A stretch of DNA of 64,000 nucleotides from Thermoactinomyces vulgaris (GTDB taxonomy: Bacteria > Bacillota > Bacilli > Thermoactinomycetales > Thermoactinomycetaceae). Where the stretch lies: the NCBI RefSeq assembly GCF_003688725.1, contig NZ_REFP01000010.1, positions 124,001 to 188,000 of the forward strand, given 5' to 3'. The stretch's first letter is position 1. Every line of letters begins with the position of its first letter. The notes under the pieces were generated by a model. The model saw only the letters and a list, made by a program, of their open reading frames with translations. It had not been told where the DNA came from and searched no databases. Position numbers and translations under genes: made by a program. Of the stretch, positions 1 to 64,000 are shown piece by piece.

Positions 1-281
1 GGTGGTTAAACGCACTTTCAGCCATTCAGGTTTCCGCTGCCGGGTTTTTGCTTTGTTATCGCTTGCCACTTGAATCCCTCCACAATCAAAATCGACACCA
101 AACCGCCCTTCCCAGCCTTGCAAAAAATTTCACAAAGTACAAGAGGGAACAGCCGGATCGTTTCCATTTTCACCATTGCAAAAAAATGTTTTTTCCACAA
201 GTGTTTTTATCATTTTCACTTAAAATGGCAAAATCGATGTTCCTTTATACTATAACGCAAAAAATCATTTTTGCATAATCA

Positions 282-311
282 AAAGACCAGCCGTGCATCA
301 AGCTGGTCTTT
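282..311 (-). terminator. Terminator of the fecCD-like operon
   Basis: A perfect 10-bp inverted repeat (AAAGACCAGC / GCTGGTCTTT) touches the stop codon of the upstream permease gene. On the minus strand it is followed by a moderately T-rich stretch. About 280 bases to its left hold no gene I can support. Confidence 0.7.
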
Positions 312-1351
312 CATTGGTGCTGACGGATCAAAAGATAAATGAAATAAGGGGCGCCGATCACGGCGGTAAACACGCCTGCCGGGATCTCCGCCGGCGCCAT
401 GACGGTCCGGCCGATCATATCGGCCACCATGACAAAAACGGCCCCCAACAATCCGGACAGAGGCAACATCGCCCCATACGAAGCCCCCACCAACCGCCGG
501 GCCAAATGCGGCGCAATCAAGCCCACAAAACTGATTCCCCCGGCAAACGCCACTCCCGATCCGGCCAGACCGGTACTCAACAACAAGAACCCGATCCGTA
601 TCCGGTCACTGTTTCCCCCGAGCCCTTTGACCACTTCTTCTCCCAACTGCCCGCTGTTCAGATGGCGGGAAAACAGCAAGGCGACCGAAATCAAAATTAA
701 AAGCCAGGGCCACAAGACCGCCACTTGGTCCCAATTGCTCCCGTAAACTGTTCCGGTGATCCACATTTTGGACTGGCTGGCATGGAAAACGGGTCCAAAC
801 AAAATAATGAGATTGGTCAATGCCTGGGTTGCCGTATAAAAGCCGATTCCCATCAGGACCAAACGAAGCGGGGAAACCCCCCGGTTCCATGAAAGAAAAT
901 AAATAAGCGCTCCAACCACGGAAGCCCCGATGAAAGCGGCAAACGGAACCCAAAATAAATGAATGGACAATGTACTGGACCAGTCGCTGAAAAAAGTGAT
1001 CACGCCAACCGCACCCACGGAAGCACCGCCGGTCACCCCGATAATATCCGGAGAAGCCAAAGGGTTTCGGATCACCGCCTGCAAGATCGCTCCGGACAGG
1101 GCCAGTGCCGCCCCGGACATCATGGCGATCAAGATCCTTGGAAATCTCAGCGTCAGAATGACAAAAGCATTTTCCCCCCGGCCGAAGAAAGCCTGAATCA
1201 CGTCCTGCAAAGAAACCGGGGTTTCCCCGATCATCAACCCGGCAGTGAAAATCAACCCCGTCAGCACGGCAAACAAACTGATGATCCACACCGCTTTTTT
1301 GTCCATCATGACGGAGAACCGGCTGCAACGCACGGAAAAATAACGCTTCAT
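311..1351 (-). CDS. Iron-siderophore ABC transporter permease (FecCD family), second subunit
   Basis: Integral membrane subunit of a BtuC/FecCD-type importer that would move ferric siderophores through the cytoplasmic membrane. The 346-residue protein has about nine to ten hydrophobic segments and the family motifs RFPRI (residues 69-73) and RNPLASPDIIGVTGG (95-109). I chose the ATG at 1351 because it overlaps the stop of the preceding permease (ATGA) and follows GGGAGGGTG; the frame stays open further upstream but without a ribosome site. It probably forms a heterodimer with the neighbouring permease. No ATPase gene is present in the window, so the motor must be encoded elsewhere. Iron control is inferred from the Fur boxes upstream of the operon. 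Confidence 0.93.
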   Translation of the reverse strand: MKRYFSVRCSRFSVMMDKKAVWIISLFAVLTGLIFTAGLMIGETPVSLQDVIQAFFGRGENAFVILTLRFPRILIAMMSGAALALSGAILQAVIRNPLASPDIIGVTGGASVGAVGVITFFSDWSSTLSIHLFWVPFAAFIGASVVGALIYFLSWNRGVSPLRLVLMGIGFYTATQALTNLIILFGPVFHASQSKMWITGTVYGSNWDQVAVLWPWLLILISVALLFSRHLNSGQLGEEVVKGLGGNSDRIRIGFLLLSTGLAGSGVAFAGGISFVGLIAPHLARRLVGASYGAMLPLSGLLGAVFVMVADMIGRTVMAPAEIPAGVFTAVIGAPYFIYLLIRQHQ

Positions 1352-2361
1352 CCCCGCACCCTCCCTTTTCGTCTGGCCAAATAGATAAAGAACGGCGTTC
1401 CGATCAATGCCGTCATCACGCCGACCGGAATGGGCTGTTGCTGCATGATCAGCCGCCCCAGTATGTCTGCAATTAAAAGCAAGTTGGCACCGTACACCAA
1501 ACAATAAGGAAAGAGCCAGCGATGATCATTCCCGACCAGCACACGAACCAAATGCGGCACAATCAGCCCGACAAAAACAACCGGACCGGCAACGGCTACC
1601 GATCCGCCCGCTGAAAATGCAATCATGACCACACCCAAAAGCTTGATGATTCCGACATTCATCCCCAGTCCTCTGGCCACATCATCCCCCATCATGAGCA
1701 CATTAAAAGCCCGTGCCAAACAAAGCGCCATCACCGCGCCGACCAAAAGAAACGGAAAAACCGGAATCGCCAAATCCAAACTCCGGCCTTCCACCGATCC
1801 GACCAGCCAAAACAACAATTCTTCCAAACTTCTTTCATTCATGGTCAAAAATCCTTGTGTAAGCGATGAAAAAAGCGCCATCACCGCAGCGCCGGCCAAG
1901 GTCAACTTCACCGGCGTCATTCCGTCCCGGCCGGCCGATCCCAATATATACACGATGAAAATGGCAAACGCGGCCCCGGCAAAACCCATCACCATCAAAG
2001 TGGACATCACAGTGACGGAAAATAATGACACCGCCAAAACAATAAACAAACCCGCTCCCTGGTTCACGCCTAACGTTGAAGGCGAGGCCAGCGGATTCCG
2101 GGTCAAAGCCTGCATCACCGCACCGGCAACAGCCAAACTGGCTCCCACTGCCACGGCAATGATCGTCCTGGGTACCCGGGTTGTCCGGACGATCAAATGT
2201 TCATTGGTGTTTTGAAAGTCAGTAAAGGATTCAATCACCGTTTCAAACGGGACCGGTGTCACCCCGACACTGATACTTGCCACACTGAGGAAACCGGCCA
2301 AAAATATTCCCAAAATCAGTCCCGTCCATTTCCATCCCTTGGTTGAAAAAATTTCGTCCAT
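1348..2361 (-). CDS. Iron-siderophore ABC transporter permease (FecCD family), first subunit
   Basis: First membrane subunit of the ferric-siderophore importer, 337 residues and strongly hydrophobic, with the FecCD signature RNPLASPSTLGVNQGA at residues 88-103. The ATG at 2361 is preceded by GAAAGGGGAC at good spacing. A GTG 42 bases further upstream has no ribosome site and was rejected. The 4-base overlap with the next permease suggests translational coupling. It is transcribed divergently from the substrate-binding lipoprotein, and the shared promoter region carries two near-consensus Fur boxes. The substrate cannot be named from sequence alone. Confidence 0.93.
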   Translation of the reverse strand: MDEIFSTKGWKWTGLILGIFLAGFLSVASISVGVTPVPFETVIESFTDFQNTNEHLIVRTTRVPRTIIAVAVGASLAVAGAVMQALTRNPLASPSTLGVNQGAGLFIVLAVSLFSVTVMSTLMVMGFAGAAFAIFIVYILGSAGRDGMTPVKLTLAGAAVMALFSSLTQGFLTMNERSLEELLFWLVGSVEGRSLDLAIPVFPFLLVGAVMALCLARAFNVLMMGDDVARGLGMNVGIIKLLGVVMIAFSAGGSVAVAGPVVFVGLIVPHLVRVLVGNDHRWLFPYCLVYGANLLLIADILGRLIMQQQPIPVGVMTALIGTPFFIYLARRKGRVRG

Positions 2362-2430
2362 GCCCGTCCCCTTTCTGTCCAACCCTTTTCCCCCGGTAAA
2401 CACGCATTTTTTCTTTTAAAAATCAATTTA

Positions 2431-2459
2431 AGTCTATGTGATCCGCTAAAAAGTGTCAA
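2431..2459 (-). promoter_or_regulatory. Promoter of the FecCD permease operon
   Basis: On the minus strand a perfect TTGACA (2454-2459) lies 17 bases from TAGACT (2431-2436). The Fur box at 2466-2480 sits directly upstream of the -35. Confidence 0.6.
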
Positions 2460-2465
2460 CGATTT

Positions 2466-2480
2466 TGAAAATCATTATCA
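2466..2480. promoter_or_regulatory. Fur box 1
   Basis: TGAAAATCATTATCA matches the 7-1-7 Fur consensus TGATAATNATTATCA at 13 of 14 defined positions. It lies between the two divergent promoters. Confidence 0.75.
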
Positions 2481-2487
2481 AATAGAT

Positions 2488-2516
2488 TTGACAAGATTGT
2501 TACATTTCCCTATAGT
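2488..2516 (+). promoter_or_regulatory. Promoter of the siderophore-binding lipoprotein
   Basis: TTGACA (2488-2493), a 17-base spacer and TATAGT (2511-2516) form a strong SigA-type promoter. The second Fur box lies just downstream of the expected start of transcription. Confidence 0.75.
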
Positions 2517-2532
2517 AAAAATGCACGATAAA

Positions 2533-2547
2533 TGATAATCATTTTCA
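2533..2547. promoter_or_regulatory. Fur box 2
   Basis: TGATAATCATTTTCA matches the Fur consensus at 13 of 14 positions. It is placed between the promoter and the ribosome binding site of the lipoprotein gene, where a repressor would block transcription. Confidence 0.78.
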
Positions 2548-2566
2548 ATTAGAAAGGAGTCAAAAC

Positions 2567-3541
2567 ATGTCCCGTTGGATCAAAAACGGAATCCTCTTTT
2601 GCTTGCTTCTGTCTCTCATTGCCACCGGATGCACCAACTCCTCCACCACCACAGAAAATAACTCACCCACCCGGTCGATTGAGCATGCCATGGGAACCAC
2701 TCAAGTTCCTGAGCATCCCAAACGAATCGTGGTGCTGACTAATGAAGGTTTGGAAGCCCTGTTGTCAATCGGGATCAAACCCGTGGGTGCGGTTCAAGGG
2801 TTTACCCCGGACGGGGGTCTGTGGTATGACCACCTGGAGCCGGAAATGTCCAGTGTAAAATCCGTGGGGACGGAACTTCAGCCCAATCTGGAAACCATTG
2901 CCGGTTTAAAACCCGATTTAATTATCGGCAACAAAGTGCGACAGGAAAAAGTGTATAACCAGTTGAGTGCCATTGCGCCCACCGTATTCGCCGAAGATCT
3001 CACCGGGGATTGGAAAGAAAATTTCAAGCTGTACGCCAAAACCGTGGGACAGGAAAAGAAGGCGGAAGAAGTCTTGGACGAGTATCACAAAAAGGTGGAA
3101 GCCGTACGGAAAAATGCCGGAGATTTAATCAATAAAGAAGTATCCGTTGTCCGATTTGTAGCTGGAAACACCCGTCTTTATCAATTGGACAGTTTTTCGG
3201 GAGTCATTTTAAAAGATATTGGCTTTAAACGTCCGGAAATCCAAAACAAAAACGATTTCGCCGCCGTGATCACCAAAGAACAAATTCCTCAGGCAGACGG
3301 GGATATTCTTTTCTACTTTACTTATAACTATGGGGATACCCAAGGTGATGCTCAAGAAAAAGAATTCACTTCCGATCCGCTTTGGAAAAACTTGAAAGCC
3401 GTAAAAAACAATATGGTTTTTAAAGTGGATGATGTGATTTGGAACACTGCGGGAGGAGCCAAAGCCGCTTTCTTGATGCTGGATCAGTTAAATCAGCACA
3501 TCAATGAAATCAAACAAAGAAAGTCTACTGCATCCGAATAA
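2567..3541 (+). CDS. Iron-siderophore ABC transporter substrate-binding lipoprotein
   Basis: Extracellular lipid-anchored binding protein of the FecB/FhuD type that would deliver ferric siderophore to the FecCD permeases. The 324-residue protein starts with a lipoprotein signal; the lipobox IATGC puts the modified Cys at residue 22. It then has the usual start of the periplasmic-binding fold (HPKRIVVL) and a GIKPVGAV segment. AGAAAGGAG precedes the ATG at good distance. Two Fur boxes and a strong promoter lie upstream, so repression under iron-replete conditions is expected. The gene ends in a clear terminator. Substrate specificity is unknown. Confidence 0.93.
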   Translation: MSRWIKNGILFCLLLSLIATGCTNSSTTTENNSPTRSIEHAMGTTQVPEHPKRIVVLTNEGLEALLSIGIKPVGAVQGFTPDGGLWYDHLEPEMSSVKSVGTELQPNLETIAGLKPDLIIGNKVRQEKVYNQLSAIAPTVFAEDLTGDWKENFKLYAKTVGQEKKAEEVLDEYHKKVEAVRKNAGDLINKEVSVVRFVAGNTRLYQLDSFSGVILKDIGFKRPEIQNKNDFAAVITKEQIPQADGDILFYFTYNYGDTQGDAQEKEFTSDPLWKNLKAVKNNMVFKVDDVIWNTAGGAKAAFLMLDQLNQHINEIKQRKSTASE

Positions 3542-3566
3542 ACAGCCTGCCACCGGGCTGTTTTTT
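3542..3566 (+). terminator. Terminator of the binding-lipoprotein gene
   Basis: ACAGCC (3542-3547) pairs with GGCTGT (3556-3561) and runs into six T residues. Confidence 0.8.
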
Positions 3567-3634
3567 CTGTGCATAATTTTTCCCGGGCCGTGCAAACTAT
3601 TCTTATCATTCACTTAAGACACATGGTGATTCAC

Positions 3635-4690
3635 ATGATGAAACAGTTGATCACACTCGCACTCTTTCTTGCGTTTCTCTTTCCTTTCCCGTCTGCCGTC
3701 GCCACCGGCCGGAATCAAACGGATCAAGAGGAACTTCTGCATCTGTTTGAAGCCATGGAATCCGTATCCGGAGTCCCTTGGTATTATCTGGCGGCGGTCA
3801 ACCAGTATGAAAAAAACATCCGGCAAAACCGGAACCAAGCCAAAGATGACAAAGCAAAAAGCAACGACCGGAAATTATTGTCCATTCAAATTCCGCAAGA
3901 ACGTTGGGCCGGGAAACTGAATCCGGATCCGGATGACAACATTCCGGAGTCGATTTCATTTTTTCAAGGCATCGGCCGGGACGGAAACGGCGACCGTCTG
4001 GCAGATCGACAGAATGATATCGACGTCCTGTATTCCGTCGCTCTCTACCTGTCCGAAAACGGAGTGGAAGAAGACCAGATCCGAACCAGATTATGGGACT
4101 ATTACCAACATCCCGTGGCAGTGGATGTGATCACCCATATTGCGAAAATTTATCAAAAATTCGACCGATTGGATTTGGAAGAAAAAAAATTTCCGATTCC
4201 GATCCAATATAATTACACATACCATGATACCTGGGGCGACCGCCGCGGTTGGGGCGGGTTGCGCATTCATGAAGGGACGGATATTTTTGCCGGTTACGGA
4301 ACTCCCGTATTAAGCACCTGCTACGGCTATGTGGAATTGATCGGTTGGAACCGCTATGGCGGTTGGCGGATCGGAATTCGCGACATCCATAACAATTATC
4401 ACTATTTCGCCCATCTGAACCATTTTCGCAAAGGGCTGAAAAAAGGGGATATCGTCCGCCCCGGAGACTTGATCGGAACGGTGGGCTCTTCCGGATACGG
4501 CCCTCCGGGAACCTCCGGTAAGTTCCCTCCGCATTTGCATTATGGCATCTACCGTTTTAACGGGGAAAACACATACTCGTTTGACCCCTATCCCCAACTG
4601 AAAAAATGGGAACGGGAAGCTTACAAACTAAAAAAGCAAAAAAAGAAAAAATCCGCTACGTTCAAAAACACCTGGAAATGGATTGATTGA
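3635..4690 (+). CDS. Secreted M23 metallopeptidase with a transglycosylase-like N-terminal region
   Basis: Probably cuts peptidoglycan cross-bridges outside the cell. A signal peptide (about residues 1-24) is followed by a region resembling a lytic-transglycosylase fold (GVPWYYLAAVNQYEK), then an acidic DGNGDRLADRQND loop. The C-terminal LytM/M23 domain has zinc ligands visible as H212-EGT-D216 and H300-L-H302. The same order of parts occurs in the type IV secretion hydrolase at 24124-25245, so the two look like paralogues. The start at 3635 opens directly on the hydrophobic leader; an upstream start would add 22 residues of poor signal-peptide character. Whether the N-terminal region is still catalytic is unclear. 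Confidence 0.85.
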   Translation: MMKQLITLALFLAFLFPFPSAVATGRNQTDQEELLHLFEAMESVSGVPWYYLAAVNQYEKNIRQNRNQAKDDKAKSNDRKLLSIQIPQERWAGKLNPDPDDNIPESISFFQGIGRDGNGDRLADRQNDIDVLYSVALYLSENGVEEDQIRTRLWDYYQHPVAVDVITHIAKIYQKFDRLDLEEKKFPIPIQYNYTYHDTWGDRRGWGGLRIHEGTDIFAGYGTPVLSTCYGYVELIGWNRYGGWRIGIRDIHNNYHYFAHLNHFRKGLKKGDIVRPGDLIGTVGSSGYGPPGTSGKFPPHLHYGIYRFNGENTYSFDPYPQLKKWEREAYKLKKQKKKKSATFKNTWKWID

Positions 4691-4704
4691 GGAATGAATG
4701 GAAA

Positions 4705-4733
4705 AAGCATGGTGTGTTTTATACACCATGCTT
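4705..4733 (-). terminator. Terminator of the amino-acid permease gene
   Basis: An 11-bp perfect stem (AAGCATGGTGT / ACACCATGCTT) is followed on the minus strand by TTT. It may also serve the plus-strand hydrolase gene. Confidence 0.75.
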
Positions 4734-4750
4734 AAAAACCCGTTCACATG

Positions 4751-6160
4751 TCATTGCGAATTGGAATCCGATTTTTTGCGAAGATTCGAATGTTCATATC
4801 CGTACACGAGGTAAAAGATGAGTCCTGCAGCAAACCAACCGAGGAAACGGATCCACGTCATCACCTCGAGATTGAAAGCCAAAACACAACAGAAGATAAT
4901 AGCCAAAATCGGGACATACGGAACCAGCGGAGTTTTAAATTTCCGAGGCAAATCCGGCTGTTTGTAACGCAGGACAATCACAGCGACCGAGATGAGGACA
5001 AAGGCCGCCAATGTTCCCAAGTTGACCAGTTCGGCAAGCTGATCCAAAGGAACAAACGCGCCGAGGAATGCGGCAATCAATCCCAACGTCCAAGTGGAAA
5101 CATACGGTGTGCGGTATTTTTTATGCACTTTGGACAAAAACTTCGGCATCAATCCGTCCCGGGACATCGCAAAAATGATCCGGATTTGGCCGTACAACAT
5201 GACCAACATGACCGTGATCATGCCGATGGCGGCCCCCAAGCTGACAATCCCGACCAGCCAATCCTGTCCGGTCATGCTGATGGCATAGGCAACCGGGGCA
5301 TCGGCATGCTTTTCAAACTGTTGAAACGGAACAATTCCCGTCATCAATGCAGACACAATCATATAAAGCAGGGTGACGATCCCAAGCGACCACAGAATTC
5401 CTTTCGGCAGATCTTTTGCCGGATTTTTGGTTTCCTCTGCCGCCGTACTCACCGCATCAAACCCCAGATAAGAAAAGAAGATCAGTGCGGCACCTTGAAA
5501 TACGCCTTTGATTCCAAACGGCATGAAGGGGGTCCAGTTCTCCGGCTTCACATAAAAGGCACCCACCAGAATAAAGAGCAAAATCACTGCCACTTTGATC
5601 AGAACCATGATATTGTTGACTCTTTTCGATTCTTTCACGCCGATGGAAAGCAACCAAGTAATGAAGAGGATGATCAAAAAAGCCGGCAAATTCAAGATGC
5701 TTGTGCCGTCAATCAGGGGGGACTGGGTTAACACATGCGGAATTTCGATTCCAAAACCGGCCAGCAAGGACTGGAAATAACCGGACCAACCCACCGAGAC
5801 CGAACTGACGGCAAGCAAATACTCCAGAATCAAATCCCAACCGATCACCCAGGCAAAAAATTCTCCCAGTGTGGCATAGCTGTAGGTGTAGGTGGATCCG
5901 GACACAGGAACCAATGAGGCAAATTCAGCATAAGTAAATGCGGCAAGCAAACACGTAAATCCCGCAATAATAAAAGAGAGCGGCAGTGCCGGTCCGGTGA
6001 CCAGGGAGCCCACCCCGGTCAATACAAAAATTCCCGTCCCGATAATCGCCCCAACGCCCAGCATCGCCAGATCCACAGCGTTTAATTCTTTGCGGAGCGT
6101 GGTGCCTTGTTGAGTCGTTTGAATCATTTCCTGAATGCTCTTCTTGCGGAAAATCTCCAC
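4751..6160 (-). CDS. APC-family amino-acid permease (YfnA / cationic amino acid transporter type)
   Basis: A 469-residue membrane protein with about twelve hydrophobic segments that should take up amino acids by symport. The first helix carries the APC signature LGVGAIIGTGIFVLTG (residues 34-49). Acidic and basic residues cluster in the cytoplasmic N-terminus, as in YfnA-like members. The start is GTG at 6160 behind TAGGGGG. It is monocistronic with its own terminator, preceded by about 140 bases of AT-rich sequence in which I recognise no riboswitch. The actual amino acid cannot be deduced. Confidence 0.9.
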   Translation of the reverse strand: MEIFRKKSIQEMIQTTQQGTTLRKELNAVDLAMLGVGAIIGTGIFVLTGVGSLVTGPALPLSFIIAGFTCLLAAFTYAEFASLVPVSGSTYTYSYATLGEFFAWVIGWDLILEYLLAVSSVSVGWSGYFQSLLAGFGIEIPHVLTQSPLIDGTSILNLPAFLIILFITWLLSIGVKESKRVNNIMVLIKVAVILLFILVGAFYVKPENWTPFMPFGIKGVFQGAALIFFSYLGFDAVSTAAEETKNPAKDLPKGILWSLGIVTLLYMIVSALMTGIVPFQQFEKHADAPVAYAISMTGQDWLVGIVSLGAAIGMITVMLVMLYGQIRIIFAMSRDGLMPKFLSKVHKKYRTPYVSTWTLGLIAAFLGAFVPLDQLAELVNLGTLAAFVLISVAVIVLRYKQPDLPRKFKTPLVPYVPILAIIFCCVLAFNLEVMTWIRFLGWFAAGLIFYLVYGYEHSNLRKKSDSNSQ

Positions 6161-6301
6161 TCAGAAACCCCCTAACCCTTTTTGGTTTAGAAAAATCTTT
6201 CTTATTAAATTATTTTGAAAATAAAACTTTGTATATATTATATATTAAATTTTTGTAAAATTAAATAATGAATTATTCCATATAAGAAGAATTCATCAAA
6301 T

Positions 6302-6338
6302 AAAAAATCCCCTTTGAAACCGTTGTTATCAAAGGGGT
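6302..6338 (-). terminator. Terminator of the NrdH-like redoxin gene
   Basis: CCCCTTTGA (6309-6317) pairs with TCAAAGGGG (6329-6337). On the minus strand the stem is followed by ATTTTTTA. Confidence 0.78.
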
Positions 6339-6357
6339 TTGATCCTTTGCGGCTGGT

Positions 6358-6609
6358 TTAATCCACATTGACATTTTTGTCTTGTTTTTCCAAAGCGGCT
6401 AAAATCGCATCCGGCTGCAATCCCTCGATGGCCTGACCATGCACGACCGTCACCGGGACGCCCAAAAATCCCATTTTTTTCACTTCTTCCAAGTAGGCCG
6501 GATTTTTTGAGCAATCTCTTTCTTCATACGGAATTTTATAGTCATTCAAAAACCGCTTCAGTACATTGCATTCCAAACAATGGGGTCTCGAATAAACGAT
6601 TACTTTCAA
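6358..6609 (-). CDS. NrdH-like glutaredoxin
   Basis: A small cytosolic dithiol protein of 83 residues with a thioredoxin fold. The active-site pair Cys11-Leu-Glu-Cys14 follows a first beta strand, and the cis-proline element GVPVTV is seen near residue 52. Proteins of this type reduce ribonucleotide reductase or other thiol partners, but no nrd gene is nearby, so the partner is unknown. AAAGGAGTG lies upstream of the ATG. It stands alone between the permease and the UbiD gene. Confidence 0.85.
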   Translation of the reverse strand: MKVIVYSRPHCLECNVLKRFLNDYKIPYEERDCSKNPAYLEEVKKMGFLGVPVTVVHGQAIEGLQPDAILAALEKQDKNVNVD

Positions 6610-6717
6610 TGTCAGACACTCCTTTAATCCTCATGATCCCGCGCAAGCAAACTGTCCGTTTTCCGTTTATAATGTGGCTAGAGCCTAAATAGTCCATCAA
6701 ACTGGGAGAGATGCAAT

Positions 6718-8475
6718 TTGTATAGAAATTTACGTCAGTTCATCCAAAAATTAAAAGCTGAAGACGAGCTCGTGGAAATCCATGCAGAAGTGGATCCCTT
6801 CCTCGAGTTGGCAGAAATACACCGCCGCGTGATCGAAGAAGGCGGACCTGCTTTATTATTTACACAGGTAAAAGGAAGTTCCTTCCCGGTGGTCACTAAT
6901 TTATTCGGCACCCCCCGACGGGTGGAAATGGCATTTGGCCCGCGTCCCGAGCAATTGATGAAACAAATCGTATCGCTCATGGACAAGTTGATGCCCCCGA
7001 CCCCGAAAGCCATTTGGAACGAACGGAACGTCTTCAAAGAGCTCTTGAAAGTCGGCCTTAAAACCGTGCCGGCCAACAAAGCGCCGGTTTTGGAAACCAA
7101 ACAAAACGAAACGGATCTCACCCGGCTTCCGGTGATCACTTCATGGCAGGAAGACGGCGGCCCTTTCATCACGCTTCCGCTCGTGTATACAGAGCATCCC
7201 CAAAGCAAACAACACAATCTTGGCATGTACCGCATGCAAATTTTTGACAAACAAACCACCGGCATGCATTGGCAAATCCATAAAGGCGGGGGATTTCACC
7301 ACTATGAAGCCGAAAAACGAAATGAACCGTTGCCGGTCCATGTTCACCTGGGCGGGCCTCCGGCACTGATTGCCTCGGCCATTGCACCGGTTCCGGAATT
7401 TTTGCCTGAATTGATCCTGACCTCCTTGATCATGGGCGAAAAACTGCCGGTCGTCACCGGTAAAAACGGCTATCCTTTCATTGCGGAAGCGGAATTTGTG
7501 CTGACAGGGAGTGTTCCCCCGCATGAACGCCGTTTGGAAGGGCCGTTTGGGGATCATTACGGTTACTATTCCCTGGCACATGAATTTCCCGTCTTCCATG
7601 TGAAAGAAGTTTATCATCGCAAAGATGCGATATATCCCGCCACGGTTGTGGGCAAACCCCGTCAGGAAGATTATTACATGGGCGAGTTTTTGCAACGGTT
7701 GTTGTCCCCGGCTTTCCCCATGGTTATGCCCGGTGTGCGTGATTTATGGACGTATTCTGAAACCGGCTTCCATTCGCTGGCTGCAGCCGTTGTACGCGAA
7801 AGCTACCAGCGTGAGGTGCTGGCCAACGCTTTCCGGATCTTGGGCGAAGGGCAGCTGACGCTCACCAAGTTCTTGATCTTAACCGATCAGTCGGTATCGC
7901 TCGGGGATTTCCCGAAATTATTTGAAACCGTTCTTGAACGGATGGATCCGGCCACCGATTTGTTCATCTTTAACCACACTTCGATGGACACCCTTGATTA
8001 TACCGGTAAACGGCTCAATCATGGAAGCAAAGCCGTCCTGATCGGCACCGGGGAACCGAAACGCACGTTGCCGGCATCCTTTCACGGGCCGGATATGAAA
8101 GGCATCCGCGACGCCCGGGTGTATTGCAAAGGTGCCCTCGTTCTGGAAGCGGAACCTTATGAACAAAATCCAAAACTGGCAGAACAGATCCTCCGCGACC
8201 ATAAAGAGGACTTGGCCGGGTGGCCCTTTGTCTTTTTGGTGGATGACATCGAGGCGGCTAGCGGGCAAACCGCATTTTTGTGGACCATTTTCACCCGGTT
8301 CAATCCGGCATTTGACATCCATGCACAAACCCGGTTTCAACATCATCATCCACATTACCAATTCCCCTTCATCGTGGATGCACGAATGAAGCCGGGATAC
8401 CCGGATGAACTGGTGCCCGACCCTTCCATCACAAAGAAAGTGGACGAACGCTGGAAAGAATATTTTGGTTCCTAA
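6718..8475 (+). CDS. UbiD family (prenylated-FMN dependent) decarboxylase
   Basis: A 585-residue enzyme of the UbiD family, which reversibly decarboxylates aromatic or unsaturated acids with prenylated FMN. Visible family motifs are NLGMYRMQI (167-175), GGPPALI (212-218), the EAEFVLTG segment (257-264) and LEGPFGDHYGYY (273-284). The common glutamate of an AEIVLEG-type motif appears as Thr263, which may affect activity or may be lineage variation. The start is TTG at 6718 behind GGGAGAG; an ATG 7 bases upstream stops after four codons. A role in menaquinone synthesis is common for long members but not shown here. No ubiX is nearby. Confidence 0.85.
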   Translation: MYRNLRQFIQKLKAEDELVEIHAEVDPFLELAEIHRRVIEEGGPALLFTQVKGSSFPVVTNLFGTPRRVEMAFGPRPEQLMKQIVSLMDKLMPPTPKAIWNERNVFKELLKVGLKTVPANKAPVLETKQNETDLTRLPVITSWQEDGGPFITLPLVYTEHPQSKQHNLGMYRMQIFDKQTTGMHWQIHKGGGFHHYEAEKRNEPLPVHVHLGGPPALIASAIAPVPEFLPELILTSLIMGEKLPVVTGKNGYPFIAEAEFVLTGSVPPHERRLEGPFGDHYGYYSLAHEFPVFHVKEVYHRKDAIYPATVVGKPRQEDYYMGEFLQRLLSPAFPMVMPGVRDLWTYSETGFHSLAAAVVRESYQREVLANAFRILGEGQLTLTKFLILTDQSVSLGDFPKLFETVLERMDPATDLFIFNHTSMDTLDYTGKRLNHGSKAVLIGTGEPKRTLPASFHGPDMKGIRDARVYCKGALVLEAEPYEQNPKLAEQILRDHKEDLAGWPFVFLVDDIEAASGQTAFLWTIFTRFNPAFDIHAQTRFQHHHPHYQFPFIVDARMKPGYPDELVPDPSITKKVDERWKEYFGS

Positions 8476-8483
8476 AGAATACA

Positions 8484-8517
8484 AAAACGGTGTGTCCCGA
8501 AACCGGGCACACCGTTT
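8484..8517. terminator. Bidirectional terminator between the UbiD gene and the peptide permease
   Basis: AAAACGGTGTG plus CCCG pairs with CGGG plus CACACCGTTTT, with one bulged T. It ends in a T tract on both strands and separates convergent genes. Confidence 0.8.
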
Positions 8518-8519
8518 TC

Positions 8520-9440
8520 TTACTGTTTCATCCGCGGATCAAAAAGATCCCTGAGACCGTCTCCCAACAGATTAAACCCGAGAACCGTCAACATCATGGC
8601 CATTCCCGGAAAAATCATGGTCCAAGGTGCGAGCTGGATGAATTCACGCGAATCGGACAACATGGTTCCCCATTCCGGCTGGGGAGGTTGGGCTCCCAAT
8701 CCCAAAAACCCGAGCGCCGCGGCCTCGATCACCGCCGTGGCAAATCCCAGCGTCCCTTGCACCATGATCGGTGTCCAGCAATTGGGCAAGATATGTTTCC
8801 ATAAAATGCGGCTGTTCTTCATCCCCAACGCTTTGGCCGCCAGAATATAATCTTCCGCCTTGACGCTTAACACTCTGGAACGCATCAACCGGCCAAAGTT
8901 GGGGATATTGATGATGGCAATCGCAATCAAAGCATTGTTCAAGCTTGGCCCCAGCATGGCCACAATGGCAATGGCCAGCAAAATACTCGGAAAAGCAAGC
9001 AAAATATCAAACAAACGGGAAATGACCGAATCGACCCATTTTCCGTAATAACCGGCAATCAATCCCAAAAAACTCCCGATCACGATGGACCCGGTGATCG
9101 CCACAAAACCGATCCACAAGGAAATCCGCGCTCCATACACCACCCGGGTAAAAATGTCCCGTCCCAAATCATCCGTTCCAAACCAATGGGACGACGACGG
9201 GGGCTGTAATGTATCCGGACTGGAAGATTGATAGTCATAAGGAGTCAAGACCGGGGCAAAAATCGCCAGCAAGATAAAAATCATCACCAAAGAAGTGCCA
9301 ATGAGCGCCGAACGGTGCCGGACAAAAGCTTGAAAAAAATCACGAAGAAAATGGGTTTCCGTGTTTTCTTCCAGACCCATTTCACCGGCTGCATCGGGAG
9401 CGGGCGGCTGAATTCCGGATGAAATTTGCTGCACCTTCAT
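8520..9440 (-). CDS. Peptide ABC transporter permease (DppC/OppC family)
   Basis: Second membrane subunit of a di/oligopeptide importer, 306 residues. An N-terminal cytoplasmic tail (about 1-35) is followed by six predicted helices. The ATPase-contact EAA loop appears as EAAALGFLGLGAQPPQPEWG. The ATG at 9440 shares one base with the upstream permease stop (TGATG) and follows GGAAGGAGTG. A GTG one codon earlier overlaps the ribosome site and was rejected. It is the last gene of the peptide operon and ends in a strong terminator. Confidence 0.92.
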   Translation of the reverse strand: MKVQQISSGIQPPAPDAAGEMGLEENTETHFLRDFFQAFVRHRSALIGTSLVMIFILLAIFAPVLTPYDYQSSSPDTLQPPSSSHWFGTDDLGRDIFTRVVYGARISLWIGFVAITGSIVIGSFLGLIAGYYGKWVDSVISRLFDILLAFPSILLAIAIVAMLGPSLNNALIAIAIINIPNFGRLMRSRVLSVKAEDYILAAKALGMKNSRILWKHILPNCWTPIMVQGTLGFATAVIEAAALGFLGLGAQPPQPEWGTMLSDSREFIQLAPWTMIFPGMAMMLTVLGFNLLGDGLRDLFDPRMKQ

Positions 9441-10459
9441 CACTCCTTCCCATATTGGATGCGGGGATCAATCCATGCATACAACAGATCAACGATTAAA
9501 TTGATCACGACAAAAATCGTTGCAAGCACCAATATTCCGGACTGAATCACCGGATAATTTCTCTGTGTGATGGCGTCATAAATATACCGGCCCACTCCCG
9601 GCCAGCTGAAAATGGTCTCCGTCAAAACCGCCCCCCCGAGCAACAGGCCCATCTGCAGCCCCATCACGGTCAGGATCGGGATGAATGCATTTTTTAACGT
9701 ATGCTTGTAAATCACCCAAAACTCGGATAATCCTTTGGCCCGGGCCGTACGAATATAATCGGATCTCATGACTTCCAACATGCTGGACCGCGTCATCCGC
9801 GCAATGATCGCCATCGGGATGGTCCCCAGCGCAACCGCCGGCAGAATCAAATGCTTCAACACATCTCCCAGCCACTCAAAATCCCCGTATAACAAGGAAT
9901 CCAAAATATAAAAATGGGTGAGCGGCTCAAAACCGAGGCGGGGATCCACTCTCCCGTTGGACGGCAACCAATCAAGAACCTGGGCAAAAAGCCACTGTTC
10001 CATCAACCCCAGCCAGAACACGGGAATGGAAACCCCGATCAATGCAATCAGCATTGATCCATAATCCAGCCATGAATTTTGCTTCCAAGCCGATAAAATC
10101 CCGAGATTCACCCCGAAAAATACGGCAATCAACATGGCAGCCAAGGTGAGTTCAGCCGTGGCGGCCAAAAAAGGAACGATTTCTTCGGAGATGGGGGTAT
10201 TGGTGATCAAGGATGTCCCCAAATCCCCTTGCAACAGTCCTTTGACATAGTTGAAATATTGAATGTAAAACGGCTGATCCAAGCCCAGACTTTCCCGGAT
10301 TTCCTGCAATTGTTCCGGTGTCGCTTTGTCACCCGCTATCGTTTTGGCCGGATCCCCCGGGATGGCATGAACAATGGAAAATGTAATGAGCGACATGCCG
10401 ATCAACACAGGAATCAACATCAAAATCCGGCGTATCGTGTAAGCCAACATAACATCCAT
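9440..10459 (-). CDS. Peptide ABC transporter permease (DppB/OppB family)
   Basis: First membrane subunit of the peptide importer, 339 residues and six predicted helices. The N-terminus MLAYTIRRILMLIPVLIGMS is typical of DppB. The EAA loop region is seen as ARAKGLSEFWVIYKHTLKNA. AGGTGGTG precedes the ATG. It is translationally coupled to the DppC-like gene and lies downstream of the binding protein, separated from it by a hairpin that could lower permease expression relative to the binding protein. Confidence 0.92.
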   Translation of the reverse strand: MDVMLAYTIRRILMLIPVLIGMSLITFSIVHAIPGDPAKTIAGDKATPEQLQEIRESLGLDQPFYIQYFNYVKGLLQGDLGTSLITNTPISEEIVPFLAATAELTLAAMLIAVFFGVNLGILSAWKQNSWLDYGSMLIALIGVSIPVFWLGLMEQWLFAQVLDWLPSNGRVDPRLGFEPLTHFYILDSLLYGDFEWLGDVLKHLILPAVALGTIPMAIIARMTRSSMLEVMRSDYIRTARAKGLSEFWVIYKHTLKNAFIPILTVMGLQMGLLLGGAVLTETIFSWPGVGRYIYDAITQRNYPVIQSGILVLATIFVVINLIVDLLYAWIDPRIQYGKE

Positions 10460-10485
10460 TCACCACCTGACTCTTGCAATGAATA

Positions 10486-10519
10486 AGGAGGCACTGCGGA
10501 CTCCCCGCAATGCCGCCTT
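10486..10519 (-). terminator. Intercistronic hairpin between binding protein and permeases
   Basis: A GC-rich stem (AGGAGGCACTGCGG against CCGCAATGCCGCCT) lies just after the binding-protein gene. On the minus strand only a short T stretch follows, so partial read-through into the permease genes is likely. This arrangement usually yields excess binding protein. Confidence 0.6.
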
Positions 10520-10530
10520 TACACCTGTTT

Positions 10531-12138
10531 TCAGTTCTTCAGATCAACAAATTCCAATTTCAACTGTGTTGTCGGATGAGGAACAAAGCCGGTGATTTCT
10601 TTTCGCCCAGCAAAGCTGACGGTCGCATGCGCGATGGGAACCCAAGGCGCATCCGCTTTGATGATTTCCTGTGCTTGTTCATAAAGTTTGGCACGTTCTC
10701 CCTGATCGGTTAAGCTTTGCGCCTGAATCAAAAGATCATGCACGGCATCACTTTTATAGAAAGCAATGTTTCCGGCGTCAGGCATCCGCGTGTTGTCTTT
10801 ATCCAACAAGACGTACAAGAAGTTATCCGGGTCTCCGTTGTCCCCGTTCCACCCCATCAACGCCATTTGGTGTTCCCCTTTTCCGGTCTTATCCAAATAC
10901 GTTTGCCAGTCATAAGTCACAATTTTGGCCCGGATGCCGATTTTGGCCAAATCCGCCTGAATAAATTCCGCAATTTTCTTTCCGTTCGGCATATACGGAC
11001 GGGGTTCGGTCATCGCATAAAATTCCACTTCAAAACCATCCGGATAGCCAGCTTCTTTCAGCAATTGCTTCGCTTTATCCAAGTCATATTCATAATCTTT
11101 CACTTGGTCATTGTATCCCCACATCATGGAAGGCATGGGGTTGACGGCCGCCACGGCCTGGCCTGCATAAAAGTTTTTGATAATGGCGTCTTTATTCACC
11201 GCATGGTTGATCGCCTGCCGCACTTTGACATTGTTCAACGGTTCCTTCTCGGTATTTAAAGCCAGATAACCCACATTCATGCCTTCTTGTGCGTACAGTT
11301 CAAAGTTTTGATCCTGTTTGACCAGTTGGACATCATTGGGGTTGAGTCCGTCCATCATGTCAATATCCCCTGATTTCAATGCAGAAAAGCGGGCCGCATT
11401 ATCCGGAATCGATTTAAAAATAACCCGGTCCAGTTTCGGCTGACCTTTTTTCCAATAGTTCTCATTTTTCACGAGCACGACCGTGTCATTTTTCTTCCAG
11501 CTTTCAAACTTGAAGGGACCGGTTCCGACCGGATGTTGTGCAAACTTCACCGGATCTTTTTTCACAGCCGTCGGGGAAGCAATTCCGAACGGAGACATGG
11601 CCAGGTTGCTGAGGAAAGGCCCCAATGGCTTTTTCAGTTTAAACTGCACCGTATATTCATCCTGCGCGCTCACGCTTTCAATCAAATGGCCTTCATCCCC
11701 TTTAAACCCGCCAAACATATATCCGTAGTAGGGAAATTCCCCGCCTTTATGCTCAGGATGTTCCGGATCCATCCAACGTTGGAAGTTATAAACCACCGCT
11801 TCGGCATTAAATGGAGTGCCATCATGGAACTGGACGCCTTTTCGCAAATGGAATGTCCATGTCAGTCCGTCTTCGCTGGTTTCCCAACTTTCAGCAAGTC
11901 CCGGAACCACTTCGGTTGTTTTTTGGTCATATTCGACCAGGTTATCAAAAATCTGGTCTGTCGGCTTAAAAGATTCTCCATCCGTCACCTGAATGGGATC
12001 CAATAATTTGGCGTCGGCTCCCCTCCCATAAATCAAAGTCTTTCCGCTTTTCGCCGAATCTTTTTCGACACATCCGGCCAGGATGGTGGAAAAAAGGAAA
12101 ATGGCCATCACACTGACAATCCAAAAACGCTTTTTCAT
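10531..12138 (-). CDS. Peptide-binding lipoprotein of an ABC transporter (SBP_bac_5 family)
   Basis: A 535-residue extracellular lipoprotein that captures peptides. The signal peptide ends in the lipobox ILAGC with Cys23 as lipid-anchor. The body has family 5 features: LAESWETSEDGLTWTFHLRKGVQFHDG near residues 79-105, KKPLGPFLSNLAMS, and VRQAINHAVNKDAI. It sits in the middle of the operon, after the two ATPase genes and before the two permease genes. The ligand may be di- or oligopeptides; nickel or heme binding seen in some relatives cannot be excluded. Confidence 0.92.
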   Translation of the reverse strand: MKKRFWIVSVMAIFLFSTILAGCVEKDSAKSGKTLIYGRGADAKLLDPIQVTDGESFKPTDQIFDNLVEYDQKTTEVVPGLAESWETSEDGLTWTFHLRKGVQFHDGTPFNAEAVVYNFQRWMDPEHPEHKGGEFPYYGYMFGGFKGDEGHLIESVSAQDEYTVQFKLKKPLGPFLSNLAMSPFGIASPTAVKKDPVKFAQHPVGTGPFKFESWKKNDTVVLVKNENYWKKGQPKLDRVIFKSIPDNAARFSALKSGDIDMMDGLNPNDVQLVKQDQNFELYAQEGMNVGYLALNTEKEPLNNVKVRQAINHAVNKDAIIKNFYAGQAVAAVNPMPSMMWGYNDQVKDYEYDLDKAKQLLKEAGYPDGFEVEFYAMTEPRPYMPNGKKIAEFIQADLAKIGIRAKIVTYDWQTYLDKTGKGEHQMALMGWNGDNGDPDNFLYVLLDKDNTRMPDAGNIAFYKSDAVHDLLIQAQSLTDQGERAKLYEQAQEIIKADAPWVPIAHATVSFAGRKEITGFVPHPTTQLKLEFVDLKN

Positions 12139-12229
12139 ATTTCGTCCTCCTTTATTGGTTTTTCGTTTGATTGCATCGTCACGTTTTCCCGATCAACCAC
12201 CTCCCCCATCAAGTCAAGGGATCTTCTTT

Positions 12230-13198
12230 TCATCCCTCATGAACCAAGTGGCAGGCAACCAAGTGTCCGCCGCCGGCATCTTTCAACTCCGGGCGTTCCT
12301 CCTTGCAACGGTCCGTCACATATGGACAACGCGGATGAAACGCGCAGCCTTGTGGGGGATTTTCGGGACTCGGCACATCGCCCTCAAGAATGATGCGTTC
12401 CCGCTTGGCTGTCGGATCCGGAACGGGAATGGCCGACAACAGAGCCTGGGTATAGGGATGCAACGGCTTTTCATAAAGCTCGTCGCGCGGGGATATTTCC
12501 ACCATGCGCCCCAGATACATCACGCCGACCCGGTCGCTGATATGTTTGACAACACTCAAATCATGCGAAATAAAGAGATACGTCAGTGAAAACTGTTCCT
12601 TTAAATCCATCATCAGATTTAAAACCTGCGACTGGATCGACACATCCAATGCCGATACCGGCTCGTCGGCAACAATCAGTTTGGGTTTGGTCGACAATGC
12701 GCGGGCAATCCCGATCCGCTGCCGCTGCCCCCCGCTGAATTGATGGGGGTAACGGTCACCGTGAAATGCATTGAGCCCGACCACCCGAAGCAATTCTTGC
12801 ACTTGTTCTTTTCTTTCCTTGGGCGTTCCCATGGAATGGACGATCAAAGGTTCCTCCAGGATTTCGCGCACTTTTTGCCGGGGATTGAGGGATGCAAAAG
12901 GATCCTGAAAAACCATTTGCAAGTCTCTGCGGGCTTTTCTCATCTCCTCTTTGTCCAAGGCAAACAAATTTTTCCCGTTAAATTCCACTTCGCCGCCGCT
13001 GGGTTCAACCAAACGGATGATGGTTCGCCCGGTCGTCGATTTCCCGCAGCCCGATTCCCCGACAATCCCCAACACTTCTCCTTCTTCAATGGCGAAACTA
13101 ACGTCATCCACCGCCTTGACTTCCCCGACTTTTTTGCTCCACAATCCCCCGTAAACCGGGAAACTTTTCTTTAAGTTTTTCACGTTAATCAGTGCCAT
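12230..13198 (-). CDS. Peptide ABC transporter ATP-binding protein (DppF/OppF family)
   Basis: Cytoplasmic ATPase subunit of 322 residues. Visible motifs are Walker [10 protein letters not shown], the signature [15 protein letters not shown], Walker [13 protein letters not shown] and the C-terminal oligopeptide-type extension with Cys residues ([14 protein letters not shown]) found in OppD/OppF. The ATG at 13198 follows GGAGGAACCGGTAC and overlaps the end of the DppD-like gene by 14 bases. The frame runs open about 170 bases further upstream inside that gene, but this extension has no family similarity. It pairs with the upstream ATPase to power the permeases. Confidence 0.93.
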
Positions 13199-14177
13199 GT
13201 ACCGGTTCCTCCCTCTGATGCAAAAAACAGCGGCTGTAATGGTTCTTGTCTGTTTCGGTAAGTTCGGGCGTTTCTTTGCGGCAACGATCCATGACAAATT
13301 CACACCTCGGCGCAAACCGGCATCCTGCGGGCATGTTCCGGGGCGTCGGCACCTGGCCGGGAATGGCATACAACCGTTTTTTTCTTTCTTTCAACTTGGG
13401 AATTGACTTTAACAATCCCCGGGTGTAAGGATGCTTCGGATTGCTAAACAGACGGTGACGGTCGGTTTCCTCCACCACTTGCCCGGCATACATGACCACA
13501 ATGCGGTCACACATTTCCGCGACAACCCCCAAATCATGCGTGATCATTAAAATCGCCGTTTGATACTCTTCATTCAATTGTTTCATCAAATCAAGAATTT
13601 GTGCCTGAATGGTGACATCCAGCGCGGTCGTGGGTTCATCGGCGATCAATAACTTAGGGTTTAAGATCATGGCCATGGCAATCATGACTCGTTGGCGCAT
13701 TCCGCCGGACAATTGATGCGGATATTCACGCAAAATCCCCTTCCGGGAGATCCCCACTTTTTCCAACATTTCAACGGCACGGGCTTCCGCTTCTTTTTTG
13801 GAACATTTTTCATGCGCCCGGACCGCTTCCACCAATTGATTTCCAATCGTAAACAACGGATTCAGGGAGGTCATCGGTTCCTGAAAAATCATTGCAATCT
13901 CTCTACCTCGAATTTTCTGCATTTTTTTCTGTGAAAGTTTGGTCAGGTCTTGTCCCTCAAACCAAATGGAACCGTTGACGATTTTCCCGGGCGGTTGCGG
14001 GACCAGCCCCATAATGCTCAGTGAGGTCACGCTTTTTCCGCATCCCGATTCTCCCACCAGTCCGACGATTTCCCCCCGGCGGATGGTCAGGTCAATCCCG
14101 TCAACCGCTTGGACCACTCCTTTTTCCGAAAAAAAATGCAGCTTCAATTGCCGGATATCCAACACGGGCTGAGTCAA
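13185..14177 (-). CDS. Peptide ABC transporter ATP-binding protein (DppD/OppD family)
   Basis: First gene of the peptide operon; an ATPase of about 330 residues with Walker [11 protein letters not shown], signature [15 protein letters not shown], Walker [13 protein letters not shown] and the C-terminal [14 protein letters not shown] element. I place the start at TTG 14177 because GAGGTGAT lies at ideal distance upstream. A GTG three codons earlier overlaps that ribosome site and is the alternative. Upstream lie about 240 bases of very AT-rich sequence that must contain the operon promoter, but no convincing -35/-10 pair stands out. Confidence 0.91.
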
Positions 14178-14420
14178 ATGGATCACCTCAAACGATTTGT
14201 TAAAAACCTCTTAAATCCAATCATAAGCGGATTTTTTCTTTTAATTCCCATTTTTCCAATTAATTATTTTTTATTTTGAATAAAAATATTATCAATTCCT
14301 TATATTCTCTGTATAATCAAAAATCCCTTTTAAAAAATAAATCCTTTCCTTTCTACTTTTGGCCGCTTTCTTCCCCAAATGGAAAATACCCCCTCGTTTT
14401 TTCCATTAAAAATAATAGAA

Positions 14421-14450
14421 AACAGGGCGGATTGTTCCATCTGCCCTGTT
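14421..14450 (-). terminator. Terminator of pdxK
   Basis: AACAGGGC pairs with GCCCTGTT across a 14-base loop. It touches the stop codon and is followed on the minus strand by a T-rich run. Confidence 0.72.
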
Positions 14451-15282
14451 ATTTCAGATCCTCGTTTCCGTTTTTTAACCGGTAACCCATATGAAGCACG
14501 GGACCCACATATTCATTTAACGGAAATCCGCCGCGAATGGCTTCGGTGATGAAGGCTTTGGCCAGGCGAATGGCTTCCGAAACCGTTTTTCCTTTGGCCA
14601 ATTCGGCGGTAATGGCTGCGGAAAATGTGCAACCGGCACCGTGAACATAAGGGGTTTCCACCCGTTCTTCTTCCATCACTTCGAAGGTACGGCCATCATA
14701 GACGACATCAACCGCTTTTTCGTGATCCAACTTACTTCCGCCTTTGATAATCACCACTTTTGCCCCCAGGTCATGAATGCGTGCCGCCGCTTCTTTCATT
14801 TCCTCCACCGTGCGGATCGGATGCATTTTGCTCAGTTGGCCGGCTTCAAATAAATTGGGGGTCGCCACGGTCGCCAGCGGAATCAGAATTTCCCTCAAGG
14901 CATCGGCTGTTTCGGGATTGAGCACCTCATCCGTTCCTTTGCATACCATCACCGGATCAATCACCAACGGGACCACTTGGGAACGGATGGTTTTGGCCAC
15001 ATATTCAATGATCTCTACTGATCCCAACATGCCCGTTTTTAACGCATGGATGCCAATCCCTTGCAAAATCGTTTTTAATTGATCCTGAAATGTATCGAAA
15101 GGAATGGGGAACACCTTGTGATTCCATTGATGATCCGGATCCATCGCCACAATGGTGGTGATGGCTGACATTCCATAGACGCCGCGCTCCTGGAATGTTT
15201 TCAGGTCTGCTTGGATTCCTGCACCTCCGCTGCTGTCGGAACCTGCAATCGTCAGAACTTTGTATCTGGTTGTCATCTTCAT
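14449..15282 (-). CDS. pdxK: Pyridoxal/hydroxymethylpyrimidine kinase (Bacillus PdxK type)
   Basis: A 277-residue ribokinase-fold kinase that phosphorylates pyridoxal and related B6 vitamers in the cytosol. It follows the Bacillus PdxK (ThiD-like) pattern closely: TIAGSDSSGGAGIQADLKTF near the N-terminus, VIDPVMVCKGTDEVL in the middle and the anion-hole/catalytic segment HGAGCTFSAAI near residue 215. Family members can also act on HMP, so a thiamin role is an alternative. It is monocistronic, with a terminator at the stop codon. No thi genes or TPP riboswitch are close by. Confidence 0.9.
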   Translation of the reverse strand: MKMTTRYKVLTIAGSDSSGGAGIQADLKTFQERGVYGMSAITTIVAMDPDHQWNHKVFPIPFDTFQDQLKTILQGIGIHALKTGMLGSVEIIEYVAKTIRSQVVPLVIDPVMVCKGTDEVLNPETADALREILIPLATVATPNLFEAGQLSKMHPIRTVEEMKEAAARIHDLGAKVVIIKGGSKLDHEKAVDVVYDGRTFEVMEEERVETPYVHGAGCTFSAAITAELAKGKTVSEAIRLAKAFITEAIRGGFPLNEYVGPVLHMGYRLKNGNEDLK

Positions 15283-15373
15283 CCTCCTACCTTTCGTCAG
15301 CTCAAAATTAGCTTAAACTTTCTCACATCATTTCACAACATTTTTCTCCATTTTCCATTGGAAGGAATTTTGC

Positions 15374-15379
15374 TAGAAT
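15374..15379 (+). promoter_or_regulatory. Extended -10 element of the ThyX-like gene
   Basis: TGCTAGAAT gives an extended -10 (TGn plus TAGAAT) 29 bases before the ATG. No good -35 is seen, which fits an extended -10 promoter. Confidence 0.45.
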
Positions 15380-15407
15380 GTAAGGCAATGACAGGGAGGG
15401 TGGAAGT

Positions 15408-16898
15408 ATGAAACAGGAGCAAAAAATCGATTTATCCCATTATGTATCCAATCTTGATAAAAATGTATACACCATTTTTAATTTGCCTGAAGAAGTGATT
15501 GCCGTCATTTTTGCCTATGTGAGTCGTTCTTCAGCCAGCTTCCGCGACAATTTGCGAAAGCTGTTGTCCGATGAAGAGTTAAATGTCAACCTGAAGACGG
15601 CCGGTGCCGCCAAGGGGCATTCGGAAAAAGCGGCCCGCTTCCATGAAAAATGGGTTGTCGGTTACGGCCACAGCAGCGTGGCGGAACATGCCGTTGCACA
15701 CATCGGAATTGAAAAGATCAGCCGGCTGGCATCGGCCGAATTGGAACTGTCCAACCCGTTTAACAGTTTCACCGAATACAGCCAGCGTTATCAGCGGCCA
15801 AAACGGGGCGATTTTTATGTCCCTCCCGTTCTGGAACAAAACCCCGGGTTGAAAGAAAAATTTTTGTCTTTGCAGGACAAAGCTTATGACACGTATGAGC
15901 AATTGCTCAGCGGCCTGACCGCGTATTTGGTGAAGGTGATCCCGCAAAAACCGGAAGAATCAGAGCGTGCCTACCGGATGCGGATTGAAAAAATCGCGTT
16001 TGAAGATGCCCGTTATGTCCTCACTTTGGCCACGTTCACCAACCTTGGCATGACCGGGAACGGACGCGCATTACGGGACACTTTGGTCCGTCTTCTGTCC
16101 AGCCCTTACGACGAATGCCGCAAACTGGCCAAGGAAATGGAACGGGAAATCAGCCAGGTGATCCCGACGCTGTTGAAATATGTAAAACCGAACGATTATC
16201 TGCTACACACCAGAAAAAAGCTAAAGGAGCTTTTCTTTGAACAAACAGCGTCTTTGCAACCGGTCCAAGGCCCGCGCGCCCGCATGGTTCACATTCCGGA
16301 CTATGAAGAAGCTTTGACCGAATTGGTCACCCGTTTGATCATCAGCGAAACGGCTCTTTCTTATGAGCAAGCACACCAACAAGCCCGTTCGTATTCCAGA
16401 GAACAAAAAGAACAAATTGCCGAAACGGCTTTAAGCGAACTGCGCTTTTTTGACAATCCCCGATGGGAATTTGAACATATTCATTACCAGTTTGAATTGC
16501 TCATTTCCGAGGCAAATTGGCACCAACTGCTCCGCCACAACCGTCGCACGCACTTCAGCCATGGTTTGCCAACCATTCATCTCGGATATACCATCCCTCC
16601 CCACATCCGGGAAGCCGGACTGGAAGAACGTTACCAATCCTTCCTCCATGAAGCGGAAAACGTCTACCAAGACATTGAGTCATGGAATCCGGAAGCCGCC
16701 GCCTATGTGGTGACGAATGCGCACCACCGGCAAGTCACCGCCACGGCCAGCCTGTGGGAGCTGTACCATCTGATCAATTTGCGAACATCCCCGGAAGCTC
16801 AATGGGATATTCGCCAAACGTTTTTATCTTTGTTTGAAGAACTGAAAAACCACCATCCGGCACTGGCCAAATATGCACAGCGCCGGATTAATAACTGA
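15408..16898 (+). CDS. Tandem, degenerate ThyX-like (FAD-dependent thymidylate synthase family) protein
   Basis: A 496-residue protein about twice the length of ThyX. The N-terminal half shows the ThyX pattern H88-S-S-x-x-E93-H94, then ISRLASAEL and SQRYQ (125-129), but lacks the RHR core. The C-terminal half shows a second EH element and RHNRRTHFSHGLP near residue 376, which resembles the RHRxxS motif with changes. So the two halves seem to share one set of signature residues between them. GGGAGGGTGG precedes the ATG. It may be a divergent thymidylate synthase or a flavoprotein with another job; the family call is firm, the activity is not. Confidence 0.8.
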   Translation: MKQEQKIDLSHYVSNLDKNVYTIFNLPEEVIAVIFAYVSRSSASFRDNLRKLLSDEELNVNLKTAGAAKGHSEKAARFHEKWVVGYGHSSVAEHAVAHIGIEKISRLASAELELSNPFNSFTEYSQRYQRPKRGDFYVPPVLEQNPGLKEKFLSLQDKAYDTYEQLLSGLTAYLVKVIPQKPEESERAYRMRIEKIAFEDARYVLTLATFTNLGMTGNGRALRDTLVRLLSSPYDECRKLAKEMEREISQVIPTLLKYVKPNDYLLHTRKKLKELFFEQTASLQPVQGPRARMVHIPDYEEALTELVTRLIISETALSYEQAHQQARSYSREQKEQIAETALSELRFFDNPRWEFEHIHYQFELLISEANWHQLLRHNRRTHFSHGLPTIHLGYTIPPHIREAGLEERYQSFLHEAENVYQDIESWNPEAAAYVVTNAHHRQVTATASLWELYHLINLRTSPEAQWDIRQTFLSLFEELKNHHPALAKYAQRRINN

Positions 16899-16906
16899 CC
16901 GCTTTG

Positions 16907-16937
16907 TCACGGCATGGAACCCGCTTTCATGCCGTGA
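16907..16937 (+). terminator. Terminator of the ThyX-like gene
   Basis: A perfect 10-bp stem (TCACGGCATG / CATGCCGTGA) with an 11-base loop, followed by a T-rich run. Confidence 0.75.
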
Positions 16938-16968
16938 TGTATTATTCTGTTTCAGTAAAAGCAAAATA

Positions 16969-16997
16969 TTCATGAATTACCCGATAAAAGGTATAAT
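16969..16997 (+). promoter_or_regulatory. Promoter of the toxin-antitoxin pair
   Basis: A perfect TATAAT (16992-16997) lies 17 bases after TTCATG, a weak -35. Confidence 0.5.
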
Positions 16998-17030
16998 AGA
17001 CTTATAACAGAAACGGAGGTGTTCGATCCC

Positions 17031-17366
17031 GTGTCCAAACCTTTTGCTCAAAATGAACTGATTTCCACCAGCGAGCTCAAGGAAATGAATAACCGCCACT
17101 TCTTTGATGATCTGTTGAACACCTGCAAAAAGCTCGGATTGGTCCATGACAATCAGTTGCGGGCCGTGATTTTGGATATAAAGACGTATGAAAAGCTGAT
17201 GCACCGTTTGGAAGAACTGGAGGAAATCTTGGAGGACATGAAATGGAATGAAATGTTGCAGGAACGGATCCGGCTTCCTGAAACCAAATGGCTGGAAAAG
17301 CCGGAACAAATGTCCCGCCTTGCCTTCTTTGAACAAACGATCGACAAAGGGTCATCGTCCTCATGA
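17031..17366 (+). CDS. Putative antitoxin (Phd/RelB-like) of a type II toxin-antitoxin pair
   Basis: A 111-residue protein with LRAVILDIKTYEKLMHRLEELEEILED, resembling the DNA-binding and coiled segment of Phd/YefM or RelB antitoxins, where a strand and helix precede an acidic tail. The acidic C-terminal half would wrap around the toxin. The GTG at 17031 sits behind GGAGGTG; a GTG at 17019 overlaps that site. The stop overlaps the toxin start (ATGA). Autoregulation is expected of such pairs, but I see no clear operator. The pairing with the next gene is the main support. Confidence 0.65.
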   Translation: MSKPFAQNELISTSELKEMNNRHFFDDLLNTCKKLGLVHDNQLRAVILDIKTYEKLMHRLEELEEILEDMKWNEMLQERIRLPETKWLEKPEQMSRLAFFEQTIDKGSSSS

Positions 17367-17749
17367 TTGAAAAGTATCACCCGCAATTTCGCGACGACTT
17401 GTTATTCATCGCCAGCAGGTTGGGACGAAAACGGTTCCAGGAATTTTTGATCCAACTGGATCGCGCCATTGTCCAAGTCATCCGAAACCCTTACAAAGCC
17501 GCCCGGTTAAAATATCCCCCGCTGACCGGATTCCGGAAGAAAAAATTTTTTTCCGTCGCTCGCCCACGCAAAAGACAACGCCCTGATCTCCGATTGATCT
17601 ACCGGTATATTCCCGAAAAAAAAACCATCTATTTTGCAGCCGTCGGATTTCGTATTGCTCAAAAGCCCCGCAACCCCCATGACGTTTACCAACGGGCCAA
17701 GAAAAGAGATTTGTCGGAAGGAATCGAAAACAATTCATCTTCCAATTAA
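17363..17749 (+). CDS. Putative RelE/ParE-superfamily toxin
   Basis: A very basic 128-residue protein, full of Lys/Arg (KYPPLTGFRKKKFFSVARPRKRQRPDLRLIYRY), with the RelE/ParE-like layout: helices, then strands ending in IYFAAVGFR. Toxins of this group cleave mRNA on the ribosome or block gyrase. The ATG overlaps the antitoxin stop by four bases, the usual coupling order with the antitoxin first. The C-terminal tail is longer than typical. No terminator is obvious; a short AT-rich gap leads to the symporter gene. Confidence 0.65.
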   Translation: MIEKYHPQFRDDLLFIASRLGRKRFQEFLIQLDRAIVQVIRNPYKAARLKYPPLTGFRKKKFFSVARPRKRQRPDLRLIYRYIPEKKTIYFAAVGFRIAQKPRNPHDVYQRAKKRDLSEGIENNSSSN

Positions 17750-17858
17750 TCACCTCTGTTCATTCGGATTGTTATATTCATCCAATGACGAAATGTATTT
17801 TTTTGTGATATAAAATAAATTGTGTAAATGTGTAAATTTCTTGAACAGAGGTGATCGG

Positions 17859-19274
17859 ATGGTCGATCTATTAGACAAGTATGTACTGGCAATCAATGAT
17901 GTGTTATGGACGTATGTCATCGTGGCTTTGTTAATTGTTGCGGGTTTATATTTTACCATTCGTTCCCGCTTTGTCCAATTCCGGTTTATCAAAGAAATGT
18001 TTCGTTTGCTCGGCGAAGGAATGGGAAAAAAAGACGGGATTTCATCGTTTCAGGCATTTTGTATCAGTACGGCATCCCGCGTCGGCGTCGGGAATATTGC
18101 CGGTGTTGCCATGGCAATTGCAATCGGCGGTCCGGGTGCTGTTTTTTGGATGTGGCTGATTGCCCTCATCGGCAGTGCCTCCGCATTCATTGAAGCAACC
18201 TTGGCGCAAGTTTATAAAGTAAAGGACGGGGATACGTTTCGCGGCGGACCCGCTTATTATATGGAAAAAGGGCTCAACAGGCGGTGGATGGGGATTTTGT
18301 TTGCGATCCTGATCACCTTGTGCTTCGGCCTTGTTTTCAACTCCGTACAGGCAAACACCATTACGGTGGCTTTTGAATCCACCTACGGCATCAACCGGGC
18401 CGTTCTCGGACTCATCATTGCTGCGGTTTTTGCAATCATTATTTTTGGCGGAATCAAACGGGTGGCCCGCTTTACAGAATGGATTGTTCCGATCATGGCG
18501 GTCATCTATATTTTGCTCGCTCTTTATGTCGTGTTGACAAATATTACACAGTTGCCGGCCGTATTCAAGCAAATTTTCGCCGGTGCGTTCGGGCTGGAAC
18601 AAGCAATCGGCGGCGGAATTGGTGCGGCCATGATGCAGGGGATCAAGCGCGGACTGTTTTCCAATGAAGCCGGAATGGGTAGTGCGCCGAACGCGGCGGC
18701 AACCGCCACGGTTTCACATCCAGCCAAACAAGGGCTGATTCAAGCTCTCGGCGTCTTTGTGGATACATTGATCATCTGCAGTTGTACAAGCATGATTGTC
18801 TTGTTCTCCAGCGCGTTTACCCACGACAACCTTTCCGGCATTGAAATTGCCCAATTGGCTTTGAACCAGCAAGTGGGTGTGTGGGCGGAACACTTTTTGA
18901 CCATCAGCATTCTCCTGTTTGCTTTCTCCTCCTTGATCGGCAACTACTATTACGGAGAAACCAATATCGAATTTATTCGCGAAAACAAAACCTGGCTGTT
19001 GATTTACCGTTTGGCCGTAATCGCCATGGTCATTTGGGGCTCCATCACTCAAGTTCAAGTCGTTTGGGATCTGGCCGATTTATTTATGGGCTTAATGGCG
19101 ATTCTCAACTTGATTGCCATCCTCCTTTTGGGAAAAGTGGCATTTGCCGTGCTCCAAAACTACCATCAACAGCTGAAAGAAGGGAAAAACCCGAGTTTCA
19201 CCAGCGATCAGATCAAAGACTTGGCCAATGCCGATTGCTGGGAAAAAAGCGAGTCCACCCGTCGGACAGGATAA
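17859..19274 (+). CDS. Sodium:alanine/glycine symporter (AGCS family, AlsT type)
   Basis: A 471-residue membrane protein with about eleven helices that takes up alanine or glycine with sodium ions. The AGCS signature region STASRVGVGNIAGVAMAIAIGGPGAVFWMW lies near residues 80-109, and the FRGGPAYYMEKGL and SNEAGMGSAPNAAATA elements follow. The ATG at 17859 is preceded by AGAGGTGATC. The gene stands alone and ends in a strong terminator shared with the convergent bpsB. Confidence 0.92.
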   Translation: MVDLLDKYVLAINDVLWTYVIVALLIVAGLYFTIRSRFVQFRFIKEMFRLLGEGMGKKDGISSFQAFCISTASRVGVGNIAGVAMAIAIGGPGAVFWMWLIALIGSASAFIEATLAQVYKVKDGDTFRGGPAYYMEKGLNRRWMGILFAILITLCFGLVFNSVQANTITVAFESTYGINRAVLGLIIAAVFAIIIFGGIKRVARFTEWIVPIMAVIYILLALYVVLTNITQLPAVFKQIFAGAFGLEQAIGGGIGAAMMQGIKRGLFSNEAGMGSAPNAAATATVSHPAKQGLIQALGVFVDTLIICSCTSMIVLFSSAFTHDNLSGIEIAQLALNQQVGVWAEHFLTISILLFAFSSLIGNYYYGETNIEFIRENKTWLLIYRLAVIAMVIWGSITQVQVVWDLADLFMGLMAILNLIAILLLGKVAFAVLQNYHQQLKEGKNPSFTSDQIKDLANADCWEKSESTRRTG

Positions 19275-19278
19275 CACC

Positions 19279-19300
19279 ATCCCCCGCCCGGGGGATTTTT
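19279..19300. terminator. Bidirectional terminator between the symporter gene and bpsB
   Basis: ATCCCCC pairs with GGGGGAT over a GCCC loop and is followed by six T residues on the plus strand. Confidence 0.75.
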
Positions 19301-19870
19301 TCATTTCTGAAACGAAGGGAAAAAACGGTGTTTCTTCATGATTTCATCCGGATCTTCCCCATACATTTGCCAAGCTTTTTCCTCCGCAGGAATGCGAATC
19401 AAATAAAGGAAAAGGAACTTTACGAGAGGAAAAACGATCAACGTGCCATAGGCTCCGAAACAAAGCGGCAACAAAACAAACTCCAACAGAACCACAACAT
19501 AATTCGGATGTCTTACGTAGCGATACGGGCCGCGGTTTTGGGGCTTCCTGCCAGGAATCACATAAATCCGTGTGTTCCAGAATTTCCCCAGAGACCGCAT
19601 GACCCATATCCTTAACCCCTGCACCCCCAGAAACAACAGAAACGGCACCCACCACCATGCAACCGGCTCCGTCCTTCCCCATCGTCCCTCCAAAAGCAAA
19701 CTGAGAAAAAAGCATCCATGAATCAAAACCAGCCACGGATAATGTTTTCCGCCGTATTCAACACCACCTTGTTCCCGGATCCACCGGGCGTTTTTTTGTG
19801 CAATCCGCAGTTCATAAAGCCTTTGCACAATGACCAAGACCCATAACAGCCAACTTCCCCAGGCCGGCAT
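19301..19870 (-). CDS. bpsB: Isoprenylcysteine carboxyl methyltransferase family protein, BpsB-like
   Basis: A membrane methyltransferase of about 190 residues with four to five hydrophobic segments and the ICMT core GPYRYVRHPNYV (about 113-124). Its neighbour is a type III polyketide synthase; in Bacillus subtilis the same pair (BpsA, BpsB) makes and methylates alkylpyrones. I place the start at 19870 because AAGGAGGG leads it by seven bases; an ATG two codons upstream abuts the ribosome site. The reading frame overlaps or abuts the bpsA stop, so the two are coupled. The product is likely a membrane lipid methyl ether. Confidence 0.87.
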   Translation of the reverse strand: MPAWGSWLLWVLVIVQRLYELRIAQKNARWIREQGGVEYGGKHYPWLVLIHGCFFLSLLLEGRWGRTEPVAWWWVPFLLFLGVQGLRIWVMRSLGKFWNTRIYVIPGRKPQNRGPYRYVRHPNYVVVLLEFVLLPLCFGAYGTLIVFPLVKFLFLYLIRIPAEEKAWQMYGEDPDEIMKKHRFFPSFQK

Positions 19871-19872
19871 GA

Positions 19873-20943
19873 TCATCCCTCCTTATCCCAATGCAACAAA
19901 GATAATTCCAAACTGAAACCTGGTCCCATCGCTGCCATGAGGCCGTAACTTCCCGCAGGATGCGTTTGCATGAGCTCCCGTTCCAAAAGAAACAAAACTG
20001 TCGCTGATGACATGTTGCCGTAACCGGCCAATATTTCAAAGGCTCCGCTCAAGCTCCCGGGAGGAAGATTCAACGCTTTTTGATAAGCTTCCAACACTTT
20101 TTTCCCACCCGGGTGGGTTAGAAATACATCGATTTGTGATAAAGGGACCCCGGCTTCATCCAAAAACCGTTGCACCACCGGCTTCACTTTTTTCAACACC
20201 AGTTCGGGAATGCTCCGGGAAAAAATGACTTTTAATCCGTCCCCGGTCAAGTCCCATCCCATCACCTCTTCCGTGTCCGGCCACAAAAAACTTTGTGCCC
20301 CGGTGATTTCCGGAAATGTCCCGTCCGGAAGCGAAACCTGATCCCCGCAGATCAAAACGGCGGCCGCCCCGTCCGCAAACAACGAAGTTGCCACCAGGTT
20401 GCTTTTGGAATGATCCAAGGGACAAAAGGTCAAACTGCAACATTCCACGGCAAGCAGCAATATTTTTTCCGATGGATTGGCTTTGGCAAATTCATAAGCT
20501 TTGGATAATCCTGCCACCCCTCCGGCACAGCCCAATCCCCAGACCGGGGTGCGCTTCACATCGCTTTTCATCGACAACCGGTTGATCAAACGGGCATCCA
20601 TACTGGGCGTTGCAATCCCGGTCGTTGAAACAAACACCAAATGATCGATATCCTCCGGGGTCCATCCTTGCTTATCCAGACACGTTCGGATGGCCTTTTC
20701 CCCCAGTTCGATCGCAGTTTCGACGTAAATCCGGTTCTTTTCCGTAAACGGGTGTTGTTGTTTATACCAAGAGATCGGTTGGCTGATATAACGGTTGTGA
20801 ATGGAAGCATGATCAAAAATGGACATGTAACGTTCGATTTGCGGAAAAGATGGGGCAAAACATTCCCTGGCAAATGTTTGGGCTTCTTCCTGTTTCACAG
20901 AATACGGGGGGACTGCGGTTCCCACGGCAAGGATTTTGGGCAT
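19873..20943 (-). CDS. bpsA: Type III polyketide synthase, BpsA-like
   Basis: A 356-residue chalcone-synthase-type enzyme that condenses long-chain acyl-CoA with malonyl-CoA into alkylpyrones. The catalytic triad is visible: Cys139 in WGLGCAGGVAGLS, His in FLTHPGGKKVLEAY and Asn in AGYGNMSSATVLF. The ATG at 20943 lies eight bases after AGGAG; a GTG three codons upstream is less well placed. Strikingly, that AGGAG is the 3' arm of a perfect 12-bp inverted repeat at 20951-20980, so expression may be under repressor or RNA-structure control. Confidence 0.92.
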   Translation of the reverse strand: MPKILAVGTAVPPYSVKQEEAQTFARECFAPSFPQIERYMSIFDHASIHNRYISQPISWYKQQHPFTEKNRIYVETAIELGEKAIRTCLDKQGWTPEDIDHLVFVSTTGIATPSMDARLINRLSMKSDVKRTPVWGLGCAGGVAGLSKAYEFAKANPSEKILLLAVECCSLTFCPLDHSKSNLVATSLFADGAAAVLICGDQVSLPDGTFPEITGAQSFLWPDTEEVMGWDLTGDGLKVIFSRSIPELVLKKVKPVVQRFLDEAGVPLSQIDVFLTHPGGKKVLEAYQKALNLPPGSLSGAFEILAGYGNMSSATVLFLLERELMQTHPAGSYGLMAAMGPGFSLELSLLHWDKEG

Positions 20944-20950
20944 GACAGAC

Positions 20951-20980
20951 ACTCCTAAACAAGTGAAATTGTTTAGGAGT
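20951..20980. promoter_or_regulatory. Palindrome covering the bpsA ribosome binding site
   Basis: ACTCCTAAACAA and TTGTTTAGGAGT form a perfect 12-bp inverted repeat with a 6-base centre. On the bpsA mRNA the 3' arm contains the ribosome site AGGAGT. As DNA, the outline CTAAACnnnnnnnnnnGTTTAG resembles a TetR-type operator. On the plus strand a T tract follows, but no plus-strand gene ends here, so a terminator role is unlikely. Confidence 0.7.
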
Positions 20981-21036
20981 ATTTTTTTACTTTTCCCTTC
21001 AAAACATACTGTTTTTTATCAATTGAAGACTGGCGG

Positions 21037-21411
21037 TTATTTTCGCAACCATTTTTCCAAAAGAAAACGCAAAACCCCGACCGCCAATGCAAAGATGACG
21101 GCAAAGAGCATGCCGGAGGAATCCTCTTGGGTCATCGTCAAATAAATCATGGTCCCCCAAGCAATCCCCTTGACCAGGGAGTGCCAGATAAATGAACCGA
21201 TCATCAAAACGATAAACAAAATGATCCCGGTGGAAGTCGACTCCAAATGCCTGGAGATCACAAACGTTAAAAACAATGTTTCAATAATAGGAATCAGATT
21301 GGCAAAAAGCCCAAAAATTGCTTTGATCAGGTTCCCCAATTTCTGTCTTCCTCTCTGTCGAAAAGTGGAGAAGAACCGATCCTTCAACCGGACCGGTTCT
21401 GTTTTGCTCAC
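21037..21411 (-). CDS. Small membrane protein, last gene of the secretion operon
   Basis: Unrecognised 124-residue protein with three hydrophobic stretches (about 28-50, 60-85, 98-118) and a basic N-terminus. It starts two bases after the stop of the VirD4-like ATPase gene and is clearly in the same operon, so a role in assembly or in anchoring the coupling ATPase is plausible. No family could be assigned. I see no terminator between it and bpsA. Confidence 0.75.
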   Translation of the reverse strand: MSKTEPVRLKDRFFSTFRQRGRQKLGNLIKAIFGLFANLIPIIETLFLTFVISRHLESTSTGIILFIVLMIGSFIWHSLVKGIAWGTMIYLTMTQEDSSGMLFAVIFALAVGVLRFLLEKWLRK

Positions 21412-21413
21412 GA

Positions 21414-24032
21414 TCAGTTGGCATTTTCCGAAGGCGGATTTTCATATAAAGTACGATCCATATAATCCGAAATTTCTTTGTCCACCTGTTCAATGGGAAG
21501 TGTCTCCCCGTCATGGTAAAGAGCATTTAATCCCCATTCCAATCCCCAATTCATGGCTTCATCTTTCTCTGCCGTGCGATGGTCCGCCGGCTTGCCGTCG
21601 GGCCGGTACACGACCGGCGGTTCATTGGTGACCACACATGTCGTTACATCGCTCCGACCTTTCCGCTTGGAGCGGATGTAGACCGCTGCATTTCGTTCAG
21701 GCAACGATTCCACCAGACTGGTCTTGATATATTTCCGCGTCAGGCTTTCCACTTCATCCGAACCTTCCGTCTGACCGCAACTGATGACCATCCCGATATA
21801 GGAACGGATCGCTTGCATCAATTCTTGATTTTCGAAGTGATCGATCTCTCTGGTCACAAGCCCCAGCCCAAACGGATATTTTTTATCCTCTTGCAAAATC
21901 TCGGTAAGGAGCGGAATTTGAACCATGTGGGCTTCTTCCACCAGCATTAAATGGAATTTGGAAGCAGTGTTCCGTTTTCGTGCTGCCTGATAGTAAAGGT
22001 TGATCAAATAACCGACCAAAACCCGCAAGTTGTAGTCTTTGATTCCATTGGTGTCAATCAAGACAATATGTCCTTCATCCATATACTTTTGGGGATCCAG
22101 GCTCAACCCTTTCTGGCAGAACAGACGGCGCAGCGTTGAATGTTGCAAGATCCGGTCTAACCGGTACAGCACCGGCTCCACTTCTCTTTTGATTTCCTGC
22201 TCATCGGTGTTGACCCAGAAGCGTTTGATATAAGGATCTTGCACGTTTTTGACCACTTTTTCCCTGAACTGATGGTTTCTGAACAGATCATCGATGCCCA
22301 AAATCGTATGGGTTTCCTTATCTTCCAACAGGCTCTGCACCGCAATTTCAACGAGCCGGCGCGAGCGTTCAATGGATTCTTCTTTAAATTCAAAGTCCAC
22401 TAGTATAGTGGCCAACTGTTGGGCCATCTGTCCGGGGATGACGTTCTCCGGACAGTGAAGCATATTCAAAGCCGGAAGATGAGTGGTATCATCCGACAGA
22501 TTCAGGTGATGGATTTTCTCCCGGGGGAACTTCACGCCGAATTTTTCTGCGATGCGCAGACGGTTTTCAATGATCGCCACCAACTCTTTGGCCGGGTCAA
22601 TAATGGTGAAACCCGGGCTTTCATCCGGATTGTCAAACCACTCATCCAAAAGTGACTGGACCATGTCCATCGCGACACTGGATTTCCCCATGCCGCTGGC
22701 ACCCGTTAAAACAAAATGTTTGTTTAACTGTTCAAAGTTGACGCGCACTTCCCGGTCATCAAAAGGATGTTTCAATTTTCCGATTTTCACGCCCTCCGTC
22801 AATTCGCCCGGCTCCAATGTCCTTTCGTTTTCTTGCAAATGGGCCACATATCCCCGCGCGTTGGGGCCATCTTCTGCCGGAGGACGATAAATGTAATGAT
22901 TGGCCGGAGGCAAATGGAACAAGCTCGAAATCTCATCCGACGTCCAAGCCATCAGGGTCAACGGCCAGGGAATCGGAACCAGGTTGTTGTCTTTCATGGG
23001 ATTCCACCAAGGTTGGCGGATAAAACGGAGTTCCCCGTCATACTTCATCGCGGTTTGAACCGACTCTGCCGTTGAACGGACCACCGCTTCCGCGTTTTCG
23101 TGATTGGACCAGATGGAAAGGCGCACTTGAAAGGAAAGTTCACGCCCGGTCAAGCGTTGAATCAAACCGGCGCGACGAATCCGCTCTTCCGGTCCCATGT
23201 CTTTGTTCTTTTTGCTGGTCAACAGGCTCCGGGCACTTCCCGAACGTTCCTCGACAGCCCGCCAGCTGACCGGGGAAAATTGCAAATCCAAATAGGTTCC
23301 GGAACGCAAACAGTTTAAAATGCTTCCCAATTGGCTCTGTTTGCTTTGGAGCAACGAGGTCAAGGGATAACCTTTGGTTTTGAATTTAAAGATGAAGTGT
23401 CCGCCGGTCCCCCCTTTTTTCGGAGTGGGGAATTCTTCCTCTTTGATGTCATGCAACTCTGCAGAAGGATAAACACTGCGCAAGGTGTCCTTTACACTGT
23501 TCTCCTTGTCCTCGGGGTAAGCCAGGTAAATGCCGATCTGGTTGCTGCCCTCCGGAATGGCAAACCGCCAGCGGAACCAAGGGCGCCCGTATTGGACACG
23601 CATGCGGATCGGGCGAATCATGCTCCCGAAAGTTCTTGTCAATTCTGAGATTTTATCCAAATCCAGTTCGGTGTCGTATGAAGGCAGAATGCGTAAATAT
23701 TTCACTCCCTTTTTGGCCCGGCTCCGATAATGGGATTTGGTGGACCAACGCCCGGCCAAAACGGCAATGACAATCAAAATCCCGAGTAAAATCAGCCAGG
23801 GAAGTACGGCAAGCGCCCAGATTCCGATGGATGAGAGCGTATCCCATGCCAAGTTGGTCGCTTTACCCGCCGTTTCGGCTTGATCACTTTCCCCGAACAA
23901 CTCTGCGAGAAACTTCCACAAATACAAGATCCCGATCACAGATGCCACGCCGATAACCGTGTAAAAAAACCATTTGGCGACCTGACGCATCTGCTCTTCA
24001 CCGCCCTTGGGCACATTATTCCAAGGAAACAA
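21414..24032 (-). CDS. VirD4/TraG-like coupling ATPase with N-terminal membrane anchor
   Basis: A 872-residue ATPase. Two hydrophobic segments (about 18-42 and 70-92) anchor it, a region with strand-rich character follows, then the P-loop domain with Walker A GASGMGKSS near residue 443 and the acidic Walker B segment HLMLVEEAHMVQIPLL. Such proteins hand substrates (DNA or proteins) to a type IV secretion channel, or assist VirB4. It is longer than the FtsK-like coupling proteins of ICEBs1 and Tn916. TTG at 24032 behind AAAGGTGGGG is the likely start; an ATG 14 codons in is the alternative. Confidence 0.82.
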   Translation of the reverse strand: MFPWNNVPKGGEEQMRQVAKWFFYTVIGVASVIGILYLWKFLAELFGESDQAETAGKATNLAWDTLSSIGIWALAVLPWLILLGILIVIAVLAGRWSTKSHYRSRAKKGVKYLRILPSYDTELDLDKISELTRTFGSMIRPIRMRVQYGRPWFRWRFAIPEGSNQIGIYLAYPEDKENSVKDTLRSVYPSAELHDIKEEEFPTPKKGGTGGHFIFKFKTKGYPLTSLLQSKQSQLGSILNCLRSGTYLDLQFSPVSWRAVEERSGSARSLLTSKKNKDMGPEERIRRAGLIQRLTGRELSFQVRLSIWSNHENAEAVVRSTAESVQTAMKYDGELRFIRQPWWNPMKDNNLVPIPWPLTLMAWTSDEISSLFHLPPANHYIYRPPAEDGPNARGYVAHLQENERTLEPGELTEGVKIGKLKHPFDDREVRVNFEQLNKHFVLTGASGMGKSSVAMDMVQSLLDEWFDNPDESPGFTIIDPAKELVAIIENRLRIAEKFGVKFPREKIHHLNLSDDTTHLPALNMLHCPENVIPGQMAQQLATILVDFEFKEESIERSRRLVEIAVQSLLEDKETHTILGIDDLFRNHQFREKVVKNVQDPYIKRFWVNTDEQEIKREVEPVLYRLDRILQHSTLRRLFCQKGLSLDPQKYMDEGHIVLIDTNGIKDYNLRVLVGYLINLYYQAARKRNTASKFHLMLVEEAHMVQIPLLTEILQEDKKYPFGLGLVTREIDHFENQELMQAIRSYIGMVISCGQTEGSDEVESLTRKYIKTSLVESLPERNAAVYIRSKRKGRSDVTTCVVTNEPPVVYRPDGKPADHRTAEKDEAMNWGLEWGLNALYHDGETLPIEQVDKEISDYMDRTLYENPPSENAN

Positions 24033-24123
24033 TCCAACCCCACCTTTCTTTTAACTCCGTCCAGTCCTGTATCAGGCATTCTCCCGCTGTCCTTCTTTCC
24101 CTTCACCAATCAGAAGCAAGGAT

Positions 24124-25245
24124 TCATTTTTTCAGTATTTTCATCGGATCAACCACTTGCCCGTCTTTTAAAATTTCAAAATGCAAATGGGGACCGGTGC
24201 TCCATCCGTTGGAACCCACCTTGGCAATCACATCCCCTTTTTTGACTTCCTGTCCGACACGGACTTGGACATCTTGCGGATACATATGGGCATACAGGGT
24301 TTGGTAGCCGTTTCCGTGATCAATCACGATCTTCCAGCCATACCCGCTGGATGTCCTTGATTCCACCACCACACCGCTATTGCTGGCAAAAATGGGGGAT
24401 CCCAAAGGTTTGGCAATATCAATCCCTTCGTGTTTGCGATACACCTTTTTCAAGGGGTGAAAGCGAAGCCCGAAAGGGGACGTCACCTTTCCCCCTTCCA
24501 CCGGCCAGAGAAACCCGCCGGAAGCAAGGCCGTTTGCTTTTGAAATCACCGGCTTGGCAAAGGATTCAGCGTATTCTTTGACTTTCAGCACATAATTCTC
24601 ATAGTCATGGTTGTATTGCCAGACCGGTCCGCCACGGGCAAACCAATCTTTTCCCTCCTGATAATTTCTCGCCAAATAATGGGCGGTGGAATAAATGGCA
24701 TCAACCGGGTTGTTCGGATCCGCTTTGCCGTCCTGATCCCCATCGACCCCATATCCACCGTATTTTTCAATCAATTTCGGATCCGTGATATCCACGGAAT
24801 CGGGCAAATCCCCCAAACGCGTTCCGCCCGGGTAATCCCATCCGACCCACGTCTTATCCATGAATTGCGTGTGTCCCTTCGCTCCTTTGGAACTTTCCCT
24901 CAAATCCCGGCCGAAATTGGTCTCAACTTTGTGGATGGCAGCCAGGATTTGCCAAGGCACGCCGTATTTTTTCCCGGCTTCCTGATAGATGGGCAAGTAG
25001 GCTTCCGCCTCTTTCGGAAAACCTTCCGCCACTTCCCATTGTTCCATTTGATTTGTTTTGGAAGAGGAAGATGAAAACAAACTGACAAACACCGCTCCCA
25101 GAACGGAAATGAAAAAGAAAACAAATGTGGCCATCCCCATCAAACAAAGGAAGACAAACCCTTTGACATTCCGGGACAACCCTTGATTTCTCCGGATTTG
25201 ACGGCGGCGGAGGGCGGAAAGTTTCGGTCTAGTCAAAACTTCCAC
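24124..25245 (-). CDS. Bifunctional cell-wall hydrolase of the secretion system (lytic transglycosylase plus M23 peptidase)
   Basis: A 373-residue membrane-anchored wall hydrolase. A basic N-terminus and one helix (about 29-58) precede a transglycosylase domain with Glu108 in HKVETNFG, an acidic DGDQDGKADPNN loop (168-179), and a C-terminal M23 domain with H272-EGI-D276 and H353-L-H355. Conjugative systems of Gram-positive bacteria use such enzymes (VirB1-like) to open the wall. The GTG at 25245 follows AGGAGGTG; an ATG seven codons upstream precedes the ribosome site. The gene overlaps the end of its upstream neighbour by 17 bases. Confidence 0.88.
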   Translation of the reverse strand: MEVLTRPKLSALRRRQIRRNQGLSRNVKGFVFLCLMGMATFVFFFISVLGAVFVSLFSSSSSKTNQMEQWEVAEGFPKEAEAYLPIYQEAGKKYGVPWQILAAIHKVETNFGRDLRESSKGAKGHTQFMDKTWVGWDYPGGTRLGDLPDSVDITDPKLIEKYGGYGVDGDQDGKADPNNPVDAIYSTAHYLARNYQEGKDWFARGGPVWQYNHDYENYVLKVKEYAESFAKPVISKANGLASGGFLWPVEGGKVTSPFGLRFHPLKKVYRKHEGIDIAKPLGSPIFASNSGVVVESRTSSGYGWKIVIDHGNGYQTLYAHMYPQDVQVRVGQEVKKGDVIAKVGSNGWSTGPHLHFEILKDGQVVDPMKILKK

Positions 25246-25801
25246 GCACTTCCACCTCCTGTGCAATCCAATTCCCGTTTTGCTCCGTCAATGTCACCTG
25301 ATAAACCCGCTCGATGGGAATGGTTTTTCCGTTCTCGCTTTCTTCGGCGACGGTCTCCGCCAAACACCGGACTTCACCCGATTGCTCCTGGCAATGGAGA
25401 TTGTGGATTTCTTTCAACACGCTGATGAATTTCACGCCTTTTTCTTTCAGGAAATTTGTCTCCTCTTCGAGCAAGGCCAACAAGGAATCCGAGGCATAAG
25501 GCTTCACTGACTGAAGCCACCGGTCCACCTCATCTGTATTGCGGTTTGCATAAGCCCGCATGAAAGCATCTGCCGTTTGTTGCGCCTTTTGGAGCTGCTC
25601 CGGTGACAAAGTGGGTAAAACCTCCTCCGGGTTTGCGGTTTGTTCCGGTTGGCTCTGAGGCTTTTTATCCTGCTGACCGGCATTTCCCACCCAGCCAAGA
25701 TGGATCAGCAGATACTTGGCTGAAAACCCGGCAACCACAAAAACAAACAAAACCAATAAAAACAGGCGACGGCGTCCACTGGGCAAATTTGTGTTAAACA
25801 A
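25229..25801 (-). CDS. Membrane-anchored assembly protein of the secretion operon (unknown family)
   Basis: A 190-residue protein with one N-terminal helix (about 12-31), a short Pro/Gln-rich linker and an extracellular domain (about 60-190) whose layout (helices, then strands ending in IERVYQVTLTEQNGNWIAQEV) resembles NTF2/TcpC-like folds. The start is TTG at 25801 behind AGGAGGG. It lies between the VirB6-like gene and the wall hydrolase gene. I infer a VirB8-like scaffolding role, but no family was recognised with confidence. Confidence 0.7.
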   Translation of the reverse strand: MFNTNLPSGRRRLFLLVLFVFVVAGFSAKYLLIHLGWVGNAGQQDKKPQSQPEQTANPEEVLPTLSPEQLQKAQQTADAFMRAYANRNTDEVDRWLQSVKPYASDSLLALLEEETNFLKEKGVKFISVLKEIHNLHCQEQSGEVRCLAETVAEESENGKTIPIERVYQVTLTEQNGNWIAQEVEVRGSFD

Positions 25802-25846
25802 TCATTTTCCCTCCTGTTTGCCAAAACCGCCGATGCAAACCAGCAG

Positions 25847-27316
25847 CTATTTCCGCACTTTGATCTTTCCGGCTCGTTGCGCGAGTGTTTGGGTGTACTT
25901 GGTCATCTGTTGGATCGGAATTTGGATATTAAATTGCCCTTTCAAGCTGTCATCGATTTTGCCCATGGGGGCTTTCATGATGCTGAACAATTCCTCCCGT
26001 TTCCAAATGACACCAATCACCAAAATCAGTTGCATGGCAATGGTCCAAATATAACCCACCTGTTCCGGCGGACTCATTTGATAGAGGAATTGCGAGATGG
26101 TAAGCAACATGCTGAAGAAAACACCGATGATCAATTTGATCAACTGATAACCGACAAACTTTTTAAACCAACTGACGGCAACACTGGACCAAGACGGGTT
26201 TAACGCGATCAAAAAGGCAAAGGGAGCAAACAAAGCAATCAGCACGAACAAAAACTGATACACAATCATCGCTCCGGCAATGATGAAAAAAAGCAATCCC
26301 AAGATAAAATGGGAAACACAGAGCAGAATTAACAAGGTTAAGCGTTGGAAAACCCCGTCCTTTTTCACCATCGGGTTGTTCATTTCTTTGGCTTCATATT
26401 CCACGGCCTGTTCCCGTGCCGTGCTTCCGGGTTTAAAAGCCAGGATTTTTTCGATTCTCCCCCGGGTCAACTCGGAATCATTGGAAGTTTTTGCATACTG
26501 CAACATGATGTAAGGTTCATAAACCATCATATTGTAGAGCTTGTCGGAAATGACCAGGGACGAAACCTCCGCGGGGTAATTCATCTTATCTTCATCCAGG
26601 TCTTCCTGAAATTCAATGCCGACCCCCATCAACTCTTGGCTCAGGCCGCTGCTGATTTCATTCAAATATTTCATCACACTGCCGGCATTGGCAAAAAAAG
26701 CGATCCCCAGGATCAAAATGGCCACACTGGTGAGCATTCCGGTCAGAGCTTCCGTTGTGTTTTTCTTAATCAATCCTTTGTATGCAATCCAAGCTCCGGC
26801 AATAATGATCATCAATGTCATAAAGTTGCCCATCAATCCTGTGTTTCCGTAACCCGCCCCGGTAAAGCCGGCCAATTGCTGAACCGCTTTTTCCACAGCA
26901 TCGGCAAACTGATCCACCACATCAAGGGAAAAGGCATTCTCCACAACCAAAATCACGGTAAAGTTCCACGACAACAACGCTTGCCAGATAAAGTTGTTAA
27001 TCTCGTTGAGCAGAATGTACGCCTGATTGGATATTTTTGTGTCCCATTCAAACATGGATGTCTCGTCGGTGTAAATTTCAAGGTTATACTGGCTGGGCTG
27101 ATATTTGGCAAACCGCACATCATATCCTTTGGCTTTGGCTTTTTCAACTTGTTCCTTCGGGAAAATCGTCAACAAATCGGTAATCAGGCTGTAGCCATCC
27201 GATTTTTGTTGCTGCTCTTGCTCTTCCTGGGCCATGGTGACGGGATGATTCCCCAGCATGCCGGCGATCAGTATGAAAACAACAAGAAATCTTAGCAGAT
27301 TTTGTCTTCTGTTCAT
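25847..27316 (-). CDS. VirB6/TrbL-like channel protein (CD3337/EF1877 mobilome family)
   Basis: A 489-residue polytopic protein with a signal-like N-terminus (about 1-29), an extracellular acidic segment, and six or more hydrophobic segments from about residue 110 to 460. The arrangement and the late PFAFLIALNPSWSSVAVSWFKKFVGYQLIK segment match the CD3337/EF1877 membrane proteins found in Gram-positive integrative elements, the counterpart of VirB6. It would form the inner-membrane pore. GGAGGAG lies upstream of the ATG. The VirB4 gene ends 41 bases before it. Confidence 0.85.
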   Translation of the reverse strand: MNRRQNLLRFLVVFILIAGMLGNHPVTMAQEEQEQQQKSDGYSLITDLLTIFPKEQVEKAKAKGYDVRFAKYQPSQYNLEIYTDETSMFEWDTKISNQAYILLNEINNFIWQALLSWNFTVILVVENAFSLDVVDQFADAVEKAVQQLAGFTGAGYGNTGLMGNFMTLMIIIAGAWIAYKGLIKKNTTEALTGMLTSVAILILGIAFFANAGSVMKYLNEISSGLSQELMGVGIEFQEDLDEDKMNYPAEVSSLVISDKLYNMMVYEPYIMLQYAKTSNDSELTRGRIEKILAFKPGSTAREQAVEYEAKEMNNPMVKKDGVFQRLTLLILLCVSHFILGLLFFIIAGAMIVYQFLFVLIALFAPFAFLIALNPSWSSVAVSWFKKFVGYQLIKLIIGVFFSMLLTISQFLYQMSPPEQVGYIWTIAMQLILVIGVIWKREELFSIMKAPMGKIDDSLKGQFNIQIPIQQMTKYTQTLAQRAGKIKVRK

Positions 27317-27357
27317 CGAGCAGGTCTCCTCCGCTTTATTCTTTATCGGAAACCCCT

Positions 27358-29856
27358 TTATGGGACAGATTGATATGCATCCGGTTGCACATCTTTGGGT
27401 CGTTTTTGCTTCCTGGAACCGGGACGGGTGTCGAAAGCCTCAAACAGCCGCTCTTCCAAAACGCGGATTTCGACTTCATTCACCCGCTTCTCCAAATCGG
27501 ACATCAAACAGGTTCCGGTCGGCAAGCTCCGAATCGTTTCAATGTTTTCTTCATTCGGCTCAATGCCGAGGATATGGCAGGCCGCTTCCGCTTCTTTTGC
27601 ATCCCGGCACCGGAAAACAAACCGGCACCCCAGATTGGACCGAATCTCTTCTCCCAACAAATCTTTGGCGTTTTGGCTGATTAAGTAGATGGCGGCGTTC
27701 TTGCTGCGCCCGGTCCGTACCAATTCTTCCAAAATCGCTCTTCCTTCACTGACTTTCGCCAATCTCCATGACTCATCAAACAATACCAGCTTAAACTCAT
27801 TCGACGACTGGTTGGAAAAGCGGCGGGAAAAATCGGAAATCGCCATCAAGAGCGCAATGGCCATCCGGCCATAATCGGATTTGCTTTCATCCGGAAGTTT
27901 TAAATCCTCCACCTGCAAAATGGTCAAACGCATGGACAGATCAATGGCTTTTTGCGTGCCATCTCCGAACAACAGCTGGCCTTGCCCGGATGTTGCCAGA
28001 TAGCTTAACACATCCACAATCTCTTCCAGGCTGTCCTGCCGTTTTTCCGGGGCTTCTTTGGTCACCTTGCGCAATTGATCAATGACTTTCATCATGCTCG
28101 GGTCCGGATGTTTCAACACTTCATCGACAGCCTTTCCAATCACAATTGCCTCATAAGTGCCGTCTTCGGACCGCGCCAAAAACTGCAGTATTTTTTTGGC
28201 CGTCTCGCCCGCCGCTTGTTTTTCAGACGGGCTGACCACGCCCGCCAACGGATCCAGCTTCCCGCGGTCTTCACTGCTTGCCCGCAGGGTGACCACCCGG
28301 GTCATGTCCTTTAATTCCGGCAGTGCATCCACCCAGTGCGCCCGCTCATCTTTGGGGTCAAAAATCAGCACTTTGGCACCGTTTAACAGCGCTTGATAGG
28401 CAAGCAAGTTGGCCCCCAGCGATTTTCCGGCCCCCAATGCCCCGATAAATGCGGCGGAAGCGGTCGTGCTCAATTTTTTATCCTTGGGGCCCCGGTCATG
28501 TTGGAAAAAGACCGGCAAATTGCGGGACATCCCGATAAAATGACCTTGTCCGTCCCCGAGCTGCCGGGTGGCTCCGATCATTCCGGCGGCCACGGCAGCC
28601 GGCTCCATGTAATGAATATAGTCGTGGATGTACCTTTTCGCACCGGGAATGAATTCATTAAATCCGCGCCATTGGTCTCCGTAGGGAACTTCCACTTGAA
28701 TCATCATGTCACTGTACAAATCTTTCACCAGCTGAATCCGTAAGTTCAACTCTTCAAGCGAAGAAGCATAGACACATAAAACGACAGAAGTTGTGATTAA
28801 TGGAAATTTATCGGTTCGCAAATGGTTTTCCAGTTCATTGGCATCCTGGCGGCTGTGCAAAATGTGATATGCAGTTTCCACGCCGCTTTCCGCTGCGTGT
28901 TCGTCCTCGGCTTTCAGTTCTTTTTTCTTCTTCAACACCTGGGATAACGCTTTGGCGTACTCGATCGTCTCCGTCCGGACGGAGGCCTCCACGGGAAACG
29001 AAAGGTTTTGCAGATGATATAACCATTCCAATCCCGGAAAAGGCGATTTATCAGGGATGTGAGAAATCGTCAGAAAAGCCATATATCCTTTTTTGTTTTC
29101 TCCCGACACGTGTTGCTCAACGATCAAATTCCGGCCGTGCGAATCATCAAAACGGCCTTCTGCCAATGTCAAAATATCCCTGGCCGGACGAATTCCTTTT
29201 TTCCCTTTGACTTCTGCCGGAAGAGCCTTGGGTTTCCAATCTTTCCGCCGCGGCGCTTCCCCGATCCCGCGATAAAATCCCCGACGGATCAACCATTCCA
29301 AGTCAGCGGTATCCACACGTCTGGCACGCAAATAACCATTGATCCTGGAAAAAATCATTTCCTCCTGCACACGATACGCCTGGATTTCCTCTTCGAAAAC
29401 CTCCGGGGCGTCCGTTCCGGCTTGATTGTTTAAATACCTTTTAAAATCCTTCCAGATATAACGGAGCTCATTCAAAAAAGAAAGCCCTTTGACCGTGGCT
29501 GGCTTCAACTTGACGCCCATAAAAAAACGATTTTGGTGTATTTCTTTTCCGCGTAAATGTTCCACTGCCGCCTGAATATGCTTTTTTCCCGTCTCTTTCA
29601 ATTCGTCACACAAGCCTGTCTCCATCGCCCGGCGCTGCTCTTCCAGGCTTTGGTATTCAGGCACAACCAATGCATGCGTATCTGCATGGATATTCCAATA
29701 AAAAGCCTCCAAATTCGAATGGAGGCTGAGCTTATCATCCATTGACCGATAATCATAATTAAACCGCTGTAACTCATAATAAGCATAAACGGCTCCATCT
29801 TGCCCGAAAACCAAGTTATCTTCAAAATACTTCACGGGAAAAGGTATGCGCGTCAC
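27358..29856 (-). CDS. VirB4-like conjugation ATPase
   Basis: A 832-residue cytoplasmic ATPase, the hallmark motor of type IV secretion. The N-terminal CagE/TrbE-like half (about 1-400) is followed by the P-loop domain: Walker A GALGAGKS near residue 472, Walker B FKLVLFDESWRL, then LISQNAKDLLGEEIRSNLGCRFVFRC. This is the ConE/Tn916 Orf16 type. The GTG start follows AGGAGGGAG and overlaps the TcpE stop by four bases. It should energise pilus-free channel assembly and transport together with the VirD4-like protein. Confidence 0.93.
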   Translation of the reverse strand: MTRIPFPVKYFEDNLVFGQDGAVYAYYELQRFNYDYRSMDDKLSLHSNLEAFYWNIHADTHALVVPEYQSLEEQRRAMETGLCDELKETGKKHIQAAVEHLRGKEIHQNRFFMGVKLKPATVKGLSFLNELRYIWKDFKRYLNNQAGTDAPEVFEEEIQAYRVQEEMIFSRINGYLRARRVDTADLEWLIRRGFYRGIGEAPRRKDWKPKALPAEVKGKKGIRPARDILTLAEGRFDDSHGRNLIVEQHVSGENKKGYMAFLTISHIPDKSPFPGLEWLYHLQNLSFPVEASVRTETIEYAKALSQVLKKKKELKAEDEHAAESGVETAYHILHSRQDANELENHLRTDKFPLITTSVVLCVYASSLEELNLRIQLVKDLYSDMMIQVEVPYGDQWRGFNEFIPGAKRYIHDYIHYMEPAAVAAGMIGATRQLGDGQGHFIGMSRNLPVFFQHDRGPKDKKLSTTASAAFIGALGAGKSLGANLLAYQALLNGAKVLIFDPKDERAHWVDALPELKDMTRVVTLRASSEDRGKLDPLAGVVSPSEKQAAGETAKKILQFLARSEDGTYEAIVIGKAVDEVLKHPDPSMMKVIDQLRKVTKEAPEKRQDSLEEIVDVLSYLATSGQGQLLFGDGTQKAIDLSMRLTILQVEDLKLPDESKSDYGRMAIALLMAISDFSRRFSNQSSNEFKLVLFDESWRLAKVSEGRAILEELVRTGRSKNAAIYLISQNAKDLLGEEIRSNLGCRFVFRCRDAKEAEAACHILGIEPNEENIETIRSLPTGTCLMSDLEKRVNEVEIRVLEERLFEAFDTRPGSRKQKRPKDVQPDAYQSVP

Positions 29857-30248
29857 GGCAACTCCCTCCTGGATGCAAATCGGTATGATACTTCCCCTTC
29901 GTATTGATACGGATCTCTAGGTTTTTCAATTTCCTTGTAACGCGCAAAGTGATGCGGACTGAAAAAATGTTCGATCCATCGTATGATAAACCGGTGCGGC
30001 GCTTTGCCATCCAGCGTTTTTCTTGTAAAAAACCACGAAACCAAGGCTGGAATCCCTATAAATTTCACAAGAAAAAAATCGATCCAGCTGACCGGCGGAA
30101 ACTTGTTTAAAATCACCATCACAATCAAGGCTCCGACAAAAAACGCCATTTGCCGGTAAGATACCGGTAATGGTAAATGGATTCCCTGTATGGAATAGAC
30201 GGTTTTTTCAATGCGAAAAACCTGGTTGTACACACGAATTTGCTTCAT
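29853..30248 (-). CDS. TcpE family conjugal transfer membrane protein
   Basis: A 131-residue protein with an N-terminal domain (MKQIRVYNQVFRIEKTVYSI), two helices (about residues 30-75) and a basic tail, as in TcpE of plasmid pCW3 and relatives in Tn916. It acts next to VirB4 at the membrane. I chose the ATG at 30248 because it overlaps the stop of the TcpD-like gene (ATGA); the frame is open upstream only as an overlap with that gene. Confidence 0.82.
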   Translation of the reverse strand: MKQIRVYNQVFRIEKTVYSIQGIHLPLPVSYRQMAFFVGALIVMVILNKFPPVSWIDFFLVKFIGIPALVSWFFTRKTLDGKAPHRFIIRWIEHFFSPHHFARYKEIEKPRDPYQYEGEVSYRFASRRELP

Positions 30249-30499
30249 TCCAAATAAGCCTCGAACAACCAGCGAAATCCGTCGGAACCAAGTGATGAAA
30301 TCAATTCGGGTTGGAAAATGAAGACGCTGACCAGCATCGCAAACAACGCAAAACCGATGAACGCAGTAAATGCGCGTTTCCAAAACAATGTCAAACTGAT
30401 AAAAATCACTGCCAGAAAAAACAACGATCCGATTTCCGCCCCGAGCGTTTCCTGGAGTTTTTCGCCAGGGCCTGCTGCAAGTAACATCATATGTGCCAT
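30245..30499 (-). CDS. TcpD-like small membrane protein
   Basis: An 84-residue protein with two or three hydrophobic stretches. Its size and place between TcpC and TcpE match TcpD family membrane proteins of Gram-positive conjugation systems, though the sequence is too short for certainty. GGAGAGG lies upstream. The ATG at 30499 is used, but two ATGs within five codons are possible alternatives. Confidence 0.72.
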   Translation of the reverse strand: MAHMMLLAAGPGEKLQETLGAEIGSLFFLAVIFISLTLFWKRAFTAFIGFALFAMLVSVFIFQPELISSLGSDGFRWLFEAYLE

Positions 30500-30503
30500 C
30501 TCG

Positions 30504-31415
30504 TCAGACCTCTCCTTGTTCCGTACTGATTACATACCAACGCCCGCCCTCTTTGACGAGCTCAAAGCGGTAATGATCCGTGATCTTGGCTCCCGAAGCC
30601 AGATCCTCAAGCAAGACATCGCAATCGGCAAGATAGACATCCTGTTTTTTACGGACGGTAAGCTGTTTCATTTCGGAAAATGACATGATTCCGGTCAAAC
30701 CGGGCAAAGATTGATTGTTTTTTTCGAAATAAGCAATTTCTTCAGATGTTCCGGTGGTATACACCTTCCAAAAAGATTTCATGAACTGTTCCACTTCGTC
30801 ACGAATCTTTTGGTCAACCGCTTCCCCGCCATTGTCTTTCCCGCTCTTTTCCTCCTCAGCGGGTGCCTCTGCCACCGGCGGCGGGATAAAACGGGGGTAT
30901 CCCACGACGAGATAAGACTCTCCGGCTTTCTTGACGGGAACAATCATATACCGGTCCACTCTCTTTTGGTCATTGGGATTCTTCACGTTGCTGAGAATGG
31001 TTTCGGCATATACCGTCACTTCCGTCACACCGGACCGGTCATCCCTTTCTTTGACCGCCCATGCACTCACGTTGCGGGCGTAAGAATTCCACTGAACCTG
31101 TTTAAAATCAAGCCCCCCTTGCACATCCATATTCGGTTTCCAAAAGGGCTTCAACCGCTCTGCCCTGGATTCCTCTTTTCCTTGCGTCCAAAAAAGATAT
31201 TCTCTGGCGAATTGTTCCGCAAAAGCAAGTTCCCCGATGACAGGCTGTGTGTTTTTTTGTGCAGGTTCTCCTCCGGCTGCTTCCAATTGGCGCGGGGGCA
31301 ACTGAATCAAGCCGAATTGAATGGCCAAAACCACCGTGGAAACACATGCCGTGTAAATAATGAGCAGCCAAAACAAAATCCTCGGAATCTTGCGGCGAAT
31401 GATCGGCCGTTCCAT
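30504..31415 (-). CDS. TcpC-like conjugation scaffold protein (VirB8 counterpart)
   Basis: A 303-residue protein with one N-terminal helix (about 12-36) and an extracellular part with two NTF2-like domains separated by an acidic, Pro-rich linker (FIPPPVAEAPAEEEKSGKDN, near residue 181). TcpC of pCW3 and Tn916 Orf13 have this plan and scaffold the channel in the wall zone. It starts 27 bases after the sortase gene stop and leads directly into the TcpD-like gene. Confidence 0.85.
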   Translation of the reverse strand: MERPIIRRKIPRILFWLLIIYTACVSTVVLAIQFGLIQLPPRQLEAAGGEPAQKNTQPVIGELAFAEQFAREYLFWTQGKEESRAERLKPFWKPNMDVQGGLDFKQVQWNSYARNVSAWAVKERDDRSGVTEVTVYAETILSNVKNPNDQKRVDRYMIVPVKKAGESYLVVGYPRFIPPPVAEAPAEEEKSGKDNGGEAVDQKIRDEVEQFMKSFWKVYTTGTSEEIAYFEKNNQSLPGLTGIMSFSEMKQLTVRKKQDVYLADCDVLLEDLASGAKITDHYRFELVKEGGRWYVISTEQGEV

Positions 31416-31442
31416 TTTTCTCCTCCTTAATGATCTGAGAAG

Positions 31443-32045
31443 TCACTCAAGTTTTGTCATCTGTTCTGCCTGGATAATGTATCGTTTTGGAGCCGGTCCG
31501 ACATATGTGAACGGATAGCAGGTTGTCAGGGTAAGTACCGGTTTTTCATGCGGGACGATCACTGTGCGGTCATCCGGGGTGGTGATCCATGTTTTGGTAA
31601 TCGTATATGCAAATTTGCCGTATTCAGATTGGACGATCAATGAATCTCCCGGCTCCAACCGGCCGATTTTGCGGAACACCGTGTCCCGGTGTCCCGATAA
31701 AACGGCGTTATCCGGTTCTCCCGGAAGCACACTTCCGGCATAATGTCCGACTCCTTTGTCCAGCTCATCCTCATGCGTTCCCTCAATGATCGGCATTTTG
31801 GCCTCCAACGCGGGAATGATCAAATCAGCAAAATGTTCCCCTTTCTCCGGCCTTTTCTCCTCGGGGACAATCAGCCAATCCTCTTGCGGTGAAGAGCCCG
31901 TTCCGGCCTCCACCACCGCTTTGGGAACGGCCTCCGACGTGGTTTCCACCGTTTGCCGTTTCAGGAAATACGAAACCCCTGAATAACCGGCGTAAAAAGC
32001 TCCCAAGATCACAATCGAGAGAGCAACGGCTTTGTCCCATTTCAA
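31443..32045 (-). CDS. Class D sortase
   Basis: A 200-residue membrane-anchored transpeptidase with an N-terminal helix (about 6-28) and a sortase barrel. Catalytic residues are visible: His119 in SGHRD, Cys176 in TLTTC and Arg188. Class D enzymes tend to prefer LPxTA signals, and the gene just upstream encodes a protein ending in LPDTA, so the pair is self-contained. The TTG start follows AAGGTGG and overlaps that gene's stop (TTGA). Its inclusion at the head of a type IV secretion operon is unusual. Confidence 0.93.
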   Translation of the reverse strand: MKWDKAVALSIVILGAFYAGYSGVSYFLKRQTVETTSEAVPKAVVEAGTGSSPQEDWLIVPEEKRPEKGEHFADLIIPALEAKMPIIEGTHEDELDKGVGHYAGSVLPGEPDNAVLSGHRDTVFRKIGRLEPGDSLIVQSEYGKFAYTITKTWITTPDDRTVIVPHEKPVLTLTTCYPFTYVGPAPKRYIIQAEQMTKLE

Positions 32046-32986
32046 GACGATTCCACCTTATTCTTGCGAAGCACGTAAACGGAGCCCAGCATGGACAAAG
32101 CGCTTCCCAGCAAAACGCCGTTTAAGTCATTCCCGGCGGTATCCGGCAAAACCCCGCCTTCTTCCGTTTGCGGCCGGTTTTGCTTCTGATTTTGTTCCTC
32201 GTCACCGGCTGCAGCCAAATGCTTGGTCTCAGCCCCGGCGTTTTCTTTATTTTCAGCGTTTGCCGCTTTGGGCGAATATTGCTTCTCCTCGATGGACTCT
32301 TTTGGCTTCGTCACTTCGGAGACAATCTGGTTGGCCACCGGGCTTTCTTCCCGGTCGTGGGATGGTTTCACTTCCTCTTGCTGTCGGGATTCAGGCTGTG
32401 CGGATTCTTTGGGAACTTCTTGAAGATTCGACACTTGCGGACGATTTTCGTCTGAGGATGAATTTTCCATGTCTGATGGATTATCGGATGATACCGCTTC
32501 TTTTTCCTTCACTTTTGGAGAATCGGATGGAATGACCGCTTTGCCGATGTCTTCAGGAATTTCTTTCATGGAGGGAAATTCTTTCTCTGCTGGTTGATGA
32601 TCCTTTTCAGGTTTCGGGGTTTCTATCTTATTTTCCAATTCCACCGGTTGGTCCGACAATTTTCTTTCCAATTCTTTTCCTTCGGACTGCGGTTGCTCGA
32701 TTTTCTGGTCCGGTTTGCTCGGAGGCTCATCCAACGGATGTTGGCCGGGTCCGAAATCACTGTTGGCAAAAGCGGTTCCCACTCCCGCCGACAAACCCGT
32801 CACCAAGCAGACCGACAACGCCGCAGCCATTTGATTCACGTTTTTTCCTGCCAACGGCTTGGGTTTGCGCCGGTTTCCCCTTGGATTGGGATATTCAAGG
32901 TCAAACTGCCTCAACAGGCTGGAGTAAAGGTTTCGCGATTGAACATCTGTACGAAACGACTCTAAAATTTGTTTGGGATCTTTCAC
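32042..32986 (-). CDS. LPDTA-anchored acidic surface protein, likely sortase substrate
   Basis: First gene of the operon. The 314-residue product has a cytoplasmic basic start (about 1-50), one helix ending in SAGVGTAFA (about 52-75), a long charged low-complexity region rich in Glu, Lys, Pro, Ser and Gln (about 80-275), and a C-terminal cell-wall sorting signal: LPDTA (280-284), a hydrophobic stretch and RKNK. The first 50 residues resemble the cytoplasmic tail of an anti-sigma-like or anchored protein but could not be assigned. GTG behind AGGAGGG is the start. It probably coats the wall near the channel. Confidence 0.87.
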   Translation of the reverse strand: MKDPKQILESFRTDVQSRNLYSSLLRQFDLEYPNPRGNRRKPKPLAGKNVNQMAAALSVCLVTGLSAGVGTAFANSDFGPGQHPLDEPPSKPDQKIEQPQSEGKELERKLSDQPVELENKIETPKPEKDHQPAEKEFPSMKEIPEDIGKAVIPSDSPKVKEKEAVSSDNPSDMENSSSDENRPQVSNLQEVPKESAQPESRQQEEVKPSHDREESPVANQIVSEVTKPKESIEEKQYSPKAANAENKENAGAETKHLAAAGDEEQNQKQNRPQTEEGGVLPDTAGNDLNGVLLGSALSMLGSVYVLRKNKVESS

Positions 32987-33357
32987 TTCAATCCCTCCTG
33001 TCCCTCATTAAAAATAAACATTGAAAGAAAAACTCCATGCCAAACCGATTTAATCAAACATCAGGCGGCTTTTCATCCGCCCGGCACAATCACTTCTTTA
33101 TCAAAAATGGGAGCAGGCATCCTCCCCCCTTGTAAAAACCGTCGTCATAACTCTTCCTTTTCCATATAATATTACATAAATCGTACTTTTTTCAACACAA
33201 TTTCGTAAAATTTGCAGATGCGAATTTTTTATCAATTTTATTATTTGGCTCACATTTTTTCTGTCGGGACTCGCTTCATCGACAATGTTATTATTTATAA
33301 AAATAGATGAATGCGATTAAATCATTGTTTTTATTAATTGATTATTAAATTTTTTAC
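32987..33357. other. Intergenic leader of the secretion operon
   Basis: About 370 AT-rich bases without a gene. Reading leftward it contains a possible promoter and two small hairpins (33064-33083 and 33109-33126); the second is followed on the minus strand by ATTTTT and could act as a weak attenuator. No operator of known type was recognised. Confidence 0.5.
33166..33195 (-). promoter_or_regulatory. Possible promoter of the sortase / type IV secretion operon
   Basis: On the minus strand TTGAAA (33190-33195) lies 18 bases from TATTAT (33166-33171). The region is AT-rich, so chance matches are likely. Confidence 0.35.
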
Positions 33358-33360
33358 ATA

Positions 33361-33416
33361 AAAAATGCCGTCTTTCTTCATCTGCAACATTGCAGACCCA
33401 AAAAAACGGCAATTTT
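33361..33416 (-). terminator. Terminator of the VOC-family gene
   Basis: An outer stem TGCCGT / ACGGCA (flanked by A and T tracts) encloses an inner hairpin CTGCAA / TTGCAG. On the minus strand it ends in ATTTTTTATG. Confidence 0.6.
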
Positions 33417-33442
33417 TGTGAACTGATTTTTCTCCTCGTGGT

Positions 33443-33835
33443 TCAAGCTGTCCAATGAATCATTCTTTTCTCTAAATTTCCTGTAAAAAGCTCCAGCACG
33501 ATGCCATCCGGATCTTTAAACTGGACGGACCATCCTCCTCCCCGGAAAACTGGTTCCCTCACCATCTCCACCTGATTTTTTTTCAAAAGGGAAACTGCAT
33601 GAAAAAAATCCGGTTCGCGGATGGTAAAAGCCACATGGTCCATTCCGGGACCCGATGCGGCGGAACTTTCTTCCGGCCTTTCCAATAAGCAAATCCAGGC
33701 ATTCCCCCATTCCAGATAGACATCCTTCCGGCCTTTGTGCACCAGTTTCATTCCCAAAAGACCGCAATAAAACCGGAGGCTTTGCTCCAAGTTCCTCACT
33801 CTCAAAGTGAGGTGATTGAAACCGCTGACGTTCAT
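33443..33835 (-). CDS. VOC-superfamily protein (glyoxalase / fosfomycin-resistance-like fold)
   Basis: A 130-residue single vicinal-oxygen-chelate domain. Metal ligands of the fold are suggested by His8 (FNHLTL), His67 (MDHVAF) and Glu115 (GIVLELFTGNLEKR). The C-terminal E-x-x-x-G-x-L-x-x-R pattern recalls FosA/FosB/FosX proteins, but the substrate cannot be deduced and a lyase or dioxygenase role is possible. It is followed by a terminator and preceded by the DUF3891 gene with a short gap, so the two may be co-transcribed. Confidence 0.8.
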   Translation of the reverse strand: MNVSGFNHLTLRVRNLEQSLRFYCGLLGMKLVHKGRKDVYLEWGNAWICLLERPEESSAASGPGMDHVAFTIREPDFFHAVSLLKKNQVEMVREPVFRGGGWSVQFKDPDGIVLELFTGNLEKRMIHWTA

Positions 33836-33857
33836 CCACTCTTCTCCTCCTTTTCCG

Positions 33858-34550
33858 TCACACCATCACATGGAGTGTGTATGTCTGGCTTCCGACCAGG
33901 CGACGGTAGGAATCCACCATTTGGTACGGGATTTCAATGGAGTAGGACTGTTTAAACAGGTTGGGGGAAAGACGCAACCGGTCTTTTCCCTCCCAGATCC
34001 ACTCATACCGCTTCCCTTGATAGAAGATCCCGTCTTTATACAACGGGAAGGTATTTTCCCCGGGTTCATTGAAGCACACAAAAAGCGACAACTGATCAAA
34101 AAATTGCAGCAACCGGAAGTTGCGGGCGATATTTTCTTCTTCAGTTTCCGTGAAATATTCACGCAACTGATTTTGTCTGGCCAATTCCTGCTCCCGGAAC
34201 CTGCGGCAGGCGGGATCGGTCTCATTGGTAAAAAAAGAAGCATAATGCTTGCTGCATAAAAAACCGGCATAATGATCATTGGCAACCACTTTGGAAATCC
34301 CCCGGGTATAGGCTTCCAATTTGGGCAATAACGGATAATCGTAAAAGCTGACCGGACAATTGTTTTTTTCATCCCAAAGCACGGAGCGGTCCAGCTCTTC
34401 CCACCCGATATCATGGTGGGAAATGGCAAACAGCGTTTTGGCGAGGGGCTGAACCGGCTCATCAATATGCGCCGCCATTTCCCCTGCGATCAACGCATGG
34501 TCGTGTTGTTTGATCAAAATGAAATAATTTCCCCGTTTTCTGACGATCAT
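33858..34550 (-). CDS. DUF3891 family protein
   Basis: A 230-residue soluble protein of unknown function. The conserved core of the family is visible: IKQHDHALIAGEMA near residues 13-26, FAISHHDIGWEELD near 42-55 and FFDQLSLFVCFN, which include His and Asp residues able to bind a metal as in HD-type folds. That is inference. AAGGAGGGG precedes the ATG. Neighbours (VOC protein, small RHH-like protein, BluB) give no clear pathway. Confidence 0.82.
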   Translation of the reverse strand: MIVRKRGNYFILIKQHDHALIAGEMAAHIDEPVQPLAKTLFAISHHDIGWEELDRSVLWDEKNNCPVSFYDYPLLPKLEAYTRGISKVVANDHYAGFLCSKHYASFFTNETDPACRRFREQELARQNQLREYFTETEEENIARNFRLLQFFDQLSLFVCFNEPGENTFPLYKDGIFYQGKRYEWIWEGKDRLRLSPNLFKQSYSIEIPYQMVDSYRRLVGSQTYTLHVMV

Positions 34551-34585
34551 TCGAAGCCCCTCCTTTTCAAGCCCTTCACATCGCT

Positions 34586-34843
34586 TTATAAAGCATCATT
34601 CATAAACAAAGCCGCATCGGGTTCCTGTTCATCCGCCGACTGATCCGTTTTTCCTTTTTGCTCCGATTTGCACGCTTCTTCTATCAACTTTACAAGGGCT
34701 TCGTTGAAACTCAGATTCCGTTTTCGGCAATAATGCTCAAACGACCTTTCCAAATCCCTCGGCAAAATCACCACCCGTTCCGACTTTGCAGTTTGAACCT
34801 GATCCACATTTTGCTGTACAAACCGTTGAAACACATCCATCAT
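34586..34843 (-). CDS. Small protein with a ribbon-helix-helix-like core, unknown function
   Basis: An 85-residue protein. The segment ERVVILPRDLERSFEHYCRKRNLSFNEALVKLIEEACKSE looks like a strand followed by two helices, as in RHH DNA-binding proteins; the C-terminus is acidic. The ATG at 34843 follows AAAGGGGGAA. Whether it binds DNA, perhaps its own promoter, is not known. It is not recognised as a named family. Confidence 0.6.
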   Translation of the reverse strand: MMDVFQRFVQQNVDQVQTAKSERVVILPRDLERSFEHYCRKRNLSFNEALVKLIEEACKSEQKGKTDQSADEQEPDAALFMNDAL

Positions 34844-34869
34844 GGCTTCCCCCTTTCTTGTAAAAAGAA

Positions 34870-34901
34870 AAGCCAAACTTCCAAAACAAGAAATTTGGCT
34901 T
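34870..34901 (-). terminator. Terminator of bluB
   Basis: AAGCCAAA pairs with TTTGGCTT. On the minus strand the stem is followed by TTCTTTTTA. Confidence 0.7.
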
Positions 34902-34908
34902 CCGGGTC

Positions 34909-35583
34909 TCACTCCATCTGCTCCAGATCCAACGGGTTACCCCACTCGTTTTCATAAATCAGTTTCGACAAATCCAACCGGGATTTCCAACCTTTCTCTT
35001 CCAACATGGGTTTGGGACGAAATTCAACCGGATAGCCGATGCAAAGATAGGCAACCAGCCGGACTCCTTCCGGCAACTTCAAAAGTTCCTCCGTTTTCTC
35101 TTGGTCCAAAATGCTGACCCAGCCGATCCCGATGCCCTCGGCACGGGCCGCCAGCCACATGTTTTGGATGGCCAGACACGTGCTGAACAAATCGGTCTCC
35201 GGCATGGGACCGCGCCCCAACACAAAAGGGGCATCGCGATTCCGGTCACAGGTGACCGCCACATTCACCGGCGCTTCCATGATCCCTTCCAACTTTAAAT
35301 CCCGGTACAACTTTTTCCGCTCTTCTTCCGGGATTTTTTCCAATTGCCCCCGGTTGGTCTCGATAAATTGATCTTTTATGGACCGGCGCAATGCATAAGA
35401 GTTGACAAAAATAAAATTCCACGGCTGCATAAATCCGACCGAAGGCGCAAAATGAGCCGCCTGTAAAATTCTCTTCAATGCATCTTTGGGAACCGGCTTG
35501 CTTGAAAAATGACGGATGTCCCGACGGGCTCGGATCACCCGGTAAATCACTTCCTGCTCCTCTTTGGAAAAAGTATCGTGCAA
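34909..35583 (-). CDS. bluB: 5,6-dimethylbenzimidazole synthase (BluB)
   Basis: A 224-residue flavoprotein of the nitroreductase fold that splits FMNH2 with oxygen to make the lower ligand of vitamin B12. BluB-specific motifs are visible: RRDIRHFSSKPV near the N-terminus, HFAPSVGFMQPWNFI, and RGPMPETDLFSTCLAIQNMWLAARAEG. The start is TTG at 35583 behind GGGAGG. No other cobalamin genes are in the window, so it could also be used with salvaged corrinoids. It has its own terminator. Confidence 0.9.
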   Translation of the reverse strand: MHDTFSKEEQEVIYRVIRARRDIRHFSSKPVPKDALKRILQAAHFAPSVGFMQPWNFIFVNSYALRRSIKDQFIETNRGQLEKIPEEERKKLYRDLKLEGIMEAPVNVAVTCDRNRDAPFVLGRGPMPETDLFSTCLAIQNMWLAARAEGIGIGWVSILDQEKTEELLKLPEGVRLVAYLCIGYPVEFRPKPMLEEKGWKSRLDLSKLIYENEWGNPLDLEQME

Positions 35584-35700
35584 ACGAATGCCTCCCTCAT
35601 TTTTCCCGGTGACAACAATGTCTTGCCGGACATTCGCTTTCGGTGGCCGGAACCTTGTTCGGCCCTCACTTCTATTATATTCCTTTTTTAAGATGGTTTT

Positions 35701-36855
35701 CTACAGAAGATCCAATGATTCACGGCGACCCACCCTGACTTTGGCTTGCCGGTTTTGGAAATCCCAATGGGGGTAGTAAGCGTTTTTCACCAGCAGATTG
35801 GGGCCCGCACAGCGAGCTTCTTTGCAAAAACAATGAACTTCTTTGGCAACGGGACTGTTGAGCCAACGTTCAAACACATCACTGAGACGGTCACGATGAA
35901 TGTTTCCGAGCGGAGGAACATCCCCGAAGTCGGTCACAATCACATCCCCGGTGAAAACATTCACATTTAACCGGTTGCGTCCGTCCGGATCCTGGCGAAC
36001 GGTCACGTTGGCCTCTTGATGCAGACGCCTCCACAATTCACGGTCTTCTTTTTTGTCACTGCACGGATAAAAAGGAAGGGTCCCAAACAAAACCCATACA
36101 TCCGGATGCCGGTGATCCAACAGTTTCCAAACGGCTTCCCGATACTCATCCAAACTTAAAAGCTCCATGTTTTTGGCAAAGTCACTGGGGTACAAAGGAT
36201 GGACTTCGTGCCGTTTGCATCCCATTTCTGCAACGGTTTGGTGCATTTTTTCAATATATTTGGCCGTAAACGGGCTTAACAGGGACTCTGCCGAAACAAA
36301 AACCCCTCTTTTGGAAAGCTCGCGGGCATTATCGATCATCTGTTCATACAACCGCTCCGCCACTTTGGGCTTGATTTCCTTCCCGAAGTTTTTAAAGGCC
36401 ATCCGGTAAAAATCTTTTTCATCCCGGTAATTGTATGAAATATGCAGAACATCCAAATCATCAATCCAATCCAGATACCGGTTCAGCGGCAACGTGAGAT
36501 TGGAATTCAATTGCGTATAAATCCCGCGTTCCTTGCAATATTTCAACAAGGGTTGAATGGTGTTTTGGACGACTCCGGGATTCAAAACCGGCTCGCCGCC
36601 GGTAATGCTGACCGTCTTTAAGGTATCGATTTCCTCCAAAGCTGCAATCAATCGTTCAACCGGAATCGGAATGCCTTCCCGTTCCACCAATTCCTCCCCG
36701 ACCGCACAATGTTCACAGCGAAGATTGCACAACTGTGTCACCGTGAATTCCACACTTGTCAATTCGTACCTGCCTTTTTCAACTCTTGTATACCAAGGAT
36801 CCCACGGATCCCAATCGGGCGTCAGTTCTTTTTTTTGATTTGTCATCCTTATCAT
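35701..36855 (-). CDS. yfkAB: Radical SAM protein, YfkAB family
   Basis: A 384-residue radical SAM enzyme. The cluster motif is CNLRCEHC (C-x3-C-x2-C), followed by SITGGEPVLNPGVV and, near the C-terminus, the family-defining C-x-C-x4-C signature CFCKEARC (about 350) which may bind a second cluster. The family is widespread in Bacilli but its substrate is not known to me. The ATG at 36855 is eight bases after AAAAGGAG; a nearby upstream ATG at 36861 lies too close. Two hydrophobic micro-proteins are encoded divergently next to it. Confidence 0.9.
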   Translation of the reverse strand: MIRMTNQKKELTPDWDPWDPWYTRVEKGRYELTSVEFTVTQLCNLRCEHCAVGEELVEREGIPIPVERLIAALEEIDTLKTVSITGGEPVLNPGVVQNTIQPLLKYCKERGIYTQLNSNLTLPLNRYLDWIDDLDVLHISYNYRDEKDFYRMAFKNFGKEIKPKVAERLYEQMIDNARELSKRGVFVSAESLLSPFTAKYIEKMHQTVAEMGCKRHEVHPLYPSDFAKNMELLSLDEYREAVWKLLDHRHPDVWVLFGTLPFYPCSDKKEDRELWRRLHQEANVTVRQDPDGRNRLNVNVFTGDVIVTDFGDVPPLGNIHRDRLSDVFERWLNSPVAKEVHCFCKEARCAGPNLLVKNAYYPHWDFQNRQAKVRVGRRESLDLL

Positions 36856-37037
36856 GGCCATTGCTCCTTTTAACCTGCCTGCAATACATAAAACACTGTG
36901 TATGAATATAACGCAACGATCTTCCGGGCGCAATGCCCGCTTTTTATTACAAAAGGATTCCGTATGTAACAAACCGGTCCATCTGTTTCTTTAATTTAAC
37001 CCCATTATTACATGTACTTTACATTTGCCCGAAAACA

Positions 37038-37067
37038 AAGACAAACCATTCCCGGAGCCGCTATAAT
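37038..37067 (+). promoter_or_regulatory. Promoter of the tandem hydrophobic peptides
   Basis: AAGACA (37038-37043), 18 bases, and a perfect TATAAT (37062-37067). Confidence 0.5.
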
Positions 37068-37100
37068 GAGATCAACAAAGAGGTCACGGAGGGAAAAACA

Positions 37101-37196
37101 ATGAACCACGCATCGGTGGGATTATTTAACGCAGTGTTAATGAGTGTTCCGGTTTGGACGATGATTTACTTCGGCATCCGCTTGCTGGCCGGCTGA
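37101..37196 (+). CDS. Hydrophobic micro-protein 1 (31 residues)
   Basis: A 31-residue peptide: MNHASVGLFN, then a single hydrophobic helix ending in GIRLLAG. ACGGAGGG lies at ideal spacing before the ATG. A second gene immediately downstream encodes a paralogue sharing GLFNAVL-S-P-W-I-G-I-LL. No known family was recognised. The two could be membrane micro-proteins that modulate a larger complex, small signal peptides, or holin-like; this is inference. Confidence 0.72.
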   Translation: MNHASVGLFNAVLMSVPVWTMIYFGIRLLAG

Positions 37197-37238
37197 ACCT
37201 GATCATACACAGAAACCAATTCACGGGAGGTATGCCTG

Positions 37239-37331
37239 ATGCAAAAACCAATGGCTGGATTATTTAACGCGGTGTTATTAAGCATTCCATGTTGGGGACT
37301 GATCGGTTATGGAATTAGTTTGTTGGTATAA
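37239..37331 (+). CDS. Hydrophobic micro-protein 2 (30 residues)
   Basis: A 30-residue paralogue of the preceding peptide with the shared core GLFNAVLLSIP-WGLIGYGISLLV and one Cys. CGGGAGG is eight bases upstream of ATG 37239. Another ATG at 37232 opens an 11-codon frame that stops, so 37239 is used. A strong terminator follows, making the two peptides one transcription unit. Confidence 0.72.
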   Translation: MQKPMAGLFNAVLLSIPCWGLIGYGISLLV

Positions 37332-37345
37332 TCAGCGGATCTTAT

Positions 37346-37385
37346 AAACGCCTTCATCGGGAAAACAAGGATGAAGGCGTTTTTT
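37346..37385 (+). terminator. Terminator of the micro-protein operon
   Basis: AAACGCCTTCATC (37346-37358) pairs perfectly with GATGAAGGCGTTT (37370-37382), followed by a T tract. Confidence 0.85.
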
Positions 37386-37386
37386 A

Positions 37387-37415
37387 TTTACTCCGATTTT
37401 CCTCTCCTTTATAAT
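37387..37415 (+). promoter_or_regulatory. Promoter of the DUF2621 gene
   Basis: TTTACT (37387-37392), 17 bases and TATAAT (37410-37415). Confidence 0.55.
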
Positions 37416-37453
37416 AACTTTTTAGATAGAAGCAGAGAAGAGGTGAAGCCGCG

Positions 37454-37888
37454 ATGAGCATCGGACCAGCCTGGCTGCAGTGGATCTATTTGTTCTTTTG
37501 GATTGGTTTTCTCGTTTTTCTCGCCATTGGCGGTTATTTTATGTTCCGCAAGTTTTTAAAAGCCCTTCCCAAAGAAGATGGAAAATCGATTCTTGATTGG
37601 CAGGAATATTACATAAACGAGACTCTTCATTTGTGGAATCAGGAACAAAAAGAACTTTTAAACGAACTTGTCCAGCCGGTCCCCCAATTGTTCAGGGATG
37701 TGGCCAAACAAAAGATTGCGGCAAAAATCGGGGAATTGGCTTTGAAAGACCAGGCCGAGGCATTAAATGAAGAATATATTATCCGCGGTTATATTCTGGC
37801 CACCCCGAAACGGGACCACAAGTGGCTCATCAAAAAATTGAAAGAAAAACAAATCGATCTGTCCAAATACCGGCATCTTTTGGAGTGA
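37454..37888 (+). CDS. DUF2621 family membrane protein
   Basis: A 144-residue protein of the family that includes B. subtilis YneK. One N-terminal helix (about 9-33) is followed by a soluble cytoplasmic domain with conserved DWQEYYINETLHLWNQEQKELL and IIRGYILATPKRDHKWLIKKLKE. The function is unknown. AGAGGTGAAG lies upstream of the ATG. The cold-shock gene follows on the same strand but has its own promoter. Confidence 0.82.
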   Translation: MSIGPAWLQWIYLFFWIGFLVFLAIGGYFMFRKFLKALPKEDGKSILDWQEYYINETLHLWNQEQKELLNELVQPVPQLFRDVAKQKIAAKIGELALKDQAEALNEEYIIRGYILATPKRDHKWLIKKLKEKQIDLSKYRHLLE

Positions 37889-37900
37889 CACAGAAAAAAC

Positions 37901-37929
37901 TTGCCACTTGCCGCTCAACATGGTAAACT
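37901..37929 (+). promoter_or_regulatory. Promoter of the cold-shock gene
   Basis: TTGCCA (37901-37906), 17 bases, TAAACT (37924-37929). The transcript would have a leader of about 120 bases, typical for csp genes, where the leader folds and aids translation in the cold. Confidence 0.55.
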
Positions 37930-38058
37930 TAGGTTCATAATGAGTTAAAAAGCTGGTATCGCAAGTCAAGTTTCATCTTGTGGCCTCTTGTTTCAAAACA
38001 ATAGGTTTTCAAGTGCTTGAGTTTGGCCGCTTTTTAATGGAAAGAAGGAGGCCCTGAG

Positions 38059-38268
38059 ATGAAGGGAACAGTAAAATGGTTTAACGCCGAAAAAGGTTAT
38101 GGATTCATTGAACGCGAAGACGGCGGAGATGTATTTGTTCATTATTCGGCCATTCAATCTGAAGGATTCAAAACACTTGAAGAAGGCGAACCTGTTGAAT
38201 TTGACATTGTGGAAGGAGACCGCGGTCCCCAATCCGCCAATGTCGTACGTTTGAACTCTGTACGCTGA
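38059..38268 (+). CDS. Cold-shock protein (CspA/CspB family)
   Basis: A 69-residue single-domain RNA chaperone that melts mRNA structure. Both RNA-binding motifs are visible: KGYGFIE (RNP1, residues 12-18) and VFVHYS (RNP2, 25-30). The start is conventional with GAAGGAGG. The preceding leader of about 120 bases fits temperature-dependent control. Which of the csp paralogues it is cannot be told from sequence. Confidence 0.95.
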
Positions 38269-38283
38269 TTCAACGCAGACAAC

Positions 38284-38314
38284 AAAGCACTTTCCAATGG
38301 AAAGTGCTTTTTTC
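38284..38314 (+). terminator. Terminator of the cold-shock gene
   Basis: AAAGCACTTTCC (38284-38295) pairs perfectly with GGAAAGTGCTTT (38299-38310), followed by T residues. Confidence 0.88.
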
Positions 38315-38322
38315 ATCTTTAT

Positions 38323-38625
38323 TCAGATCATCCGCAGCAGAGCTTGCCTTCCGGTCATCCCCGGCTTGATTCCTTTCGCCTCCGCCGTATGCGTGACCGA
38401 TTCCAGCGGCGCATCCAACAACTGCTCCAAGGTTCGGACCCCCAGCGCACGCGCCGCAATGATGTTCCGCTCCGAAAGCCGTTCGTTTAACAACGCGACA
38501 TCCAAAGCACCGCACATAATATATCCTTTATCGGTCGTAACCACCAACAGGGTTGTTTTCGGCAATTTGACTTCAATTCCCAAAACTTGCTTTCCTTCAA
38601 TATCCAAAGGTTTCAATTGGATCAT
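38323..38625 (-). CDS. yunC: DUF1805 family protein (YunC-like)
   Basis: A 100-residue soluble protein like B. subtilis YunC. The conserved DUF1805 features are the GALDVALLNERL and IIAARALGVRTLEQLL segments. It sits in a cluster with yunD-like and yunF-like genes. The function is unknown. GAGGAGGG precedes the ATG. Confidence 0.87.
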   Translation of the reverse strand: MIQLKPLDIEGKQVLGIEVKLPKTTLLVVTTDKGYIMCGALDVALLNERLSERNIIAARALGVRTLEQLLDAPLESVTHTAEAKGIKPGMTGRQALLRMI

Positions 38626-38701
38626 CCGATTCCCTCCTCATGCGGACCGTTTTTATACAATGTATGTGCCGCAAACGGTGCATGTGAGGAAATCTTTCGG
38701 A

Positions 38702-38959
38702 TCAATGATAACGAGTGACCGGGGACACGGAACGCAAACGGGGCAATTTCCCGTCCTGAACCATTTTCAGCTTCAACATTTCAACCAGATAAACCCCCAG
38801 CATTTGCGTGATTTCATCATCATCCATCTGCTCAATGAGCTGCATCATGTGTTCACGGGACTGCTCCTCCAGTATGCTGAGTACAATGGCCACGGCATCT
38901 TCTTCATCATCATTTAATTGATCGCGATACAAATCGTAAACCTCATCCACAAAACTCAT
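38702..38959 (-). CDS. Small acidic conserved protein (possibly DUF6154)
   Basis: An 85-residue acidic protein, largely helical, with DLYRDQLNDDEEDAVAIVLSILEEQ and a basic C-terminus. It lies between the yunD-like and yunC-like genes. The ATG at 38959 follows GGAGG by seven bases; the frame is open 51 bases further but overlaps the upstream gene without a ribosome site. I recall a small family of this type in Bacillales, but the assignment is tentative and no function is known. Confidence 0.7.
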   Translation of the reverse strand: MSFVDEVYDLYRDQLNDDEEDAVAIVLSILEEQSREHMMQLIEQMDDDEITQMLGVYLVEMLKLKMVQDGKLPRLRSVSPVTRYH

Positions 38960-39006
38960 GCAACAACCTCCAAATCCATATGAATTTATGTCACTGTCGT
39001 TCGTTC

Positions 39007-40452
39007 TCAATTACCTGCTTTGAAAAACCTGCGTTCTTTGCATCGTTCGACGGCCACCGGTTTCTTAAGCTGATAGGCCAGCAAATCCCGCAAAAACTCG
39101 GGAAGAAAGTACTTGATTAACCTCGCGTTTTTTAAAGACAGATAACCGGCCCCGAATATAAACATATCAATCATTCCCACCAAATAGGTTTCCTCTTCTT
39201 TCCATTCCCCTTTTTCCCCAAACCGGATGGATGTAATCTTTTGGTACGGTTTGCGCCTCGGGTCAAACCGTACTTCGATTCCCGATACACTCAGGGTTCC
39301 CAAGATTTCTCCGCGAAAGCCGAAACCGCGGATCGGTTTTTGTTGAAACTCCGCAAGCAGTGACTCTTCCAGCGCATTTTTCAAATCCCTTCCGCTGATT
39401 TCGACCAACACCGGATTGATCGGATGCGGACACGTCTGGTGAATCATTTCCAAGGTAACCGTTCCTTTGGGCAAATCGCATAACAATTGACCGCTGTTGA
39501 CCAAGGCCACATCCGCCCCGACCCAATCCCGGATGCCGTCCGCCAACAAATTGGCAAAAGGCGACTCCGCATTCCAGTTGACGGTGAGCGGTTCCTCCAA
39601 ACGGGCAACGGGTTGGGACAGGTTTTGCTCAGCCCGCTCTTTGTAACGGCGGATCAACAAATTGATGCTTTCGTCAGGCACCTGCCCCGCCAGATCATGA
39701 CAGCGTGCCGTTACATCCTGAACTGACCGGGTGGTTTCATCAAAGAAAACCGTCACTTGGCCGACCGCCTGACCAAATTTTCCTGCTGCAGCCAAATATG
39801 TATTTCTCACTTTCTCGGCTTTTTCCAGCAAGTGATGGGTATGTGCGCCGATGATGATGTCGATTCCATCAATTTGTTCGGCCAGCTTCCGGTCGTTTCC
39901 CAAACCCAAATGGGAAAGCAATACAATAATGTCCGCCCGGTTGCGCAATGATTCAACAGTCTTCCCAAGGATGGCAAAAGGATTTTTCACCTGCCAGCCC
40001 ATCATTTCATACACCCGGGGATAAGGGATCGTCGCCGCCAGAAAACACACACGGATGCCGCCGGCATCTTTCCATTCGTAAGGAACAATCCAATCCGGCC
40101 GTTCCACCCCGTTTACATCAAAAACATTGGTGGACACCACCGAAAAAGGCGCATCATCATACAACATCCCCAATTGTTCTTTGGAAAAAGTCAACAATTC
40201 ATTATTGCCAAAAGTGACCATATCGTAACCGGTTCTCTCCAACAAAGCACGGTTGACCCTGCCGTCGGTTCCTTCGGTTTCCAACCGGAACCGGTCCATA
40301 TGGTCCCCGATATCCAAAAGAAAATGCGGTTCCCCTTTTTCTTCGAATTGCTTCTGCAATAAATCCACTTGCGTGTAAATCTTCCCGGCCTGATCCAAAT
40401 GACTGTGCAAGTCGTTGGTATGCAATAGATGAATTCGTTTCAATCGGCTCAC
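39007..40452 (-). CDS. yunD: Metallophosphoesterase / 5'-nucleotidase family protein (YunD-like)
   Basis: A 481-residue protein of the 5'-nucleotidase family. The dinuclear-metal motifs are visible: HTNDLHSHLD (11-20), DIGDHMDR, FGNNE (an altered GNHE), LSHLG and GAHTHH. The C-terminal 5'-nucleotidase domain follows. The lack of a signal peptide suggests a cytosolic enzyme acting on nucleotides or sugar-nucleotides. GTG start behind GAGGGGA. It clusters with yunC- and yunF-like genes. Confidence 0.87.
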   Translation of the reverse strand: MSRLKRIHLLHTNDLHSHLDQAGKIYTQVDLLQKQFEEKGEPHFLLDIGDHMDRFRLETEGTDGRVNRALLERTGYDMVTFGNNELLTFSKEQLGMLYDDAPFSVVSTNVFDVNGVERPDWIVPYEWKDAGGIRVCFLAATIPYPRVYEMMGWQVKNPFAILGKTVESLRNRADIIVLLSHLGLGNDRKLAEQIDGIDIIIGAHTHHLLEKAEKVRNTYLAAAGKFGQAVGQVTVFFDETTRSVQDVTARCHDLAGQVPDESINLLIRRYKERAEQNLSQPVARLEEPLTVNWNAESPFANLLADGIRDWVGADVALVNSGQLLCDLPKGTVTLEMIHQTCPHPINPVLVEISGRDLKNALEESLLAEFQQKPIRGFGFRGEILGTLSVSGIEVRFDPRRKPYQKITSIRFGEKGEWKEEETYLVGMIDMFIFGAGYLSLKNARLIKYFLPEFLRDLLAYQLKKPVAVERCKERRFFKAGN

Positions 40453-40489
40453 GAAAATCCCCTCACCCCTGTTATTGGCTGCGACGTTC

Positions 40490-41362
40490 TCACAACTCTT
40501 CGAAAAAAGTCAACTGTCTCGGAGCCAGTCCGCTGAAGGTAAGATTCAGTTTGCCAATCATCTGCTTGGCATTTCCGGCCGCGTCCCCTTGTGAGTTATT
40601 GTTGAAAAGCACGGTCACCTGACCGGTTCTGCCCTTTAATTGCTCAATGATATTTTTCCATTCGTCCAGTTCTTCGTCCGAATATCGGTACGCATACCGC
40701 ACATCCCGCCAGTTGGGTTGCCCGGTGTTATTCCATCCTTCCAAATTCCGTCCGTGCATGCGGATGAGCGCATGCTGCGGATGGGTGACTTCGACAACCG
40801 GAGGAACCGATCCTTCCCCCGCCTGGGGTTCATCGCAAATGGTATGGATCAGTTTTTCCTCCCGCAAAAAACGAAGGGTGGACGATTTGAACCGGGGCAG
40901 AAACCAGCTTTGATGCCGAAACTCAATTGCCACCGGATAATCACGAAATGCTTCGCGAACCCGCCGGATATATTTCACATGCTTTTTGGTGCAGTCAAAC
41001 CACGGCGGAAACTGAAACAGCAACATCGACAATTTTCCATGTTTGATCAACGGTTCCACCGAATCTTTCATTTCCTCCACCAGCTCCGTCCACGTCCGGA
41101 CCGGAGCACGCTCCAGGCGGCCATGTCCGGTCAGCTCCCGGTAAGCCTTCACCACAAACCTGAAAGAAGCCGGTGTTTCTTGTGCCCAACGCTCCATTCG
41201 GTCCGGCGGGGCAATGGCATGAAAGGTGCTGTCCAATTCAACCACCGGAAAATGACCTGCATAAATGGCCAATTTCTCATGGGACCGGGTTCCGGGCGGA
41301 TAGATGTCATGGTCGCCCCACCCGCATAAACCCACCTGAACCGGGTTTATGATTTCGCTCAT
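40490..41362 (-). CDS. yunF: DUF72 family protein (YunF-like)
   Basis: A 290-residue TIM-barrel protein of DUF72. Family motifs: VGLCGWGDHDIYP near the N-terminus, VVELDSTFHAIAPPDRMERWAQETP and FRFVVKAYRELTGH, and late RMHGRN plus AYRYSDEEL. No function is established. It is the first gene of the yun cluster, 38 bases from the yunD-like gene. Confidence 0.87.
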   Translation of the reverse strand: MSEIINPVQVGLCGWGDHDIYPPGTRSHEKLAIYAGHFPVVELDSTFHAIAPPDRMERWAQETPASFRFVVKAYRELTGHGRLERAPVRTWTELVEEMKDSVEPLIKHGKLSMLLFQFPPWFDCTKKHVKYIRRVREAFRDYPVAIEFRHQSWFLPRFKSSTLRFLREEKLIHTICDEPQAGEGSVPPVVEVTHPQHALIRMHGRNLEGWNNTGQPNWRDVRYAYRYSDEELDEWKNIIEQLKGRTGQVTVLFNNNSQGDAAGNAKQMIGKLNLTFSGLAPRQLTFFEEL

Positions 41363-41523
41363 CTTTCATCCGCCTTTCCCCAATTCAACAAGTAACTAAA
41401 TATCTTTTATTTTACCATTTGTATAAAGCAAAAAAAATGAAAGGCACACGAACCTCCCCTCCCCGCCGGCAACAAAAAACGGGGAAAAGGGGCGCAAGCG
41501 GCTTCCCGCTTTGAAATCCGGCA

Positions 41524-41552
41524 TAGACTTTCTATTTATAGAAATATAAAAT
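41524..41552 (+). promoter_or_regulatory. Promoter of the JAMM-pncB unit with an operator-like palindrome
   Basis: TAGACT (41524-41529), 17 bases, TAAAAT (41547-41552). The spacer contains TTTCTATTTATAGAAA, a 7-bp perfect inverted repeat around TT, in the ideal place for a repressor. Confidence 0.5.
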
Positions 41553-41599
41553 AATGGCAGACTCCTTTAAATGCAAATTCCGATGAGGGGGCCGGATTC

Positions 41600-42007
41600 A
41601 TGCCGTCCTATTATACCATTCATCAGCATGTCGTAGAGCAAATCAAAGAGTATTGCTATAAAAAATACCCTGACGAAGGGTATGGTTTTTTAGCGGGGCA
41701 TCTCACCACCATCACACATTTTTTTCCCGTTCCCAGCCAAAACCGCACACCTTGTTCATTGGAACCGGAACCCAGCGCCTATTTTGACATCATTAAACAA
41801 ATCCGTTCCAATCAATTGGAGTGGCTGGGTGTCATGCGTTCACACCCGCTGACTCAAGCCTACCCCTCAAACCGGGATCTGTCTGCATGGAGTTTTGCAA
41901 ACAAAAGCTTGTGGATCATGTCCTTAAAGGATAAAGAAATGCAATTTTGCGCTTACTATATACATGATCGCAAAGCCATTCCGCTCATGTTTAAGATCAT
42001 CGAATGA
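41600..42007 (+). CDS. JAMM/MPN-domain protein (M67-like) with one zinc ligand replaced
   Basis: A 135-residue single MPN domain, related to deubiquitinase/cysteine-desulfurase-associated Mec+ proteases. The JAMM frame is present: Glu26 in DEGYGFLAG and, further on, MRSHPLTQAYPSNRD, where His82, Ser90 and Asp93 fit H-x-H-x7-S-x2-D but the first His is Arg80. So it may be inactive or bind metal differently. The pncB start lies 22 bases downstream, so they are one operon. GAGGGGGCC precedes the ATG. Confidence 0.78.
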   Translation: MPSYYTIHQHVVEQIKEYCYKKYPDEGYGFLAGHLTTITHFFPVPSQNRTPCSLEPEPSAYFDIIKQIRSNQLEWLGVMRSHPLTQAYPSNRDLSAWSFANKSLWIMSLKDKEMQFCAYYIHDRKAIPLMFKIIE

Positions 42008-42029
42008 ATGTAGAACAGGAGTTTACACC

Positions 42030-43520
42030 ATGAATGAACATATTTCAGTATTGCACACCGACAAATACCAACTGACGATGATGTATGCCCACTTTAAAAA
42101 TGGAACCCACCTCCATCAGCGGGCATTTGATTTATATTTTCGCAAACTTCCTTTCGGCAACGGATATACGGTTTTCGCGGGGCTTGAAAGAGCCGTCAGG
42201 TATTTGATGAATCTACATTTTACGGAAGAGGACATTGAATATATCAAATCCTTTGATGAACCGTTTGACCCGGCGTTTTACGATTACTTGAGAAACTTTC
42301 GTTTCACCGGAAATATTTATGCCCTCCCGGAAGGAACCCTTACTTTCCCGGGGGTTCCCATGCTGCGTGCCGAAGGATCCATCATCGAATTACAATTGAT
42401 CGAAACCGCGCTTCTCAATTTTATCGGTTTCCAAAGCTTGGTCGCAACCAAAGCGGCAAGAATCCGGCATGTGGCGCCCGATGAACAGCTCATGGAATTC
42501 GGAACCCGTCGTGCACAGGAAAAAGACGCTTCCGTCTGGGGTGCCCGCGCCGCCTATCTGGCCGGTTTTGATGCAACTTCAAACACATTGGCCGGAAAAA
42601 AATTTGGCATTCCCACCAGCGGAACCCACGCCCATGCATGGATCCAGGATTTCCCGAGCGAACTGGAAGCGTTTCGCGCTTATGCCAAAGCATTTCCCGA
42701 TCATTGTGTGCTTTTGGTGGACACGTACAATACCTTGCGAAGCGGTCTTCCGCATGCCATCCAAGTGGGAAAAGAACTCAAAAAACAAGGAAAAACCCTG
42801 AAGGGAATCCGGATCGACAGCGGGGATCTCGCTTATTTATCCAAACAAGCCCGCCGGATGCTGGATGAAGCCGGACTGACGGAAACAAAAATCGTCGCCT
42901 CGAGCGACTTGGATGAATTCACGATTTTAAACCTGAAATCGCAAGGAGCCAAAGTGGATTCATGGGGAATCGGCACAAAACTGATCACCGCTTATGACAC
43001 CCCCTCCTTGGGAGCCGTGTATAAAATGGTTTCCCGCTATGAAAACGGGGTGTGGGAACCCACCATCAAAATTTCTTCCAATCCGGCCAAAGTGACAACA
43101 CCGGGCCGCAAAAACGTATACCGGATTCTCGACCGGAAAAACAAGGCACACGGCGACTTGCTCACACTCACCGATGAACAAATCGATGAAAACAGACCAC
43201 TCACACTGTTCCATCCGGTTCACACATTCCGCCGCAAAAAAATGAAGCGTTTTAAGGCGGTCCCGTTATTAAAACCGATTTTTCAAAACGGAAAACTGGT
43301 TTATGACCTCCCTTCACTCAACGAGATCCGTGCTTATCACCGGGAACAGCTTTCCCAGTTTTGGGAAGAATATTTACGGATCTTAAACCCTGAAGAATAT
43401 CATGTGAACTTGTCGACCAAACTTTGGCAAACGAAAGAAGAAATGATTCAAAAAGTGTATCAAACGATCAAAACCGAGGAAAACGGCCATGCTGAATCAT
43501 CCGGTGATTCCACCCCGTGA
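42030..43520 (+). CDS. pncB: Nicotinate phosphoribosyltransferase
   Basis: A 496-residue enzyme that makes nicotinate mononucleotide from nicotinate and PRPP with ATP, the salvage entry to NAD. Diagnostic elements are the N-terminal TDKYQLTMMYAHF, the LMEFGTRRAQEKDA segment and GTHAHAWIQ, and later LVDTYNT and RIDSGDLAYLSKQAR. ACAGGAG precedes the ATG at 42030. The frame is open upstream but overlaps the JAMM gene without a ribosome site. The coupling with a JAMM protein is unusual. Confidence 0.92.
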   Translation: MNEHISVLHTDKYQLTMMYAHFKNGTHLHQRAFDLYFRKLPFGNGYTVFAGLERAVRYLMNLHFTEEDIEYIKSFDEPFDPAFYDYLRNFRFTGNIYALPEGTLTFPGVPMLRAEGSIIELQLIETALLNFIGFQSLVATKAARIRHVAPDEQLMEFGTRRAQEKDASVWGARAAYLAGFDATSNTLAGKKFGIPTSGTHAHAWIQDFPSELEAFRAYAKAFPDHCVLLVDTYNTLRSGLPHAIQVGKELKKQGKTLKGIRIDSGDLAYLSKQARRMLDEAGLTETKIVASSDLDEFTILNLKSQGAKVDSWGIGTKLITAYDTPSLGAVYKMVSRYENGVWEPTIKISSNPAKVTTPGRKNVYRILDRKNKAHGDLLTLTDEQIDENRPLTLFHPVHTFRRKKMKRFKAVPLLKPIFQNGKLVYDLPSLNEIRAYHREQLSQFWEEYLRILNPEEYHVNLSTKLWQTKEEMIQKVYQTIKTEENGHAESSGDSTP

Positions 43521-43539
43521 AAAACCGGCACCAGACGAA

Positions 43540-43570
43540 AAGGACCTGCTTCACAGCAGGTCCTTCTTTT
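43540..43570. terminator. Bidirectional terminator between pncB and aceA
   Basis: AAGGACCTGCT / AGCAGGTCCTT is a perfect 11-bp stem followed by CTTTTT on the plus strand. Confidence 0.85.
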
Positions 43571-43575
43571 TGGGA

Positions 43576-44856
43576 TCAAGTCGTAAATTGTTCTGCTTCG
43601 GTCGACTCTTTCAAAGCGGTGGTCGATGAGGTTCCTCCCGAAATGACCATGGATACTTCGTCAAAGTAGCCGGTGCCCACTTCACGCTGGTGCTTGACGG
43701 CCGTATAGCCTTTTTCCTGGCTTGCAAACTCCGCCTGTTGCAATTCAGAGTAAGCGGCCATTCCTCTTTCGCTGTAGCCTTTGGCAAGTTCAAACATTCC
43801 GTGGTTGAGCGAATGGAATCCGGCCAAGGTGACGAATTGGAATTTATAACCCATTTTCCCGAGCTCTTCTTGGAAAGTGGCAATGGTTTTTTCATCCAAT
43901 TTTTTCTTCCAGTTGAAGGACGGCGAACAGTTGTAGGCCAGCCATTTGCCGGGATATTTTTCATGAATGGCTTCTGCAAAGCGGCGTGCTTCCTCCAGGT
44001 TGGGCTCAGACGTTTCACACCAGATCAGGTCGGCATACGGAGCATAAGCCAATCCTCTTGCAATCGCGGTGTCCAGACCGTTTTTCAGGTAATAAAAACC
44101 TTCCGGAGAACGCTCGCCGGTGATGAACGGATGATCATAGGGATCAATGTCGCTGGTGATCAATTTGGCGGCATTGGCGTCAGTCCGGGCAATCAAGATG
44201 GTGGGAACTCCCATGACGTCCGCTGCCAGGCGGGCTGCAATCAGGTTGCGGATCGCTTGTTGTGTCGGAATTAACACTTTTCCGCCCAAATGCCCGCATT
44301 TTTTCTCGGAAGCCAGCTGATCTTCAAAGTGTACTCCGGCGGCTCCTGCTTCAATCATCGCTTTCATTAACTCAAAGACATTCAACGGGCCCCCGAACCC
44401 GGCCTCGGCATCCGCCACAATCGGGGCAAACCATTCTCTTTCCCTTTTTCCTTCCGAATGCTCAATTTGATCGGCCCTTTGCAAGGCCTGATTAATGCGT
44501 TTGACCACATGCGGAACACTGTTGGCCGGATACAAACTTTGGTCCGGATACATTTGTCCGGCCAGGTTGGCATCGGCGGCAACCTGCCAACCGCTCAAAT
44601 AAATGGCTTTCAAGCCGGCTTTCACTTGTTGGACCGCCTGGTTTCCCGTCAGGGCACCCAGTGCGCGCACAAAAGATTCTTTCTCCATCAACTTCCACAA
44701 ACGCTCGGCCCCTCTGCGGGCCAAAGTATATTCAATTTTCACCGATCCCCGCAATTTCAGAACTTGTTCAGGCGTATACGGACGTTTGATCCCCTTCCAA
44801 CGCGGATTTTCTTCCCAGTCTCTTTTTAATTCCAACGCTTCTTGTTGTTGAGTCAT
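43576..44856 (-). CDS. aceA: Isocitrate lyase
   Basis: A 426-residue TIM-barrel enzyme that splits isocitrate into succinate and glyoxylate, the first step of the glyoxylate bypass. The catalytic signature is [14 protein letters not shown], and [18 protein letters not shown]-like elements and [16 protein letters not shown] are present. It follows aceB on the same strand with about 27 bases between, so they form one operon. I chose the second ATG (44856) because AAAGGATG leads it; an ATG three codons upstream abuts the ribosome site. Confidence 0.94.
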
Positions 44857-44883
44857 TTCGCTCATCCTTTCTTCTTGATGAAA

Positions 44884-46470
44884 TCAATCTAAATAGCGGG
44901 AGGCATTCAGGGTCAAAAATTCGCTGAATTCATCTTCAAACACCAATTCTGAAAATATTTCTTTTGCCTGGTTCAACACACTGTCATCCTGCGCATCTTT
45001 GCGCAACTTGTTGAATTCCTGATCAATCCATTGGCGGACCAATTCCGCAGTGATTTTCCGGCCGTCGGACAAAATCCCTTTTTCATGCCGGATCCAATGC
45101 CAAACCTGCGCCCTGGAAATTTCCGCCGTAGCGGCATCCTCCATCAAATGGTCAATCGCAGCGGCTCCGGATCCTTTGAGCCAAGCCTCCAGATACTGCA
45201 TGGCCACCCGGATGTTTTTCCGGAGTCCATATTCCGTGATCATGCCTTCCGGCACGGCCAACAGATCTTTCGCCTCGATCTTGACATCTTCTCTCTTCTT
45301 GTGAATTTGGTTTTGGGTTGTCATGTATTGGTCAAAAACTTCCTTTGCCACCGGAACCAAACCGGGATGTGCCACCCAGGTCCCGTCATGGCCGTCTTTG
45401 GCTTCTCTCTCTTTATCCAAACGGACTTTTTTCATGGCTTCCGCATTGGCTCTTTCGTCCTGTTTGATCGGAATCTGTGCGGCCATCCCTCCGATGCAGG
45501 GGGCATTTCGACGATGGCAGGTCTGAATGGCCAACAAGGTGTATGCCCGCATAAAGGGCACGGTCATGGTCACCCGTTCCCGGTCCGGCAGAATCACATC
45601 CTCATGGTTTCTCAAACGTTTCAGATAGCTGAAAATATAATCCCAACGACCGCAGTTCAATCCGGCCGAATGCTCACGCAATTCATAAAGAATTTCGTCC
45701 ATTTCAAATGCGGCCATGATGGTTTCAATCAAAACCGTGGCTTTGATCGTCCCTTTCGGAAGGGAAAACTCATGCTCGGCAAACAGAAAGACATCATTCC
45801 ACAACCGTGCTTCCAAGTGACTCTCCAATTTTGGAAGATAAAAGTAAGGACCGGATCCTTTTTCGATCAATTTCTTGGCATTGTGGAAAAAGTAGAGGCC
45901 GAAATCGACCAGTCCTCCCGGAACCGGATTTCCATCCACCAAAATCCGCGTCTCATCCAGATGCCATCCGCGCGGCCGTACGATCAACACAGCCGGGTTG
46001 TCTTTCAACCGGTATTCTTTTCCGTCCGGATTGCGATATTCAATTGTCCCGTTCACCGCATCCCTTAAATGGATTTGACCGCCAATGGTGTTTTTCCAGG
46101 TCGGGGAATTGGCATCTTCGAAATCGGCCATAAAGACGTTGGCTCCGGAATTCAACGCATTAATCACCAGTTTCCGGTCTCCGGCCGGCCCGGTAATCTC
46201 CACCCGCCGATCCTTCAAATCCTCCGGCAACGGGGCAATCGTCCAATCCCCTTCCCGAATGTGTTTGGTCTCCGGCAAAAAATCCGGCAACTCTCCCTGA
46301 TCCAGCCGTTTCTGCCTTTCTTTCCTGTTCAATAACAGTTTGTCTCGCATCGGGCTGAAAGCACGTGCCAGCTTGGCAATAAATTGCAACGCATCGTCGG
46401 ACAAGATTTCCCGATATAAGGGCGGCACCTCTTTAGAAACCCTGATTCCCTCTGACACCAGCTCAGTCAT
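44884..46470 (-). CDS. aceB: Malate synthase A
   Basis: A 528-residue enzyme that condenses glyoxylate with acetyl-CoA to malate, the second step of the bypass. Features include GANVFMADFEDANSPTWKN near residue 108 and VLIETIMAAFEMDEILYELR, GLNCGRWDYIFSYLKR and the late TAEISRAQVWHWIRH. The ATG at 46470 lies behind GGGGAGG. Upstream, the duplicated TTATATAACA (46506-46515 and 46553-46562) suggests repressor control. The bypass lets the cell grow on acetate, fatty acids or other two-carbon sources. Confidence 0.94.
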   Translation of the reverse strand: MTELVSEGIRVSKEVPPLYREILSDDALQFIAKLARAFSPMRDKLLLNRKERQKRLDQGELPDFLPETKHIREGDWTIAPLPEDLKDRRVEITGPAGDRKLVINALNSGANVFMADFEDANSPTWKNTIGGQIHLRDAVNGTIEYRNPDGKEYRLKDNPAVLIVRPRGWHLDETRILVDGNPVPGGLVDFGLYFFHNAKKLIEKGSGPYFYLPKLESHLEARLWNDVFLFAEHEFSLPKGTIKATVLIETIMAAFEMDEILYELREHSAGLNCGRWDYIFSYLKRLRNHEDVILPDRERVTMTVPFMRAYTLLAIQTCHRRNAPCIGGMAAQIPIKQDERANAEAMKKVRLDKEREAKDGHDGTWVAHPGLVPVAKEVFDQYMTTQNQIHKKREDVKIEAKDLLAVPEGMITEYGLRKNIRVAMQYLEAWLKGSGAAAIDHLMEDAATAEISRAQVWHWIRHEKGILSDGRKITAELVRQWIDQEFNKLRKDAQDDSVLNQAKEIFSELVFEDEFSEFLTLNASRYLD

Positions 46471-46550
46471 TCGATGATTCCTCCCCATTTTTGGCCACCT
46501 TATTATTATATAACAGATCTTGTTTTCAACATTTATATTATCACAGTTAC

Positions 46551-46562
46551 TGTTATATAACA
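46551..46562. promoter_or_regulatory. Palindromic site upstream of aceB
   Basis: TGTTATATAACA is a perfect 12-base palindrome. TTATATAACA occurs again at 46506-46515, closer to aceB, 47 bases away. Possible operator pair for the glyoxylate operon; the regulator is not known. Confidence 0.45.
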
Positions 46563-46611
46563 ACAGAAAAATTCATTTTTTTCGAATTTATATTTTTAAC
46601 AAATAAAAATA

Positions 46612-46629
46612 ACCGCTCCACGGAGCGGT
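46612..46629 (-). terminator. Terminator of the 41-residue acidic protein gene
   Basis: ACCGCTCC / GGAGCGGT is a perfect 8-bp stem with a two-base loop, followed on the minus strand by TATTTTTATTTG. Confidence 0.8.
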
Positions 46630-46637
46630 CCAACGGC

Positions 46638-46763
46638 TTAAATGTCAATATCCAATTCGGCGCATTCTTCATCGAGTGTCAACTCAAATTCTTTAATTCC
46701 CGCCTCGAATTCCGGGTCGGGTGATTCAAGCTTGATTTCTGTCGGATCCCATTCTTTTCCCAT
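46638..46763 (-). CDS. Very acidic small protein (41 residues), unknown
   Basis: A 41-residue protein beginning MGKEWDPTEI and ending CAELDIDI, with 14 Asp/Glu. GGGGGAAAGGGA precedes the ATG and a strong terminator follows the stop, so it is a complete gene despite its size. No function is recognised. The gap to the next gene upstream (46764-46945) is AT-rich and shows nothing else. Confidence 0.72.
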   Translation of the reverse strand: MGKEWDPTEIKLESPDPEFEAGIKEFELTLDEECAELDIDI

Positions 46764-46909
46764 TCCCTTTCCCCCTTTTTTGGATGAATGGTGAATCAGA
46801 AATGGAAACAATCCAACGGATCGATGGCAAATGATTGGTATTTATTAATATATTTTATACAATATTTAAATTATTCCTTTTTATGATAAAGCGATTCTTT
46901 CATCTTTTT

Positions 46910-46941
46910 CAAATCAGCCCATCATGAGATGGACTGATTTG
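46910..46941 (-). terminator. Terminator of the AI-2E family gene
   Basis: A 14-bp stem with one mismatch (CAAATCAGCCCATC / GATGGACTGATTTG), followed on the minus strand by AAAAAGATG, a weak tail. Confidence 0.6.
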
Positions 46942-46945
46942 AATA

Positions 46946-48028
46946 TCACCCTTCAGCCCTTTTTTGACGCCACCGCAGCAAAAAGAGCCGATACAGATGA
47001 CTCAACACCACTTTCGTGACGGCATAAACCGGGACCGCCAACAACAACCCCAAAAAACCGACCAGACTTCCGGCAACCAAGAGCAAAACGATAATGGTCA
47101 ACGGATGAATGTTCAAGCTTTTTCCCATCACAAGCGGAGAAACCAGATTTCCTTCAATCTGTTGGGCAACGATGGTGACCACCAGCACTTTGACCACCAT
47201 GCCCGGGGAATCAATCAATGCAACAATGACTGCGGGGATGGTTCCGAGAAACGGGCCGAGAAACGGAATGACGTTAGTAAACATAGTGATGATGGCCAAA
47301 ATCAATGAATACTCCAAGCCGATGATCAAATATCCGATGTAAACCAAAACCCCGACACAAAAACTCACCAAAATTTGTCCTTTGATGTATGAGCTGAGCG
47401 CAAAATCCATATCCGACAAAATCCGCAATCCCTTATCCCTTTCTTTTTCAGGGAGCCATTGCAAAACATAATGGGGAAAACGCTCCCCTTCTTTTAACAT
47501 GAAATAAAGAATGAAAGGAACCGTGATAAAAACCATCACGATATTGGTCAGCACTTGGAAGAAGTTGGCGACATTGGCGCCGATCGCTTTATAACTGGAA
47601 TTCAAGTAATTGGTCACATAGGTCATGATTTTCTTCCAATCCAGGTTGTCATTCACCCACGGATGATGGCTCCACCGGATTAACTCTTCTTTGGCCGCAT
47701 CGGTGATCGCCGGCAAATTTTGGATTAAATGGGTCAACTGTTCTTGCAGAACCGGCGCCACCAACGAACCGAGCAAAAACAACAAGCCGATGATGGCAAG
47801 GTAAATCAACAAAATGGAGATGGTGCGGGGAATCTTTTTCTTCTCCAGCCAGCGGACCAACGGCCGGAACAAATAAAATAAAATCCCCGCCAGCAAAAAT
47901 GGGAAAAACAAGGTTTGCACCAACACCACCAAAGGTTGAAAAATAAAGTTCACTTGATTCGCCAACAAAATAATCAATAATATAATGATGATCCCATATC
48001 CGATCCGAAATGCCTTTGTATCCGGCAT
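46946..48028 (-). CDS. AI-2E family transporter (YtvI/YrrI-like membrane protein)
   Basis: A 360-residue polytopic protein with seven or eight helices in the UPF0118/AI-2E exporter layout: paired helices at the N-terminus, a soluble loop (about residues 85-150) and a C-terminal bundle with TNVIPFLGPFLGTIPAVIVALID. Family members export autoinducer-2 or small ions, and some act as sodium or lithium/proton antiporters, so the substrate is open. The gene follows the YihY gene by six bases. Confidence 0.87.
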   Translation of the reverse strand: MPDTKAFRIGYGIIIILLIILLANQVNFIFQPLVVLVQTLFFPFLLAGILFYLFRPLVRWLEKKKIPRTISILLIYLAIIGLLFLLGSLVAPVLQEQLTHLIQNLPAITDAAKEELIRWSHHPWVNDNLDWKKIMTYVTNYLNSSYKAIGANVANFFQVLTNIVMVFITVPFILYFMLKEGERFPHYVLQWLPEKERDKGLRILSDMDFALSSYIKGQILVSFCVGVLVYIGYLIIGLEYSLILAIITMFTNVIPFLGPFLGTIPAVIVALIDSPGMVVKVLVVTIVAQQIEGNLVSPLVMGKSLNIHPLTIIVLLLVAGSLVGFLGLLLAVPVYAVTKVVLSHLYRLFLLRWRQKRAEG

Positions 48029-48034
48029 AAGCTC

Positions 48035-48859
48035 TCAACTCTCCCATCTGTCCCGTTTTTTCAATTGTCCAAAGGTGGCATTAATCATCCCGCCCAATAT
48101 CAAAATCATGGCAGACAAATATATCCATCCCACCAATACAATAATAGCACCCAAATTCCCGTAAATATGTGAATAATTGTTGATTGAAGCATAATAAGAA
48201 AAAGCCAGCGAGCTGAGTTGCCAGCCGATCGTCGAAAAAACGGCCCCGGGCAAAGCTTCCATCGTGCCGATTTTCCGGTTGGGCGCAAATTTGTACACAA
48301 AGAAAAACACCAGAAACAGAACGCAACTGCTTAAAATCCACCGCAGCCAAATCCATACTTCATAAAAAAAGTCACTCAACCCGAGCAGACCGAACACAAA
48401 CTCTCCGATGATCTTTCCAAACACCGGCAATATCAAAGAAACCGTGATGGCGATCAAAAGCCCCATCATTAAAACAATTCCCAAAAGCCACTGGATGAGA
48501 AACGGCCGGGTTTGTTCGACCTGATAAGCATTATTCAAGATGCGGATGACCGATTGAAAAGCGATGGAAGCCAAATATAACGTGACAATCAGGCTGACCG
48601 AAAAAATGCCTCCCCGCTGTTGATCCAATATGACCCGCAAATTGTTCTCCACAAGCACATACGTATCTTCCGGCGCAAAAGGCTGGATCAAACGCAGGAT
48701 GTTGTCGCTGGAAACAGGAAGATAAGCCAGCACGGTTACCGTAAACAATAAAAACGGAAACAAAGACATCAAGAAGTAATAAGCCAACTGGGCGGCAAGA
48801 TCATAAAGCCTTTCTTTCAAGATCCGTTGTTTCAATTCCCTGATGAATACCCAAAACAC
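48035..48859 (-). CDS. YihY/BrkB family inner-membrane protein
   Basis: A 274-residue membrane protein with six helices. The family core LAYYFLMSLFPFLLFTVTVL and SIAFQSVIRILNNAYQVEQTRPF, and late FGQLKKRD, is visible. Function is uncertain; it was once thought to be RNase BN. GTG at 48859 follows GGAGGT by seven bases; a TTG five codons upstream overlaps that ribosome site. It is co-transcribed with the AI-2E family gene. Confidence 0.86.
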   Translation of the reverse strand: MFWVFIRELKQRILKERLYDLAAQLAYYFLMSLFPFLLFTVTVLAYLPVSSDNILRLIQPFAPEDTYVLVENNLRVILDQQRGGIFSVSLIVTLYLASIAFQSVIRILNNAYQVEQTRPFLIQWLLGIVLMMGLLIAITVSLILPVFGKIIGEFVFGLLGLSDFFYEVWIWLRWILSSCVLFLVFFFVYKFAPNRKIGTMEALPGAVFSTIGWQLSSLAFSYYASINNYSHIYGNLGAIIVLVGWIYLSAMILILGGMINATFGQLKKRDRWES

Positions 48860-49102
48860 AATGTTTACCTCCAAAGTTGAACCATTTTATTCCAACCGAA
48901 ACGGATGGATGATCGGAATCTTTTTTTTTAATTTTTTTTTCGTCTTTTCTGCTTTTTTAAACCTCCTTCTTTTTCTTCTTACTTTTATTTCCTTGTCCCG
49001 GCTGCTTTAGTAATGACAAATTTGAAAATCCCGCAAAAAACTTCCTTTTATATTTAAGAAGTTTAAAAAACACTCATTCCCATTTTTTTAAAAAAGGTGT
49101 AA

Positions 49103-49108
49103 TATAAT
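49103..49108 (+). promoter_or_regulatory. -10 box of the RRNPP regulator gene
   Basis: A perfect TATAAT lies 30 bases before the start codon. The -35 region is AT-rich but not canonical. The surrounding 48860-49137 stretch holds no gene. Confidence 0.4.
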
Positions 49109-49137
49109 AATAATTAACGGATTGTGAGGTGATCGGT

Positions 49138-50469
49138 TTGAAACAATTGGCCCTTCACGAAATCGGTGAAGTGATTCGCAAGGTTCGAAAAGACCGCGGT
49201 TTGAGATTGGAAGACCTTGCCGATGAAAACATTTCACCGGCGACGGTTTCCAACATCGAGCGTGGGGTCGCCCATGTGAGTCCTGAGAAAATTTCATATC
49301 TTCTGGAAAAATTGAATCTCCCCATGCGTAAATTACCAGAAATGCTCATGAAAGAGCAAGAAAAATTAAAAAAAGTTAAGTTTGAACTTCTCTCCATTGC
49401 CACATTGCGAAGAATCGGCCTGATCGATGAAGCATTGAAACGCCTGGATGCGCTTAATCTGGATGAAAACAACCCGTTCATCGCCCAAGCTTACTATTAC
49501 AAAGGCGAGTGCTACATGAGCAAGCAAAAGTGGAAACAGGCTGAGCGCACCTTGTATAATGCCCTTCGCATTTCTCAGCAAAACCCTTATAAAGAAAGCA
49601 ATATGGAAGCAGCCAGTTATCTTTTGCTCGGCTTGATCCGTTACAAACAAAACAATATCGAACAGGCCCTGGAAATGACAAACAACGGCATTGAAGCCTT
49701 TAAAGACTCAGGAGATAATCAGCACATCAAATATTTATTATACCGCAACAAAGGTGTTTACCTCCAGCGCATGGGACGAATCACCGAAGGGATGCGCCTG
49801 GTTCAGGATATATGGGATATGATCCCCCAAATCAACGATATCAGCACCCTGCTCAGCTTCTATTGGTTGCGCGCCGAATTTTCCCGCTTGTCCGGCTTGT
49901 TGGATGAAGCCATTGATTATGCGACAGAAGGCATCGAGATTTCGAGAAACAACAAGCAGTATGACAGCATGTGTGATTTATGGACGGTTCTCGGCAGTGT
50001 TTACACTGCAAAAAAAGAATGGGAAATGGCAGAAACTTCGTTCAAAATGGCTTTGAAACTGGAAGGAAAATTCCCGCCTGACCAGCGGCTGACCACGGTT
50101 TACACCCGCCTGGGCATCCTCTACATCAAACAAGGCCGCAACGACGAAGCCAGCCAGATGTTAAAAACGGCAATCCGGTTGGCTGAGAAGTTTAACGACG
50201 CTCCCCGCTTAAGCACCAGTCTTATTATTCTCGGTGATTTGTGCCTGATGTGCAACCAAAGGGATGAGGCAATATTAACTTATAAGAAAGCGCTTGAAAT
50301 ATCTCAAAAACATAAGTATCAGGATAAAGAATTCAAAATTTGGTTTAGTTTGGCACGCTGTTATGATGGACATGATGAAAAGGAATTTCAGAATTGCATG
50401 CGAAATATGTATAATGTAAAAAAAGGTTTTAATAGATGGGAGGTAGAGGATTATGAAAATAACATCTAA
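49138..50469 (+). CDS. RRNPP-type regulator: XRE helix-turn-helix plus tetratricopeptide repeats
   Basis: A 443-residue regulator. The N-terminal XRE domain (about residues 5-60) shows IGEVIRKVRKDRGLRLEDLADENISPATVSNIERG. The rest is made of TPR-like helical pairs, with repeated patterns such as AYYYKGECYMSKQKWKQAERTLYNALRI and TRLGILYIKQGRNDEASQMLKTAIRLAEK. This is the plan of PlcR, NprR, AimR and related RRNPP receptors, where TPRs bind a short re-imported peptide. TTG at 49138 follows GAGGTGAT. Its stop overlaps a secreted pro-peptide gene with four identical heptapeptides, the expected ligand. Confidence 0.9.
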   Translation: MKQLALHEIGEVIRKVRKDRGLRLEDLADENISPATVSNIERGVAHVSPEKISYLLEKLNLPMRKLPEMLMKEQEKLKKVKFELLSIATLRRIGLIDEALKRLDALNLDENNPFIAQAYYYKGECYMSKQKWKQAERTLYNALRISQQNPYKESNMEAASYLLLGLIRYKQNNIEQALEMTNNGIEAFKDSGDNQHIKYLLYRNKGVYLQRMGRITEGMRLVQDIWDMIPQINDISTLLSFYWLRAEFSRLSGLLDEAIDYATEGIEISRNNKQYDSMCDLWTVLGSVYTAKKEWEMAETSFKMALKLEGKFPPDQRLTTVYTRLGILYIKQGRNDEASQMLKTAIRLAEKFNDAPRLSTSLIILGDLCLMCNQRDEAILTYKKALEISQKHKYQDKEFKIWFSLARCYDGHDEKEFQNCMRNMYNVKKGFNRWEVEDYENNI

Positions 50470-50674
50470 ATTTATTGTCTCCGGGGTTGTGGCTGCTGCT
50501 GTGGGATTGACCGGATTTGCCTGCCCCACGGTTCATGCAGCTCAAAGTGAACCGGGCGGATTAATCGCTCCCTTCCAAAGCGAACCGGGTGGATTATCCA
50601 TCGAGGCGAATCCCTCCCAAAGCGAACCGGGCGGATTGGCAACTCTTTTTCAAAGCGAGCCAGGCGGACTTTAA
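50453..50674 (+). CDS. Secreted multi-copy signalling pro-peptide (4 x QSEPGGL)
   Basis: A 73-residue precursor. A signal peptide (about 1-29) has a cleavage site after VHA. The exported part contains QSEPGGL four times: residues 31-37, 42-48, 56-62 and 67-73, the last at the very C-terminus. Spacers are IAPF, SIEANPS and ATLF. The four DNA copies differ at several codon third positions but the peptide is identical. The gene overlaps the receptor gene by 17 bases and has GGGAGGT before its ATG. Mature signal is probably QSEPGGL or a trimmed form; the processing protease is unknown. Confidence 0.88.
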   Translation: MKITSKFIVSGVVAAAVGLTGFACPTVHAAQSEPGGLIAPFQSEPGGLSIEANPSQSEPGGLATLFQSEPGGL

Positions 50675-50694
50675 AAAGGAAGATTCTTTCATTG

Positions 50695-50719
50695 GATCCT
50701 CTTCAGAGGATCTTTTTTT
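50695..50719 (+). terminator. Terminator of the quorum-sensing cassette
   Basis: GATCCTC / GAGGATC with a four-base loop and a run of seven T. Confidence 0.88.
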
Positions 50720-50837
50720 AGTGCTGATAAGTCTTTCGGTTTTCGATGAATGAGGAGATATGATATACTTTTGTTCATGTGATACGGTACACAAAAAAGT
50801 GTCCCCCTTACCCTTCGACAAAGAAAGGATGTATTAA

Positions 50838-51545
50838 ATGAAGGAAATGGATGCACATCAAATCATTGAGTTTATTCAAAAAAGCGAAAAAAAGACTCCC
50901 GTGAAAGTACACATTAAAGGGGATTTGGAACATATTGATTTTAAAGGTGCCCAAACCTTCATCAACAACGGGGTGGGCGTTGTTTTTGGCGACTGGAAAG
51001 AACTCCAACCCATTCTTGAAGAAAACAAAGACAAAATTAAAGACTATGTCATCGAAAACGACCGACGAAACTCGGCCATTCCTCTCTTGGATTTGAAAGA
51101 CATTCCGGCACGGATTGAACCGGGCGCCATCATCCGCGAAAATGTCGAAATCGGAAAAAACGCAGTCATTATGATGGGGGCCATGATTAATATCGGAGCT
51201 GTCATCGGTGAAGGAACCATGATCGATATGAACGTGGTGGTCGGCGGCCGCGGAACCATCGGGAAAAACTGCCACATCGGTGCAGGCACCGTGATTGCCG
51301 GCGTGATTGAGCCTCCTTCCGCAAAGCCCGTCGTGATTGAAGACGATGTCGTAATTGGTGCCAATGCCGTGATTCTGGAAGGGGTCCGGGTCGGAAAAGG
51401 AGCGGTTGTTGCCGCCGGTGCGGTCGTGACCAAAGACGTTCCCCCAAACAGTGTGGTGGCGGGAACCCCGGCACGCGTCATCAAATCCATTGACAGCCAA
51501 ACCCGTTCCAAAACCGAAGTGATTCAGGCATTGCGCGAACTTTAA
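50838..51545 (+). CDS. dapH: 2,3,4,5-tetrahydropyridine-2,6-dicarboxylate N-acetyltransferase
   Basis: A 235-residue left-handed beta-helix acetyltransferase of the acetylated branch of lysine/DAP synthesis. Hexapeptide repeats run from about residue 95 to 215 ([36 protein letters not shown] and following), after the N-terminal alpha domain with [19 protein letters not shown]. It heads an operon with an aminotransferase and a deacetylase of the same branch. AAAGGATG precedes the ATG. Confidence 0.94.
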
Positions 51546-51597
51546 AACATCCAAGCCCCATTCAGGGGCTCATTTTATATTTGCAGGAGGAACGAGT

Positions 51598-52815
51598 ATG
51601 TCAGACTGGCAACATCTGGATCAAACTTATCTTTTTCCAACCGTCCGGCGGCTGCCGGTCACCATTGCCGCGGCCGAAAACAATTGGTTAATCGACACTG
51701 AAGGAAAGCGCTATTTGGATCTGTTCACGGGCCTTGCCGTCAATATTTTGGGACACTCCCATCCCCATTTGATGAAAGCGTTGAATGAACAGGGACACCG
51801 CTTTTTGCACATCTCCAATCTTTTTCTCAACCCGCCGGCCATCCGTCTCGCTCAACGGCTGGTTCAAAACACCGTCGGCACCGGCCGGGTCTATTTTGGC
51901 AATTCCGGAGCCGAAGCCACTGAAGCAGCCATCAAGCTGATCCATAAATGGTCAGTCAAACATGCTCCGGACAAAAAAGGGATCGTCGTGTTGAAAAACA
52001 GTTTCCATGGCCGTACGTTGGGCGCCTTGAAACTAACCCGCCAACCCGGGGTGTATCAGGATTATCCGCTGATTGACTATCCGGTTTATGAAGTGGAAGC
52101 CAACCAACCGGAAGAATTGATCCGGGTTTGCGAAGAAAACCGGCCCGCCGCCATCCTGGTGGAACCGATTTTGGGATCCGGGGGCATCATCCCGCTGACG
52201 GAAGAATATCTGCAAACCATTCAGCAAATCTGCCAATCCAAAGAAATACTTTTCTTGGTTGATGAGATCCAAACGGGCCTCGGGCGCACGGGCACCCTTT
52301 TTGCTTATCAGGCTTATTCACTGAAACCGGACTTGATTTTGTTCGGAAAGGGGATCGGGGGCGGCTTGCCGCTGAGCGGAATCATTGCCGGCGAGAAACT
52401 GCAAAATGAATTCAAACCCGGGGATCACGGAACGACCTTTGCCCCCTCCCCGTTGAGCGCCGCCCTCGGCAACGCGGTGTTGGATGTCTTATTGGAACAA
52501 GGCATGTTGGAACGAGGAAAGAAAACAGCCGATTTGTTGTGGTCCCGTTTACATGAACTCAAAGAAACTTTTCCAACCCTGATTCAAAGCATCCGGGGGC
52601 GCGGCATGATGATCGGAATCCGGACTTGTCTTTCTCCGGAGGCACTTCAATCTTTGCAAAAAAACCTGATGGAAGACGGCATTTTGGTCAATATTACCGC
52701 TGGAACCGTGATACGGCTGCTTCCTCCCCTGACACTGACGGAAGAAGAAATCGACACACTCATGGCAGCATTGAACAAACACCTGCAAGCAAGAAAACTG
52801 GAAGAGGAGGGTTAA
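51598..52815 (+). CDS. Class III aminotransferase, likely N-acetyl-L,L-diaminopimelate aminotransferase (ArgD-like)
   Basis: A 405-residue PLP enzyme of the acetylornithine-aminotransferase group. Signatures: [23 protein letters not shown], the [11 protein letters not shown] segment and the PLP lysine in [14 protein letters not shown] (Lys near 250). Its place between dapH and the N-acetyl-DAP deacetylase suggests that it makes N-acetyl-L,L-DAP, a step often done by class I enzymes (PatA) in Bacillus. An argD role is the alternative. AGGAGGAACGAG precedes the ATG. Confidence 0.87.
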
Positions 52816-52817
52816 GA

Positions 52818-53966
52818 TTGGATGTCAAGCAAGCTTCGCCTTTTATCGAATTGCGGCATCAGTTGCATCAAATTCCGGAACCCGGCTTTCAGGAATTCAA
52901 AACCCAGAAACATCTGTTGAATTATCTGGAAACCTTGCCAAAACACCGGCGGATCATTCGCACTTGGAAGACGGGTATCTTGGTGAAAGTTCCCGGAAAA
53001 AACCCGAAAAAATGCATCGGTTACCGGACCGATATGGACGGGCTCCCGATGGAAGAACAAACTTCCTATCCCTTCCGCTCGCTTCACGAAGGTTATATGC
53101 ATGCATGCGGACACGACATGCACATGGCAATCGCTTTGGGCATTTTAACGCATTTTGTCCATCATGAAACGGACGATGACCTGCTTTTCATTTTCCAACC
53201 GGCGGAAGAAGGGCCCGGAGGCGCATGGCCGATGCTGCAAAGCCCTGAATTTAATGAATGGAGACCAGATGTCATCTTTGCGCTTCATGTCGCTCCGGAA
53301 TATCCTGTCGGAACCATTGCCTTGCGTCCGGGTTTGCTCTTTGCCAATACATCAGAACTTTTCATCGATCTTCACGGGACCGGCGGCCATGCAGCCCGTC
53401 CCCATCTGGCCAATGATATGGTCATCGCCTGTGCCCAACTGGTCCAGCAACTTCAAACCGTTGTTTCCCGCAATCTGGATCCTTTGGATGCCGCCATCAT
53501 CACGATCGGAAAAATTGAAGCCGGCACGAAACAAAATATCATTGCCGGCCATGCCCGTCTGGAAGGAACCATCCGCACCAAATCCATCGAGTCCATGAAC
53601 TTGGTCAAGAACCGGATCCGGGAATTGGTCCGGGGCATCGAAACCGGCTTTCAATGCCGGGCGGACATCGATTGGGGATGCAACTACTGCCAAGTCTACA
53701 ATGATGAAAAATGGACAAAGTCTTTCATGGAGTTCGTCAACAGACATACTCCTTACGAGCTGGTGCAATGCGATGAATCGATGGCCGGAGAAGATTTTGG
53801 TTACTTTTTAAATGAAATTCCCGGATTTATGTTTTGGCTGGGTGTGGAGACCCCGTACGGATTGCACCATCCCAAAATGGAACCCCGGGATGAAGCGATT
53901 CCCGTCGCTGTTTCGGTCATGACCAAATACTTGGAACACTTGGGCAACCGCCCGCAAACATGGTGA
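52818..53966 (+). CDS. N-acetyldiaminopimelate deacetylase (M20 family)
   Basis: A 382-residue dimetal amidohydrolase that releases acetate from N-acetyl-L,L-DAP. M20 motifs: [13 protein letters not shown] (His replaced by the pattern YRTD), ACGHDMHMA with metal ligands, QPAEEGPGG and GEDFGYFL. Related to B. subtilis YkuR. TTG at 52818 follows GAGGAGGG; the frame is open upstream only as an overlap with the aminotransferase. The last gene of the dap operon, ending in a strong terminator. Confidence 0.92.
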
Positions 53967-53991
53967 CATCCTCTTACGAGGATGTTTTTTT
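53966..53991 (+). terminator. Terminator of the dap operon
   Basis: ACATCCTC / GAGGATGT with a TTAC loop and a run of seven T; it touches the stop codon. Confidence 0.85.
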
Positions 53992-54078
53992 AGCCCAAAA
54001 TCCAAAAGAAAGGTTTACCTTTTGTTCATCTCAGGGTACTATATAATAGAACAATGTTATGTTATGGAGGTTGCATCA

Positions 54079-54384
54079 TTGAATAAGCTGATTAAAATCC
54101 TGATTCATGCAAGCACCTGGTTTGCACCGGTTCTTCTCCCGCTGATTGCCTGGTTAATTGTGAAAGACCGGGACGTCAAACGATTGTCTTTGCAAGCCCT
54201 TGTTTTTCATGCCATTTTCTTGCCGCTGTTTTTCATCTCCAAAGTTCTCTCCTTTCTTTTGATCGGAATTCCTTTTGCCATTCTTTTCGGCATCATGTTG
54301 ATTTATTTTCCGGTCAAGGGAATTGCTTACGCCTGGTGGGAAAAACAGTATGAATACCCCGTTGCCAAATGGTTTATCCATTAA
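54079..54384 (+). CDS. DUF4870 family membrane protein, copy 1
   Basis: A 101-residue membrane protein with about three helices and a C-terminal EYPVAKWFIH tail. TTG at 54079 follows GGAGG by eight bases. The promoter -10 TATAAT lies 32 bases upstream, so the leader is short. A paralogue with nearly the same leader is at 57706-58014. Function unknown. Confidence 0.78.
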   Translation: MNKLIKILIHASTWFAPVLLPLIAWLIVKDRDVKRLSLQALVFHAIFLPLFFISKVLSFLLIGIPFAILFGIMLIYFPVKGIAYAWWEKQYEYPVAKWFIH

Positions 54385-54500
54385 ATACACCCTGCAATTT
54401 TGTGCAGAAGCGAAGTTAATGACAAAGCAATGGATTTGTTTCTCTGGTCCGTTCGTTTTTTTGAAAGTACATCACGCTGCACGATGGTGTATTTTTTTGG
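54383..54500 (+). terminator. Structured element ending in a T tract after DUF4870 copy 1
   Basis: AAATACACC (54383-54391) pairs with GGTGTATTT (54486-54494) over 94 bases that themselves contain CTGCA / TGCAG (54392-54407). Run of T follows. Much larger than an ordinary terminator; may be a folded RNA or a small mobile remnant. Confidence 0.45.
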
Positions 54501-54516
54501 CAACAGGTTGCAAATA

Positions 54517-54558
54517 AACAGAGGCTGCCCGTTCATCTCCATTCAGGCAGCCTCTGTT
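54517..54558 (-). terminator. Terminator of the DUF1538/P-II operon
   Basis: AACAGAGGCTGCC pairs perfectly with GGCAGCCTCTGTT; on the minus strand followed by TATTTG, a modest T tail. Confidence 0.75.
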
Positions 54559-54575
54559 CATCTCTTCTAATTCAT

Positions 54576-54707
54576 TCATCGGACTTTGCCGTGTTTGTAA
54601 AATAACGCCAAATCAGGGCGTTTCACCTGCACCTCGGGATCTTTTCCGGAATCAGAAAATCCGTTCAAGCCCATGTTGAATGCATACGAGAAACGCGCCG
54701 TCTGCAC
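54576..54707 (-). CDS. Possible small protein (43 residues) after the P-II gene
   Basis: A short frame whose translation looks protein-like (FNMGLNGFSDSGKDPEVQVKRPDLALFYKHGK). It lies between the P-II stop and the terminator and would fill a 170-base gap. A GTG start lacks a clear ribosome site, so support is weak. Confidence 0.3.
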   Translation of the reverse strand: MQTARFSYAFNMGLNGFSDSGKDPEVQVKRPDLALFYKHGKVR

Positions 54708-54727
54708 CGATTCCGAAATCTGCGGAT

Positions 54728-55075
54728 TTATTCATCGGGATGGCATTCAGCAGGGATATGGTTGATTCCGACCGTGCGCTCCACTTTCATGACAAAAGCG
54801 ATCCCTTTTCCGGGTTTATCCAATTGGCCGCTTTTCATGATCGCATCCAAAACCCGTTCGGTTTTTTTGCGGTCAATCAAAGTCAGAATCACTTCTTTTT
54901 CCGGTTCGATGACAATATTGAAAAGCTTGGCTTTTTCATGGATTCCCGTGCCGCGCCCCTGCAGAATGGTGCCCCCTTCGGCGCCTGCCTTTTTGGAAGC
55001 TTCCACGACCTCTTGTGCAAACCCTTTGTTCACGATAGTCACAATCAAATCATATTCAATGTCCGGTTGAGCCAT
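54728..55075 (-). CDS. P-II family regulator, copy 2
   Basis: A 115-residue P-II-like protein (ferredoxin-like fold) with EGGTILQGRGTGIHE where canonical GlnB has GRGRQKG plus T-loop; the T-loop is shorter and lacks the usual Tyr51 context. IAFVMKVERTVGI forms the last strand. It should sense a nucleotide or small ligand and bind a partner. The ATG at 55075 follows AAGGAGG by nine bases; it overlaps copy 1 by 20 bases. The likely partners are the DUF1538 proteins encoded just upstream. Confidence 0.85.
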   Translation of the reverse strand: MAQPDIEYDLIVTIVNKGFAQEVVEASKKAGAEGGTILQGRGTGIHEKAKLFNIVIEPEKEVILTLIDRKKTERVLDAIMKSGQLDKPGKGIAFVMKVERTVGINHIPAECHPDE

Positions 55076-55427
55076 TTTTTTCATCCTCCTTCCGGGAATC
55101 GGATTCAAACAAATGAGAGATCCCGGCAATTTTTTTCGTATTCATGACAAAACCGATCCCGTTTCCCGGCCGGTCGAGCCGTCCCGCTTCTTTGATCGCT
55201 TTCAAAATCGGCTCCAGTTTCTCTTCGGGAACCAAGGTTAAAATCACTTCCTTCTCCGGTTCAATGTGAATGCCCAGAAACGACACCCACTCATGGATTC
55301 CGCTGCCTCTGGCGAACATCACCGTTCCGCCTTCCGCCCCGGCTTGTTTGGAGGCTCTCACCACCTTTTTGGCCAGCCCTTTTTTCACCACCGTAACAAT
55401 TAGTTTGTGATCAGGTACTTTGCTCAT
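55056..55427 (-). CDS. P-II family regulator, copy 1
   Basis: A 123-residue P-II-like protein paralogous to the next gene, with AEGGTVMFARGSGIHEWVSFLGIHIEPEKEVIL, again a shortened T-loop. It overlaps the end of the second DUF1538 gene by 17 bases. Family proteins form trimers and control transporters or enzymes by ligand-dependent docking of the T-loop; here the arrangement suggests control of the DUF1538 proteins. Confidence 0.85.
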   Translation of the reverse strand: MSKVPDHKLIVTVVKKGLAKKVVRASKQAGAEGGTVMFARGSGIHEWVSFLGIHIEPEKEVILTLVPEEKLEPILKAIKEAGRLDRPGNGIGFVMNTKKIAGISHLFESDSRKEDEKNGSTGH

Positions 55428-56145
55428 TTTCTTTCTCCTTCCTTCTGTATAAAATTCCCAGGATCAATACAGAAAGGATCGGAGCCAGTGCCACCAGCGA
55501 AACCATGCCGAACCCTTCCATCAAAGGGTTGCGCCCCTCGATGACGGTGGCCACGCCAACGACCATGGACAAAATGAAAGTAACGGTCATGGGACCGGTG
55601 GCAACCCCTCCAGAATCAAACGCAATCGCTGTGAAGCTGTCTTTTGAGAAGCGGGCCAACAGGAACACTAACAAGTATCCCGGAATAATAAAGTACCACA
55701 AAGGAATTCCGGCAATCACCCGTAACATGGACAAAGCCACCGACACAGCGACCCCGATGGATACAGTATATAACATAACTTTTTCCGGAATGGAACCGGT
55801 CGACACTTTATCCACCTGTTGGTTCAAAATTCTTACGGCCGGCTCTGCAAAAGTGGCGGCAAACCCGAGAAGAAGGCCAATGGGAACAAGAATCCAGTTA
55901 TACGAGAGATCCCCGAGAATCAAGCCCATCTGTTCACCGACGGGCATAAAGCCGATATGCACCCCCTGTAAAAAGAAGACCAGTCCAAAGAAAGTAATGA
56001 TAAATCCAACGGCGATATTCCCCACTTTGCGCCAAGGAAGTTTCAAATAAAAGAACTGAAAGAGCAAGAAAATCACAAACAAAGGAGACAATGCAAGGGC
56101 CACTTCAACCATGGTATCTGTCAGTCCGTGCAATGGATTGATCAT
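55411..56145 (-). CDS. DUF1538 membrane protein, copy 2
   Basis: A 244-residue polytopic protein with about six helices. The repeated motif GFAATFAEPAVRILNQQVD and FDSGGVATGPMTVTFIL is shared with the gene before it. It overlaps copy 1 by four bases (ATGA) and copy 1 of P-II by 17, so all four genes are coupled. Substrate and activity are unknown, but the pattern is that of a transporter plus P-II pair. Confidence 0.85.
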   Translation of the reverse strand: MINPLHGLTDTMVEVALALSPLFVIFLLFQFFYLKLPWRKVGNIAVGFIITFFGLVFFLQGVHIGFMPVGEQMGLILGDLSYNWILVPIGLLLGFAATFAEPAVRILNQQVDKVSTGSIPEKVMLYTVSIGVAVSVALSMLRVIAGIPLWYFIIPGYLLVFLLARFSKDSFTAIAFDSGGVATGPMTVTFILSMVVGVATVIEGRNPLMEGFGMVSLVALAPILSVLILGILYRRKEKENEQST

Positions 56146-56834
56146 GCATACACCACCCCTAACAGCAGTACAGAAAGAACCGGGCCGACCGAAGCCAATG
56201 CAACCAATCCGAAACCATCCGTGGAAGCACTTTTACCGCCGAGGACGGAAGCCACGCCCACGCCCAAAGCCATAATAAACGGAACGGTCATCGGACCGGT
56301 GGTGACACCGCCGGAGTCCAGTGCGACCGGAACAAATTCCGTGGGAGCGAAAAAAGAAAGCACAAATATGATGGCATATCCTCCCATTAACAGATACAGG
56401 ATCGGGATATTGAAGATCATTCGGAGCATGGCAATTCCCACCGTTATCCCCACACCCAGTGCCACGGTGGAAATCAAAATGCCTTTGGGAATGGTTCCGC
56501 CGGTCACCATATCCACCTGGGAAGCCAGGACGATCACATCCGGCTCAGCCACTGTTGCGGCAAATCCCAAAACCACACTGATCAGAACAACCACACTCAA
56601 TTTCCCAAACTTTGACATGGAAGAGCCGATCATTTCACCGATGGGAAGCAACCCGATATCCACCCCGACAAAAAACAAGAACAATCCCAGTCCAACCATG
56701 ACCACGCCGGTTAAAAACTGTAAAAACATTTCAACAGGCAAACCAATGACCGTGAATTGCAACAAAAAAATCACCACTGTCATGGGAAGAATCGATAAAA
56801 GGACTTCTTTTCCGGTATCTTTGAGTCGATCCAA
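56142..56834 (-). CDS. DUF1538 membrane protein, copy 1
   Basis: A 230-residue polytopic protein with GFAATVAEPDVIVLASQVD and LDSGGVTTGPMTVPFIM, the same repeat elements as copy 2, so the two may form a heterodimer. TTG at 56834 lies behind GAGAGGGGA. The frame is open upstream to 56906 but has no ribosome site there. First gene of the four-gene operon. Confidence 0.83.
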   Translation of the reverse strand: MDRLKDTGKEVLLSILPMTVVIFLLQFTVIGLPVEMFLQFLTGVVMVGLGLFLFFVGVDIGLLPIGEMIGSSMSKFGKLSVVVLISVVLGFAATVAEPDVIVLASQVDMVTGGTIPKGILISTVALGVGITVGIAMLRMIFNIPILYLLMGGYAIIFVLSFFAPTEFVPVALDSGGVTTGPMTVPFIMALGVGVASVLGGKSASTDGFGLVALASVGPVLSVLLLGVVYA

Positions 56835-56915
56835 TTCGGATTCCCCTCTCTGTTCAATTTTGTGTTGCCAAGTGCAGCCATACAATGTTTTTTTTGTATG
56901 CTGCATTTGGCTTTT

Positions 56916-57506
56916 TCACAAGTCCACGTCAATTTCAGTCCGGATCTTTTCATCCTTTGAAATACCAAGGTATTTAAGGGTTTCGGAAGGGGTGGAGTGA
57001 TGGAAATGCTTTTGGAGAAGAGAGATGGCGACTCCTCGTTTATAAGCATGATATCCAAACGTTTTCCGTAAAGAATTCGTGCCGATTTTTCCTTGAAAAC
57101 CGGCCGCTTTTCCCGCTTGTTGGATGATGCGGTAAGCTTGTTGGCGTGTAATGGGTTTTTGGGTTTTGGAGGATTGAAATAAATAGTTCTCATGTTTCAA
57201 TTGGTTCGATTGGACATAATGCCGGATCGCTTTTCTTAGCTTGGGATTCAAAAACACTTCTTGATCCCCGCCGGGTAATTGATAAAATTCCTTGTACGTG
57301 CCGTCAGGATTTATCACGTCGCAAACTTTTACATTTAATAGCTCCGTAATTTTCAAACCGGTGTTAATCCCAAAGACGAAAAGCAAATAATCCCGCTCGG
57401 AATGGGCTTTTAAATATCGCTTCATTGCTGAAATGATCTGTTTATCCCGAATCGCTTCGACAAACTCCAGCTCTGTATCACCTCGATTCGTGTTACATAA
57501 CCACAT
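56916..57506 (-). CDS. Small tyrosine-recombinase-like protein with altered catalytic residues
   Basis: Up to 196 residues, catalytic-domain only. Tyr179 (TLKYLGI), Arg147 (SLRKTF) and His170 are in place, but the first Arg is Lys52 (TGLKITELL) and the His of HxxR is Asn144. That suggests loss or change of recombinase activity. A perfect -10 overlaps the ATG at 57506, so translation probably begins later; GAGGTGAT near 57480 leads a CTG at 57470. The start is therefore uncertain. It lacks the usual N-terminal core-binding domain. Confidence 0.75.
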   Translation of the reverse strand: MWLCNTNRGDTELEFVEAIRDKQIISAMKRYLKAHSERDYLLFVFGINTGLKITELLNVKVCDVINPDGTYKEFYQLPGGDQEVFLNPKLRKAIRHYVQSNQLKHENYLFQSSKTQKPITRQQAYRIIQQAGKAAGFQGKIGTNSLRKTFGYHAYKRGVAISLLQKHFHHSTPSETLKYLGISKDEKIRTEIDVDL

Positions 57507-57533
57507 TATATCATATGATTAAGTAACATTCAA
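57505..57533 (-). promoter_or_regulatory. Promoter of the recombinase-like gene
   Basis: TTGAAT (57528-57533), 17 bases and a perfect TATAAT (57505-57510) on the minus strand. Confidence 0.6.
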
Positions 57534-57705
57534 ACAAACCATTTTCCCAAAGGCCGTCCGGATTCCAAACATCATCCAAAATCTCGTCTCAACGGAAATG
57601 CCGTTTTCACTCCATCAATCCCATGAATAAAGAAACAGGTTTCAAATGTCCCGTGACCGGGAATTTTTTATAATGAAACAATGTTGTGTTATGGAGGTTT
57701 TGTTT

Positions 57706-58014
57706 TTGGATAAGAGAGGCATCAAAATTTTGGTTCACGCAAGCACCTGGTTTGCCCCCATGCTTGTCCCGCTGATTGTCTATCTCATCTTTAAAGATCG
57801 GGATCTGAAACGTCTGTCGCTGCAAGCCATTGTTTTTCACGCCGTATTCTGGCTGCTGATTTCCGTCTCTTTTGTGTTATCATTTGTTTTGATCGGAATT
57901 CCATTTCTCGTTATTTTTTCCATCATGGGACTCTATTATCCGATTAAGGGAATGGTATACGCTTGGAAGGAGAAGTACTTTGAGTATCCGGTGGCCAGAT
58001 GGTTCATTCACTGA
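57706..58014 (+). CDS. DUF4870 family membrane protein, copy 2
   Basis: A 102-residue paralogue of the gene at 54079-54384 (shared KILVHASTWFAPMLVPLI, DRDLKRLSLQAIVFHA and EYPVARWFIH). TTG at 57706 follows GGAGG by eight bases, as in copy 1. The leader also matches copy 1. Function unknown. Confidence 0.78.
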   Translation: MDKRGIKILVHASTWFAPMLVPLIVYLIFKDRDLKRLSLQAIVFHAVFWLLISVSFVLSFVLIGIPFLVIFSIMGLYYPIKGMVYAWKEKYFEYPVARWFIH

Positions 58015-58020
58015 ACAACA

Positions 58021-58051
58021 AATCCCCCTTTTTCCAAAGGGGGATTTTTTT
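58021..58051 (+). terminator. Terminator of DUF4870 copy 2
   Basis: AATCCCCCTTT / AAAGGGGGATT, then a T tract. Confidence 0.85.
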
Positions 58052-58072
58052 ATAAAAACAATTTCCATAAAA

Positions 58073-58102
58073 AAACCTGCCACCTCAAGCTGTGGCAGGT
58101 TT
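58073..58102 (-). terminator. Terminator of the suf operon
   Basis: AAACCTGCCAC / GTGGCAGGTTT is a perfect 11-bp stem, followed on the minus strand by TTTTATGG. Confidence 0.82.
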
Positions 58103-58111
58103 GATCCGGGA

Positions 58112-59542
58112 TCAACCAATGGATCCTTCCATCTCGTAACGGATTAACCGGTTCATTTCCACCGCATATTCCATAGGCAATTCTTTGGTAAAAGGTTCAA
58201 TGAAGCCCATGATGATCATTTGCGTGGCTTCGTCTTCGGTCAGTCCGCGGCTCATCAGGTAGAACAATTGCTCTTCGCTCACTTTGGATACGGTTGCCTC
58301 GTGTTCCAACACCACATCATCATTTTTGATTTCGTTGTAAGGAATCGTATCCGAAGTCGATTCATTATCCAAAATCAACGTATCACATTTCACATTAGCT
58401 TTGGATCCCGTTGCATTTTTTCCAAAGCTGGACAATCCGCGGTAGGTGACTTTTCCGCCTTGTTTGCTGATGGATTTGGAAACAATCGTGGAGGTGCAGT
58501 TTGGAGCCAGTGCCACGACTTTTGCCCCGGCATCCTGATGTTGCCCCTTCCCTGCTACGGCAATGGACAACACATCCGCTTTGGCTCCTTCCCCTTTCAT
58601 GATGACAGCCGGATATTTCATCGTCAGTTTACTTCCGATGTTTCCGTCAACCCATTCCATGTGTGCCCCTTTATGAGCAACAGCCCGTTTGGTAACCAGG
58701 TTGTAAACATTGGGAGACCAGTTTTGAATGGTTGTGTAACGGCAGCGGGCGTTGTCTTTCACAATGATTTCCACCACCGCACTGTGCAATGAATCCGTGC
58801 TGTAAATTGGAGCCGTGCATCCTTCGACATAATGGACAAAGGCATCTTCATCGACAATGATGAGTGTCCGTTCAAATTGTCCCATGTTTTGCGAATTGAT
58901 CCGGAAGTATGCCTGAAGCGGAACTTCACAACGCACTCCTTTGGGAACATAAATAAAGCTTCCGCCGCTCCACACGGCACTGTTCAATGCGGCAAATTTA
59001 TTGTCCGAAGGCGGAACCACCGTTCCGAAATACTCTTTTAACAGCTCCGGATACTCGCGGACGGCTGTGTCGGTGTCGCAAAAGATCACGCCTTGCTCTT
59101 CGAGCTCTTTTTGCATGTTGTGATAAACCACTTCCGATTCGTACTGTGCAGAAACCCCGGCCAGGAATTTCTGTTCAGCTTCCGGAATTCCCAGTTTATC
59201 AAACGTTTGTTTAATTTCATCCGGTACTTCGTCCCAAGATCTTCCTTGGCGTTCAGACGGTTTTACATAATAAGTGATATCATCGAAATCGAGATCGTCC
59301 AGTTTTCCGGGCAAAAGAGAAAACCATTGGCTGTTTTCGGCATTGGGCAACGGCATTTTGTAAAACTGCTCCAATGCTTTCAAGCGAAACTCGAGCATCC
59401 AGTCCGGTTCGCCTTTCATGCGGGAAATCTCTTCCACCACTTCCCGGCTCAACCCTTTTTTCGAACGGAAAACCGAGACATCCTTATCGTGAAAACCGTA
59501 CTTGTAATCCGACAGATCCGGCAATTGGTTGTTTGTCGTCAC
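58112..59542 (-). CDS. sufB: Fe-S cluster assembly scaffold protein SufB
   Basis: A 476-residue beta-helix protein that with SufC and SufD builds Fe-S clusters. Conserved segments: [46 protein letters not shown] and [18 protein letters not shown] at 59542 lies behind AAGGAGGAG. It is the last gene of the operon (sufC, sufD, sufS, sufU, sufB), the common Bacilli order. Confidence 0.95.
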
Positions 59543-59555
59543 GGTTTTCTCCTCC

Positions 59556-62504
<2,949 letters not shown>

Positions 62505-62519
62505 CCAAAATCACCAACC

Positions 62520-63308
62520 TTACGCCTTTTGACCAACGGTTTCGTCTTCAATGCCCAACTCTTCTTTCACCCAGTCGTAACCTTCGGCTTCCAAACGTTC
62601 AGCCAGTTCCGGCCCTCCTGATTTCACAATCCTTCCTTGCATAAACACGTGGACATGGTCCGGTTTGATGTAATTCAACAAGCGTTGATAGTGGGTGATC
62701 ACGATCACGCCCATTTCCGGGCTCAGCATCGAGTTAACCCCTTTGGAAACGACTTTCAACGCATCAATATCCAATCCGGAGTCCACCTCATCCAAGATGG
62801 CAATGCGGGGTTTCAACATCATCATTTGCAAAATTTCGTTCCGTTTTTTCTCCCCGCCGGAGAAACCTTCGTTCAGGTAACGGGTGGCAAACTTCTCATC
62901 CATTTCAAGGATTTCCATTTTCTTATCCATTTCACGGATGAACTTCATCAACGAAATTTCGTTGCCTTCCCCTTTTTTGGCGTTGATGGCGCTGCGCATG
63001 AAATCGGAATTGGTCACGCCGCTTACTTCAGCCGGATATTGCATCGCCAGGAACAATCCGGCACGCGCTCTTTCATCCACTTCCATTTCCAAAACATCTT
63101 CCCCGTCGAGCGTGACACTCCCTTGGGTGACCTCGTAACGCGGATGACCCATCAAAGCGGAAGCCAGGGTGCTCTTACCGGTCCCGTTCGGACCCATGAT
63201 CGCATGAACTTCTCCGCCATTGACCTCCAAATTGACGCCTTTGAGGATTTCTTTCCCATCCACGGATGCATGCAAATCCTTTATTATCAATTTTGGTGCT
63301 GTCGACAT
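62520..63308 (-). CDS. sufC: Fe-S cluster assembly ATPase SufC
   Basis: A 262-residue ABC-type ATPase, soluble, that drives conformational change of SufBD. Walker A GPNGTGKST, signature FSGGEKKRNEI and Walker B IAILDEVDSGLD are visible. The ATG at 63308 follows GGAGGATGAG; the frame is open six codons upstream, but that start overlaps the ribosome site. First gene of the operon, with a good promoter 170 bases upstream. Confidence 0.95.
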   Translation of the reverse strand: MSTAPKLIIKDLHASVDGKEILKGVNLEVNGGEVHAIMGPNGTGKSTLASALMGHPRYEVTQGSVTLDGEDVLEMEVDERARAGLFLAMQYPAEVSGVTNSDFMRSAINAKKGEGNEISLMKFIREMDKKMEILEMDEKFATRYLNEGFSGGEKKRNEILQMMMLKPRIAILDEVDSGLDIDALKVVSKGVNSMLSPEMGVIVITHYQRLLNYIKPDHVHVFMQGRIVKSGGPELAERLEAEGYDWVKEELGIEDETVGQKA

Positions 63309-63445
63309 AGTCTCATCCTCCATCATGTCTTTTGCCCTTGTTTATCTCCTGAACCGCAACGGGTTGTCATCAACCGGAGATATTCCCTCAACACCGTCCG
63401 TTTGGACAGCGTGAAAAGAAAAACCAATCGGACAATCACCCTAAA

Positions 63446-63460
63446 TTAAAGTGATTATCA
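63446..63460. promoter_or_regulatory. Fur-like site in the suf promoter region
   Basis: TTAAAGTGATTATCA matches the Fur 7-1-7 consensus at 11 of 14 positions; the right half is perfect. It sits just downstream of the expected suf transcription start. Confidence 0.4.
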
Positions 63461-63475
63461 CCTGATTCTCATTTC

Positions 63476-63504
63476 ATTTTACTTCACGATATGGGGTATA
63501 TCAA
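63476..63504 (-). promoter_or_regulatory. Promoter of the suf operon
   Basis: TTGATA (63499-63504), 17 bases, TAAAAT (63476-63481) on the minus strand, giving a leader of about 160 bases. Confidence 0.65.
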
Positions 63505-63874
63505 GTGAAGATTGGAAATCGTGCGGTTTCAGTCCTCCTCTTTTAATGTGAAGTTATTGGTATTTTTTCTTCATGGGCTCAAAACTACTCATAAATATAA
63601 CATTTCATCGCCGCACATGAAACTTCATTCTTTGGAATCCGGCAAACGGATGCAAACCTTTTCAATATCATCGCTTTTTCCCGTGAATGCCCCGGAAATC
63701 TTTAATTTTCCCTTGCTTTTCAGCCCGTTTTCAGGCAAAATATCTTTAGGAGGTTTTTTTCGGAATTCATCGAAATATTTTGCCTCGGGAGATCGTTTCT
63801 GCCATCATCAGGTTGATCATCTTTTTTTTATTTCCGCACCTTTTTGAATAAGCGCGTTGGTAGGAGGAGTTTTT
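63505..63874. other. Intergenic region upstream of suf
   Basis: About 370 bases without a supportable gene. A plus-strand frame (63512-63847) has no ribosome site and no protein-like character. Confidence 0.5.
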
Positions 63875-64000
63875 ATGGAAAAAAGCACTTACAGGGTTTC
63901 GAAAGAACCATCTTGTATGCCCCCATCTCTTAGCTCTCCGATCGGAATTTACACCAAACCCGCCACAGACACACAATGCAAAACAAAAAAGCAGCGATCT
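63875..64000 (+). CDS. Start of an unrecognised gene, cut by the window end
   Basis: A plus-strand frame of 42 codons runs open to the window edge from an ATG behind GTAGGAGGAG. The visible residues (MEKSTYRVSKEPSCMPPSLS and following) are rich in Ser, Pro, Lys and Cys with no known motif. The ribosome site is the main support. Confidence 0.4.
   Translation, partial: MEKSTYRVSKEPSCMPPSLSSPIGIYTKPATDTQCKTKKQRS

Follow-up and report, generated by a model that had tools for sequence, protein, structure and literature searches.

A candidate RRNPP-type receptor-peptide cassette with a repeated SEPGGL core in Thermoactinomyces vulgaris, and its relatives across the order

Introduction

PlcR-PapR systems pair a receptor that combines an XRE-type HTH with TPRs with a small precursor encoded next to it, and receptors of the NprR subfamily exert Spo0F-directed activity alongside transcription control. 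According to passages of PMC10075063, an RRNPP pair consists of a receptor of 250-500 aa whose TPRs bind the peptide and an adjacent propeptide gene of 10-100 aa; the propeptide is secreted by Sec, and the mature peptide binds the receptor. The same passages report on the RRNPP_detector survey, in which Thermoactinomycetaceae are among the carriers, four gene clusters of this family are inferred to be under an RRNPP pair and 21 new subfamilies are listed (PMC10075063). PlcR has five TPRs, as stated in an excerpt of PMC3601957. AimR and AloR have been placed in a clan with more degenerate TPRs, and a DPG motif occurs in the mature peptides of AimR and of RRNPP_detector subfamily 08 (Paenibacillaceae), again as given in excerpts (PMC12700828).

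Precursors with several pheromone copies, which a preliminary description of the locus presented here had considered unusual, have been described before, for AimR, NprR, Rap and PlcR (PMC9765709, PMC11343458, in part). The excerpts describe atypically large NprR propeptides, 17/17 of which contain repeats, and up to six identical copies (PMC9765709), precursors with up to eight pheromone copies, and repeated Rap pheromone copies that are processed and active (PMC11343458). Among the papers listed by literature searches on RRNPP or quorum-sensing peptides in Thermoactinomyces, Thermoactinomycetaceae, Kroppenstedtia and Laceyella, none describes the receptor-peptide family reported below, and the string SEPGGL was not found in the literature searched.

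Bacterial communication poses the open question of how receptors and signal peptides can evolve jointly and still recognize each other. Here, we describe a receptor gene and an overlapping small gene from Thermoactinomyces vulgaris, together with their counterparts throughout the order.

Results

The DNA analysed, referred to as the window, is a stretch of 64,000 nucleotides from a 2.56-Mb genome that is assembled in 15 contigs. All features named in the following lie on its forward strand. The receptor gene (49138-50469) encodes 443 aa from a TTG at 49138, with an in-frame GTG at 49129, and contains an HTH DNA-binding domain at 49174-49332 (PF01381, residues 16-68 of the 446-aa ORF). Within the end of this gene, GGAGG forms the ribosome-binding site (50438-50448) ahead of a second ORF, the putative pheromone precursor gene (50453-50674; 73 aa, ATG start); GGAGGTAG precedes the precursor start in all eight close orthologs defined below. 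The precursor opens with the signal-peptide-like segment MKITSKFIVSGVVAAAVGLTGFACPTVHA (50453-50539), in which hydropathy and inspection reveal a basic start, a hydrophobic stretch (2.57 over 11 residues) and VHA-A, and reads MKITSKFIVSGVVAAAVGLTGFACPTVHA-A-QSEPGGL-IAPF-QSEPGGL-SIEANPS-QSEPGGL-ATLF-QSEPGGL. The four copies occupy 50543-50563, 50576-50596, 50618-50638 and 50651-50671, the last directly before the stop. ORF coordinates and sequence agree with the preliminary description in the XRE-TPR receptor, the secreted-type precursor ORF and their 17-base overlap, as well as in the VHA ahead of the first repeat and the fourfold QSEPGGL that ends at the exact C-terminus. As to the terminator that it had named, a pattern search did find a hairpin with a T-run at 50694-50713, between the precursor gene and dapH (Pfam DapH_N), which is not significant by itself, since the 64-kb stretch holds four such sites against 2.2 expected in shuffles.

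The codons of the four copies differ as had been described (AGT/AGC, GAA/GAG, CCG/CCA, GGC/GGT and TTA/TTG/CTT). Six nucleotide sites vary, five of them third codon positions and one a synonymous first position, and the spacers IAPF, SIEANPS and ATLF are dissimilar to each other. When the same numbers of random changes were applied to the repeat consensus, all copies kept their peptide in 16 of 400,000 simulations, which supports the selection on the peptide that had been proposed. Among the repeats of other precursors, third positions make up four of the five variable sites in L009, where the fifth is synonymous, and all variable sites in L013 (3/3), L014 (2/2), L038 (6/6), L047 (1/1), L051 (5/5) and L066 (2/2); L068 has no variable sites, and L048 has two third positions among three sites together with one amino-acid change. 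As these copies were located by their exact peptide, except in L048, the identity of the peptides in the other repeated precursors is partly given by construction. The repeated unit of L038 is GNPGEY in four copies, and no precursor of the family was seen to have more copies than those of L047 and L048, with their six to seven SAFPGP-like units in tandem.

Receptor matches at E <= 0.001 are present in all 23 family genomes examined. Eight receptors with 71-100% identity form the set of close orthologs, i.e. the window's own (L001) and seven relatives (L008-L014; 71-88%); a scan of named genomes returned one named relative, Thermoactinomyces mirandus, whose receptor is 88% identical to that of the window. 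A precursor overlaps the receptor end in 8/8 close orthologs, the window counted. QSEPGGL occurs once in L008 and once in the T. mirandus record (L007). In the other relatives, the corresponding peptides are NSEPGGL in three copies (L009), SSQPGGV (L010), NSQPGGL (L011) and SSEPGGL (L012) in one copy each, and SQEPGWP in two copies followed by a five-residue tail (L013, L014). The core S-E/Q-P-G-G-L/V is thereby found in five of the seven relatives and SQEPGWP in the remaining two. That homologues keep a repeat (three copies in L009, two each in L013 and L014) bears out the earlier proposal as far as repetition is concerned; the heptapeptide as its unit has to be shortened to the hexapeptide core, because the preceding residue (Q, N or S) drifts. 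The single copy of L008 matches the window's fourth at 20 of 21 bases, so that internal copies were probably gained or lost.

When 42 genomes of the order were searched with the precursor protein, the query matched, apart from itself, its copies in G019 and G018 (E ~3e-5) and otherwise gave weak matches (best 0.0067), as it is too short; no family was found for it in Pfam, NCBIfam or PHROGs. The missing database family would suit an untranslated overlapping ORF, arisen by chance or left by decay, as would the 13 of 21 receptors of the orthologous group (see below) that lack it. Such a frame is exceedingly unlikely here, given that the overlapping start, the ribosome-binding site and the core recur in 8/8 close orthologs and that the copies in the window differ only synonymously, at the low chance frequency simulated above.

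At E <= 1e-100, the receptor has matches in 37 of the 42 order genomes, with up to 11 per genome. All 81 receptor places outside the family were taken, in a first lot of 40 and a held-out lot of 41. An ORF qualified as precursor-like by starting near the receptor end and by a hydrophobic N-terminus, with its C-terminus disregarded; as hydropathy was a selection criterion, the signal-like start of the distant precursors is not independent evidence. Such ORFs were present at 34 of the 40 places in lot one, where two were set aside by eye (L046, L070) and 32 accepted, and at 25 of the 41 in lot two, where four were set aside (L146, L160, L168, L175) and 21 accepted. Taken together, 53 of the 81 distant receptors are followed by an accepted ORF and 28 are not. 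Weak ORFs beside the family receptors L002, L018 and L035 were likewise set aside. All five set-aside ORFs of the first set are less hydrophobic than any of its 40 accepted ones, and none has Pro at position -4.

The C-termini of the accepted precursors share a core. The first set comprises 36 distinct C-terminal hexamers, of which 32 have Pro at -4 (background 12.6%; binomial 6e-25), two of the 32 being the L013/L014 tail of the SQEPGWP precursors (30/34 without them); including the five set-aside ORFs, the count is 32/41. The held-out lot two, with no ORF set aside, has Pro at -4 in 16/24 (binomial 1e-9). Together with Gly at -3 (21/36) and Ser at -6 (19/36) in the first set, these frequencies yield the core S-x-P-G-x-x. 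Repeated copies are found in 11 of the 61 accepted precursors, ten of them in the first set and the eleventh (L152) in lot two; L047 and L048 reach six or seven. A single genome may hold several cores, for example SEDPGMS, LDEPGH, SSVPSDG and SEPKGT in G030.

The window's genome contains five further XRE-TPR paralogs (L002-L006; 28-36% identity) with no accepted adjacent precursor; the receptor has six matches in this genome and 21 in the related genome G018. When 299 genomes sampled from the class were scanned with a 24-row receptor profile (E <= 1e-40), matches came from 27 of them, 27/27 in the window's order; in 20 genomes outside the order, six had matches at E <= 1e-6, all of them partial (best 1e-12). 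In these sequence searches, the receptor group was found only within the order to which the window belongs. L127 (about 871-2151), which comes from a Bacilli genome outside the order, is a Rap/NprR-like receptor with a small ORF behind it whose start resembles a signal peptide; the two are probably another RRNPP pair.

Co-variation between receptor and repeat had been put forward as a check of the pheromone reading. The 61 receptors with an accepted precursor were aligned, the peptides were anchored on their Pro (L013 and L014 without tail), and sufficiently variable receptor columns within residues 70-429 were scored against six peptide positions. In the discovery set, the first 40 pairs, residue 202 against the residue after Pro ranked first of 1656 pairs, with 29 Arg/Gly, one other/Gly, two Arg/other and eight other/other. 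The co-variation was replicated in the 21 held-out pairs (5/0/4/12 in the same order; Fisher p = 0.006). The 202 pair had first been seen in all 61 before the split, and the first 40 alone would select the same pair; the lead obtained by eye had been column 242, and the scan ranked 202 first. On the best tree, 12 path-disjoint pairs differ in the residue after Pro; of these, nine agree in the direction of their change at 202, none disagrees and three are unchanged at 202 (sign test 0.004); on well-supported branches only, four of seven pairs agree and none disagrees (p = 0.125). Among the 241 columns of the held-out test, column 352 came out slightly above 202, and the residue-202 rule is broken in seven of the 61 pairs (L011, L063, L074, L147, L152, L164 and L171). 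Two further associations, each mostly within one clade, connect Glu242 with Gly two before Pro (six of the seven Glu242 receptors) and Asp359 with peptides that are shortened by one or two residues and lack the third position after Pro (7/8).

Residue 202 adjoins Asn203 in helix 194-211, the fourth TPR of the structural model described below; the codons of Arg202-Asn203-Lys204 lie at 49744-49752 (numbering of the 442-aa translation from 49141). Asn171 and Asn203 are each present in all 61 accepted precursor-bearing receptors and in 38 of 55 receptors without precursor. The Asn common to RNPP receptors is Asn227 in RapF, according to an excerpt of PMC3601957; the N-x-G signature agrees with Asn203 as its counterpart, whereas the TPR register from structural alignment disagrees. 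We infer that the core may be seated in the TPR4 groove, with its Pro-Gly close to Arg202.

The pattern at residue 202 also bears on a different function of the small protein. It might be a secreted effector, bacteriocin-like or a repeat protein of the cell surface, whose gene is merely controlled by the receptor and whose repeats act outside the cell; short repeated motifs behind a signal-like start would fit this, and re-import of the peptide is a predicted step. Yet an effector leaves the co-variation of the residue after Pro with a groove residue across 61 pairs to be explained, as well as a C-terminal core that is kept down to a single copy (L008, L010, L011, L012) and a precursor that belongs to none of the families in the databases searched. 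We therefore regard an effector as very unlikely and retain the receptor-pheromone pair.

Not every receptor has a precursor next to it. In the orthologous group of 21, an accepted adjacent precursor is absent in 13 (L015-L027; 47-63% identity), among them L018, whose single weak ORF was set aside and which was counted as precursor-less. A receptor can accordingly persist without a precursor. Seventeen of the 21 members have dapH no more than 1.5 kb downstream, namely six of the eight with and 11 of the 13 without a precursor. In a tree of 75 receptors, the group is surrounded by receptors of other families, most of which have a precursor (SH-aLRT 90; quick search), a position suggesting that the precursor was lost more than once; the counts alone do not separate loss from gain. 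The precursor-less orthologs keep Asn171 in 8/13, Asn203 in 9/13 and Arg249 in 4/13 cases; for precursor-bearing receptors of the first set the numbers are 40/40, 40/40 and 38/40, and those of the held-out set keep Arg249 in 14/21 and Trp281 in 11/21. A tie between the loss of groove residues and the absence of the precursor was dropped, as the paired tree test was far from significant.

Upstream of the receptor gene, alignment of the seven closest ortholog upstream regions delineated a conserved block (49046-49116) with TTCCCA at 49077-49082 and TATAAT at 49103-49108. With near-duplicates, L050 and L061 excluded, the element TTCC[AC]A-14..20-TAnWWT, originally picked by eye, is present in 13 of 37 upstream regions of the family, compared to 0.47 in shuffles. 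In the held-out regions, it was counted in 4/21 with precursor (shuffles 0.18) and in 8/20 without (shuffles 0.125). Being at least as common before precursor-less receptors, the element is a feature of the family and no evidence for the pheromone. The first hexamer does not look like a TTGACA box, and the element may therefore serve as an operator or as the site of another sigma factor. When the window's genome was searched with the conserved block, no other site was convincing (the next best had E 0.085), and we consequently propose no regulon.

The receptor matches Pfam HTH_3 (1.7e-8) and many TPR families, the latter well above cut-off. In the AlphaFold2 model (window and L007; mean pLDDT 85.9, pTM 0.75), nine TPR helix pairs were counted by eye. 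The top structural match of the model is apo NprR (Z 27.6, rmsd 4.9, 347 residues), with which animal LGN TPR domains tie within 1 Z; NprR-NprX follows with Z 25.6, and Rap entries range from Z 22 to 26. At the level of sequence, NprR is absent among the best 60 of 101 PDB matches to the receptor (E up to 0.01) and among the best 60 of 156 PDB matches to the 24-row profile; the PDB profile search was swamped by generic TPR proteins and was abandoned as a filing aid. Two proteins encoded in Bacilli genomes that lie outside the order do reach NprR, at ~1e-19 over the TPR part. PlcR matches the receptor weakly (E 0.0016 over residues 6-249). No match to the receptor was obtained in 50,697 phage records at 1e-5, none was confirmed among 53 viral-contig stretches, and plasmid records gave three weak matches.

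Discussion

We consider it highly probable that the locus is an RRNPP-type cell-to-cell signalling cassette, in which a DNA-binding XRE-TPR receptor reads a secreted peptide with a SEPGGL core. The preliminary description had favoured such a receptor-pheromone pair, and the overlapping precursors in 8/8 close orthologs, the order-wide C-terminal core and the co-variation at residue 202 speak in its favour.

The steps that we infer for this cassette run from secretion, processing and uptake to binding and to the sign and targets of regulation. Based on the gene overlap and the terminator-like site, receptor and precursor would be made from one transcription unit. From the anatomy of the precursor and the work on Rap105 and Rap3T, as excerpted from PMC11343458, the precursor would be exported by Sec and cut at or near VHA-A, and extracellular proteases would free up to four SEPGGL-core peptides from each precursor, the four copies providing more peptide per precursor. 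The peptide could then be re-imported through an oligopeptide permease; four SBP_bac_5 (OppA-type) genes are present in the genome. Inside the cell, SEPGGL or QSEPGGL would bind the groove at TPR4, at Arg202-Asn203, and alter the DNA binding of the receptor, which may act on its own conserved promoter and on other targets, with 49046-49116 as the first candidate for autoregulation.

The same pair might serve as a self-signal, namely an intracellular timer of the growth stage, in which four copies set the dose and population sensing plays no part. The sequence fits this equally well as quorum sensing, and so do the overlap of receptor and precursor and the one terminator-like site behind them. 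The signal-like N-terminus, which counts for the window's precursor and for its close orthologs but not for the distant ones, argues against it, and we judge a self-signal unlikely. Returning to the secreted pheromone, the broader picture would be that of a private peptide language of the order. It would use one scaffold with up to 11 close paralogs per genome, many of them paired with a dialect of S-x-P-G-x-x of their own in one to six or seven copies. Its code would be partly legible at residue 202, Arg202 next to the invariant Asn203 going with Gly after Pro and other residues at 202 with residues that bear a side chain, and lineages that lose the signal would keep the receptor as a listener or plain regulator. 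In our estimate, this picture has about even chances of being right.

The order-wide S-x-P-G core, the recurrent changes in copy number, the losses and the residue-202 rule look new. With 61 natural receptor-peptide pairs on one scaffold and with one anchored core, the rewiring of specificity becomes directly testable. The pairs also include a residue that may govern specificity and has switched several times independently, precursors whose copy number changed again and again, and a signal gene that was probably lost repeatedly.

Compared to the described systems, the receptor, with 443 aa and TPR families recognized by Pfam, and the propeptide, with 73 aa, a gene overlap of 17 bases and an adjacent position in 7/7 other close orthologs, have the dimensions and arrangement of an RRNPP pair. 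The closest likeness is to NprR-NprX, with which the receptor shares an HTH together with nine TPRs and the adjoining precursor gene. The sequence similarity in the TPR part that marks the NprR subfamily was not found among the best 60 PDB matches of the receptor or of the profile. The model compares best with apo NprR, in a tie with LGN TPR domains, and the receptor is expected to work like NprR but is not filed as NprR. QSEPGGL had been thought to resemble no known peptide; it does share Ser-x-Pro with NprX (SKPDIVG) and Pro-Gly with the DPG motif reported for AimR-type peptides (PMC12700828), but the D-x-x-G that follows Ser-x-Pro in NprX is absent here.

Rap-Phr pairs (including Phr105 and Phr3T) resemble the locus in the TPR-groove receptor and the adjoining precursor; in contrast, Rap proteins carry a three-helix bundle in place of the HTH that is found here, and the peptides are unrelated. 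AimR-AimP and subfamily 08 have Pro-Gly in the mature peptide in common with the window, whereas the nine TPRs of AimR are degenerate and those of the window's receptor are recognized by Pfam. The nine helix pairs of the receptor also set it apart from the five TPRs of PlcR, and the PapR peptide is not known to be related to that of the window. The 21 new subfamilies of RRNPP_detector may include the window's receptor group, as far as the excerpts of PMC10075063 indicate. We place the group in the RRNPP superfamily as a lineage-specific set.
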